A stretch of DNA of 41,594 bases from Bacilli bacterium (GTDB taxonomy: Bacteria > Bacillota_I > Bacilli_A > RF39 > UBA660), in the NCBI GenBank assembly GCA_017476885.1, contig JAFUYX010000087.1, positions 1 to 41,594 of the forward strand, in the 5' to 3' direction. The position numbers were made by a program, and so were the translations under genes. A model generated the notes under the pieces. The model was given only the letters and a program-made list of their open reading frames with translations, ran no database searches and was not told where the DNA came from. Below are positions 1 to 41,594 of the stretch, one piece after another. Numbering within the stretch: the stretch's first letter is position 1; every line of letters starts with the position of its first letter.

Positions 1-790
1 CAATCGTATCTCCATTTTTAAATTCTTCATATCCTTCAATACTATACTCATCTAATACATAATTCTCTTTAGGAGAAAGATCTATTTTTAACTGATCCCC
101 TGGATAAATCTCATTACTCTCATGAATGGTCCCTATACTAGCAATTTCACTTTGAGTAGTACTCTTTCGATTGACTAAAATTTCTGAACCTTCATCTTTA
201 TCATATTTCAAAAAATACGTTCTTAATGAATAATTTGGCACAAAAATGGTACTCTCTCCAATATAGAATAATTCGATATCATCAATGACATTATCTTCTC
301 CTCCATTGATAATGGGAATTGTAATCTTCATATATTTATAGTTTGGGCAATGACGTTCTGTAATTTGCAACTCACTGTTTGTCACCTCTTCACACAACTC
401 ATCATTTTCACTACTCGTACTTTCCACCAAAATATTTTCAACATCAATTACAACATCTGTTCCTTGAAGTTCCCACTTCTCATCGCCATACGTAAGTTCC
501 CTATCCGTTAATGAAAGAGTCTTCGATAAAATGTTAACTCCATCTTGAAATTCAAAATAAATTTTTGTATGACTTCCATTCATACTCACGCTTTTCAAGG
601 GCTTACTTGTCAAATCCTGCTGTACACTTCGCATAACAGAAGCTCTTACCACTTGATTTTCTTTGGCGTAAGTAGGATGGGAAGACTCAAACTCTACATC
701 CGTGAGCAACTGAAACAAAAATAACATCACCACTGAAATCAGTGCCACACTAATGATAATCTCTATTAATGTAAAACCTTTATTGTTCAT
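1..790 (-). CDS. Type IV pilin-like pseudopilin, partial (3' end outside window)
   Basis: Open frame read leftwards from an ATG at 788-790 off the left edge, so the C-terminus is missing. It begins MNNKGFTLIE, a textbook type III signal: short basic leader, Gly at the cleavage point, Phe at +1 and Glu at +5. A hydrophobic helix of about 20 residues follows, then a mainly beta, Cys-containing ectodomain of over 220 residues. A GAGAGGG ribosome site precedes the start. It is the last visible gene of the Tad operon and is probably a minor pseudopilin made into a tip or initiation subunit by a prepilin peptidase, which is not in the window. The signal is clear; the exact role is inference. Confidence 0.8.
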   Translation of the reverse strand, partial: MNNKGFTLIEIIISVALISVVMLFLFQLLTDVEFESSHPTYAKENQVVRASVMRSVQQDLTSKPLKSVSMNGSHTKIYFEFQDGVNILSKTLSLTDRELTYGDEKWELQGTDVVIDVENILVESTSSENDELCEEVTNSELQITERHCPNYKYMKITIPIINGGEDNVIDDIELFYIGESTIFVPNYSLRTYFLKYDKDEGSEILVNRKSTTQSEIASIGTIHESNEIYPGDQLKIDLSPKENYVLDEYSIEGYEEFKNGDTI

Positions 791-827
791 AACCATCCCT
801 CTCACTTAAGCCAAATTTGAATAAAAG

Positions 828-1427
828 CTAATTAACAAAATCAATATTTGAGAAAAAATGAAAACAAGGATCCGTATCATAATTACTTTCACATCGTTCT
901 TTAGGTTCTGGAGAACCACATTTACATCCATTCTGTCTTGCCGTATATTCAATAATAATTCGATAACGAGACGAAGAGTCTTCAACTTCCGAAGAATCCA
1001 AGGTATTCAAATAAGCAAATAAATCTTTATTAGAACATAGATCATTAGCAAGACCTTGACACTTTAAAATATTAGTCAAATCATAAGGGAGAACCAAAAT
1101 CGAAGAAATCCCCAAATCTTCCCATAATTTTGAAAAAAACTTATTTTCTGAACGATACTGATCACCAAAAACATCAGATTGTCCACGATAAATATATTGA
1201 TAAGGAGTAGTGTTGGTAATTTTACTTGTGACAGTAGATAAATCAAAACTATCAAAATATTGTTTTAAATAATAAGTTTCATAAAGTTTTGCTGTATCAT
1301 CATAACGAAGCCTCTTATTCTCGTCATTTTTATTCGAAACAAAAAGAGAATACACCAGCATCAATGATGCTAAAAGAATTGCTGTCACAATAATCGTTTC
1401 AACAAACACAAAGCCTTTTTTATTCAT
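828..1427 (-). CDS. Type IV pilin-like minor pseudopilin
   Basis: A 199-residue protein starting MNKKGFVFVE, so Gly before the cleavage point and Glu at mature position 5, followed by one hydrophobic N-terminal helix and a polar ectodomain. Six cysteines cluster near the C-terminus (CKCGSPEPKERC and later), suggesting disulphides outside the cell. It lies 37 bp upstream of the next pseudopilin and 64 bp after tadC, in the same direction, so it belongs to the Tad operon. Unlike the Flp gene it lacks the Glu-Tyr pair and is much longer, so a minor subunit is more likely than the main pilin. The family match rests on the signal only. Confidence 0.72.
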   Translation of the reverse strand: MNKKGFVFVETIIVTAILLASLMLVYSLFVSNKNDENKRLRYDDTAKLYETYYLKQYFDSFDLSTVTSKITNTTPYQYIYRGQSDVFGDQYRSENKFFSKLWEDLGISSILVLPYDLTNILKCQGLANDLCSNKDLFAYLNTLDSSEVEDSSSRYRIIIEYTARQNGCKCGSPEPKERCESNYDTDPCFHFFSNIDFVN

Positions 1428-1491
1428 TGTTTATCATCTACCTTCTAAGTTATTATACTAAAAAAAAAGAAAGAAATCTATGATTTTCCTT

Positions 1492-2193
1492 TCATCTCAT
1501 CACCAAATTAATCAATACAGGTGCTAAAATAACCAGCAAAAGAATAGGAATAAAGAAAACAACAGACAAAATACTAATCTTAGTAGGTAACTTAGCAATC
1601 TCGCTTTTCACATCGAGCAACCTTTTATCCCTCAAAAAATCCAATTGATTATTTAAAGATTCCTCGATATTATTTCCAAAGATAGAAGCCTGAATAATAT
1701 TAGAAATGGCATTGTTAATCGTATCACTAGGAATTCTCTCTTTCATTGCAGATAAAGATTCAGAAAAGCTCTTCCCAAGCTTCATCTCATTTAGACTTTT
1801 TTCAAATTCCAAAGCCAATTCGCTATCTATGCTATGTGATGTAATTTTAAGAGCGCTCACTAAATTTTTACCACCTTGTAAAGTTAAAGAAAGAACTTCA
1901 AAAAAGAAAATAGCTTCATCTTCAAGCCTATGGGCTCGTTTTTTTATCGCGTAATCTAAAAAAAGATACTCACTTCCAAAATGAAGAATTAAAACAACCA
2001 TAGGTGCCAAAAAATAACCCTTTGCTTGAAATAAGATACAAAATAGAAAAGCAATCCCTTCAACAAGAAATCTCATATTTAGAAAATCAAACACTTGAAA
2101 TGAACAAGAACTCCCTAAAAGATGAATCTTCTTTTCAATTTTTTTGACACTCTTTTGAGAATAGATTTTTCGAAATATTCGTTTTTTATCCAT
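1492..2193 (-). CDS. tadC: Tad pilus inner-membrane platform protein TadC
   Basis: A 233-residue T2SF-type (GspF-like) membrane protein. Hydrophobic segments lie near residues 40-75 and 205-232, flanking a cytoplasmic helical domain with the family's pattern (ALKITSHSIDSELALEFEK, then a conserved GxSFxESL and IPSDTINNAISNIIQAS). TadB and TadC form the membrane platform on which the TadA ATPase works. The start ATG overlaps the TadB stop by one base, so translation is coupled, and a GAGGTG site lies upstream. Length is a little short of typical TadC (about 280-300). Assignment comes from fold pattern plus operon order B then C. Confidence 0.78.
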   Translation of the reverse strand: MDKKRIFRKIYSQKSVKKIEKKIHLLGSSCSFQVFDFLNMRFLVEGIAFLFCILFQAKGYFLAPMVVLILHFGSEYLFLDYAIKKRAHRLEDEAIFFFEVLSLTLQGGKNLVSALKITSHSIDSELALEFEKSLNEMKLGKSFSESLSAMKERIPSDTINNAISNIIQASIFGNNIEESLNNQLDFLRDKRLLDVKSEIAKLPTKISILSVVFFIPILLLVILAPVLINLVMR

Positions 2194-3200
2194 CAGATTT
2201 TCACCTCAAGAACTTTCTTTATAACAATAATATATAAAGTGTACAATAAAAGAATCAATAAACTCAAAATATAGCCAAGAGTTGTGGTAAACATCGGTGT
2301 AAAATAATTAGGATTCAATAAATAAATCACGGCAATAAAGAGAAAAGGTAAAACACAAAGAATTCGAAAAACAAAAATAGAAGCAGCCGTTAAACTTTGC
2401 ATTTCTTGTCTTAATCTTTTCTTTTCATAAAAATTTTTTTCAATACTACCAAACACTTTAACAATATTACCACCGGTTTTATTAAGTAAAGATAAAGATG
2501 AAGTGATATACTTAGCATCTTCCAAACGAACTCGATGATAAAAACGATCAAATACCACTTCCATCGATAATCCATAAGTCATATCAAGATAAATCTTTTT
2601 AAACTCATCAGAAATAGGTCCATCAAGTTCATTCATAACAATTTCAACTGCTTGCATAATATTACGACCAGATTTAAAGGCATTATTCATCATAATAATC
2701 GCCTTTAATAAGTCCTCTTCCACTCTTTTTCTTTTTGCATGATATTCTATCCTCAAGAATAAATCAGGAACAAAGAACCCTACCCCAAAAACAAGTATCA
2801 AAGGCACCAATTGAACGATTTTAGATTGAATAATAGACCCAACAAAATAAAGAATACCAAGGAAAAATCCTGTAAAGAACTTCAAACTTACATAATCCAT
2901 ACCAGTATAAAAAGATCGACTCTCATATTGGATATGTTTTTCATATCGTCTTGCATAGTTACTTAAGAATACACTTTTTGATATTTTCTTTGATAAACAA
3001 CGAATGAACTTCCAAAAAACATCGATGATAATATCAAAAAAGGATTTCTCTGAATCATGAGTAGATAACAAAGCGAACTTTTCAAATCTTTTTTCTAGCG
3101 AAGCAATTCTTTTTTGACGTGCAAAATAAACGATCACAAGAAGAAGCAAAAATACCAATAATCCTACAACAGCAATCATTTGCCAAGAATACCTAGTCAT
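2193..3200 (-). CDS. tadB: Tad pilus inner-membrane platform protein TadB
   Basis: A 335-residue T2SF-domain membrane protein: one N-terminal membrane helix, two near residues 95-135, a cytoplasmic helical domain (KAIIMMNNAFKSGRNIMQAV; SLLNKTGGNIVKVF), then two C-terminal membrane helices. This is the TadB arrangement; it partners TadC and transmits TadA's ATP-driven motion to pilin assembly. Two in-frame ATGs lie just upstream, but AAAGGAGG sits seven bases from the ATG at 3198-3200, so I chose that start. It lies directly after tadA in the same transcript. Confidence 0.82.
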   Translation of the reverse strand: MTRYSWQMIAVVGLLVFLLLLVIVYFARQKRIASLEKRFEKFALLSTHDSEKSFFDIIIDVFWKFIRCLSKKISKSVFLSNYARRYEKHIQYESRSFYTGMDYVSLKFFTGFFLGILYFVGSIIQSKIVQLVPLILVFGVGFFVPDLFLRIEYHAKRKRVEEDLLKAIIMMNNAFKSGRNIMQAVEIVMNELDGPISDEFKKIYLDMTYGLSMEVVFDRFYHRVRLEDAKYITSSLSLLNKTGGNIVKVFGSIEKNFYEKKRLRQEMQSLTAASIFVFRILCVLPFLFIAVIYLLNPNYFTPMFTTTLGYILSLLILLLYTLYIIVIKKVLEVKI

Positions 3201-3221
3201 GTTCATCCCTCCTTTAGTCAA

Positions 3222-4562
3222 TTATTTTTTTATTTTTGGAAACATAAAATCAATTTCTTGAATTCCTCGAGCCTTAATTTTTTGATATACTTTTGGAACT
3301 TTTTGGTCATATAAAATGTATTCCCCATCCACTTCTCCAGTTTCAGTCAATCCATGTTGATGAAAAGCAAAAATCTCATGAAGTTCAATTTCACCATTTT
3401 CTAAAGATTCCAGTTCAGAAATAGAAGTAATTTTTCTCTTTCCATCACTCATTCTCTCAATGTTAACCACAAGGTCAATGGCAGAAACAATATACTCTCG
3501 AATGGCTTTCATAGGAATATCTAACCCAGACATTAATACCATCGTTTCTAATCGATTTAAAGCATCCTTAGCTCCATTCGCATGCAATGTTGTTAAAGAA
3601 CCTTCATGCCCGGTATTCATCGCTTGTAACATATCAAAAGCTTCTTTTCCTCTTACTTCTCCTACAATAATTCGATCGGGTCTCATTCGAAGAGCATTAA
3701 TGACTAAATCTCGAATAGTAACCTCTGTTTCATTATCATAATTAGTAACTCTTGTTTCAAGAGAAATCACATGTTCCTTCTCTAGCCTTAACTCTGCAGC
3801 ATCTTCTATCGTAATAATTCTCTCATCACTGGGAATAAAACCACTTAAAATATTTAATAAAGTTGTTTTTCCAGAGCCAGTTCCTCCACAAACAACAATA
3901 TTACACTTTCCTCTAACTGCCGCATCTAAAAACATAGCCATATAAGGAGTCATAGAACCAATTCGAATCATATCCTCCGCACTGGTCATTTCACTCTTAA
4001 ACTTTCGAATGGTAATAACAGGACCTTTCGTGGACAAAGGAGGAATTACCGCATTAATTCTAGAACCATCTTTTAATCTAGAATCCACCATAGGATTAGT
4101 CGCATCAATCGTCCTTCCCGTTGGGGCAATTAATCTCTCAATGGTGCGTATAATATGTTCATCATTAATGAATGAAACAGACTCATCTTTCACCAACTGT
4201 CCATCAATTTCAATATAGATTTCTTTAGGACTATTAACCATAATCTCAGTAATATTTTTATCTTCTAATAATTCAGTTAAAGGACCATACCCATTAATTT
4301 CATTATCAATCAAATTATAAAGATGACTTCTCTCCAAATTAGATAAATCATAGCCTTCAATTGTTTTATCAATCTCATCATTAATAAATTGATTTAATAA
4401 TTTATCTTGTGGAACTTCTTGATCAATTAAATTTTCAACAATTTGAGTTCGTAAAGAATCTAAAAGTTCTTTATCTTGAAACATTTCATAATCACTAGTA
4501 ATAGGAACATGACCTTGTTTCCGTTCAATATTAAAAGCATCAACTAAACTAGTTTTCCTCAT
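3222..4562 (-). CDS. tadA: Tad pilus assembly ATPase TadA (CpaF family)
   Basis: A 446-residue secretion/assembly ATPase of the GspE/VirB11 superfamily, CpaF branch. An N-terminal helical domain is followed by the family block GPLTELLEDKNITEIMVNSP, the Walker A GGTGSGKTT, an Asp box (ITIEDAAELRL), Walker B-like RPDRIIVGEVRGKEA and the His box GHEGSLTTLHAN. All key residues are present, so it should be an active hexameric motor for Flp pilus extension. GAGGTGA six bases upstream favours the ATG at 4562. The start lies inside the tadZ 3' end (14-bp overlap), as usual in a tightly coupled operon. Confidence 0.93.
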   Translation of the reverse strand: MRKTSLVDAFNIERKQGHVPITSDYEMFQDKELLDSLRTQIVENLIDQEVPQDKLLNQFINDEIDKTIEGYDLSNLERSHLYNLIDNEINGYGPLTELLEDKNITEIMVNSPKEIYIEIDGQLVKDESVSFINDEHIIRTIERLIAPTGRTIDATNPMVDSRLKDGSRINAVIPPLSTKGPVITIRKFKSEMTSAEDMIRIGSMTPYMAMFLDAAVRGKCNIVVCGGTGSGKTTLLNILSGFIPSDERIITIEDAAELRLEKEHVISLETRVTNYDNETEVTIRDLVINALRMRPDRIIVGEVRGKEAFDMLQAMNTGHEGSLTTLHANGAKDALNRLETMVLMSGLDIPMKAIREYIVSAIDLVVNIERMSDGKRKITSISELESLENGEIELHEIFAFHQHGLTETGEVDGEYILYDQKVPKVYQKIKARGIQEIDFMFPKIKK

Positions 4563-5331
4563 TTTCATTCACCTCTTCATGACCAAGTAAATCAATTCCT
4601 AAATGAACCATAGTAGTATAATCCTTATTAAAAATATTGAGAGCTTTTTCTTGAAGTGTAACAATTTTACCATTCATAACATAAGAATCCATGTTTTTTA
4701 AATAAAATTCAGTTGATACTTCATAATCAATATTTGCTTTTATAATACTTTTCATATCAAACAAGGAAAAATACTTCTTGAAAGGATCTTTGGCAGAATA
4801 CAAAAGTATTTTATAGTTTTCTTTCCCCAAATCTTTAAAAACTGAAATGATACTCTTAATATTCTTTAAATCCATTGGATCATTATTTACCACAAACAAA
4901 ACCGTAGAAACAAGATCCAGTAAAACCAAATTAATTTCATTTAAAACATGACTCATATCAACAAGAACCACATCATAATAAACCACTGCTCGCTCCAAGG
5001 CCATTTCAACATATTTAGAATCAATCTTAGAGGCCTGTCTTGGATCTTTAGGACAAGCTAAGAAATCAATTTTAGAATCATAACTAGTCACATAATCAAA
5101 AAAATCTTTATAACGATTATTATTATAATCATCAACAAAATGATAAATTGTTTTACTTACAGGTTTGTTAAGAGCCAAAGAGACATTCCCACCAGACAAA
5201 TCCATATCCATAATCAGCACTTTTTTTCCTAAAGACTCATAGATACCGGCAAGATTTAAAGCCATAGTCGTTTTACCGACTCCACCTTTGCCAGAAAAAA
5301 AGCCAATACTTTTTCCAAACTTTTTCTTCAT
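4549..5331 (-). CDS. tadZ: Tad pilus localisation protein TadZ/CpaE-like MinD-family ATPase
   Basis: A 260-residue ParA/MinD-type P-loop protein. The deviant Walker A is intact (FFSGKGGVGKTTMALNLAG, residues about 12-30), as are the switch region DMDLSGGNVSLAL and the Walker B-like VVLVDMSH. Typical TadZ/CpaE proteins carry an N-terminal receiver-like domain; this one starts directly at the ATPase, so it is a short version. TadZ marks the pole or site where the Tad machine assembles. Its ATG overlaps the upstream stop (ATGA). A GGGGAG site precedes the start. Being between tadE-like genes and tadA makes a chromosome-partitioning role unlikely. Confidence 0.85.
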   Translation of the reverse strand: MKKKFGKSIGFFSGKGGVGKTTMALNLAGIYESLGKKVLIMDMDLSGGNVSLALNKPVSKTIYHFVDDYNNNRYKDFFDYVTSYDSKIDFLACPKDPRQASKIDSKYVEMALERAVVYYDVVLVDMSHVLNEINLVLLDLVSTVLFVVNNDPMDLKNIKSIISVFKDLGKENYKILLYSAKDPFKKYFSLFDMKSIIKANIDYEVSTEFYLKNMDSYVMNGKIVTLQEKALNIFNKDYTTMVHLGIDLLGHEEVNENEEN

Positions 5332-5711
5332 GCTAGTCTCCCCTTCTCAATTTTTTTAAGAACAAATTCCCCTTTTTCTTGTATCCCCACATAATGAAGA
5401 ACCATTTCATAATCTTCAATTCCAATAATACTTCCAAAAATTGAAGATATCTTTTTGTTAATAAGCACTTCCACATCATTTTCATAAGAAACTTGATATT
5501 CATTTTCCAAGATTTGATTGAGTTCAAATACTCTTTTTAAACTCTCCACATCTTTCTGATTCAAACACGCCCTCATTCCTTCCTCCATAATGCTTCGATA
5601 CTCTATTTTCTTTGTATGAACAAGTCCAATATCAACTACTAAAGCAAGAAGTAAAATAAGAATGGGAATTAAAATCACAAAAAGAATTAATGTTTGTCCC
5701 TTACGATTCAT
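5328..5711 (-). CDS. TadE/TadG-like pseudopilin lacking Glu5
   Basis: A 127-residue protein with an N-terminal MNRKGQTLILF, one long membrane helix (FVILIPILILLLALVVDIG) and a short ectodomain. It matches the TadE-like pattern of its neighbour, but at mature position 5 it has Leu where prepilins carry Glu. Glu5 helps register a new subunit in the pilus, so this protein may be a membrane-bound accessory factor rather than an assembled subunit. The start was put at the ATG at 5711; the extended frame begins with a TTG. Its stop overlaps the tadZ start. Function is inferred from context. Confidence 0.7.
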   Translation of the reverse strand: MNRKGQTLILFVILIPILILLLALVVDIGLVHTKKIEYRSIMEEGMRACLNQKDVESLKRVFELNQILENEYQVSYENDVEVLINKKISSIFGSIIGIEDYEMVLHYVGIQEKGEFVLKKIEKGRLA

Positions 5712-6051
5712 TTTCAATCACTCGCTTTGCTTCAAGTCGGCAAGGATTTCCTAAGATGATTCCTAAACCAGGAGTAACAATATCAATCTCTTTTTGAACA
5801 ACAAGGGTTAACGTTTGATCTTCATTCTTTTGAATTTCAAAGTTCAAAGTGCGATCTTGTTTTTTTAATTTTGCAGAAATTTCTTCATAAGATTCATGAT
5901 GACGATGCATATCTAGAACTTCACTCAGTTCACTTTCTATTTCTGTCTTTGTAAGAATGACTTTTCCGATATCAATAATTCCAAGCAAAAGAAAAATAAA
6001 GATTGGTAATAATATGACAAATTCAATTAATGCTTGACCCCTTTTATTCAT
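5701..6051 (-). CDS. tadE: TadE-like pseudopilin
   Basis: A 116-residue pseudopilin starting MNKRGQALIEFVILLPIF. Gly precedes the cleavage site and Glu5-Phe6 are present, followed by a membrane helix ending in DIGKV, the usual TadE-like pattern. The ectodomain is short and charged with a single Cys. GAGGTGAC five bases upstream supports the ATG at 6051 rather than the upstream GTG. It overlaps the following TadE-like gene by 11 bp and follows the Flp pilin gene. Likely a minor subunit needed for pilus formation; TadE and TadF are hard to tell apart by sequence. Confidence 0.78.
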   Translation of the reverse strand: MNKRGQALIEFVILLPIFIFLLLGIIDIGKVILTKTEIESELSEVLDMHRHHESYEEISAKLKKQDRTLNFEIQKNEDQTLTLVVQKEIDIVTPGLGIILGNPCRLEAKRVIENES

Positions 6052-6063
6052 GCTTGTCACCTC

Positions 6064-6294
6064 TTAATGATTACCTTCATTTTGCCGTTTTTCGAATTCT
6101 TCCTTCGTAATACATGTAGCTTCTCCAAGATTTGTTCCTTCTACATAAACCTTATCTACTAACGAACAAGAAGATTTAGTAATCGCATCTTTCAAAAATC
6201 CCCCAAAATAAGAGACTAAGCTAACCGCAATCACACTAATCAACGCAACAATCAAAACATACTCAACAAGTGCCTGACCCCGGTTATTATTCAT
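6064..6294 (-). CDS. flp: Flp-type major pilin
   Basis: A 76-residue prepilin: short leader MNNNRG, then QALVEYVLIVALISVIAVSL, so Glu5-Tyr6 follow the cleavage glycine, the hallmark of Flp/Fap pilins. The rest is a small polar tail with two cysteines (about positions 43 and 61) that could form a disulphide. It is the first gene after the operon promoter, as expected for the most abundant subunit, and AAGGGAAG precedes the start. The C-terminal tail is longer than in many Flp pilins, which end soon after the helix. Confidence 0.88.
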   Translation of the reverse strand: MNNNRGQALVEYVLIVALISVIAVSLVSYFGGFLKDAITKSSCSLVDKVYVEGTNLGEATCITKEEFEKRQNEGNH

Positions 6295-6322
6295 GTTCCT
6301 ACACTTCCCTTATTATATATTT

Positions 6323-6351
6323 ATTATAACAAAAAAAAAAGAAGATAACAA
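6323..6351 (-). promoter_or_regulatory. Housekeeping-type promoter of the Tad pilus operon
   Basis: On the minus strand, TTGTTA (6346-6351), a 17-bp spacer that is mostly T, and a perfect TATAAT (6323-6328). The start point would lie near 6316, about 20 bases before the Flp start codon. No other strong promoter was seen inside the operon, so the pilus genes probably share this transcript. Confidence 0.75.
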
Positions 6352-6357
6352 CCTCTT

Positions 6358-6864
6358 TTAATCCATATGATGGAACACTGCCATCATATTAAAGAAAAAT
6401 AACATAATAATTCCTAACTGCATTACTGCCTTATAACGATACATCTCATGAGTAGCCACAATTTTATCAGAAATCCCAACCACAAAACTCTCCTTATATT
6501 TAGGAATTTTTCCCTTCAAAGGAAACATATGGGAAACAATTGCATTCTCTTGACGTTCATTTAATTCAAAATAACGTTTTGAATTTTGCAAAGCTATTTT
6601 AGGATGTTCTACTAATGTCTTTCTTTTATTAAAATTTATTAATTCGGCATCAAAGTAAAAGTCATGCAATAATCCTGCTCTAGTAATACTCTTATAATCT
6701 AAATTCATTGCTTTAGAAAGATTATATGAAGTCTTTGCAACACGAAGACTATGCTCATAACGACTAATTCCATGATGAAGTTCACTCTTTAATTTTATAA
6801 ACTCAGGATGAGTTAAAATATCTCTAGTAATACTTTCAAACTCTTGTTTATTTTTCTTGCTCAT
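6358..6864 (-). CDS. HD-domain phosphohydrolase-like protein with a C-terminal membrane helix
   Basis: A 168-residue protein with HD-superfamily metal residues in order: His near 35 (GISRYEHSLRVA), the His-Asp pair in AGLLHDFYFD near 68-69, a later His in VEHP and IVSHMF, and Asp in VGISDKIVA. The last 25 residues are hydrophobic, so it is probably tethered to the membrane. HD proteins of this size hydrolyse nucleotides or small phosphoesters; the substrate cannot be told. It has its own promoter and is separated from the pilus operon by that operon's promoter. The start ATG has GAGGTGA about 11 bases upstream. Confidence 0.72.
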   Translation of the reverse strand: MSKKNKQEFESITRDILTHPEFIKLKSELHHGISRYEHSLRVAKTSYNLSKAMNLDYKSITRAGLLHDFYFDAELINFNKRKTLVEHPKIALQNSKRYFELNERQENAIVSHMFPLKGKIPKYKESFVVGISDKIVATHEMYRYKAVMQLGIIMLFFFNMMAVFHHMD

Positions 6865-6892
6865 TTCCTAGTCAATCACCTCGTACCTTGTT

Positions 6893-6920
6893 AGTATATC
6901 ATATTTCATAAAAAATGCAA
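6893..6920 (-). promoter_or_regulatory. Promoter of the HD-domain gene
   Basis: On the minus strand, TTGCAT (6915-6920), a 16-bp spacer, and TATACT (6893-6898), ending about 30 bases before the start codon at 6864. Nothing else competes in this gap. Confidence 0.55.
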
Positions 6921-7029
6921 ATATGTCTTTCATCTTCAAAAAAAGAAATCAAAAATTTTCTGGATGATGAAAACACTGAACGATACTAACTGAAAAAAAC
7001 ATGAATGATTATTCTGGAAATATCCTCAT

Positions 7030-7221
7030 TTAACCCTTAAGTGATAACTTTTTTGAAACTCTCTTTTTCCTCATATTTTCAATTGTAATCTTTGAAGCAT
7101 AACTTGTTGCCTTGATTAACTCATCATAAATAAAAGTAATTTGTTCAAAAGTCGCCGGTTCCGCATAAGTTGCTTCCACATTTCCTTTTGTAATATTGAA
7201 TACGATATCCATATCAGGCAC
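7030..7221 (-). CDS. Small hypothetical protein
   Basis: A 63-residue frame beginning with GTG at 7219-7221 (an ATG follows three codons later), with a plausible acidic N-terminal half and a very basic end (MRKKRVSKKLSLKG). No ribosome site is visible; the leader is a run of A and T. A terminator pointing the same way lies just upstream at 7233-7258, so it would need its own promoter or read-through. I do not recognise a family. It may be a remnant rather than a working gene. Confidence 0.35.
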   Translation of the reverse strand: MPDMDIVFNITKGNVEATYAEPATFEQITFIYDELIKATSYASKITIENMRKKRVSKKLSLKG

Positions 7222-7232
7222 TTTTTTTTAAA

Positions 7233-7258
7233 ATTTAAAAACTAACATTTCTGTTAGT
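7233..7258 (-). terminator. Rho-independent terminator
   Basis: On the minus strand ACTAACA, loop GAAA, TGTTAGT, then a T-rich tail. It ends whatever is transcribed leftwards from about 7400, a stretch (7259-7413) holding only an unconvincing 32-codon frame. Confidence 0.65.
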
Positions 7259-7413
7259 AATTTATACCTCTCGAACTTTAAAAGTTTGAATTTCTTATAA
7301 ATTTGGTGCGAGTGTCGTAGTAATCTACAACTTTCTCACAAAGACGATTGATATTAGATTCAATCTCTAAATTCATTTTAATATAGAAAATAAATAGCAA
7401 CAAAATTATGCTA

Positions 7414-8202
7414 CTATTTTCTTTTTTTGGTTAAAGTTGGTCCATTTTCAGTATGTGATTTTTGTGTTGTTTGTTGTTTTTCTAGTAATTCATTTTTTAA
7501 ATTTTCTAATGCTTGTTTTTTGGCTCTAATACTTTGTAAAGTTTTAGCAACTTCTTCTTTTTTATCATCTGAACTATGACTTAAATCTAAATTAGTGTTA
7601 TTTCGTAGTGCATTTGCAAAACTTTCTTTGTCACCATATTTTTCTATTCCTGCTGAAACGATATTTCTCAACGCCTCAATAACTTTTTTCTTTTGTTCAT
7701 CTACTGTTAATCTAGAAGCATCCCCAATAACTTTTAAAATTGTCATATTTTCTAATGAATCATCGATTTCGTAAAATATCTCACTTTGTTCTGTTTCAGT
7801 CTCAATTTTTATTGAAGAAGCTTTTAATAATCTTATTTCAGCATTTAATGGAATAAGAAGAGCATTTAATCCAGTTGGTTTTTTTTGATATTCTTGCTTT
7901 TCTATTTCTGACATTTCTTCTAATACATCCATCACATTTAATTGATCCAATATCAGAGGTCTAGCATTATTATATTGAATTGTTCTTTGAAAAACTAGCA
8001 TAATGTTAAATATTGGTATTAACATTAATAAAAGTGCATCCTTTGATGCATTTGGATTTAATTGTTTACTTAATTCTGACAATCTTCTTATATCAATTTT
8101 ATATCCAGCATCAGCAACATCCTTAAACATTCTCAATCCATTTGACATTTCCAAGCCAAAACTTGTAATACTTGTACATAACCATAAAATTAAAAGTCCC
8201 AT
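7414..8202 (-). CDS. Hypothetical membrane-associated protein with coiled-coil tail
   Basis: A 262-residue protein. It begins with a hydrophobic, signal-like segment (GLLILWLCTSITSFGLE), has a second membrane segment near residues 75-95 (ALLLMLIPIFNIMLVFQ) and a long charged C-terminal half rich in Lys and Glu that looks helical and partly coiled coil. The frame extends 19 codons upstream, but AAAGGAG nine bases before the ATG at 8202 and a strong promoter ending at 8231 fix this start. I do not recognise a family. It stands alone between hairpins and next to a possible small toxin gene; no function is claimed. Confidence 0.62.
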   Translation of the reverse strand: MGLLILWLCTSITSFGLEMSNGLRMFKDVADAGYKIDIRRLSELSKQLNPNASKDALLLMLIPIFNIMLVFQRTIQYNNARPLILDQLNVMDVLEEMSEIEKQEYQKKPTGLNALLIPLNAEIRLLKASSIKIETETEQSEIFYEIDDSLENMTILKVIGDASRLTVDEQKKKVIEALRNIVSAGIEKYGDKESFANALRNNTNLDLSHSSDDKKEEVAKTLQSIRAKKQALENLKNELLEKQQTTQKSHTENGPTLTKKRK

Positions 8203-8230
8203 AATAAATTTCTCCTTTGAATTAGGCCAT

Positions 8231-8259
8231 ATAATAACACATGTACATATATTTGTCAA
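8231..8259 (-). promoter_or_regulatory. Strong promoter of the 7414-8202 gene
   Basis: On the minus strand, TTGACA (8254-8259), a 17-bp spacer and TATTAT (8231-8236). The spacer contains the 8-bp palindrome ATGTACAT, a possible operator. The expected start point is about 20 bases before the start codon. Confidence 0.72.
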
Positions 8260-8271
8260 AATTTCATTTCT

Positions 8272-8307
8272 TTGAGTTTAGATTTTTCATAAAAAACCTA
8301 AACTCAA
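8272..8307. terminator. Perfect 10-bp inverted repeat, probable bidirectional terminator or insulator
   Basis: TTGAGTTTAG at 8272-8281 and its exact complement CTAAACTCAA at 8298-8307, with an inner loop that can extend pairing through T5 and A6 tracts. It stands between two divergent promoters (8231-8259 minus, 8320-8348 plus). No gene runs into it, so its role is unclear. Confidence 0.45.
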
Positions 8308-8319
8308 ATTAATTTTACA

Positions 8320-8348
8320 TTGATTGCAGAACAATAGTTTGATATCAT
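8320..8348 (+). promoter_or_regulatory. Promoter of the small hydrophobic peptide gene
   Basis: TTGATT (8320-8325), a 17-bp spacer, TATCAT (8343-8348). The transcript would have about a 58-base leader containing a short hairpin (CTTCTT/AAGAAG) directly before the ribosome site. Confidence 0.5.
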
Positions 8349-8412
8349 TTTATTAGGAACATTTGATAAGTTGGGTGGAGCCAAACTTCTTGAAAAGAAG
8401 GGAGGCGAGAAA

Positions 8413-8496
8413 ATGAACAAGAAGGATTTTTTAATTCTATCTCTAGTAATTATTATCTTCCTTTTACTATTACTGCTATTTATAGTTTTAATATAA
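8413..8496 (+). CDS. 27-residue hydrophobic peptide, candidate type I toxin
   Basis: ATG at 8413 opens a 27-codon frame: MNKKDF followed by an unbroken run of Ile, Leu, Val and Phe to the stop. A strong GGGAGGCGAG site lies four bases upstream, and a sigma-70-like promoter and a 3' hairpin frame the gene. A basic head plus one membrane helix and a very small size are typical of type I toxins and of small membrane regulators. An antisense RNA could arise from the hairpin-rich region downstream (8497-8640), but I found only a weak minus-strand promoter there. The coding call is supported by the ribosome site; the toxin role is inference. Confidence 0.45.
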   Translation: MNKKDFLILSLVIIIFLLLLLLFIVLI

Positions 8497-8508
8497 AAGA
8501 AATCCACC

Positions 8509-8536
8509 TAACTAAGCATTAGTTTAGGTGGAAACA
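8509..8536 (+). terminator. Stable hairpin after the small peptide gene
   Basis: CCACCTAACTAA pairs with TTAGTTTAGGTGG (one bulged base) around a GCA loop, 12 bases after the peptide's stop codon. It lacks a long T tract, so it may be a processing barrier or an antisense pairing element as much as a terminator. Confidence 0.45.
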
Positions 8537-8625
8537 TAAAATTTTTATGGCAACACTCAACATGTGACTATTAAGTGTTCCTTTAATATTGTATGAAGTT
8601 TCCTTCATCTATATACAGAATAACA

Positions 8626-8655
8626 TAAAAACGACTTTTTCGCAAGTCGTTTTAC
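8626..8655 (-). terminator. Rho-independent terminator of the tRNA gene
   Basis: On the minus strand AAAACGACTT, a short loop, AAGTCGTTTT, then more T. It lies about 35 bases after the tRNA CCA end, with another 8-bp hairpin (AACTCGAA/TTCGAGTT) between them. It is nearly symmetrical and could also stop rightward transcripts. Confidence 0.7.
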
Positions 8656-8689
8656 TTTTAACTCGAAAAGTTCGAGTTTCCTATCAATC

Positions 8690-8763
8690 TGGTGCCGCAT
8701 AACAGAATTGAACTGATCTCTCATGCTTACCATGCATGCGTACTACCACTGTACTAAAGCGGC
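8690..8763 (-). tRNA. tRNA-Thr (anticodon GGT), with encoded CCA
   Basis: A 74-nt cloverleaf folds by eye: acceptor GCCGCTT/ATGCGGC, T8 A9, D stem GTAC/GTAC with G18 G19, anticodon stem CATGC/GCATG with loop ATGGTAA (T33, anticodon GGT, A37), a 4-nt variable loop, T loop TTCAATT, discriminator A and CCA. It would read ACC and ACT. Two T-T mismatches stand out, one in the acceptor (6-67) and one in the T stem (50-64), so it may be a weakened gene. A terminator follows at 8626-8655. Confidence 0.72.
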
Positions 8764-8802
8764 CTACAAAAATACTATCATATTCTTAAGGAAAAGAAAA
8801 GC

Positions 8803-8827
8803 AAAAACTGCCTACTTGACAGTTTTT
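8803..8827. terminator. Terminator-like hairpin between tRNA and DUF4282-like gene
   Basis: AAAAACTG (8803-8810), a 9-nt loop, CAGTTTTT (8820-8827). Because both arms end in A or T runs it could act in either direction; no gene clearly reads into it, so it may insulate the divergent tRNA and the gene at 8898. Confidence 0.4.
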
Positions 8828-8839
8828 ATGTATTTTTTA

Positions 8840-8868
8840 TTGTGTAAAGACATAAAATTTGCTATGAT
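8840..8868 (+). promoter_or_regulatory. Promoter of the DUF4282-like gene
   Basis: TTGTGT (8840-8845), a 17-bp spacer, TATGAT (8863-8868), followed by AAAGGAGGAG at 8878-8887 and the start at 8898. Confidence 0.55.
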
Positions 8869-8897
8869 AAAGCCAAGAAAGGAGGAGTTTCGAGTTT

Positions 8898-9326
8898 ATG
8901 TATCCAACAACAACTAGTTATTATCGTGGAGCTGAAATTGGAGTATGGGGTATTGTGAGTATCATTCTTGCTATTTGTGGAGGAATTGTTCTATACTTTA
9001 CATTCTTAAGTCCAAAAAATGCGGATAAATATACAGGTTTTACAAAAAAATTATATGATTTTTTATCATTTAGAATTATGTCATTAGAAATGATTCTAAA
9101 AATTGCATATTTAATTGCTGCATTATTTATCACATTGAGTTCATTCTCTGTAATTTCAACGAGTTTCATAGCATTCATTCTATATTTATTCATTGGAAAT
9201 ATTTTAATCCGTCTAATGTTTGAAGGTTCTATCTTAATTCTAATGATCTATCGTCGTTTAGGAGATATTCATGATGCTTTAAAAACTCCAACAAAGAAAG
9301 CAGAACAAGCAAAAGAAGAAAAATAA
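8898..9326 (+). CDS. DUF4282-like small membrane protein
   Basis: A 142-residue protein with three hydrophobic segments: residues about 15-37 (VWGIVSIILAICGGIVLYF), 66-82 and 84-110, ending in a charged cytoplasmic tail rich in Lys and Glu. The pattern FRIMSLEMILKIAYLIAAL, then LIRLMFEGSILILMIYRRL, resembles DUF4282 proteins, whose role is unknown. GGAGG precedes the start by 12 bases and a promoter lies upstream. It is the only full-length gene of ordinary size on the plus strand in the left half and ends at a shared terminator with feoB. Confidence 0.7.
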   Translation: MYPTTTSYYRGAEIGVWGIVSIILAICGGIVLYFTFLSPKNADKYTGFTKKLYDFLSFRIMSLEMILKIAYLIAALFITLSSFSVISTSFIAFILYLFIGNILIRLMFEGSILILMIYRRLGDIHDALKTPTKKAEQAKEEK

Positions 9327-9351
9327 GTTCAGAAAATGAACTTATTTTTTT
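9321..9351. terminator. Bidirectional terminator between convergent genes
   Basis: AAATAAGTTCA (9321-9331), loop GAAAA, TGAACTTATTT (9337-9347), then more T. The 11-bp stem overlaps the stop codon of the rightward gene and abuts the feoB stop, serving both. Confidence 0.85.
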
Positions 9352-11254
9352 ATATAAAAAAATGGAGAATAAAGCACAGTACTAATCCCACCATCGTGGG
9401 CAAAATAAACGATAAGAAAGTATAGAACAAACTATTGGTTTCTTTTTTTATAGTAAGCATAGTCGTAGCACAAGGAAAATGACAAATACTCAAGATTAAG
9501 AATAAAATTGCCGTAGAAATAGTCCAATGATTTGCAACAAGTAAAGTTTTAAGAGCACTCAAACTACCTACTTCTTCTAATACATTTCCACCACTATAAG
9601 CTAAAAACAAAATCGGTAAAACAATTTCATTGGCAGGAAACCCAAATAGAAAAGAAAGAAGAATAGCTCCATCCACTCCCAATAAGACTCCTAATGGATT
9701 TAATAAATTTTGGAAACTTTGAAACAAAGAAATTTCCCCTACCTGAAAATGAGTAAAGAAAAATAAAATGTATCCTGCTGGAAAAGCAACCACAATTGCT
9801 CTTCCTAATATATGAAGAACTTTTTCTTTCCATGAAAGAAGAATCGTTTTTAGAATCTTAGGTTTTCTAAAAGAAGGGAGTTCTAACACAAACATAGCCT
9901 TTTCTTTTTTAAAGAATATAATATTCAAAATATTTGTCACAGCAAGAGTAATCACCACTCCAAAAATTAAAATCAATGTTAAGATACCTGCACTAGAAAT
10001 AGGATTCTTACTCCCAAAAAACAAAGTAATCATCGCTAGTATCATTGGAAATCTTCCATTACAAGGCATAAACACATTGGTTAAAATACTTAAAAGTTTC
10101 ATTTTTTTGTTTTCCATAATTCTTGCTCCCACTACTCCTACCGCATTACACCCAAGTCCCATACACATAGTAAGACACTGTTTTCCACAACTACCACATT
10201 TCGAAAAAGGCTGATCTAGTTGAAAAGCAATGCGAGGTAAAAAACCAAACTCTTCTAAAATGGAAAATAAAGGAAAAAAAATCATCATAGGAGGTAACAT
10301 CACAGAGACTACCCAATATAAAGTTCGATATCCTCCATAAAGAAAAGGTTCTAACAGGCCAGAGGGCAAAAACGAGAAAAAAGAAGAAATAGGTTCCTCT
10401 AAAGAAGAAAAAATAGAAAACAAAAAATCAGATGGATAATTAGAAAGAGAAATCGTTAAAAATAACAGAACAAACAAAAAGAAAAACATTGTAAGAAAAG
10501 AACATAAACGATTATGAAAGAATCCATTCAATACTTGATCTAGTCTTTTTTCTTTTTCTTGACTCCGATCAATAACTCTGTGAGCAATTTCTAAGGAGAG
10601 TAAATGATAATCATTTAAAAAATCCATTTTAGAAGGAACAAAATCAAAATGTGAATCAAATCTTTTTTCCAATAATTCTAAAATCGCCTGCATGGGTACC
10701 ATTTCTTTTTTTCTGTCCAAGTAAGATTGAATTTTTAAATGATGCTGAACTTCATACTTGGAAGAAGAACTACTGGCTAAAACCTTTTTTAACTCTTCAA
10801 TTCCTTCGCCCTCTTTCGTACTTAGAAAAACGATGGGAATATCAAATATTTTTTTCAAAGCATCTTGATCAATAGAAATATGTCTTAATCTTGCTTCATC
10901 CATCAAATTAAGAGCAAGAACAACATTCTTAGTCACATCAAATACTTCAAGTAATAGTGCTAAACTTCTTTCTAAATTGGTTGCATCTGCTACCACAAGA
11001 GCAACATCATACTCATGATTCAGCAAATAATCACTCGTTACTTTCTCTTCTTCACTTTCAGGTATTAAAGAATATGTACCAGGTAAATCAGTGATTTCAT
11101 ATTCTACCTGTTCTAAAACATAAGAACTCTTCGCATCTTCCACAGTTTTTCCTGTCCAATTGCCTGTATGTTCATAAGAACCCGTTAAAATATTAAATAG
11201 ACTACTTTTTCCCACATTTGGATTTCCAACCAAACACACTTTAGTCACTTTCAT
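9350..11254 (-). CDS. feoB: Ferrous iron transport GTPase FeoB
   Basis: A 634-residue inner-membrane Fe(II) transporter. The N-terminal G domain has G1 GNPNVGKSS (residues about 10-18), switch I TGNWTGKTVE, G3 DLPGTYSL and G4 NLMD; a helical domain follows, then a membrane core of about eight to ten helices with the Gate motifs (FLPRIAF, then a Cys-rich CGSCGKQC segment and MPCNGRFPMI). Slightly shorter than the usual 650-770 because the C-terminal extension is small. The feoA stop and feoB start overlap (ATGA). Expected to import ferrous iron under low oxygen, which suits a gut anaerobe. Confidence 0.95.
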   Translation of the reverse strand: MKVTKVCLVGNPNVGKSSLFNILTGSYEHTGNWTGKTVEDAKSSYVLEQVEYEITDLPGTYSLIPESEEEKVTSDYLLNHEYDVALVVADATNLERSLALLLEVFDVTKNVVLALNLMDEARLRHISIDQDALKKIFDIPIVFLSTKEGEGIEELKKVLASSSSSKYEVQHHLKIQSYLDRKKEMVPMQAILELLEKRFDSHFDFVPSKMDFLNDYHLLSLEIAHRVIDRSQEKEKRLDQVLNGFFHNRLCSFLTMFFFLFVLLFLTISLSNYPSDFLFSIFSSLEEPISSFFSFLPSGLLEPFLYGGYRTLYWVVSVMLPPMMIFFPLFSILEEFGFLPRIAFQLDQPFSKCGSCGKQCLTMCMGLGCNAVGVVGARIMENKKMKLLSILTNVFMPCNGRFPMILAMITLFFGSKNPISSAGILTLILIFGVVITLAVTNILNIIFFKKEKAMFVLELPSFRKPKILKTILLSWKEKVLHILGRAIVVAFPAGYILFFFTHFQVGEISLFQSFQNLLNPLGVLLGVDGAILLSFLFGFPANEIVLPILFLAYSGGNVLEEVGSLSALKTLLVANHWTISTAILFLILSICHFPCATTMLTIKKETNSLFYTFLSFILPTMVGLVLCFILHFFI

Positions 11255-11478
11255 AGTTTTACCTCAATGTGTTTAGCATCTTCGTTTCTTAAAGCAAACA
11301 CAGTTCCATAAATCTGATAAGCAACTGGATTTCCCATCATACTAGAATATTTCTTTTGAATGTAAGCATTCTTCACCAATCCTAAATGAGAAACCTTAGC
11401 TTGTTTTTTTTCATCTAATAAAATAGCCTCAACTTTCGCTGATTGTCCTTCTTTTAATGAGTCTAAGGATATCCTCAT
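11251..11478 (-). CDS. feoA: Ferrous iron transport accessory protein FeoA
   Basis: A 75-residue SH3-like FeoA-domain protein: MRISLDSLKEGQSAKVEAIL, then SHLGLVKNAYIQKKYSSM, and a C-terminal FALRNEDAKHIEV that fits the family's ALR..EA..I.V end. It is thought to bind and modulate FeoB. The frame can be extended four codons to a GTG, but GAGAGGTGAG seven bases from the ATG at 11478 decides the start. The 54-bp gap to dnaI contains a perfect 17-bp palindrome that could be an iron-regulator site. Confidence 0.88.
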   Translation of the reverse strand: MRISLDSLKEGQSAKVEAILLDEKKQAKVSHLGLVKNAYIQKKYSSMMGNPVAYQIYGTVFALRNEDAKHIEVKL

Positions 11479-11493
11479 AAAAAAACTCACCTC

Positions 11494-11510
11494 TCATAGA
11501 TAATCTATGA
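11494..11510. promoter_or_regulatory. 17-bp perfect palindrome upstream of feoAB, candidate operator
   Basis: TCATAGA-TAA-TCTATGA at 11494-11510, directly before the feoA ribosome site. Symmetry and position suggest an operator for a metal regulator of the Fur or DtxR type, but the sequence does not match a Fur box well. It could also act as an RNA hairpin covering the ribosome site. Confidence 0.35.
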
Positions 11511-11531
11511 AAAATGAGTCCTTCAAGTTCC

Positions 11532-12416
11532 TTATATTCTCCTGTTTTCACTAATCATTTCCATGTCTATACTAAGTTGTTTAATTCTCTCCATAATTCG
11601 ACGAGCCTTCATTTTCTCGTCTCCTTTTTCACTCATCAAAAAGTGTTGCTCTAACTCTTCTAAATTTAAATTAGAAGTAAAAAAAGTCGTTAGATTTTGC
11701 TCCATACGTGATTGTAAAATCGTAGCTAAAACCTCATCCCTTCCCCATTCGCTAACCTTCTCAGCACCAATATCGTCAATACATAAAAGATCCACACTCT
11801 GATAATACTTCATCTTAAAATCATACAGTTCCCAATCGCTTTTTAGTTCTCTTAAAACTTCTGGAAAATACACAATTTCTATCGTTGCATTCTTCTTTTC
11901 TTCTAATTCATGAAAAAGTGCACTCACTAAGAAGGTCTTTCCACAGCCAAAATTTCCATGTAAATACAATCCTTTCATTGTTTTAGAAGCATCATAATCA
12001 TTATAGAAATGAACAATCCAAGAAATCACTTTATTTCTTTTTTTATCGCCCTTATTATCAATATCCTTCATTCTTGCTCTCTCATGAATTTTCTCTTCTG
12101 ATTCTTTCGCTTTTTTTAGTTCGGCACTTTTTTTAGTATACTTACAAGGAAGATATGTAAAATAAATTCTTCCTTCTTCTTTCTTTGGCATAGATACATG
12201 TCCCTTATAAGCATTCTTACATTCAAATAAACCTTTGCATTCCTTACAATGAGAAAGTTCTTCAAGTGTATCTTGTAATTTAGTAGTTCTAGACTTAACC
12301 TCTTCCTCACTCCATTTTAACTTAGCAACAAGACGTTCAAAACGCACGTCCTTTAACGCTTCTTGATAATTTTTATCTAACAATTTTTCCTGTTCTTTCG
12401 TAATTCCAAATTGCAT
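11532..12416 (-). CDS. dnaI: Primosomal helicase loader DnaI
   Basis: A 294-residue AAA+ protein of the DnaC/DnaI family, which loads the replicative helicase. The N-terminal domain carries zinc-binding cysteines (CKECKGLFECK, later CKY), as in Bacillus DnaI. The ATPase has Walker A GNFGCGKTF (about residue 155), Walker B LLCIDDIGAE, sensor-1 TTFFTSNLN and an arginine-finger region ARRIMERIKQL. AGGAGGTG lies just before the start. It follows dnaB by 11 bp, the standard Bacilli pair. Confidence 0.93.
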   Translation of the reverse strand: MQFGITKEQEKLLDKNYQEALKDVRFERLVAKLKWSEEEVKSRTTKLQDTLEELSHCKECKGLFECKNAYKGHVSMPKKEEGRIYFTYLPCKYTKKSAELKKAKESEEKIHERARMKDIDNKGDKKRNKVISWIVHFYNDYDASKTMKGLYLHGNFGCGKTFLVSALFHELEEKKNATIEIVYFPEVLRELKSDWELYDFKMKYYQSVDLLCIDDIGAEKVSEWGRDEVLATILQSRMEQNLTTFFTSNLNLEELEQHFLMSEKGDEKMKARRIMERIKQLSIDMEMISENRRI

Positions 12417-12427
12417 TTTTTCACCTC

Positions 12428-13705
12428 CTAGTTTTTAAATTGAGAAAGAAGATTTTCAAGTTCTTGTTCTTCCTCTTCACTCATTTGTTCCTTTTCTATT
12501 TTTTCTTCAAACCAAATTGGGGTTGATGTACTAACCTTCTTTGTATTTTCCTTCTGTAGTTTACTTGTATATTTTTTATGTTCTTTTTCGGCTACTGCCA
12601 TCGCATCTTTTGCAGTCTCAATCCCAAGTCTTTTCCATTGACCAGCAATCGTTTCGACAAAAGATTGATTCAATTTATTATTATTTTTTCTTAACACATA
12701 ATCAACCAAGACATTAACAACCGCCGGTTTTAATTCAACATCAACAAGCAAATACTCCAGTAGTTTTAAATCTCTACTAGTCGGAGTTCCTCCTTTATAT
12801 TTGGAACGTAAAAAATCATATGGAGTCGTGGTTTCAAACACTTCAATAATTCTTCCCCTTTTACTCATGTCTCCTTCAGGGCTCTTCAAATACTCAGGTT
12901 GAGTCCGATACACTAAAGTTGGTAATTTTCCATGATTATTATATTGATAATACTTCCTCGTTTGAATTCGCAAGTGATCTTTATCAATATAACCTTTTTC
13001 ATTTAAAGAAAGACGAATCATTTCACACATCTTCAACGTATCTAAATTATAAGCAAAAGCCAGATTATTAATCAAGTCTTTCATCCGTTTATTTAAAGCT
13101 TTCTCATGTAAAACCCCCTTTGGTAAACTAGAGATTAACAAATCAAAATCAATTTGATCTTGCATCTCAAGAGGTCTTGTATCCCGACCTACAGCCTCAA
13201 ACATCGCTGCATTATTACTACTTTTATAAACAGAATCAAACTGTGCAGTGATATCTTCATACTCTTTTAAAGAAAACGAAATAGGACTAAACTCTTGCTT
13301 TAATAAATTATACTCCGTAGAACCAATGTTATTGTATAAAACTACATTAAAAATAGGATTAGCAAAAAATTCTTTTGGTGTTAAAGGAGAATAAAGTTCA
13401 TAAACATAACTATTAATTTCTCCTGCTTGATAGTAAGTTCTCAATAGTCCCATTGCCTCTAAAGATTTTCTAGATAGTTTAATATCTTCTAACCCACTTT
13501 TTAAAATCGTCATCAAATGATGATGCGTATAATCCACACTAATCAACGTATACCGATCTAAATCTCTCCATAAAGTAAGATAAAGACTTACGGCATTTTG
13601 CCCTATAATAGGTTCATATAAACTAACTAATAGTTTTCGATCGTATTCGGTTAAGATGGTTTTATTGACAACAACATATTTATCAGCTGGAAGTAATGTA
13701 ATCAT
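12428..13705 (-). CDS. dnaB: Replication initiation and membrane attachment protein DnaB (Bacilli type)
   Basis: A 425-residue protein of the DnaB/DnaD family, not the replicative helicase. An N-terminal winged-helix region (LYEPIIGQNAVSLYLTLW) is followed by DnaD-like helical domains, including LLEYLLVDVELKPAVVNVLVDYV, and a charged tail. It recruits DnaI-helicase to oriC and restart sites. The frame starts six codons earlier, but GAAAGGTGG is inside that extension and points to the ATG at 13705. It has its own promoter and is co-transcribed with dnaI. Confidence 0.9.
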   Translation of the reverse strand: MITLLPADKYVVVNKTILTEYDRKLLVSLYEPIIGQNAVSLYLTLWRDLDRYTLISVDYTHHHLMTILKSGLEDIKLSRKSLEAMGLLRTYYQAGEINSYVYELYSPLTPKEFFANPIFNVVLYNNIGSTEYNLLKQEFSPISFSLKEYEDITAQFDSVYKSSNNAAMFEAVGRDTRPLEMQDQIDFDLLISSLPKGVLHEKALNKRMKDLINNLAFAYNLDTLKMCEMIRLSLNEKGYIDKDHLRIQTRKYYQYNNHGKLPTLVYRTQPEYLKSPEGDMSKRGRIIEVFETTTPYDFLRSKYKGGTPTSRDLKLLEYLLVDVELKPAVVNVLVDYVLRKNNNKLNQSFVETIAGQWKRLGIETAKDAMAVAEKEHKKYTSKLQKENTKKVSTSTPIWFEEKIEKEQMSEEEEQELENLLSQFKN

Positions 13706-13733
13706 AAGAAAACCACCTTTCATTTGTATCTCT

Positions 13734-13762
13734 ATTATATACTAACAAAAAAAAGAACTCAA
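13734..13762 (-). promoter_or_regulatory. Promoter of dnaB-dnaI
   Basis: On the minus strand TTGAGT (13757-13762), 17-bp spacer, TATAAT (13734-13739). The -35 box and spacer lie inside the terminator of the preceding gene, a compact arrangement. Confidence 0.7.
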
Positions 13763-13776
13763 GATAACTCTTGAAA
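13747..13776 (-). terminator. Terminator of the lectin-like surface protein gene
   Basis: On the minus strand TTCAAGA, loop GTTA, TCTTGAG, then TTC and a run of eight T. It begins three bases after the stop codon. Confidence 0.75.
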
Positions 13777-13778
13777 TT

Positions 13779-15437
13779 CTATTCTAAAGAAAATACATAA
13801 GGATTGGTACTACTTCCATTTCCTTCTGAAATTGTGATAGAGGGTATCAGAAACAAGGCCGGCCGGACACCATCGTCAAGGCTAGCACGGCCGTCGTAGA
13901 CATTCCCGTCCGAACCCACTCCGAACACACGGTAAGCATTGGAGGAAAGCACATCCGGCGACAGGGTCCATTGATATGTTGAAGAATATTTAAACAACCA
14001 GTCATTTTTGTAACATTTATAATAATCATGAAGATTGGTATTTGCAAGGCAACTCTCTCTTGCTTCGCCTCCTACAGCGTACCCATAATCACTTGGGTAC
14101 ATAAGTCCTACATATCCTTCCCACGTTGTCGTTCTTTCTACAGTATCATTACAATAATTTCCAGAAGTACAGATTTTTCCTATATTATTACTTCTTTCGT
14201 ATTCATAGAATTTCTTAGCTAGTCCGAGTCCATTTCCTCTTGTGTTAACATCATTACTTCCTTGACTTCCTAAGTTCCATGTATGATTATCTATCATATC
14301 CTTGGCAGCCTCTGTTAATCCAGTAGTACTAAAATCACAGGTAGTATAACCATTTTTACCAAATTTATAGCAATTTCCTGAACTACGATTCCAGTACAAA
14401 CTATTATTGACATAAGTACCTGAAATTGTATTTCCTGAATCATCTTCAGCTAGATTAGTCTCGTACCATGGGTTCAGTAATTTCATTAAGTCAGCTCCAG
14501 TGTACTCTCCTGACTCACCCCATTGATTGATTCCGTATCCGCCATTTACACTTGTTGCACTAGTATCCCATGAATACTCTCCTATGAATTCATTTCTGAT
14601 AAGTTTGATTTGATTATCAAACACTCCAATGATTCTCCAACCAGCTTCTTCTCCATTAAATGTGACATAATTACAAGGATTTTTACCTACATATCTTAGG
14701 TTGCCAAAATCGTCATACGCTAGAGTTTTGGTACATCCAGATTCATCTGTTCCATTGTCAATGACTGCTGTTGATGTTGGGTCTGCATCAGGTACTAAAC
14801 CTAGTATAGTTTCAGCTGCAGTTGGATTCTTTTTCTTAGCTACATTAGATACATACACACTGGCTTCAAATGTTTTGTTCTTATCTGCAATGGTGTCATT
14901 CTCATCCATCCATAAGTATAGAATATAGGTTACACTTTCTCCGTCATTTCCGCCATTTATCGTTGCCCCTTTTAAAAATCCTGTTGCCACAATCAAAGAT
15001 TCATCGATAGATGAGGCATTAGAGAATGCTGATAAATCAGTGTTGACATCTGTAACCGTACCTAGATTAATTCCTGAAGTTGGTTTTGTCTCAGTACTTT
15101 TATAAATTGCATATTTAATCTTATCTTTGGTTAATGTATTACTCTTTAAAGGATTAATGGTAACTGCATACTTACTATCGGTAGTACAAGTATTTCTTAC
15201 GGTAAAAGAATAATACACACCTCCGTTTAAGGCTTTGGTATCACTCATCGGATATGTATTATTTAAACTGATAGGTCCTTGATTCTCTGCAAAATCAATA
15301 GAGTAACATCCTACTTCCGCGATATTCTCTCCACTTTCATATCTTGCTATCCAAAGAGCATAACTTTGTAATGTCATAAAACATATTCCCATAGCGACCA
15401 CGATTAAGGCTAACATAACTTTATATTTCAATTTCAT
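13779..15437 (-). CDS. TasA-like surface protein with C-terminal lectin-fold-like domain, candidate DGR variable protein
   Basis: A 552-residue exported protein. An N-terminal signal anchor (residues 7-28) is followed by a TasA/camelysin-like beta domain (about 30-200, with SFTVRNTC) and a Gly, Asn, Trp and Cys-rich C-terminal domain from about 250 (EEAGWRIIGVFDNQIKLIRNE; WEGYVGLMYPSDYGYA) ending in WTLSP..YRV..G.V..GVRPALFL. That ending resembles formylglycine-enzyme/C-type-lectin folds used as targets of diversity-generating retroelements. Codons for residues about 490-527 are GC-rich and adenine-poor, unlike the rest. It is a single-gene unit with its own terminator and an AGAGGTG site. 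No reverse transcriptase, template repeat or Avd gene is in the window. The domain call is by eye. Confidence 0.7.
   Translation of the reverse strand: MKLKYKVMLALIVVAMGICFMTLQSYALWIARYESGENIAEVGCYSIDFAENQGPISLNNTYPMSDTKALNGGVYYSFTVRNTCTTDSKYAVTINPLKSNTLTKDKIKYAIYKSTETKPTSGINLGTVTDVNTDLSAFSNASSIDESLIVATGFLKGATINGGNDGESVTYILYLWMDENDTIADKNKTFEASVYVSNVAKKKNPTAAETILGLVPDADPTSTAVIDNGTDESGCTKTLAYDDFGNLRYVGKNPCNYVTFNGEEAGWRIIGVFDNQIKLIRNEFIGEYSWDTSATSVNGGYGINQWGESGEYTGADLMKLLNPWYETNLAEDDSGNTISGTYVNNSLYWNRSSGNCYKFGKNGYTTCDFSTTGLTEAAKDMIDNHTWNLGSQGSNDVNTRGNGLGLAKKFYEYERSNNIGKICTSGNYCNDTVERTTTWEGYVGLMYPSDYGYAVGGEARESCLANTNLHDYYKCYKNDWLFKYSSTYQWTLSPDVLSSNAYRVFGVGSDGNVYDGRASLDDGVRPALFLIPSITISEGNGSSTNPYVFSLE
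13857..13970 (-). other. Candidate DGR variable repeat (VR) inside the lectin-like gene
   Basis: By hand count 71 of 114 bases are G or C (about 62%), while the flanks and the genome are near a third. On the coding strand only about 14 of 114 are adenine, a striking depletion in an A-rich genome and what repeated adenine replacement would leave. The 3' edge is a pure GC run GGCCGGCCGG (13857-13866), like the GC element that marks a VR end. It encodes the presumed ligand-binding loop before GVRPALFL. The template repeat would have to lie elsewhere. Confidence 0.55.
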
Positions 15438-15468
15438 GAATAATCACCTCTACTATACAAAGTATATC

Positions 15469-15506
15469 AAAAAAACACTAAAACCTCAAGATAAGTTTTA
15501 GTGTTT
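15469..15506 (-). terminator. Strong terminator after the 108-residue gene
   Basis: On the minus strand AACACTAAAAC, a 9-10 nt loop, GTTTTAGTGTT, then seven T. The stem overlaps the stop codon of the upstream gene and isolates the lectin-like gene. Confidence 0.85.
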
Positions 15507-15824
15507 CGTTAGTTTTCTAATATGTAATTTGGCTTGAACTCGATTAGTCACTAACGCTCTTCTTAAAAGGAGTAATTGTATTCTTTCAAGCAAACGCATT
15601 CTTGCCATAGAATAATCCTTTCCGTTCAATACAGGAAGGTACAATAAATTCTCTTGAATCCACTTTTGAATGTGCTCTAAATGATTAGTAAAGAATGAAT
15701 ACATCAAAGTACCATCTGAAAAAGAAACTCGATTTGTAAAATCCGGAAATGGATTTTGCATATCATTAAGATACTCTAGTAGTTCAACCATCTTTTTAGA
15801 AAATAATATTTCATCATATTTCAT
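15498..15824 (-). CDS. Hypothetical protein downstream of sigE
   Basis: A 108-residue soluble protein, mostly helical, with a basic C-terminal third (RRALVTNRVQAKLHIRKL). AAAGGGGGA before the ATG and a strong terminator at the end show a real gene; a TATAAT at about 15850 on the minus strand, after the sigE terminator, may be its promoter. I do not recognise a family. In Bacillus the gene after sigE is sigG; here this small gene stands in that place and is not a sigma factor. Confidence 0.6.
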   Translation of the reverse strand: MKYDEILFSKKMVELLEYLNDMQNPFPDFTNRVSFSDGTLMYSFFTNHLEHIQKWIQENLLYLPVLNGKDYSMARMRLLERIQLLLLRRALVTNRVQAKLHIRKLTKH

Positions 15825-15859
15825 GAGTCATTCCCCCTTTTTGATACCTACTATTATAC

Positions 15860-15895
15860 ACAAAAAAAGAAAAAAAGAAAGTCTAAACGACTTTC
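15860..15895 (-). terminator. Terminator of spoIIGA-sigE
   Basis: On the minus strand GAAAGTC, loop GTTTA, GACTTTC, then T7-C-T7. The stem includes the last codons and stop of sigE. Confidence 0.85.
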
Positions 15896-16569
15896 ATCAA
15901 ATTTCGAATATTTTTAATCACTTTTTTTTCTATTCTAGAAATATAACTTTGAGAAATTCCAAGCATATCCGCTACTTCTTTTTGAGTATAACTTTCTGTA
16001 TTATTAAGACCATATCTCAAAATCATAATTTGTCTTTCTCTTCCTTGCAATTTATTAATCTCTCTAGCAATGTATTTTCTCTCCTGACTTTTCTCAAACT
16101 CATCACTTACTAAATCACTATCGGTTCCTAAAACATCCTCTAAATGAAGTTCATTTCCCTCATTATCATAATTTAGACTATCTTCTAAAGAAATCTCTTG
16201 TTTTCTTTTCTTATTTTTTCGAATATACATAAGTATCTCATTTGCGATACATCTTGAAGCATAGGTAGCAAATTTAATATTCTTATCCATTTTATAAGTT
16301 TCAATTCCTTTTATAAGACCAATAGAACCAATACTAATCAAATCTTCCATATCATAACCAGTACTTTCATATTTCTTAGCTAAAAATACTACCAATCTTA
16401 AATTATGTTCAATCAGTCGATTCCTAGATGCCTCATCTCCCTGCTTTGCTTTCACAAAACAATTAAACTCCTCCTCTTTGGATAGTGGAGGAGGTAAAAC
16501 ATCACTCTTCCCTATATAAAAACAACCATTATATTTTTGAAAAATCCATTGAAGAATCTTTTGTATCAT
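15883..16569 (-). CDS. sigE: Sporulation mother-cell sigma factor SigE precursor
   Basis: A 228-residue sigma-70 family protein. Residues 1-25 form the hydrophobic pro-sequence (MIQKILQWIFQKYNG) ending near FYIGKSDVLPPPLS, the SigE cleavage neighbourhood. Region 2 has ARNRLIEHNLRLV-like and DLISIGSIGLIKGIETY motifs with CIANEILMYIRKNKKRK; region 4 has QREIMILRYGLNN-like and QKEVADMLGISQSYISRIEKKV. GGAGG seven bases upstream fixes the start at 16569, overlapping the spoIIGA stop (ATGA). SpoIIGA cuts off the pro-sequence to start mother-cell transcription after asymmetric division. Confidence 0.95.
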   Translation of the reverse strand: MIQKILQWIFQKYNGCFYIGKSDVLPPPLSKEEEFNCFVKAKQGDEASRNRLIEHNLRLVVFLAKKYESTGYDMEDLISIGSIGLIKGIETYKMDKNIKFATYASRCIANEILMYIRKNKKRKQEISLEDSLNYDNEGNELHLEDVLGTDSDLVSDEFEKSQERKYIAREINKLQGRERQIMILRYGLNNTESYTQKEVADMLGISQSYISRIEKKVIKNIRNLMKVV

Positions 16570-17354
16570 ATCATTTCCTCCAAACAAGTTTCATGTAATA
16601 CACATTCAATTCCATCTTCTAATAACAAATCATGACTAATTCCCACTAAATAATTAGTAAATCTTTTACCTAAAATCTCTAAATAAGAAATTTTAATGCA
16701 AGAAAGCAACCCATGATGATTTAAACTATGGTAAGGAACATAATAAGGATTATAATCCCAAGTTTTAGGAATCTCTTTTTCACTCACTAGGATAATCTTC
16801 TTTTTGGTAATAACATCCTCTAGATGATTTCCCGTATCAATAAAGCCGACAAGCTCTACAGATTGATTTTCACGAAAGCAAATCGTCACTGGAACGACTT
16901 GTTGCTTCTGTTTCATTTTTCGTTGTTCTAAAACATATTGAGTCAACAGAAAAGGAGATAAGAAAACAAAGAACAAAAAAGACAATTTAATTTCATGATA
17001 ACTAAAGGCAAGACCTGAGTGATTTTCACTCAAAGTTAACAAAAAGAAATATAAAAATCCTCCTAAAACCATAGAAGACATCAAAAGATAAAGAAAATTC
17101 TCAAAAAAATATTTTCGATCCTTGATTCCAAAAGCAATCAAACACAGAAGCATTCCTAAAACAATTTTTAAAAGAAACAACCAAAAAGTATCAAAAGACA
17201 AAAATAGAATAAAAGTAGTCAGAGCCCCAATGAAAGAGGCAAAAAGAATTCTTTTCAATTTGATATACCTTTTTAAAGCATTATTAACAGTCAGTAAGAG
17301 ATGAAAATCAAAAAACAGATTTAAAAAGAATAAAAGATCGACATAAATAATCAT
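16566..17354 (-). CDS. spoIIGA: Pro-SigE processing protease SpoIIGA
   Basis: A 262-residue protein with five predicted membrane helices in the first 150 residues and a cytoplasmic aspartic-protease-like domain. The catalytic motif GFIDTGNHLEDV (about residue 190) matches the DTGN signature of the family. The long frame starts upstream, but its first 19 codons cross a terminator; GGTGAT before the ATG at 17354 and the family start pattern MIIYVDLLFFLN fix this start. It is co-transcribed with sigE from a Spo0A-type promoter at 17371-17404. Confidence 0.93.
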   Translation of the reverse strand: MIIYVDLLFFLNLFFDFHLLLTVNNALKRYIKLKRILFASFIGALTTFILFLSFDTFWLFLLKIVLGMLLCLIAFGIKDRKYFFENFLYLLMSSMVLGGFLYFFLLTLSENHSGLAFSYHEIKLSFLFFVFLSPFLLTQYVLEQRKMKQKQQVVPVTICFRENQSVELVGFIDTGNHLEDVITKKKIILVSEKEIPKTWDYNPYYVPYHSLNHHGLLSCIKISYLEILGKRFTNYLVGISHDLLLEDGIECVLHETCLEEMI

Positions 17355-17370
17355 TCTGATCACCAAACAA

Positions 17371-17404
17371 AGTATACTAAATAAAAGAAAAAAAAGATGT
17401 CGAA
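17371..17404 (-). promoter_or_regulatory. Spo0A-type promoter of spoIIGA-sigE
   Basis: On the sense (minus) strand TTCGACA, i.e. the Spo0A box TGTCGAA on the plus strand at 17398-17404, then 21 bases, then TATACT at 17371-17376. Bacillus spoIIG is a SigA promoter with an unusually long spacer and Spo0A boxes over the -35 region, and this layout is the same. The box lies inside the preceding gene's terminator stem. Confidence 0.7.
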
Positions 17405-17412
17405 AAGACATC
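17388..17412 (-). terminator. Terminator of the 17421-17783 gene
   Basis: On the minus strand GATGTC, loop TTTTC, GACATC, then eight T. Its loop and 3' arm contain the Spo0A box of the next gene. Confidence 0.82.
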
Positions 17413-17420
17413 CTAAATCA

Positions 17421-17783
17421 CTATTTTAATTCAAAAGGTTTTATAATTGCAGTAATTCTATTACATCCATCTACATCATTATATTCTTCGCAACGATACT
17501 CTACATCATAACCATAGACATTTTTTACAACAGAACCAAAATTAGATTTTAATTCTTCTTCTGATAAAGCATTCATTAGAACACTCTTATCAATTAAACT
17601 AGCATTAACTGCTGGAGCATTTGTGTCTGAAGGAAGAATCGTTTGAATTTTATCAATAGTTTTATCCAAATCACGAATCTTATCAAAATAAAAATATCCT
17701 CCCAAAATAATCACAATAATTAATAATGCAACCATCCCTATTTTGTAATTCTCTTCTCTACTATCATTTTTCTTATTTTTCAT
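17421..17783 (-). CDS. Hypothetical protein with N-terminal membrane anchor
   Basis: A 120-residue protein: basic N-terminus, one membrane helix (VALLIIVIILGGYFYF, about residues 19-34), then an extracytoplasmic domain with two cysteines (CEEYNDVDGC) likely forming a disulphide. The frame can start four codons earlier at a GTG; neither start has a strong ribosome site. It lies between terminators, so it is a single-gene unit in the ftsZ-sigE region. I do not recognise a family. Confidence 0.6.
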   Translation of the reverse strand: MKNKKNDSREENYKIGMVALLIIVIILGGYFYFDKIRDLDKTIDKIQTILPSDTNAPAVNASLIDKSVLMNALSEEELKSNFGSVVKNVYGYDVEYRCEEYNDVDGCNRITAIIKPFELK

Positions 17784-17861
17784 TTTACCAACCACTTTCT
17801 ACCATAAATAAAGTATAACACAACTTTAAAAGAATGCAAATATTTTTATAAAATTTTTCAT

Positions 17862-17887
17862 AAAAAAAGTAGCCACACTACTTTTTT
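17862..17887 (-). terminator. Terminator of ftsA-ftsZ-DUF1653
   Basis: On the minus strand AAAAAGTAG, loop TGTGG, CTACTTTTT followed by more T. It overlaps the last codons and stop of the DUF1653 gene. Confidence 0.82.
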
Positions 17888-18123
17888 ACACTTTCAATTG
17901 TTTGAAGTTCAAATCGGTATTTCTGAGTCACTTCTGGATATTTTTCATGATCCACTTCACTTAAAAACAAATCTTTGGGCCTTATCCAGAGTCCACCATC
18001 TCCATAAAGTTTCCGATATACTACACACTCTTCCATAGTTTCAGTGTAAACTCCAACCTCTTCAACAAGGTAGTAATCCCCTTTAAAATGTTTATAAATT
18101 CCGTGTATTTTTAATGAATTCAT
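17878..18123 (-). CDS. DUF1653 domain protein
   Basis: An 81-residue protein matching DUF1653 along its length: GIYKHFKGDYYLVEEVGVYTE, then VVYRKLYGDGGLWIRPKDLF and SEVDHEKYP. Role unknown; the small beta-rich fold is widespread in bacteria. Its ATG overlaps the ftsZ stop by one base (TAATG) and it has no good ribosome site of its own, so translation is probably coupled to ftsZ. Confidence 0.85.
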   Translation of the reverse strand: MNSLKIHGIYKHFKGDYYLVEEVGVYTETMEECVVYRKLYGDGGLWIRPKDLFLSEVDHEKYPEVTQKYRFELQTIESVKK

Positions 18124-19184
18124 TAATAATTTTTGCTTCTTAAGAAAGAAGGAATATCATAATCAGAAGTATCTTCTAAAGAAGGTTTTCTTCTTGGAAG
18201 TTCATCTTCCTTCTCTACTTCTTCCTTTTCTTCTTTTCCATCAAATCCAGTCGCGATAACCGTAACAATAACCTCATCTGTTAAATTTGAATTTGGGATA
18301 GCTCCAAATATGATATTGATATCTGAATTAGCGGCTTCTCTTACGGTTTCTACAGCATCTTCAATTTCAAATAACGTTAAACTATCTCCACCAGTAATAT
18401 TGATGATGGCATCCGTAGCTCCATCAATTGTAGTTTCAAGTAAAGCCGAAGACACCGCTTGTCTTGCCGCCTCTACAGCACGATTTTCACCAATTCCCAT
18501 ACCAATTCCAATGAGAGCAGTACCACTTTTTTCCATAACTGTTTTAATATCTGCAAAATCCAAGTTAACAATTCCTGTAACAGCAATTAAATCACTAATG
18601 GATTGAACCCCTCTATGTAAAACATTATCGACTTCTTTAAATGCTTCTTTAAATGTAGTGGTTTTATCAATAATCTCTCTTAAACGATCATTTGGAATGA
18701 TAATTAGAGTATCTACATGCTTCTTTAGTTCTTCTAAACCAACTAATGCATGTTCCATTCTTCTTTTTCCTTCAAAGCGGAAAGGCTTAGTAACAATACC
18801 TACGGTTAAAGCCCCAGATTCTTGAGCAATTTCTGCAATGATTGGAGCAGCACCAGTGCCCGTTCCACCACCAAGTCCACAGGCAACAAAAACCATATCA
18901 GCACCTTTCACGGCTTCTTCAATTTCTTTTTTAGATTCTAAAGCGGCTTCTCTTCCTACTTCTGGATTAGAACCAGCTCCTCTTCCTCCAGTGATATTAG
19001 CCCCAATTTGAATTTTATTTTGAGATTTACTAGCTTTCAACGCTTGTAAATCAGTATTGACAACATAAAATTCAACCCCTTGAGCGCCTTCTTCAATCAT
19101 TCTATTGACAGCATTACTACCGCCACCACCTACACCAAAAACTTTAATCTTGGCAATCGGATCAATTCTTAAATTCTCATCCAT
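18123..19184 (-). CDS. ftsZ: Cell division GTPase FtsZ
   Basis: A 353-residue tubulin homologue. Nucleotide-binding motifs are intact: [16 protein letters not shown] (residues about 15-30), the signature [10 protein letters not shown] near 105, and the T7 loop [11 protein letters not shown]. The C-terminal linker is short and acidic, and the end [13 protein letters not shown] carries the conserved DIPxFLR peptide that binds FtsA and SepF. AAGGAGG before the start. It follows ftsA by 12 bp. Both FtsA and SepF genes are in the window, so two Z-ring anchors are available. Confidence 0.97.
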
Positions 19185-19196
19185 ATTAATTCCTCC

Positions 19197-20444
19197 TTAA
19201 TTATCAAAAAAGTAACCAAATAATCTTCCTAAAATAGAATTATCTTCTTCATTACTCTTTGACGATATTCTACATATACTTTCGATTTCTTCATCACTAA
19301 AAATGGAAAATTCCTGTTTTCTCATTTGTAACTTTTCATGAAAAAACTTAATAAATCCAACACTTGGAGAGTAAATGTTGCTACGAACACCAAGTTCTCT
19401 TACACTTGCAACTTTTGCGTTGTGTCCAAATACTTCCTCTAATGTTAAGGTAAAATTCTGCATTTCGCTTACTCCACCTGTTATCATTATATAATGAATT
19501 TCTTTTTTTGTTAAGAGATTTATTTCTTTTTTTGCCAGTTTTAAGATTTCTTCTAATCGCGAAGAAGAAATTTCAGTTGCTTCATATGCATTTATGACCA
19601 CTTCTTCACCAGAAATACTCGTATAACTTTTTTTATCACTAGCAAGCACTCCTCTAGTATGAGCAGAACACAAATTTTCTAAAACATCAGAAGCATCCTT
19701 TTTTGTAATTTTATACATATAACATAAATCTGCAATCATATTTTTAGAACCCATGTCAAACTTTGTCGTATTTGTTAATAATCCTTTATTAAAAATAGAC
19801 ACTTCCGTTTTTTGATATCCAATATTAATCATAGCACCCACACTAGAATCCATGTGAGAATTTCTACATTCATAATAATCCCCAATACTACCAAGTGTAA
19901 AATCAATAACTTCGACCCCAATACTGTCCAAACACTTTACAAGAGGAAGGGCATTCTCTCTTGGAATCGTCGTCACTAAAGTTTTAACCAATAGTTCATT
20001 TGCCTCAAGCCCAATAGGATCATCGACATTTCTTTCATCATCAATTCGATATGCTGTAGGCATAAGACTAACAATTTCCCTTTGCTCATCAATTTTATTG
20101 TAAGTGCTCCCTTGCAAAGCATGAATCAAATCACTCGTTTTAATAAGATGCTCATCATTGGTAATTGTTGTTTTACCTTCGCTTAAAAAGAACTCTGCCT
20201 CATCATTTGGAACAATTAAAAGAACCTGTTTAATAGAAATACCAAGCATACTTTCACATTTTGAAAATACTTCTTTAAGTTTTTCTATCAAAACAGAAGA
20301 ATCCACCACAGCCCCCTTCTTAACCCCAGCAGAAGAAACGCAAGAAGAAGATAAAATCTTCACTTGATTATTTTTTAATGTCTCTCCAACAACAAGTTTA
20401 ATGAAACGTGACCCCACATCTAAACTTGCCATGATATTCCGCAT
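19197..20444 (-). CDS. ftsA: Cell division protein FtsA (divergent)
   Basis: A 415-residue actin-family protein. Phosphate-1 motif ASLDVGSRFIKLVVGE at the start, the SHS2 (1C) insertion near residues 85-160, phosphate-2 region GAMINIGYQKTEVSIF and adenosine motif IMITGGVSEM. The C-terminus ends ILGRLFGYFFDN, an amphipathic membrane-targeting helix. It is quite divergent from Bacillus FtsA, but its place just before ftsZ settles the role as Z-ring membrane anchor. AAGGTGAT lies before the ATG at 20444, and a promoter lies upstream. Confidence 0.88.
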   Translation of the reverse strand: MRNIMASLDVGSRFIKLVVGETLKNNQVKILSSSCVSSAGVKKGAVVDSSVLIEKLKEVFSKCESMLGISIKQVLLIVPNDEAEFFLSEGKTTITNDEHLIKTSDLIHALQGSTYNKIDEQREIVSLMPTAYRIDDERNVDDPIGLEANELLVKTLVTTIPRENALPLVKCLDSIGVEVIDFTLGSIGDYYECRNSHMDSSVGAMINIGYQKTEVSIFNKGLLTNTTKFDMGSKNMIADLCYMYKITKKDASDVLENLCSAHTRGVLASDKKSYTSISGEEVVINAYEATEISSSRLEEILKLAKKEINLLTKKEIHYIMITGGVSEMQNFTLTLEEVFGHNAKVASVRELGVRSNIYSPSVGFIKFFHEKLQMRKQEFSIFSDEEIESICRISSKSNEEDNSILGRLFGYFFDN

Positions 20445-20468
20445 AGTATCACCTTATCTTATAAAGTA

Positions 20469-20497
20469 ATTATACAGAAAACCCTTTAAAAATACAA
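20469..20497 (-). promoter_or_regulatory. Promoter of ftsA-ftsZ
   Basis: On the minus strand TTGTAT (20492-20497), a 17-bp spacer and a perfect TATAAT (20469-20474), about 25 bases before the ftsA start codon. Confidence 0.65.
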
Positions 20498-20526
20498 TAC
20501 ACAATTTAAATGTTTCCAAAAAATAA

Positions 20527-20553
20527 AAAAGAAATTACAATTTGTAATCTCTT
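20527..20553 (-). terminator. Terminator of the CotD-like gene
   Basis: On the minus strand AAAGAGATTAC, an A/T loop, GTAATTTCTTT, then more T. It starts at the stop codon. Confidence 0.75.
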
Positions 20554-20867
20554 TAACGACAACAACGATTTTGATACACATTTTCTACTTCATCTACTTC
20601 AGAATAAGAATACATTGGTGTGTATGTATGATTATAAATATGATGGTTCACCACTGTAGTATGCATAGGAATAATATGAGGAACCCTATAATTCAATACT
20701 CTATGACATACTTGATTTTGAGGACATTCACAAATTGGAGGACATACAGACTCACAACTAGGAGGACAAGAAGGCATGCAATTACATCCATCCATCGTAT
20801 TATATCCTGAAGATTCTTGATAATTCATTTCAAAATAATCTCTTTCTCTTCCTTCATTTTTCATCAT
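20553..20867 (-). CDS. CotD-like inner spore coat protein
   Basis: A 104-residue protein rich in Cys, Pro, His and Tyr. A Cys-Pro cluster (CNCMPSCPPSCESVCPP) is followed by YRVPHIIPMHTTVVNHHIYN, which matches the CotD core of VPHIHPSHTTNVNHH type, and a Cys-Cys-Arg end. CotD is an inner coat protein made late in the mother cell. AGAAAGGA precedes the start, with GTG at 20870 and ATG at 20867 both possible. It has its own SigK-like promoter and a terminator, and sits between ftsA and ffh as a one-gene unit. Confidence 0.82.
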   Translation of the reverse strand: MMKNEGRERDYFEMNYQESSGYNTMDGCNCMPSCPPSCESVCPPICECPQNQVCHRVLNYRVPHIIPMHTTVVNHHIYNHTYTPMYSYSEVDEVENVYQNRCCR

Positions 20868-20889
20868 CACAATTCAATCCTTTCTAAAG

Positions 20890-20916
20890 TATCCTATGCA
20901 AAAAAGAACCCAGTGT
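20890..20916 (-). promoter_or_regulatory. SigK-type promoter of the CotD-like gene
   Basis: On the minus strand CATAGGATA (20890-20898) matches the SigK -10 pattern CATAnnnTA, and AC lies 16 bases upstream (20915-20916), the usual minimal -35. The start point would be about 15 bases before the start codon. It overlaps the ffh terminator. Confidence 0.5.
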
Positions 20917-20928
20917 TTAGGCTCTTTT
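20899..20928 (-). terminator. Terminator of ffh
   Basis: On the minus strand AAGAGCC, loop of eight to nine bases, GGTTCTT, then T. It lies eight bases after the ffh stop codon. Confidence 0.75.
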
Positions 20929-20936
20929 ATCAATTA

Positions 20937-22244
20937 TTAGAATGGCATTTTAAAATTTCCATTATTCAGCATTTTCATCATCTTTTTCATTTCTTCGAAT
21001 TGTTGTAATAAACGATTGATTTCTTCCACAGGTCTTCCACACCCTTTTGAAATTCTTTGCTTTCTAGAAGCCTTTAAAACCTCAGGATGTTTTCTTTCAT
21101 ATGGCGTCATCGAAAGAATAATTGCTTCCACATGAGCCATCTGTTTAGGATCAACTTCAATATGATTTAATCCCATTTTTCTCGCTTGAGGAAGTAGTTT
21201 AATAATATTTTCCAAAGGACCAAGTTTTTTAATCTGTTTCAAATTAGTTAAGAAATCTTCCAAATCATATTTTCCACTTTGCATTTTTTTAGCTTGATCT
21301 TTGGCTTCCTCTTCTGAGATAATATCTTCAACTTTTTCAGCAATGCCCATGATATCTCCCATATCTAAGATACGTTCAGCCATTCTTTCTGGATAGAAAG
21401 GAGATAACCCATCAAGTTTTTCACTATCTCCCACAAACTTAATAGGAACATGAGTAATATGACGAACAGAAAGGGCTACTCCACCTTTTGTATTTCCATC
21501 TAGCTTTGTTAAAATACAACCAGTCAAACTTAACTGATCATGAAACCCATTAATAACATTAATGGCATCTTGTCCCATCATTGCATCAATGACAAGCAAC
21601 TCTTCATGAGGATGAAACTTCTCTTCAATATCTTTTAACTCTTGCATTAATGCTTCATCAATTTGTAAACGTCCAGCCGTATCAATAATGACATAGTCAT
21701 TTTTATTCTCTTTGGCATAGACAAGAGCATGTTCAATAATTTCTAAAACACTTTTTTTACCTTCTTCATAAGCAGGGATATCTAAAGACTTTCCTAACGT
21801 TTTTAATTGCTCAATAGCAGCAGGACGATAGATATCACACGCTACAAGCAATGGATGTTTGGATTGCTTTTTTCTGAGATAATTAGCAAGCTTTCCAGCC
21901 GTTGTAGTTTTACCACTTCCTTGCAATCCAACAAGCATTAATAAAGTCGGATTATACTTTGTTTCAAGTTCCACAGCATCTTTTCCGAGTAAAGCAATTA
22001 ATTCATCTTTTACAAGTTTAATAAACAACTCATCGGGCTTTAAATTCTTTCCAACTTCTAACCCTAATGCTTTTTCTTTAACACTAGAAACAAACTCTTT
22101 TACAACTTGATAATTCACATCGGCTTCCAAAAGAGCCATTCTTATCTCTCTCATGGCATCATTAATATTTTCTTCCGTAATTTTACCCATACCTCTGATA
22201 TTTTTAATCGCACCACTTAAACGATCTCCTAAGTATTCAAACAT
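20937..22244 (-). CDS. ffh: Signal recognition particle GTPase Ffh
   Basis: A 435-residue SRP54 protein. N domain (residues 1-85), then G domain with G1 GLQGSGKTTTAGKLA (about 107), DTAGRLQID, the closing loop TKLDGNTKGG, and a Met-rich M domain (about 300-435) with RKQRISKGCGRPVEEINRLL, the 4.5S-RNA-binding helix-turn-helix. The tail MKKMMKMLNNGNFKMPF is short. It targets nascent membrane proteins to FtsY and Sec. The usual partner gene ylxM is not upstream; the gene is a single unit with its own terminator. Confidence 0.97.
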   Translation of the reverse strand: MFEYLGDRLSGAIKNIRGMGKITEENINDAMREIRMALLEADVNYQVVKEFVSSVKEKALGLEVGKNLKPDELFIKLVKDELIALLGKDAVELETKYNPTLLMLVGLQGSGKTTTAGKLANYLRKKQSKHPLLVACDIYRPAAIEQLKTLGKSLDIPAYEEGKKSVLEIIEHALVYAKENKNDYVIIDTAGRLQIDEALMQELKDIEEKFHPHEELLVIDAMMGQDAINVINGFHDQLSLTGCILTKLDGNTKGGVALSVRHITHVPIKFVGDSEKLDGLSPFYPERMAERILDMGDIMGIAEKVEDIISEEEAKDQAKKMQSGKYDLEDFLTNLKQIKKLGPLENIIKLLPQARKMGLNHIEVDPKQMAHVEAIILSMTPYERKHPEVLKASRKQRISKGCGRPVEEINRLLQQFEEMKKMMKMLNNGNFKMPF

Positions 22245-22283
22245 AATGTATTCCTCATTTCTCTACTCTATTATACAAAACTT

Positions 22284-22315
22284 TTTAAAAAAAGAAAAGA
22301 ATTCTAGAAGAATCC
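22284..22315 (-). terminator. Terminator of the SPFH/glycosylase operon
   Basis: On the minus strand GGATTCT, loop TCT, AGAATTC (one G-T pair), then TTTTC and seven T. It begins directly after the stop of the DNA glycosylase gene. Confidence 0.78.
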
Positions 22316-22798
22316 TCAGGAAAGATACTTTAAAATCACTTGATATTCTTTTATTAATCTTTCCAATGAATACGATGCATTGGCTGAAGACGTAGAAGGA
22401 AGAGGAATATCATTTATTTTATAAAGGGGATACAAATATTTCTGATAAATCTCATGAGCCTTTTTTCCTGTTGTAATAATGGCTTTAATCTCTGCCTTAT
22501 TTAGAATAATAGATAAATCTTGAACTTTAATACTTGTAATCGAACTATCACTAGAGCCTTGGATTTCACAAGAAGAAATCGTGTCCCAAAGAGCGAGATG
22601 ATGTCTAAGGCAAAACTCTTTTTTATCTTCAATTTTTTCTTGAAAAACCCCCTCCAATACTTTCCAAAAACGATTCTGAGGATGCATATAATAAAAATGA
22701 AATTCTCTCGATTTTACACTTGGTAAACTCCCTAAAATCAGTACTTTACTTTGTTCATCAAAAACAGGAGCTAATTCATGGTAAACTCTCATATTCAT
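22316..22798 (-). CDS. Hypoxanthine/uracil-type DNA glycosylase (DNA-deoxyinosine glycosylase)
   Basis: A 160-residue member of the uracil-DNA-glycosylase superfamily, family 6-like. The active-site region is VLILGSLPSVKSREFHFYY followed by HPQNRFWKVL; the second motif is LPSTSSANAS near the C-terminus. Such enzymes remove deaminated adenine (hypoxanthine) from DNA. The frame runs upstream into the SPFH gene (GTG at 22834), but family N-termini begin near HELAPVFDEQ, so I placed the start at the ATG at 22798; the ATG at 22792 is equally possible. Last gene of a three-gene operon. Confidence 0.82.
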   Translation of the reverse strand: MNMRVYHELAPVFDEQSKVLILGSLPSVKSREFHFYYMHPQNRFWKVLEGVFQEKIEDKKEFCLRHHLALWDTISSCEIQGSSDSSITSIKVQDLSIILNKAEIKAIITTGKKAHEIYQKYLYPLYKINDIPLPSTSSANASYSLERLIKEYQVILKYLS

Positions 22799-22811
22799 AG
22801 AAAAAGAAGAA

Positions 22812-23696
22812 TTACTTCTTCTCCATAGTTTCACTTAGAACTGTAGCAAAAGAGGCTACTTGACTCATATCAGCAGGTAAAATAATCTTTGTAGATTGTC
22901 CATCTGCCACTTTAGATAACGTCTCATAAGATTTTAATTGCAAAACACTAGAATCCACTTTGGCCTCTTTTAAAAGTTTTAAACCTTCCGCTTCAGCCGT
23001 TTTTAATTTTAACAACGCTTCAGCCTCTCCCTCAGCTCTTTTAATTCTTGCTTCTTTATCAGCCTCTGCTCTTAAGATAGCGCTTTCTTTTTCACCTTCA
23101 GCAATTAAAATACTAGATTTTTTCTCTCCTTCTGCTTGAAGAATCTTTTCTCTTCTTTCTCTTTCTGCACGCATTTGCTTTTCCATGGCATCTTGAATAT
23201 CCCTTGGAGGTAAAATGTTTTTGACTTCTACACGATTTACTTTAATTCCCCATGGGTCAGTTGCCTCATCTAAAATGGAACGCATCTTTGTATTAATAAT
23301 ATCACGAGAGGTTAAGGTTTGATCCAACTCTAAATCTCCAATGATATTTCTTAGAGTAGTTGCCGTTAAAGACTCAATTGCAGAGATAGGATACTCTACT
23401 CCATAAGTATATAACTTAGGATCAGTAATTTGAAAATACACTACCGTATCAATTTGCATGGTAACATTATCCTTAGTAATCACAGGTTGAGGGTCAAAAT
23501 CACGAACCATTTCTTTTAAAACAACCATATTTGAAATACGATCAATAAATGGTATTTTAAAATGAACTCCATTATGCCAAATCGTGTAGAATGAACCAAG
23601 TCTTTCAATCACATAAGCTTTTGACTGAGGTACAATCTTAATACAAGGGATTACAATAATACAAATTAATATTAACAATACTACAAAAAATTCCAT
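22812..23696 (-). CDS. SPFH/band-7 membrane protein (stomatin/QmcA-like)
   Basis: A 294-residue protein: N-terminal membrane helix (VVLLILICIIVIPCI), an SPFH domain (residues about 25-190; VIERLGSFYTIWHNGVHFKIPF, then EMVRDFDPQPVITKDNV) and a long Ala, Glu and Lys-rich coiled coil (about 175-250). SPFH proteins form ring or cage-like assemblies in membrane microdomains. The NfeD-like partner gene is immediately upstream and overlaps by one base, the classic pair. AAAGGAG precedes the start. Confidence 0.9.
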   Translation of the reverse strand: MEFFVVLLILICIIVIPCIKIVPQSKAYVIERLGSFYTIWHNGVHFKIPFIDRISNMVVLKEMVRDFDPQPVITKDNVTMQIDTVVYFQITDPKLYTYGVEYPISAIESLTATTLRNIIGDLELDQTLTSRDIINTKMRSILDEATDPWGIKVNRVEVKNILPPRDIQDAMEKQMRAERERREKILQAEGEKKSSILIAEGEKESAILRAEADKEARIKRAEGEAEALLKLKTAEAEGLKLLKEAKVDSSVLQLKSYETLSKVADGQSTKIILPADMSQVASFATVLSETMEKK

Positions 23697-24466
23697 TATT
23701 TATTCACTCCTTTTTCTTTGGATTTATTCTTGTTAGAAGAACTCTTCTTAGATTGTTTTTTCTTCTTAGAAGAAGAATTCTTTGGCTTAGAACTCTCATT
23801 TTTCATTGGAGTCTTTTTTGCTTCTTCTACTACAGGAGACTCTAACTCTGTTGAAATAGGACTCTCTTCTAACTCTATTTTCTCCTTTTCTAGAGATGGA
23901 TTCTCTTCTTGAGTTTCAGGTGAATCTAGTACTGGTTCTACGATGGATTCTTCTACGAAAGGAGTCTTAGTTGCATCTTCATTACTCTTTATTTCTTCCT
24001 CTGTTAAAGGAGCCTCAATTTCTTGAGGAAGTAGAGTCTCCTCCGGTTCATTTCGAACTACATTTAGTTTAACCCCTTCCATTTTTTCCACTAAAATCAT
24101 CGTATCTACTGCAAGTTCTTCAGAAGAGGTCGCACTCCAAAGCTTTCCATCTACTTTGACTTCTCCTATTCTTCCCGGTTTAATTTCTTCGGTCACAATT
24201 CCTGGCATGCCAATGACTCGTTCTAAATTGAGTTTCTCTAAATCTTTATTCATCAGTTTATCTAGCAACGGCTTCGTGCAAATCATAAGAATTATACCTA
24301 CCACTACAAAAAACCCAAATTGCCATGCTAAACTATCTACAAACAAAGATAAGATTAAAGCTAGTATTCCACTGGCAATAAACCAAACAGAAACTAAATT
24401 CACCGTTGCAAATTCTAAAATCGTTAGTAAAATAACCACCATTAACCACATAGCCCAATAATTCAT
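23696..24466 (-). CDS. NfeD-like membrane protein with long charged tail
   Basis: A 256-residue protein. Three to four membrane helices (about residues 3-75) are followed by an NfeD OB-fold domain (GMPGIVTEEIKPGRIGEVKVDGKLW). The last 110 residues are an unusual low-complexity acidic then Lys/Ser-rich tail. AAGAGGT six bases upstream favours the ATG at 24466 over the upstream frame start. NfeD proteins partner SPFH proteins in membrane organisation; the downstream gene is that partner. The tail is not typical of NfeD and may bind other cell components. Confidence 0.85.
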   Translation of the reverse strand: MNYWAMWLMVVILLTILEFATVNLVSVWFIASGILALILSLFVDSLAWQFGFFVVVGIILMICTKPLLDKLMNKDLEKLNLERVIGMPGIVTEEIKPGRIGEVKVDGKLWSATSSEELAVDTMILVEKMEGVKLNVVRNEPEETLLPQEIEAPLTEEEIKSNEDATKTPFVEESIVEPVLDSPETQEENPSLEKEKIELEESPISTELESPVVEEAKKTPMKNESSKPKNSSSKKKKQSKKSSSNKNKSKEKGVNK

Positions 24467-24528
24467 GAATATACCTCTTTTCTTAACCTTATTATACAAA
24501 GATTATGCTAGAGTTTCAAGAATTATCC

Positions 24529-24566
24529 AAGTTAAAAGAACCTACTTACATAGATTCTTTTAACTT
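24529..24566 (-). terminator. 12-bp perfect inverted repeat at the end of the Rpn-like gene
   Basis: AAGTTAAAAGAA (24529-24540) and its exact complement TTCTTTTAACTT (24555-24566); the right arm encodes the last residues of the Rpn-like protein. There is no T tract on the minus strand, so it may protect or end the mRNA by another route. Confidence 0.5.
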
Positions 24567-25409
24567 AGAGATTTCATTTATAGATAAACCTGTTGTTTTA
24601 GCGATTGTCTGTAGACCTAAATTTTCAGCAAGTAAATTCTTGGCTATTTCCAATGCTTTTTCTTTAGAACCTTGTTCAATGCCTTGTTCAAGGCCAGCGT
24701 TAAAATAACTTTGTTCATCAATTTCTTTTCTTTTTTCATAAACAAATTGATCGAGTCCATCCATAAATTCATCGACGTCTTTTTTCACTTGTTCCATGAT
24801 TTCATCTCCCTTGTAAAGATTACTTAATACTTCTTCGTTCGAATTTACAAAAAAATATAAGCACTTCTCTAATGAATGTTCTTCACTGACAAGTTCATTA
24901 TAACTGATTTCATCTAAAAATGGAAGGTTAATATCATAGATAACAGGCATTTCTTCTAACTCTTCTAATAAGTCGTTTTCTAAAGTGCTACTTCTATAGA
25001 TAAATTTCTTTTTCTTAAATCTTTGATATCCGTCTAACTGAATTAGAATAGGCCTTTTGTACTTCTTATAATCACTTTTAAAACGAATACCTTTTAACAT
25101 CAAAGAGGCTGTATATAAAGCGTTTTTGACTAGTCCATCTTTATATTTGTTATAGTTGATTTCAATATCAATCCAATCGTTATTTAAAGAATAAACTAGG
25201 TCCGCTTCGTGATTGACGTTTGTCTTGAAATTTGCTAGTAGATTTGGATTAGGAACTATGTTTTTTTTCACATCTTCAAAAGGAATATCTAGAACTTTAC
25301 TGATAATTAAAGAAGCATAAGATAAGGAACTTGGAAAACTACTAAATACTTTTCTAGCTACCTCATCTCTTAAGAAGACCTTTTCTTCTTTTTCAAGAGT
25401 ATCAATCAT
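24546..25409 (-). CDS. Rpn-like PD-(D/E)XK nuclease (recombination-promoting nuclease/transposase-like family)
   Basis: A 287-residue protein of the Rpn/PDDEXK-transposase-like family. The nuclease core is visible as NHEADLVYSLNNDWIDIEINYN (Asp then Glu-x-Asn), with following helices (YTASLMLKGI; KRPILIQLDGY). The C-terminal KEKALEIAKNLLAENLGLQTIA..TGLS, a helix-turn-helix-like tail with Glu-Gln-Gly repeats before it, is typical of these proteins. The start is the ATG at 25409, after AAAGGGGGTG, three codons inside a GTG frame. A Spo0A-type promoter lies at 25438-25471. These genes are usually accessory and often multicopy. Confidence 0.8.
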   Translation of the reverse strand: MIDTLEKEEKVFLRDEVARKVFSSFPSSLSYASLIISKVLDIPFEDVKKNIVPNPNLLANFKTNVNHEADLVYSLNNDWIDIEINYNKYKDGLVKNALYTASLMLKGIRFKSDYKKYKRPILIQLDGYQRFKKKKFIYRSSTLENDLLEELEEMPVIYDINLPFLDEISYNELVSEEHSLEKCLYFFVNSNEEVLSNLYKGDEIMEQVKKDVDEFMDGLDQFVYEKRKEIDEQSYFNAGLEQGIEQGSKEKALEIAKNLLAENLGLQTIAKTTGLSINEISKLKESM

Positions 25410-25437
25410 AGATTTCACCCCCTTTCTTAAGTTTGCT

Positions 25438-25471
25438 ATGCTAGCACAAAAAGAGGGTGAAATATGTCGAA
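25438..25471 (-). promoter_or_regulatory. Spo0A-type promoter of the Rpn-like gene
   Basis: Sense strand TTCGACA (25465-25471), 21 bases, TAGCAT (25438-25443) with an extended TG one base upstream. Same geometry as the spoIIGA and YhcG promoters in this window; shared bases continue (GTGCTAGCATAG here, GTGTTAAGATAG before YhcG). Confidence 0.6.
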
Positions 25472-25483
25472 TTATGAGGAAAC

Positions 25484-25519
25484 ATAAAAAAAGTATCTAT
25501 ATAACCTATAAATACTTTT
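25484..25519 (-). terminator. Terminator of ileS
   Basis: On the minus strand AAAAGTAT, a 15-nt loop that can pair further, ATACTTTT, then more T. It lies eight bases after the ileS stop codon. Confidence 0.75.
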
Positions 25520-25526
25520 AAAAATA

Positions 25527-28500
25527 TTAATTTTTTTGAATATCTAAGAATACCTCTTCCCCATTTAAGTCATACTTATTCTCAAGATTGTCTTTTAATG
25601 TCATCTCGGTAGCTAAGGTTTCTTCCATAATATAATCTTTAAATAGTTCTAAGGCTTTCTTAAATTTTTCCGTACCAGAGTAAAACAAAGCAATTCGATC
25701 TACGACATTGAAATCCATCGATTTTCTTAAATTTTGAACTTTACTTACTAGTTCTCTTGCAAGTCCTTCTAAGATTAATTCTTCATCACGGTTTGTATCT
25801 AAGATAACAAAGTTTCTTCCTTCCATTGTAACATTAAAGCCTTCTCTAGATTCTACCCTGATATCTACCATTTCAGGAGTGATTTCTAAATCCTCACCAT
25901 CAAAAGATACTATAATACTATCTCCCTTTTCTAAAGCCTCGATTTGTTCTACAGACAAACTTTCAAGTAAAGTTTGATATTGTCTCATCTTAGCACCAAA
26001 CATCTTACCAACTACTTTAAAATTGGGTTTTACAGTAAAGTTCATATATTCAGATAAATTAGCAATAAACTCTACATTCTTTACATTTAATTCTTCCTGA
26101 ATTAAAGAAACGAGATTATCTATAGTACTTTTTACTTTACCATCTAAATATAGAGTTCTTAATGGTTCACGCACCTTTATCTTTACTTCTTCTCTAGCGT
26201 TTCTTCCTAAAGTAATGATAGTTCTTACTAAATCCATCTTCTCTTCTAAATCATCATGAATATACTTCGATTCATAGGTTGGATAATTGGCCAAATGAAC
26301 AGAATCTTCTCCCGTTAATTTTTGATACATTTCTTCCGTGACAAATGGAATAATTGGCGCACATAGTTTACACAATCCAGTTAATACTTCATAAGTAGTG
26401 ATATAAACTGATTTCTTAGAATCATTTAGTTCACTCGCCCAGAAGCGATCTCGATTTCTTCGAATATACCAATTAGACAAATCTTCTGAAACAAAATTCG
26501 TTAAATTTTTAACAACAACATGCAAGTCAAAAGCATCAAACCCTGCGCGTACCTCTTTAACAAGTTTGTGATACTTAGAAATTAACCACTGATCAATTTC
26601 TTCTCGATCTTCAATCTTAATAGTGCACTGATTGATATCAATCCCATCAATATTGGCATAAGTTTGAAAGAAACTATAAGTATTTTTTAATGGATTAAAG
26701 AACTTCGAATAAACCTCTTTTAACCCATCTTCATCAAACTTTAAAGGAGTCCAAACAGGAGATACATAAGGAATATAGAAACGGATCACATCACTACCAT
26801 ATTTTTCCATCAAACTAAATGGTTCAATTGCATTTCCCTTACTCTTATGCATTTTTTGTCCATTTTTATCAAGTAGTAACTCATTAACTAAAACATTCTT
26901 ATAAGGACTATGACCGGTTACAAACACACCTAAAACTAGTAATGAATAGAACCATCCTCTAGTCTGATCAATTCCTTCACAAATAAAGTCTGCTGGATAT
27001 TGGGAGTCCCATAACTCTTTGTTTTCAAATGGATAATGATATTGAGCAAAAGGCATCGCTCCTGAATCAAACCAACAATCAATTACTTCTTCTACTCTGT
27101 TCATGACCTTGCCACACTTTGGACAAGTAAGATGAATATCATCTACAAAAGGTCTGTGTAAATCTAACGTTTTTATATCAAGATCTTCTACTGCTTTTTC
27201 TTTCAATTCATTTCTTGAGCCAATCATCTCTTCATGACCACATTCACATACCCACAAAGGAAGAGGACAACCCCAGTACCTATTTCTAGAAATAGCCCAG
27301 TCATTCATATTTTCTAGCCAATTGCCAAAACGTTTTTCCCCTACAAAAGAAGGATACCAATTCACTTTCTGATTCTCTTCAATAATTTGATCTTTTAACT
27401 TGGTTACTTCAAGATAATAACTAGGTCTAGAATAATATACTAAAGGACTATGACATCTCCAACAATGAGGATACTCATGTTCCATTTTTTGCTTTTTAAA
27501 TAACTTATCATTTTCTTTTAACCATTGAATAACTTCTAAATCAGCCTCAAATACGAGCATTCCCTTCCAAGGACCATCACTGTAACATCCATCTTCTCCA
27601 ACAGGATTAAAATACGCTAGTTTGTAATTCTTACCAACTTTAGCATCATCTTCTCCAAATGCTGGAGCAATGTGTACTATTCCAGTTCCATCTGTTGTAG
27701 TGACATAACTATCACAGGTTACAATAAAGCCATTTTCACTTTCTTTTTTAGATAGGAAAGGCATCAACTGTTCATACTCAACATTTTCTAGTTCTTTTCC
27801 TTTAAATGTATCTATAATCTCAATATCTTCTCCTAAAACAGCAGTTGCTAAATCTTTAGCGAGGATAAAAGTATAGTCTTTTGATTTAACACGTGCGTAA
27901 TCCACTTCAGGATTAACACATAAGGCAATATTAGAAATCAAAGTCCAAGGAGTCGTGGTCCAAACAAGGAAATACTCATCCTTATCTTTTCGTTTAAAAG
28001 GAACATAAACCGTATTAGCAGTCACGGTTTCATATCCTTGAGCAACCTCGTGAGACGCAAGTCCAGTTCCACATCTAGGACACCAAGGAACAATTTTCAC
28101 TCCTTGATAGAATAATCCCTCATCAAAGAATTTCTTCAAAATCCACCATTCTGTCTCAATATAGTTATTGTCATAGGTAATATATGGATGTTCTAGATCA
28201 ATGAATTGTCCCATTTCATTAGTAAGTCTGTTAAATGCATCCACGTTTTTCCAAACAGATTCTCTACACTTTTGATTGAATGCCTCAATTCCATAAGCCT
28301 CGATATCTTTCTTTCCAGAAAAACCTAGTTCCTTTTCTACCTGTACTTCTACTGGAAGACCATGCGTATCCCAACCAACTTTCCTTAAAACCTTAAATTG
28401 ATCCATCGTTTTGTATTTACCAAACGTATCTTTCAAAAACTTCGCAACCATATGATGAAGTCCAGGATTTCCGTTAGCTGTAGCTGGTCCATCATAAAAA

Positions 28501-28628
28501 ACCCAAGAATCACAATTTTCTCTATTTTCAATAGTTTTTTCTAAAATATGTTTCTTTTGCCAACCTTCCAAAATTGATTTTTCTACTTCACTGGTACTTC
28601 TCTTATCCAGTTCTTCAAATTTTTTCAT
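25527..28628 (-). CDS. ileS: Isoleucyl-tRNA synthetase, type 2, with GXHH signature
   Basis: A 1033-residue class I synthetase. Length and layout fit IleRS type 2 (about 1030-1050) rather than the 920-residue type 1. The signature normally HIGH reads GLHH at residues 56-59 (GPATANGNPGLHHM). The editing domain follows (WTTTPWTLISN), then zinc-type cysteines (CWRCHSP), a KMSKS-like KMHKSKG near residue 593 and an anticodon-binding domain. AAAGGTGATG seven bases upstream selects the ATG at 28628 over upstream starts. An isoleucine T-box leader controls it. The GXHH swap has been linked in the literature to extreme mupirocin resistance. Confidence 0.95.
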   Translation of the reverse strand: MKKFEELDKRSTSEVEKSILEGWQKKHILEKTIENRENCDSWVFYDGPATANGNPGLHHMVAKFLKDTFGKYKTMDQFKVLRKVGWDTHGLPVEVQVEKELGFSGKKDIEAYGIEAFNQKCRESVWKNVDAFNRLTNEMGQFIDLEHPYITYDNNYIETEWWILKKFFDEGLFYQGVKIVPWCPRCGTGLASHEVAQGYETVTANTVYVPFKRKDKDEYFLVWTTTPWTLISNIALCVNPEVDYARVKSKDYTFILAKDLATAVLGEDIEIIDTFKGKELENVEYEQLMPFLSKKESENGFIVTCDSYVTTTDGTGIVHIAPAFGEDDAKVGKNYKLAYFNPVGEDGCYSDGPWKGMLVFEADLEVIQWLKENDKLFKKQKMEHEYPHCWRCHSPLVYYSRPSYYLEVTKLKDQIIEENQKVNWYPSFVGEKRFGNWLENMNDWAISRNRYWGCPLPLWVCECGHEEMIGSRNELKEKAVEDLDIKTLDLHRPFVDDIHLTCPKCGKVMNRVEEVIDCWFDSGAMPFAQYHYPFENKELWDSQYPADFICEGIDQTRGWFYSLLVLGVFVTGHSPYKNVLVNELLLDKNGQKMHKSKGNAIEPFSLMEKYGSDVIRFYIPYVSPVWTPLKFDEDGLKEVYSKFFNPLKNTYSFFQTYANIDGIDINQCTIKIEDREEIDQWLISKYHKLVKEVRAGFDAFDLHVVVKNLTNFVSEDLSNWYIRRNRDRFWASELNDSKKSVYITTYEVLTGLCKLCAPIIPFVTEEMYQKLTGEDSVHLANYPTYESKYIHDDLEEKMDLVRTIITLGRNAREEVKIKVREPLRTLYLDGKVKSTIDNLVSLIQEELNVKNVEFIANLSEYMNFTVKPNFKVVGKMFGAKMRQYQTLLESLSVEQIEALEKGDSIIVSFDGEDLEITPEMVDIRVESREGFNVTMEGRNFVILDTNRDEELILEGLARELVSKVQNLRKSMDFNVVDRIALFYSGTEKFKKALELFKDYIMEETLATEMTLKDNLENKYDLNGEEVFLDIQKN

Positions 28629-28639
28629 AAACATCACCT

Positions 28640-28842
28640 TTCTTAAAAATAAAAAGAATGATACCAAAGGAGTCTAGAAAGTAGACGGTACCATCCTTAT
28701 TTTTACTTAATTATCTGTATCGTAGACCTACGTCAAAAACCCTTTGAAGTGATACTCTATATATTCTCCTATCTTGATTTCACCAAACACAAGATTCTCT
28801 TTTCCAGTGCCCTATATAAAACATGTCTTCTTTTTTGAATGC
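28640..28842 (-). promoter_or_regulatory. T-box riboswitch (isoleucine) before ileS
   Basis: The leader has the T-box AAGGATGGTACCGT (28685-28698), which can form the antiterminator or pair with GGTATCATTCTT in a terminator ending in T5. Upstream a Stem I-like region contains AGTATC followed by A, giving an ATC isoleucine specifier in the expected context. Uncharged tRNA-Ile would favour read-through. Confidence 0.85.
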
Positions 28843-28848
28843 ACATAT

Positions 28849-28877
28849 ATTATAGAAAAGAAACATGAAAAAGTCAA
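28849..28877 (-). promoter_or_regulatory. Promoter of the ileS T-box leader
   Basis: On the minus strand TTGACT (28872-28877), 17-bp spacer, TATAAT (28849-28854). It begins just after the mutL stop codon. Confidence 0.8.
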
Positions 28878-28882
28878 ACACT

Positions 28883-30646
28883 TTAATTCATCACTCTTTT
28901 AAACATTCGATCTAAATCATAATTCGAAAACTTCATAATACTAGGACGTCCATGTGCACAATTATAAGGATTATCACACAAAAATAATTCATCAAGTAAT
29001 TCCTTCATTGCTTCCATAGATAAATCTTGATTCGCCTTAATACTCATCTTACAAGCCGTAGTTTGAATAAAATGTTCTTGAAATTTAAGTTGATCAAATC
29101 TAGACTCATCATGAACAATCATATCCATCATCTTGCGAATCGTTTCCTCTTCATATCCAGTAGCAATCCAAGTTGGATGAGCCTTAATAATCACCGTATT
29201 AACACCAAATTCTTCTAATTCAAATCCCAAAGACTCCAAATATCCAAAATGGTCTTTTAAAGTTAAAAATTCACTAGAAGAAAATTCTATCGTAATAGGA
29301 ATAAGCATCCTTGTCTGAAATATTTGTTTTTCAGCAATGGCTTTCTTCACTTTTTCATAATTAATTCTCTCTGCAACCGCATGTTGATCCAATAAATACA
29401 TCCCACTTTCATCTTCTGCAACAATAAAAGTCCGATGAATTTGACATAGAGGAGTCAAATGAAGTCGTTTAATCTCAGGATTTATCTCTACTTCTTCTTC
29501 AAAAGGAAGTTCAACTTTTTCCTCTGCATGAAAATCAAATTCTTCCTGAACACTAGAGAAAGAACTCACGATACTCTCTTCCTCTTCTGCAATCTTATCT
29601 TCTATAATGCTTTGTTTAACATCCGAATTTGAAGAAAGACGAAGACTGGCATCTGGAATCAATAAACTTTGATGTAAAGTATCTTTTAACGTATTAAGAA
29701 TTAAGGCATATAAACGATCCATTTTAGAAAGTTTAATATCTTGCTTAGTAGGATGAATATTCACATCCATTAAAGTTGGATCAGTATTAATCTTCAAAAT
29801 AACGATGGGATATTTGCCATCTGGTTTATAATTATAATAAGCATCTGTAATGGCTCTAGTAATCTCATAGTTTTTAACGATTCGATCATTAACCATCGTA
29901 ATTATTTGATTTTTATTACTCTTTAAAACTTCTGGTTTACAAGCATATCCATAAATATCAAAATCATCACTCGAAGAAGAAAACTCTAACATTTTCGATG
30001 AAACTTGGGTTCCATAGATTTCATGAATAGTTTTTAACAGATTCCCTGAACCACTTGTTTTCACCATTGGATGATTCTCATGATAGAGATGAAAAGAAAT
30101 ATCTGGTTTTGAAAGAGCTAGTCTTTCTACAAAAGAAACACAACTAGAAAGTTCAGATTGCTCAGATTTTAAATACTTAAGCCTTGCAGGAGTATTATAA
30201 AACAAGTGAGTAATAGAAAATCTTGTTCCCTTTAACGCTTCACAGGTTTCTTCGATTTGAAATACTCCACCCTCTACAAGTAAATGAGTACCGACTTCTC
30301 CGTTTCCTGTTTTTAAATCCACTTTGGCAACACTGGCAATCGAAGGAAGTGCCTCGCCACGAAATCCTAATGTATCAATAAAAAACAAATCATCATCTTT
30401 ATAAATCTTACTGGTCGCATGTCTTTGAAAAGCAAGTTTTGCATCCTCCCTGTCCATTCCACTTCCATCATCAATAACTTCTATTTTTTTCTTTCCCCCT
30501 TCTTCTAGAAGAATATCAATATGTTTAGCTCCGGCATCAATACTATTTTCAACCAGTTCTTTTACAATAGAAGAACACTTTTCCACCACTTCTCCAGCCG
30601 CAATTTTATTTGCTAACTGTTCAGACATCACTTTAATTTTACTCAT
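28883..30646 (-). CDS. mutL: DNA mismatch repair protein MutL
   Basis: A 587-residue GHKL ATPase. Motifs IAAGEVVEKCSSIVKELVENS, DDGSGM, and FRGEALPSIASV are intact. After a variable linker (residues about 330-385), the dimerisation/endonuclease domain has DQHAVAERINYE (metal-binding DQHA-x2-E-x4-E) and CAHGRPS near the end. So it is the nicking type of MutL, as in organisms without MutH. Its start overlaps the yqeH stop (ATGA). MutS is not in the window. Confidence 0.96.
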   Translation of the reverse strand: MSKIKVMSEQLANKIAAGEVVEKCSSIVKELVENSIDAGAKHIDILLEEGGKKKIEVIDDGSGMDREDAKLAFQRHATSKIYKDDDLFFIDTLGFRGEALPSIASVAKVDLKTGNGEVGTHLLVEGGVFQIEETCEALKGTRFSITHLFYNTPARLKYLKSEQSELSSCVSFVERLALSKPDISFHLYHENHPMVKTSGSGNLLKTIHEIYGTQVSSKMLEFSSSSDDFDIYGYACKPEVLKSNKNQIITMVNDRIVKNYEITRAITDAYYNYKPDGKYPIVILKINTDPTLMDVNIHPTKQDIKLSKMDRLYALILNTLKDTLHQSLLIPDASLRLSSNSDVKQSIIEDKIAEEEESIVSSFSSVQEEFDFHAEEKVELPFEEEVEINPEIKRLHLTPLCQIHRTFIVAEDESGMYLLDQHAVAERINYEKVKKAIAEKQIFQTRMLIPITIEFSSSEFLTLKDHFGYLESLGFELEEFGVNTVIIKAHPTWIATGYEEETIRKMMDMIVHDESRFDQLKFQEHFIQTTACKMSIKANQDLSMEAMKELLDELFLCDNPYNCAHGRPSIMKFSNYDLDRMFKRVMN

Positions 30647-31620
30647 GATAAACCTCCCATATAAGAAGGAAGAACCTCCACATGTTCCCTCTTTAACCCA
30701 TGCAATACAATAGAAGTCTCACGTTTAAAATAAAATACGCCAACTCCTTTAATGAGTAAATTCGATTTATCAGGAATCTTTAAAGAGAAAAACTCTGGAC
30801 TTTCTATTGCAGGCTGATAACTCTTTTGGATACGATAATTTTGGGAAAGTAAACAAACAATTGACGTATCTTCTAAAACTTCAATTTCAATCAAATCTTC
30901 AATGAGAAGCCTAGTTCCCTTTTTTAAAGGATAATTCAAAGGATGAAGTTCTTTTTTGATTTGACTCTTTTCAAACAATTTCTTATCACTAAGAGGAATA
31001 TCGTAAGGAATACCAGCACTATCATGAATAACTCCTAAAGAGGTCGAAATATCAATAAAATCTAAGGTCGTATTAGGATATTCACTTTCTACAATCGAAG
31101 ACTCTTTTCCTTCCACTTCTCTTAAAAATGCATTTAAAAAAGTAGATTTACCTGCATTCGTCATTCCTAAAAAATAAAAATCATTCCCTGGATAATTCTC
31201 CATTTCTCTTTGAATCTTCTTCAAAGATGAAAGAGAATTCCTTTGCACAAATAAAATCCGTTCCTGAATATGAAATTCTTGAGTAATCCATTTTTCTAAT
31301 TTCGCATAAGTTAGACTCTTAGGAATAATATCACATTTAGAAACCAAAAGTATTTTAGGACTAGGTAAATCCAAAAAATAATCCAAAGACTCTTTACTAA
31401 GTTGTAAAAAATCCACGAAAAAGAAAAAAAGACCTTTCTTTTTTTTAATGGAATCCAATAAACTTTTTTTATCGATTTCTGTACCTTGTTGAAATTCATG
31501 ATAATGTTTCAAGCGAAAACAACGCATGCAATAATCTTTGCTAAAATCAAAAACATATCCAGTTTCTAAAGGATTTTCTATTTGAAGAACACTTCCACAT
31601 CCTATACATCTTTTACTCAT
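30643..31620 (-). CDS. yqeH: Ribosome assembly GTPase YqeH
   Basis: A 325-residue circularly permuted GTPase. N-terminal zinc finger (CIGCGSVLQ...YCMRCFRLKHY), then motifs in permuted order: G4 VSKCDIIP, G5, G1 GMTNAGKSTFLN, G3 DSAGIP, and a C-terminal RNA-binding domain. YqeH helps 30S subunit assembly. AAAGGAG nine bases upstream fixes the ATG at 31620, six codons inside the frame. It overlaps the yqeG stop by 8 bp, the usual yqeG-yqeH order of Bacilli, and is coupled to mutL downstream. Confidence 0.92.
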   Translation of the reverse strand: MSKRCIGCGSVLQIENPLETGYVFDFSKDYCMRCFRLKHYHEFQQGTEIDKKSLLDSIKKKKGLFFFFVDFLQLSKESLDYFLDLPSPKILLVSKCDIIPKSLTYAKLEKWITQEFHIQERILFVQRNSLSSLKKIQREMENYPGNDFYFLGMTNAGKSTFLNAFLREVEGKESSIVESEYPNTTLDFIDISTSLGVIHDSAGIPYDIPLSDKKLFEKSQIKKELHPLNYPLKKGTRLLIEDLIEIEVLEDTSIVCLLSQNYRIQKSYQPAIESPEFFSLKIPDKSNLLIKGVGVFYFKRETSIVLHGLKREHVEVLPSYMGGLS

Positions 31621-32137
31621 AATAAACTCCTTTTTCAAATAGTCCCCTTTTCTTCAATCGCTTAAAAATAAATTTTTCTACCAACCGGTTAAAATACGTC
31701 AAAAAGCGTTCTTTTTTTCCAATGGGATTGACTAAAATTGAGACAAACCCCATCTTATTCGCCCCTAAGATATCTGTTAAAAGTTGATCTCCCACACAAG
31801 CAATTTCATTATCTTTCAAATGATACATATCCATAATTTTCTTATATTTTTTCTTAAATGGCTTCATACTATGAAAAGAACTATCTACATTACACTTTTC
31901 TTTAAAAGGAGCTACCCTTGATTTTCCAGAATTGGAAAGAATAATCGCTTTAATTTCCATTTCTTCTAAACGATAAAAAAAATCTAATAAATCACGATCA
32001 GGCACCGTGATATTTAAAGGAGCAAGTGTATTGTCCAAATCAAAACATACACATTTAATTCCGCTTTTCTTTAAATTTTTATAATCAATATCATAAATAC
32101 TTTTTTGATATATATCTGGTCGAAATATTTCAATCAT
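31613..32137 (-). CDS. yqeG: HAD-superfamily phosphatase YqeG
   Basis: A 174-residue HAD phosphatase of the YqeG family (also related to mitochondrial PGP phosphatase GEP4). Motif I is CVCFDLDNTLAP, motif II LSNSGKS, motif III lysine MKPFKKKY and motif IV VGDQLLTDILGAN. GGAGGGG just before the ATG at 32137 rules out the upstream extension of 26 residues. First gene of the yqeG-yqeH-mutL operon. Substrate in bacteria is not settled. Confidence 0.9.
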   Translation of the reverse strand: MIEIFRPDIYQKSIYDIDYKNLKKSGIKCVCFDLDNTLAPLNITVPDRDLLDFFYRLEEMEIKAIILSNSGKSRVAPFKEKCNVDSSFHSMKPFKKKYKKIMDMYHLKDNEIACVGDQLLTDILGANKMGFVSILVNPIGKKERFLTYFNRLVEKFIFKRLKKRGLFEKGVYYE

Positions 32138-32226
32138 TCTACCCCTCCATAAGAAAAGTATATCATAGATAAAAATAATTGATAACAAAAAGATGATTTC
32201 TTTTTCCAAAATCATCTTAAAAAATA

Positions 32227-32622
32227 TTATTTGTGAAACATATTTCCATGAATATCAATGAAAATAGGCCAATAAGTACAAGGAGCATTTTCACTTCCCA
32301 TGACTCCACCCACAATACTTACAATATCACTATATCCAAGATCCATAGTAATTGTAATATCTGTCCCAAGAGAACTACTTTCTTCAATATTAGCACAACC
32401 TACTTTACCATCTATGAAAATGCCTTCTCTGTTGGTACCACAGAATAGCTTAAAATCTGATTCACAAGTATTGGAGTCTCTTTCTCCATTGCTTTTTAAA
32501 ATAATATCATAAAATGGATTTTTCAGCATTGGATTTAAAAATCGCATCATACTATAATAATATTCATCAAATGTTTCACGTCCTTTTTTCAAATTTTCAG
32601 CAAAATAATATAAACATCCCAA
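32227..32622 (-). CDS. Hypothetical protein, possibly pilin-like globular domain
   Basis: A 131-residue frame opened by a TTG; there is no in-frame ATG before the preceding stop and the nearest ribosome site (TAGGAG) is about 20 bases away, so the start is uncertain and an internal ATG is possible. The protein has four cysteines and ends in a Gly-rich region (SIVGGVMGSENAPCTYWPIFIDIHG) that faintly resembles ectodomains of pseudopilins, but the N-terminal helix is missing. It is transcribed away from sigK. I do not recognise a family. Confidence 0.45.
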   Translation of the reverse strand: MGCLYYFAENLKKGRETFDEYYYSMMRFLNPMLKNPFYDIILKSNGERDSNTCESDFKLFCGTNREGIFIDGKVGCANIEESSSLGTDITITMDLGYSDIVSIVGGVMGSENAPCTYWPIFIDIHGNMFHK

Positions 32623-32700
32623 TTTTTTCCGCTTTTTATCACTCCTATAACAAATCTAACAATACACTTTTTAAAACATCATTATTAAACCAATAGTTTA

Positions 32701-32728
32701 CATATTCACTTTGCAAAAAACATAGATT
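32701..32728 (+). promoter_or_regulatory. SigE-type promoter of sigK
   Basis: CATATT (32701-32706), 14-bp spacer, CATAGATT (32721-32728). The SigE consensus is roughly ATATT, 14, CATACAAT. The start point would be near 32735, at the ribosome site AGGAG, so the leader would be very short; this is the main doubt. Confidence 0.45.
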
Positions 32729-32746
32729 TTTATTAGGAGTGATCTT

Positions 32747-33436
32747 ATGTTTTTATTATCTTTATTACAAAACTATTTCTTTCTAACAGGAAGTTATTCT
32801 AATACCGTTTTTCCAGAACCACTAAGTCCTCAAGAAGAGGCTCTAGCACTGCATAAAATGAAACTAGGAGACAAAAATGCTAGAAATAAACTCATAGAGC
32901 ACAATTTAAGACTAGTAGCCCACATTGTAAAAAAATTTGAAGGACACACAAGTGATACAGATGACTTAATTAGTATCGGAACCATTGGACTTATCAAAGG
33001 TGTCGACTCCTATAATCATGATAAAAACATTAAACTAACCACCTACATTGCCAAATGTATTCAAAATGAAATTCTCATGTACTTTCGAAGCATAAAAGGA
33101 GAAAACATCAAAAGCATCAGTTTAAACGATTCCATTGGTCATGACAAAGATGGCAATGAAATCAGCTTAATCGAAGTCATTAAAGACAATAGTGAAGATT
33201 TTCAAAACATTTTACAAAGGAAAGAAAATCTAGAACAAGTCAGTAAATACATGAATACCTTGTCTTATCGAGAAAAAGAAATCTTATGCAAAAGATATGG
33301 CCTATTAAATCAAAAAGAACAAACCCAAAAAGAAATTGCTAAAGAAATGCACATCTCTAGATCCTACGTTTCAAGAATCGAAAAAAGAGCATTAACCAAA
33401 ATCTTAAAAGAATTCATGAAAAACAAAAAAGCTTAA
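32747..33436 (+). CDS. sigK: Late mother-cell sigma factor SigK precursor (uninterrupted gene)
   Basis: A 229-residue sigma-70 family protein. A short hydrophobic pro-sequence (MFLLSLLQNYFFLTGSY) leads to FPEPLSPQEE, as in SigK. Region 2: NARNKLIEHNLRLVAHIVKKFE and DLISIGTIGLIKGVDSY; region 4: YREKEILCKRYGLL and QKEIAKEMHISRSYVSRIEKRAL, all close to Bacillus SigK. The gene is whole, with no skin-type element. SpoIVFB, its usual protease, is not in the window. TTAGGAG precedes the start. It ends in a terminator shared with the convergent gene. Confidence 0.94.
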   Translation: MFLLSLLQNYFFLTGSYSNTVFPEPLSPQEEALALHKMKLGDKNARNKLIEHNLRLVAHIVKKFEGHTSDTDDLISIGTIGLIKGVDSYNHDKNIKLTTYIAKCIQNEILMYFRSIKGENIKSISLNDSIGHDKDGNEISLIEVIKDNSEDFQNILQRKENLEQVSKYMNTLSYREKEILCKRYGLLNQKEQTQKEIAKEMHISRSYVSRIEKRALTKILKEFMKNKKA

Positions 33437-33451
33437 TAAAGCTTTCTTTTT
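33425..33451. terminator. Bidirectional terminator between sigK and the beta-helix gene
   Basis: AAAGCTT (33428-33434), loop AATA, AAGCTTT (33439-33445), flanked by A and T runs. The stem contains both stop codons, which overlap by 4 bp. Confidence 0.78.
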
Positions 33452-34236
33452 AACATAGGTCCTTTATCATTTTCTGATTCATAGTAATATCCATCAAAAA
33501 TTTCTTGTCCTCCGACTAAACTTTTTAAAGGCATTCCAGAAGTAAGGGCGTTTTTATAGATATTACAATTTCTTACGTAAAGTTCTTCATGATAATTTCC
33601 CATAATAATCCCCAGTGATTTTTTAGAATCATCCATTTTACTATTTACAATAGAGCAATTCTTAACAATGACTGGACTACAAACATTCATGACTCTAGAG
33701 TCTTTTTTTGTTCCATGATTTCCTAAAATAAAACCTGCCGAAGCCTCTTTAGAATGAACTAAATAAATCTGATTCAAAAAAAGATTTTTAACTCTTAAAG
33801 AAGAAGAACTCCTTAAAAATCCAATTAATCCATTATTCTCTTCTCCATAAATCGTCATATTTCTTAACATATGATGATTTCCAAGAAGAATCAAAGATCC
33901 ATCAAAACTCATAAGTTCAATACTATTCATAGAATAACCCTCAATATCAGTTAAAAATTCAACCACACAAGTCCCATTCTTAACGCCACGAATCTTCTCC
34001 AAATCTTCTGCTTTTTTCACTTTAATGCACTGTCTATAAGGAAACATGGTAGTATTCAAAAAACTTCCCTCAAAAGAAGAATCTTGGGGATAAAAAATAC
34101 TATGCCCTTGCCCATTGATAACAACAGCCGAATTTAAACGTAGATTTCTTTTTTCATGAAAAACAATATCATTCTCTAAATAAATTACATTTTTTTGACA
34201 CCAATCAATACCCTTCAAAACACTCCAAAAATCCAT
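33433..34236 (-). CDS. Hypothetical right-handed beta-helix-like protein
   Basis: A 267-residue protein with repeating short hydrophobic strands and Asn, Gly turns (LRLNSAVVINGQGHSIFY; LLGNHHMLRNMTIYGE; VKNCSIVNSKMDD; LYVRNCNIYKN), typical of right-handed beta-helices. There is no signal peptide or membrane helix. No ribosome site precedes the ATG; instead TATAAAAT lies only a few bases upstream, so the mRNA may be leaderless. Converges on sigK with overlapping stops. Function unknown. Confidence 0.65.
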   Translation of the reverse strand: MDFWSVLKGIDWCQKNVIYLENDIVFHEKRNLRLNSAVVINGQGHSIFYPQDSSFEGSFLNTTMFPYRQCIKVKKAEDLEKIRGVKNGTCVVEFLTDIEGYSMNSIELMSFDGSLILLGNHHMLRNMTIYGEENNGLIGFLRSSSSLRVKNLFLNQIYLVHSKEASAGFILGNHGTKKDSRVMNVCSPVIVKNCSIVNSKMDDSKKSLGIIMGNYHEELYVRNCNIYKNALTSGMPLKSLVGGQEIFDGYYYESENDKGPMLKRKLY

Positions 34237-34320
34237 TTAATTTTATACTTTATAAACAAACTTACGATGCATTTTATTCACCACCTGTTTACCTACTATA
34301 CCACAAAAATAAAAAAGAAC

Positions 34321-34746
34321 CTATAGGTTCTCATCAATTTCATCAATATTTTCAAGTTCTGCCTCAATAATACTACGAAATTTTCTTTTAAATATAACAA
34401 TTCTCTTTCTAAGATTTTCTCCATCCGCTTCTAACTTTTCAGCTCTCATCAACGCATCATTTACAATTCTAGAAGCATTTCTTTTCGCATCATCAATAAT
34501 TGTTTTGGATTCATCTCTAGCCATTCTTTTAATTTGATTTGAAGCATCTTCAGCTACCAATAATGCTTTATTTAAGGTGTTCTCCATATTTTGGTACTGC
34601 AATAGTTTTTCTTTTAAAGCATGAATTTCTTGATCTCTGCTTTTTAAGTTATTTAGCATCGATTCATATTCTTTAGCCACATCAGAAACAAACGAATTTA
34701 CTTCGGATTTATTGTAACCACTAAAACTTGTACTAAACTTTTTCAC
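34321..34746 (-). CDS. DivIVA/GpsB-family coiled-coil protein
   Basis: A 141-residue protein. The N-terminal DivIVA domain (FSTSFSGYNKSEVNSFVSDVAKEY) is the lipid-binding crossed-loop and first helix, followed by coiled coil for the rest. DivIVA binds curved membrane at poles and septa and organises division or polar proteins. The start is a GTG at 34744-34746 with GAAGGTGAAG before it. It lies 36 bp after sepF, the usual sepF-divIVA arrangement. Shorter than Bacillus DivIVA (164). Confidence 0.88.
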   Translation of the reverse strand: MKKFSTSFSGYNKSEVNSFVSDVAKEYESMLNNLKSRDQEIHALKEKLLQYQNMENTLNKALLVAEDASNQIKRMARDESKTIIDDAKRNASRIVNDALMRAEKLEADGENLRKRIVIFKRKFRSIIEAELENIDEIDENL

Positions 34747-34782
34747 GCTTCACCTTCTCACACCTTATATTTTTATAACAAA

Positions 34783-35184
34783 CTATACCTCTAAATCTTC
34801 ACTTTTCTCTTTAATTTCACTATCATCACTAATCTTACCCTGAATATTCACGTTCTTTGGAGTGCAAAGATAAATCCCAACTCCTAGATTTTGCATGTTA
34901 CCTCCAATAGAGTATACACATCCAGATAAAAAATCAATAATCCTTTTTGCTTGAGCAGAAGTCACTCTTTTAAGATTCACTACAACGCTATTTCGATTTT
35001 TTAAATGGTCAGCAATTTGTTGAGATTCAGAATACGCTCTTGGTTCCATTAAAATCATCTTATTACCAGTTTTATCTGCTTCTTTTAAAGCTTCTTGTTC
35101 ACTAATATTGTAATACTCATCTTCACTCATCGTATTGCGATCATCATCATCAGAAAAAAACTTTTTAAATTTATTTAGTGCCAT
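34783..35184 (-). CDS. sepF: Cell division protein SepF
   Basis: A 133-residue protein: an N-terminal amphipathic, membrane-binding helix (MALNKFKKFFSD), an acidic linker, and the SepF core (ILMEPRAYSESQQIADHLKNR, VVVNLKRVTSAQAKRIIDFLSG, YSIGGNMQNLG, GIYLCTPKNV). SepF bundles FtsZ filaments and tethers them to the membrane. AAGGAGA precedes the start. It is followed by divIVA in the same direction. Confidence 0.94.
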   Translation of the reverse strand: MALNKFKKFFSDDDDRNTMSEDEYYNISEQEALKEADKTGNKMILMEPRAYSESQQIADHLKNRNSVVVNLKRVTSAQAKRIIDFLSGCVYSIGGNMQNLGVGIYLCTPKNVNIQGKISDDSEIKEKSEDLEV

Positions 35185-35242
35185 ATTACTATCTCCTTAC
35201 TATCTAACATCAATTTTATCAAAAAGAGAATTCATTTTCAAG

Positions 35243-35815
35243 TCACTCTTCACTTTTTTTAGAAATTCCTCTGTAATAATGCTTTCGACATAAAGAAATA
35301 TAAGATTCGTTCCCTCCCATCATCACCTGTTCCCCTTGAGTAGTAATTTTTCCATCCACAACACGCGCATTCACCTGAGCCTTTTTTCCACAGAAACAAA
35401 TCGTTGGAATCTCTTCTATGACATCAGCTAATTCAAATAATCGTTTACTCGCAGGAAATAACTTTGTTTGAAAATCCGTCCGAAGACCATAACAGAGCAC
35501 TGGAATTTCAAAGATATCTACTATATATGCAAACTTTTCCACTTCCTCTTTACTCATGAATTGAGCCTCATCAATTAAAATAGCATCTAACTCATAAGGA
35601 GAAGAGAAAAATCTCTTCAAAAAAACACTGACATATTCACATTCTGCTTCTAACCCAATTCGAGATTTTATCTTCATCTTCCCATCGCGATTTTCAATAT
35701 CGGGTTTTAACAAGGCTACTTTTTTTCCTTTTTCTAAATAATTATAACGAACCATTAAGATATTGGCTGTTTTACTAGACCCCATAGCCCCATACCGAAA
35801 ATATAACTTAGCCAT
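35243..35815 (-). CDS. tdk: Thymidine kinase
   Basis: A 190-residue type II thymidine kinase. P-loop YGAMGSSKT (residues 8-16), Walker B-like ILIDEAQF, lid/zinc cysteines (CFCGKKA; later CRKHYY) and the substrate lasso VMMGGNESYISLCRKHY. It phosphorylates thymidine for salvage. The start codon lies one base after the glyQS stop, so the two genes are co-transcribed; the ribosome site is weak and lies within glyQS. Confidence 0.93.
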   Translation of the reverse strand: MAKLYFRYGAMGSSKTANILMVRYNYLEKGKKVALLKPDIENRDGKMKIKSRIGLEAECEYVSVFLKRFFSSPYELDAILIDEAQFMSKEEVEKFAYIVDIFEIPVLCYGLRTDFQTKLFPASKRLFELADVIEEIPTICFCGKKAQVNARVVDGKITTQGEQVMMGGNESYISLCRKHYYRGISKKSEE

Positions 35816-35816
35816 C

Positions 35817-37196
35817 TTAAAACTTCACTTTCTCACTTAAAAATTTCTTAAATTCTTCAAGACTCATCGTTTCCTGTTTCATCGTATCTCGATCTCTTAC
35901 TGTTACAGTTCCTTTATTTAAAGTATCATCATCAATCGTAATAGCATAAGGAGTACCAATCGCATCACTTCGACGATATCTTTTACCAATACTTCCAGAT
36001 TCATCATAACTACACATGAAATCTTTAGCAAGGTCTCCATAAATTTCCATCGCCTTTTGACTATGAAGTTTCTTCACTAAAGGTAAAATAGTAACTTTAT
36101 AAGGAGCAAGACTAGGTCTTAACTTTAAAACAAGTCTGGTTTCATTTTCTAAAACCTCTTCTTGATACGCATCACACAAAACAGCAAGAACAAGGCGATC
36201 TAAACCAACAGAAGGTTCAATCACATAAGGCAAGTATTTCTCATTTGTTTCAGGATCTAAATATCTTAAATCAACTTTAGAATGTTCCATATGAACCCCT
36301 AAATCATAGTCAGTTCGATCTGCAATTCCCCAAAGTTCACCCCAACCCATTGGGTATAAATATTCAATATCTGTGGTAGCCTTACTATAGAAAGATAACT
36401 CTTCTTTCTTATGATCACGATATCTTAGATTTTCTTCTTTTAACCCTAATTCATTTAAAAATTCAATACAAGAATTTTTCCAAAAACCAAACCATTCCAA
36501 ATCCGTTCCGGGTTTACAAAAAAATTCTAATTCCATTTGTTCAAACTCTCTAGTTCTAAAAGTAAAGTTTCCAGGAGTAATCTCATTTCGAAAACTCTTA
36601 CCTGTTTGACCAACTCCAAATGGAACTTTAGCTCTCATGGTACGTTGAACATTTAAGAAGTTCGTAAAAATTCCTTGAGCAGTTTCCCCTCTTAAATAAA
36701 CCTTACTTTTACTATCTTCCGTAACTCCTTGATGAGTCTCAAACAATAAATTAAACTTTCTAATAGGAGTAAACTCAGTAGCGCCACACTTAGGACAAGG
36801 AACTTTCTTCTCACTTAAAAACTTCTCTAGTTCTTCATTACTCCATCCATCTCCAGTTTCTTTTCCATCAGTAAAATCTTCAATTAACTTATCGGCTCTA
36901 TGACGAGACTTACACTTCTTACAATCTACTAGAGGATCTGCAAAAGAAGCCACATGTCCAGAAGCTACCCATACCTCAGGATTCATAAGAATAGCCGCAT
37001 CAAGGCCATAATTATAAGGATTTTCTTGAATAAAGAACTTCCACCATGCCTTCCTTACATTATTCTTTAACTCTACTCCAAGGCTTCCGTAATCCCAAGT
37101 ATTGGATAAACCTCCATAAATCTCTGAACCTTGGAAAATATATCCGTACTGCTTACAATAATTCACAAGTTCTTCCATTGTTAATTTCTTTTTCAT
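35817..37196 (-). CDS. glyQS: Glycyl-tRNA synthetase, single-chain dimeric type
   Basis: A 459-residue class II synthetase (GlyRS type 1, alpha2). N-terminal YGYIFQGSEIYGGLSNTWDYG, zinc-binding cysteines (CKKCKSRH; CPKCGA), motif 2 FRNEITPGNFTFRTREFEQMELEF, motif 3 GLDRLVLAVL and a C-terminal anticodon domain. AAAGAAGGAAG before the ATG. A T-box leader lies upstream; tdk is coupled downstream. Gene name used as in Bacillales. Confidence 0.95.
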   Translation of the reverse strand: MKKKLTMEELVNYCKQYGYIFQGSEIYGGLSNTWDYGSLGVELKNNVRKAWWKFFIQENPYNYGLDAAILMNPEVWVASGHVASFADPLVDCKKCKSRHRADKLIEDFTDGKETGDGWSNEELEKFLSEKKVPCPKCGATEFTPIRKFNLLFETHQGVTEDSKSKVYLRGETAQGIFTNFLNVQRTMRAKVPFGVGQTGKSFRNEITPGNFTFRTREFEQMELEFFCKPGTDLEWFGFWKNSCIEFLNELGLKEENLRYRDHKKEELSFYSKATTDIEYLYPMGWGELWGIADRTDYDLGVHMEHSKVDLRYLDPETNEKYLPYVIEPSVGLDRLVLAVLCDAYQEEVLENETRLVLKLRPSLAPYKVTILPLVKKLHSQKAMEIYGDLAKDFMCSYDESGSIGKRYRRSDAIGTPYAITIDDDTLNKGTVTVRDRDTMKQETMSLEEFKKFLSEKVKF

Positions 37197-37216
37197 TTTT
37201 CTTCCTTCTTTCTAAT

Positions 37217-37355
37217 AAAAAAACTTCTAGAAATCATAAAGGGACGAGCTTATACCCGTGGTTCCACCCTTCTTATTCCTAGAAGAATCACTTTTTTCTA
37301 TATAGCTCCGAGTTTTCCACGCTCATCCTCGCTTGTATAACAATATCTTATCCTA
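37217..37355 (-). promoter_or_regulatory. T-box riboswitch before the glycyl-tRNA synthetase gene
   Basis: The minus strand has the T-box AAGGGTGGAACCACGG (37256-37271) followed by a terminator whose long stem (CTTCTAG...AAGGG with CCCTTT...CTAGAAG) ends in seven T at 37217-37223. The part before it is short, about 100 nt back to the upstream stop, so Stem I looks reduced; GGA in CTCGGAGCT may be the specifier. Confidence 0.78.
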
Positions 37356-37375
37356 AAAACAGCAAAATAGCAATC

Positions 37376-38797
37376 CTAAATCATTCTTTTGGTTTTCTTT
37401 ATAATCATATAGATAACAATAAAAATAAATAACACCACAGATACGCCAATAATTATATATTTTATTACTTCTTTATTCTTTTCTTGAATAGAGTTTTCTT
37501 CTTCTTGAACTTCTTGGTTCCTCTCTTGAACCTGTATTTCTTCTCCATTCACATAAAGTTTATAACCATTTAAATCAATATTAGAATTTTGATTATCTTC
37601 ATTTTCTAAAGAAGTAATATAACTATCTCCAGCTAAAACAATGCTAGAATCTTTAGACAAAGAGAGCTTGATTTCTTTCGCATCTTGGTTTTGATTAATG
37701 ACCCCAGAATAACGACTTCCTTCTACTAAGCTCATCTCTAACGTAGAAATTGCATCGACAATAATATTTCCTTCAATACTTTGTTTCTTTAACTTCAAAG
37801 TAACTTCTCCACCATTACTTCCACTTTTTCCCCATTTAGCAGCTTCAATCCTTAAGAAATCTCCATCTGCATTCACTAGGGTATTGTTTTCTAAAGTAAT
37901 ATCTGCTGTAGTATTCGTCACATAAATACTATCTCCTTGATAAGTCATAATATTGTTGTTCTTCGCCTCAAAAGTAGAAACTCCCTCATCAGCATCCCCA
38001 CTCATCGATTGATATAAGAAAATATTTTTATAGGTTGTACTATTTCCATTTAAGGTTGTATTATGATCTTCTAAGGTACAGTTTTCTAGGGTAACTTGAT
38101 TCTTACCTTCCACTACTACGCCTTCACTTTTATTAGAAACCATCGTCGCGTTTTTTACTTCGATATTAGCAGTTGAATAAATCACTGGTGAACCTTGGCC
38201 ATTCGTTGTATACTTTCCACCATCGACTTTCATCGTTCCCCCACCTCGGTCACTTCTTATCGCAGCAGAGGAATTTCCATCCGTTTCAATCGTAAGTTCA
38301 GTCGCGTTAATCACGCCTCCTCCAGTAACCATAATTCCACCAGAGTTATTTTTACTCGTTTTAATCGTACTCTTACTAATATTAATGACTCCAGTATCAT
38401 AAGCAAATACAGCATTCGCGTGAACCCCATTTGTGGAAATCGTAGCATCTTTTATCGTTACTAAAGCTTTATTATAAGAAAAAATACCTGCATTTGTACC
38501 ATAAAAATCAGAGGCTTCTCCATCACTATCACCAGATTTTTCAAACTTACAAGAATTCAGACTAACCGTGGCGTTATCAATCAGTAAAGCATTCTGACCT
38601 GAAATACTACTAGAATAAGTCTTCTCTTCAAAAGACCCATCTTCAACCATTTCAACATTTCCAACATGATTGATAGAACTTGCATTAAAGTTCCCTCCAG
38701 GAGGTTTATCAGGTACCGAATAACTACCAGGTAAACTAGAAAGAACAGCAATAATCAACCCTAGTAATAAAAAAATAACAATTCCTTTCTTTCTCAT
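37376..38797 (-). CDS. Membrane-anchored right-handed beta-helix surface protein
   Basis: A 473-residue exported protein. Signal sequence (residues 1-25), then about 380 residues of parallel-beta-helix-like repeats rich in Asn, Thr, Ser and Gly (VSLNSCKFEKSGD; VTIKDATISTNGVHANAVFA; INISKSTIKTSKNNSGGI), a Gln/Glu-rich linker and a C-terminal membrane helix followed by KKTKRMI. There is no LPxTG motif, so it is held by the helix, not by sortase. Resembles adhesin/polymorphic-type proteins. AGAAAGAAGG before the ATG at 38797 decides the start, nine codons inside the frame. Confidence 0.75.
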   Translation of the reverse strand: MRKKGIVIFLLLGLIIAVLSSLPGSYSVPDKPPGGNFNASSINHVGNVEMVEDGSFEEKTYSSSISGQNALLIDNATVSLNSCKFEKSGDSDGEASDFYGTNAGIFSYNKALVTIKDATISTNGVHANAVFAYDTGVINISKSTIKTSKNNSGGIMVTGGGVINATELTIETDGNSSAAIRSDRGGGTMKVDGGKYTTNGQGSPVIYSTANIEVKNATMVSNKSEGVVVEGKNQVTLENCTLEDHNTTLNGNSTTYKNIFLYQSMSGDADEGVSTFEAKNNNIMTYQGDSIYVTNTTADITLENNTLVNADGDFLRIEAAKWGKSGSNGGEVTLKLKKQSIEGNIIVDAISTLEMSLVEGSRYSGVINQNQDAKEIKLSLSKDSSIVLAGDSYITSLENEDNQNSNIDLNGYKLYVNGEEIQVQERNQEVQEEENSIQEKNKEVIKYIIIGVSVVLFIFIVIYMIIKKTKRMI

Positions 38798-38866
38798 AAC
38801 AGACCTTCTTTCTTCTAATCTCATTATATCGAATTTTATTTATTTATGCTATAACAATTTTTAAAA

Positions 38867-39085
38867 TTAGAATAAAATCACATATTCTCTTGTCTTAATC
38901 CTTTCATCACTACAATATTCCATGACATATTGGTTATTCTTTCTAACCAAAATAATTCCTATAGTCTTATCATGAGTACTTTTCTTTACATTCTTATCAA
39001 TATAGTTCATATAGACTTCTATCTGACCTATATGTTCTTTTTTGAGTTCTCCTAGTTTTAATTCAACTACTACATAACACGTATA
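38867..39085 (-). pseudogene. C-terminal fragment of YhcG/DUF1016 nuclease, cut off by IS110
   Basis: Reading leftwards from 39085 gives 72 codons to TAA at 38867-38869: YTCYVVVELKLGEL, EHIGQIEVYMNYID, IGIILVRKNNQYVMEYCSD. This is the C-terminal half of a PD-(D/E)XK nuclease domain, with the catalytic Glu-x-Lys in VELK. It has no start codon. It continues in frame the protein broken at 40664-41347, so both are parts of one gene split by the insertion. Confidence 0.85.
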
Positions 39086-39165
39086 ATATTGAATGTAAAT
39101 AATTATTTTTATAGTTTAATTATTTACTGTATAATATTTCTTATCCATTTTTAATGAATTTAGAA

Positions 39166-39324
39166 ATGTGGTTGAGTTTAGGTAATACATAACACGGGTC
39201 TTTGTATCCATTTGATTGACGACCTAGCTCTTTTCTTTTTATTATCTGGTTTTAGAATGTGAGGAGAATTATCCTATATAACAAGCGTGATGAGGTGTAT
39301 TGAGTTCAAAGAGTTCAACCACAT
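39166..39324 (+). ncRNA. Predicted IS110 bridge RNA
   Basis: A 159-nt segment closed by ATGTGGTTGA (39166-39175) and TCAACCACAT (39315-39324), extendable with G-T pairs. Inside, stem TAGGT/ACCTA (39179-39183, 39222-39226) encloses TACATAACACG (39186-39196), identical to the DNA just left of the insertion (39071-39081); this is the expected left target guide. Further on, TTAGAATGT (39252-39260) equals the element's right end (40650-40658), the expected left donor guide. Short hairpins GGGT/ATCC and AGGA/TCCT top the two loops. The right-hand guides are not clear. The segment ends directly before the transposase ribosome site. Confidence 0.75.
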
Positions 39325-39340
39325 AGGAAAGGAAGTGCTT

Positions 39341-40522
39341 ATGCAAAACTGTTTAGCAATTGACGTAGCTAAAGGAAAAAGTATGGTTGCCTTAATTAGT
39401 TCTAATGGTGAAGTACTAATTGAACCATATGAATTCAAACATTCTATTATTGATTTTTCTAATTTACTTAATAGAATTTGTAAATATAAATTAGACGATA
39501 TTTCTGTAATAATGGAATCTACAGGCATTTATCATAGACCAGTTGAAAGATTTTTTTTAGAAAATAATTTTAATGTTTTTACTATTAATCCTATTTATGG
39601 AAAAATGTATAAAAGAAATTTAAGAAAAACCAAAACCGATAAAGAAGAATGTTATAATCTAGCCAATTTGTTTTTTAATAATACTTTTAGAAAAGTTATT
39701 AAACCAAATCAATTATATTTAGATATGAATGCCCTATCTAGACAATACTTTGTTTTAGAAGAAAAATCTATTAATTTAAAAAACAGGTTTAAGGAACTAA
39801 TTTATCTTTCTTTTCCTGAATATGATGAAATATTTAAACAAAGTATGCTATACTCAAATTTTTCTTTATTATTTATAGAAAAATTTCCACATGCTGATAT
39901 TATAAAAAATACTAGAATAGATCATATACAAAATTTTCTTAAAAAGAGTAATTTCAGGTATTTTAAAGTTAAAGCCAGATTAATCAAAGATTTAGCAAAT
40001 AATTCTTATCCTTCCATAAGCAAAAATGATGAAATTGTTAGTAGTATATCGCAAATAGCAAGATTAATCAGAATTATTCAAAAAGAGATAGACACAATCA
40101 AACAAAAAATTTTTTTATTAGCAAAAAACACAAAATATTTTGAACCTATTAATTCTATTTATGGTATTGGTGAATTTACTACCTCTATTATTATCGCAGA
40201 ATTGGGTGATATTAATAGATTTAATAATATCAAGGAATTAACTGCTTATTGTGGATTAGATCCTTCGATTAAACAATCTGGTAAATCTATTAATGTTCAT
40301 GGACCAATTTCTAAATCAGGAAATAAATATATAAGACATATTTTATTCTCATCTGTTTTAACAATTATTAAATGTTGTACACAGCATAATATTAAAAACG
40401 ATATTGAAATTTATTACAGAAAAAAACGCAACGAAGGCAAACATCATTACGTTGCGACTATTGCTTGCACCACAAAGCTTCTTCGTAAAATATTGGCTTT
40501 ATGCAAACAATTAGATAAGTAG
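39341..40522 (+). CDS. IS110-family transposase (RNA-guided DEDD recombinase)
   Basis: A 393-residue protein. The RuvC-like DEDD domain is N-terminal: LAIDVAKGKSMVAL (Asp), VIMESTGIYHRPVERF (Glu), then KTDKEECYNLANLF (Asp region). A coiled linker follows, then the Transposase_20 domain (about 270-350): INSIYGIGEFTTSIIIAELGD, FNNIKELTAYCGLDP, ISKSGNKYIRHIL with the putative catalytic Ser. The frame opens at 39287, but AGGAAAGGAAG (39325-39335) five bases before the ATG at 39341 and the family start set this one. The protein is whole, so the element may be active. Confidence 0.93.
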   Translation: MQNCLAIDVAKGKSMVALISSNGEVLIEPYEFKHSIIDFSNLLNRICKYKLDDISVIMESTGIYHRPVERFFLENNFNVFTINPIYGKMYKRNLRKTKTDKEECYNLANLFFNNTFRKVIKPNQLYLDMNALSRQYFVLEEKSINLKNRFKELIYLSFPEYDEIFKQSMLYSNFSLLFIEKFPHADIIKNTRIDHIQNFLKKSNFRYFKVKARLIKDLANNSYPSISKNDEIVSSISQIARLIRIIQKEIDTIKQKIFLLAKNTKYFEPINSIYGIGEFTTSIIIAELGDINRFNNIKELTAYCGLDPSIKQSGKSINVHGPISKSGNKYIRHILFSSVLTIIKCCTQHNIKNDIEIYYRKKRNEGKHHYVATIACTTKLLRKILALCKQLDK

Positions 40523-40639
40523 TCATCGCCATTGACTATACTTATATTATATTCCAATTCAACACATTAATTATAATTTTTTAAAATTTTATAATTTTCG
40601 TGTCTTTTTGTTGTGCATATAATAACATGTTTTTTATAA

Positions 40640-40668
40640 TTGACAACACTTAGAATGTCAGTTATATT
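40640..40668 (+). promoter_or_regulatory. Right-end promoter half, outward-facing; makes a consensus promoter in the circular form
   Basis: TTGACA (40640-40645), a 17-bp spacer, then TATATT across the junction. In a circle the right end would join the left end at TATA, giving TATAAT and thus a perfect TTGACA-17-TATAAT driving the bridge RNA and transposase. In the present position it points into the broken nuclease gene from the antisense side. Confidence 0.7.
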
Positions 40669-41347
40669 CAATATTAAATAAAAGTAAATCAATATAATTG
40701 TATCGATTTCCTATCTTTATTTTGTATTCATTTTTGATAAACGTAAAACCAGCACCTAGTTCTTCTAGAAAAGATGGAATATCTTCTAGGATGATTTTTT
40801 GAAGTACTTTCTCTGATATTTCTTCATATCGATTCTTATTTTGAATCATAATTGGATTTTTGACGTAATCTGTAATCTCTTGCTTCTCAGTTTGATTTTT
40901 TAAATTTTCTTTTGTTTTTTCATCCAATCGTTCGTATTCCTTATTTTTGATTCTGGAACGTAGTTCTCTAACTGATAAATTTTGTGTTTCAATTAGAGTA
41001 ATATAGTATCTAACTTGATCAAGATTTTTCATCGATAAAAGTTCATACCAGTGACTCCAAGACAATATTCCCGACATTGTCGGGACTTTTTCATATATCT
41101 CATATAATTGAATTATTTTATATAATAAAGATATTGTATACTTTTTTCCAAATTCATTAGTTAATTTTTCAGCATATTTCTTAATGATACCTTCTCCATA
41201 ATGCTTTCCCGCTTTTTTTAATAATTCTCCAACTTTTATATAAGTATTTAAATCACTTCTATTTTTACTATAGTCCTTTACTTTTCTTGTTATTTCATTA
41301 TTGATTATTTCTTCTTTAATACTTTCATAATATTTGTCTTTTTCCAT
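40664..41347 (-). pseudogene. N-terminal fragment of YhcG/DUF1016 nuclease, truncated by IS110
   Basis: A 229-codon frame (stop at 40658-40660, inside the element) with the DUF1016 N-terminal DNA-binding domain: YIKVGELLKKAGKHYGEGIIKKYAEKL, LYKIIQLYEIYEKVP, LSWSHWYELLSMKNLDQVRYYI, LSVRELRSRIKNKEYERL. The nuclease domain begins (ILEDIPSFLEELGAGFTF) but stops after YIDLLLFNIEY, so the catalytic Asp is kept and the Glu-x-Lys is lost to the fragment at 38867-39085. YhcG-type proteins act in defence or DNA repair. GAGGAGAAG precedes the start; a Spo0A-type promoter lies upstream. Confidence 0.87.
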
Positions 41348-41380
41348 AAGATAGACTTCTCCTCGTTTGTTTTAAAACCT

Positions 41381-41414
41381 ATCTTAACACTTGGAATATG
41401 CGAATAATGTCGAA
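41381..41414 (-). promoter_or_regulatory. Spo0A-type promoter of the broken YhcG gene
   Basis: Sense strand TTCGACA (41408-41414), 21 bases, TAAGAT (41381-41386) with a TG one base upstream. Same geometry as at 17371-17404 and 25438-25471. Confidence 0.6.
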
Positions 41415-41471
41415 TGATGGAAGTTAATACACTTTTTACGTGATAAAAAAATCGGTTGTATAATTTTTAGT

Positions 41472-41497
41472 GTGTGTGACTTATATGTCAATCACAC
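41472..41497. repeat. Imperfect inverted repeat before the right-edge gene
   Basis: GTGTGTGAC, loop TTATAT, GTCA-AT-CACAC: nine pairs with a two-base bulge. It is followed by T4 on the plus strand. It may be a terminator, an operator for the next gene or the end of another mobile element; the rest of 41415-41581 shows nothing else clear. Confidence 0.4.
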
Positions 41498-41581
41498 TTT
41501 TCTTTCGTAATAAAATAAAAGACATATAGATTTATCCTTGATACAATATAAGTGCTAACAAAATTGAAAGAAGGTATCTAT

Positions 41582-41594
41582 ATGTCTAATCAAA
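41582..41594 (+). CDS. Start of an unidentified gene (partial, runs off the right edge)
   Basis: ATG at 41582 begins M-S-N-Q, with GAAAGAAGG (41566-41574) seven bases upstream, an excellent ribosome site. Only four codons are visible, so no identity can be given. A hairpin and an A/T-rich stretch precede it. Confidence 0.45.

Follow-up and report, generated by a model that had tools for sequence, protein, structure and literature searches.

The target gene and its adenine-poor segment

The window analysed here is a stretch of 41,594 nucleotides that forms contig C75 of a Bacilli genome assembled into 1,117,157 bases (88 contigs, 91.84% complete). It carries a gene for a protein with an N-terminal hydrophobic segment like a signal or anchor, a variable N-terminal half and a conserved C-terminal DUF6273/C-type-lectin-like domain (Table 1). 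The gene is set among homologues of DnaB/DnaI on one side and of a sigma factor with SpoIIGA on the other, with FtsZ and FtsA nearby, and is therefore chromosomal. The protein is probably exposed on the cell surface and may bind a ligand there. Its C-terminal domain is also found in targets that adjoin the reverse transcriptases (RTs) of diversity-generating retroelements (DGRs) in related genomes.

An earlier note, made from the letters of this DNA, had pointed to a GC-rich, adenine-poor patch at 13857-13970, and the counts bear this out. These 114 nucleotides of the coding (minus) strand are 62% GC (12.3% A, 28.1% C, 34.2% G and 25.4% T), compared with 37% GC and 34.6% A for the whole gene. 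A scan of both strands of the 41.6-kb window with 114-nt segments, moved 3 nt at a time, puts 13857 (minus) first in GC. The WTLSP...YRV...GNV...GVRPALFL layout and the GC-only run at the 3' edge are likewise present as described there. Only the extent shifts slightly, with a variable core somewhat narrower than proposed and a conserved 3' flank that reaches 13836. The variable repeat (VR) encodes about residues 493-528 of 552, near the 3' end of the gene.

The run CCGGCCGGCC presumably resembles the G/C run of the BPP-1 IMH site, and together with the conserved 3' flank it makes a candidate IMH-like anchor. Within this flank, codons 529-534 are identical in all nine copies in the genome, and 84% of flank codons are identical against 68-78% elsewhere in the domain. 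This difference in codon identity was judged too slight to support an argument for homogenisation of the flank by retrohoming.

Table 1. Positions of the target gene, its variable repeat and related elements
Feature	Location	Strand	Basis or remark
DGR target gene, 552 aa	window 13779..15437	-	ORF and translation, paralogue alignment, AlphaFold2 model
C-terminal domain, residues 229-552	window 13782..14753	-	common to 8 paralogues in the genome
Region homologous to congeneric DGR template repeats (SPDVLSS...VRPAL)	window 13854..13961	-	sequence comparison
VR variable core, DVLSSNAYRVFGVGSDGNVYDGRASLDDG	window 13869..13955	-	deviations from related templates lie nearly all at adenines of the template
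GC-only run at 3' edge, CCGGCCGGCC	window 13857..13866	-	sequence; IMH-like role putative
Conserved 3' flank, GTCCGGCCGGCCTTGTTTCTGATACCCTCTATC	window 13836..13868	-	cassette comparison
Second, complete DGR (template, MutS-I protein, Avd, RT)	same genome (G000), contig C84, L022:8661-10700	-	
Target of the C84 DGR	contig C29, L080:118-477	+	template/target mismatches at A in 17/20
PDDEXK_2 gene beside C29 target	L080:743-1582	+	
PDDEXK_2 gene upstream of C84 template	L022:10845-11111	-	
Further template subfamily (G008, G035, G033)	L129:1523-1637; L131:230-339; L128:3106-3197	-	

Fold of the target protein

An AlphaFold2 model of residues 229-552 has a mean pLDDT of 82.7 and a pTM of 0.86. Its best structural match is a gut IgA peptidase (9qa6, E 2e-8), followed by phage proteins with DUF6273 (E down to 2e-5); C-type lectins match only weakly, and a search by sequence found no relative in the PDB. 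DUF6273, which is similar to C-type lectins, has been described as a target domain of DGRs (PMC10743442; PMC11792537). The window protein itself matches the DUF6273 profile weakly and below the cut-off (E 0.04), and 11 of 24 family members match it, the best at 1e-7. An FGE-like domain, which had also been suggested, finds no backing here, as neither the protein nor its family matches the Pfam FGE-sulfatase profile at E 0.1.

Nine cassettes in one genome

Eight further cassettes lie on contigs C86, C18, C38, C62, C64, C26, C25 and C85 of the same genome. The nine copies have similar C-terminal domains and strongly different N-terminal halves. Within the variable core they differ at 45% of nucleotide and 67% of residue positions; the corresponding values for the rest of the domain are about 19% and 16-26%. 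The shift in composition recurs in each of the 14 homologous cassettes compared from this genome and a sister species: the VRs are 47-59% GC and 8-17% A, and the remainder of each of the 14 genes is 31-36% GC and 36-40% A.

We further note that four of the 14 cassettes show in-frame length changes (C64, +12 nt; C26, +6; C85, +15; S7 of the sister species, -6; loci L027, L028, L030 and L135) together with more changes outside template adenines. Such length changes are unusual for strict retrohoming; the copies are possibly inactive, and some may no longer be rewritten. The 3' end of the cassettes occurs in two versions, GTC CGG and GTT CGC (window 13860-13868, codons 524-526, and the same codons in the other eight), so that more than one template, perhaps two, may be involved. 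Five of the nine cassettes (C38, C62, C64, C85 and C18) lie about 1.5 kb or less from a contig end, as if the cassette genes broke the assembly.

Changes fall on the adenines of congeneric templates

A template was inferred from the cassettes by placing A at the variable positions and was used to search congeneric genomes. The templates that it matches lie some 1 kb away from the reverse transcriptases of DGRs, for example at G032:C11, G009:C74, G005:C88, G001:C4, G032:C6 and G006:C47. Across 80 named loci from Bacilli/Tenericutes MAGs (L145-L224), it is matched within the RT locus in 58, and the distance of the template from the RT start is mostly 0.9-1.3 kb, on either side. At G032:C11 the target gene with its VR comes first, then the template, a pair of small genes of accessory size (123 and 111 aa) and the RT; accessory proteins in the congeners are assigned by size and position, and profile identification (bAvd, MutS_I) applies to C84 only. 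Local pairs of template repeat (TR) and VR in these congeners have 15/17, 16/18, 19/19 and 21/23 of their mismatches at A. A further template subfamily, homologous and with a differing 3' end (CCCCCGC...), stands beside target-like genes in three other genomes (Table 1). The relatives were found with an RT alignment as the query; the whole target protein as query against the contig database returned none, and exact patterns of the 3' flank and the inferred template had no match in viral contigs.

The adenine columns of the comparison are defined solely by eight of these foreign templates, the species' own template being absent from the assembly, and the column register was set on the V-F anchor codons through shared GTGTTC codons, independently of the outcome. 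Against these templates the window VR is changed at 15 of 22 A-columns and at one of 23 C/G/T-columns (Fisher p=6.6e-6, to be taken as a guide, as the test assumes independent columns). Pooling the ten cassettes that lack length changes gives 130/220 A-columns and 23/230 non-A columns changed. The third base at template AAY codons is C or T in 108 of 110 cases, and this retention precludes stop codons.

The same pattern appears at the syntenic locus of a sister species (G059), where a VR gene lies at the corresponding chromosomal position and its flanks are 71% and 78% identical. Between the two VRs, 18 of 22 A-columns and one of 23 other columns differ, and 18% of nucleotides differ in the rest of the C-terminal domain. 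This is strong evidence, drawn from sequence comparison, that a rewriting process acted after or around the species split, although gene conversion by a paralogue could also have replaced either VR. The proposal that the segment is a DGR variable repeat lacking a local RT is therefore well borne out, its changes falling on adenines of congeneric templates and, equally, in comparison with the sister gene. Adenine depletion by mutagenesis was also right in kind, since it is template adenines of AAC/AAT codons that are replaced.

A second retroelement and the search for the cognate one

As the earlier note had stated, the window contains no template repeat, Avd or RT; a direct-repeat search found no partner, and RVT_1 and bAvd matches are convincing only on contig C84. 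The RT there is the sole one found in the genome by RVT_1; it has the DGR-type motifs GNYTSQ and YMDD and is accompanied by an Avd and a MutS-I protein. Searches for RVT_1, bAvd and templates found no second RT, Avd or template beyond C84. A weak bAvd match on contig C61 lies antisense within an unrelated gene and was discarded. The template and RT cognate to the cassettes were not found in the 1.117-Mb, 88-contig, 91.8% complete assembly, an absence that is not proof, and a protein search of the sister genome (about 73% complete) found no RT.

The C84 template does not match the window cassette. Its RT groups with viral RTs and with three from congeners (G019, G003 and G010), apart from the cassette-type RTs, to one of which it is 34% identical; the viral relatives are only about 28-37% identical. 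A gene of the PDDEXK_2 transposase family adjoins the C29 target, and one of similar sequence is found upstream of the C84 template; a link to mobility of this C84/C29 DGR is possible. Among the related RT loci, 62 of 80 are followed on one side or both by less than 6 kb of contig, which makes an assembly gap plausible for the cognate locus. The cognate TR and RT most likely lie in an unassembled part of the genome; otherwise they were recently lost.

Proposed mechanism and alternative explanations

Taken at the sequence level, segment 13857-13970 is very probably a DGR variable repeat whose target gene is chromosomal and lies far from the element. The template RNA would carry AAC/AAT codons at positions of the binding surface, and an error-prone reverse transcriptase would misread its adenines during copying. 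The resulting cDNA would replace the VR segment, presumably by retrohoming into the window copy. The first two positions of the AAC/AAT codons would thereby be randomised, whereas positions with C, G or T would stay fixed, as would the 3' anchor, and the product would be a surface protein with altered binding residues at its C-type-lectin-like tip.

An unlikely but serious competitor holds that the cassettes are relics of a DGR that diversified nine targets in this lineage and then lost its template and RT, leaving the VRs to drift. The missing cognate TR and RT, the lack of an RT in the sister genome with the same cassette subfamily, and the indels and non-A changes of some cassettes all fit this account, and isolates of T. 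denticola with target genes and no core DGR have been described (PMC4891356). Against drift, the non-A columns are nearly intact both in the window copy and between the two species at the syntenic locus (1/23 each), beside saturated A-columns. The cognate locus is also easily missed, as the assemblies are 92% and 73% complete and, of the 80 related RT loci, 62 lie less than 6 kb from a contig end.

The earlier note supposed that an RT located elsewhere acts on the repeat in trans. An RT does exist in the genome, but its template and target are different ones. That the C84 RT acts on the cassettes through a second template missing from the assembly is very unlikely: it is the only RT found and comes with Avd and a MutS-I protein, yet its adjacent template fits the C29 target (A at 17 of the 20 mismatches) and not the window cassette, and its clade differs from that of the cassette-type RTs. 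Ordinary positive selection or recombination between paralogues, acting with no retroelement to make the segment variable and GC-rich, is scarcely credible, for although the domain is duplicated and the N-terminal halves differ strongly among paralogues, neither process predicts changes at the adenines of foreign templates next to RTs or explains the C/T retained at third positions of hypervariable codons.

A remote variable repeat rewritten by a DGR thus remains our preferred reading. A more speculative extension, which we consider quite doubtful, is that this gut bacterium, with its small genome, lacks a DGR core and maintains nine or more scattered VR genes, which would either be rewritten only when an RT and template arrive on a phage or other mobile element or be preserved as a frozen repertoire.

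Relation to known systems

Large DGR surveys confine their search for repeats to about 1 kb around an RT and acknowledge that they miss remote targets (PMC8144416). The present case shows that such targets can be recognised from sequence alone, through low adenine and cassette comparison. A single 1.1-Mb gut genome holds nine targets of one kind and a second DGR, so surface diversification in uncultured gut Bacilli may be larger than RT-centred counts suggest.

Remote multi-target DGRs are already known from Treponema denticola, where one element can have as many as seven distant targets (Le Coq and Ghosh, 2011; PMC4891356), and the window VR is a well-supported new example of this known mechanism. 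Both systems have several VR genes per chromosome far from the TR/RT core and differences concentrated on template adenines, and some T. denticola strains have targets and no core. They differ in phylum and target family, and here nine copies occur in 1.1 Mb with the core missing from the assembly. The DUF6273/C-type-lectin targets of gut phages, such as the tentaclins (PMC10743442) and those of Faecalibacterium prophages (PMC11792537), share the C-terminal VR, the DUF6273-like domain and the C-lectin-like fold; these are phage proteins beside their own DGR, whereas the window gene sits among chromosomal housekeeping genes. In congeneric gut Bacilli MAGs, complete DGRs such as that at G032:C11 have a homologous template and target domain and a DGR-type RT, but their VR adjoins TR and RT, while the window VR is remote. 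Finally, the C84 DGR of the same genome has the full TR-MutS_I-Avd-RT set and adenine-specific TR/VR differences, with a template, target and RT clade other than those of the window cassette.
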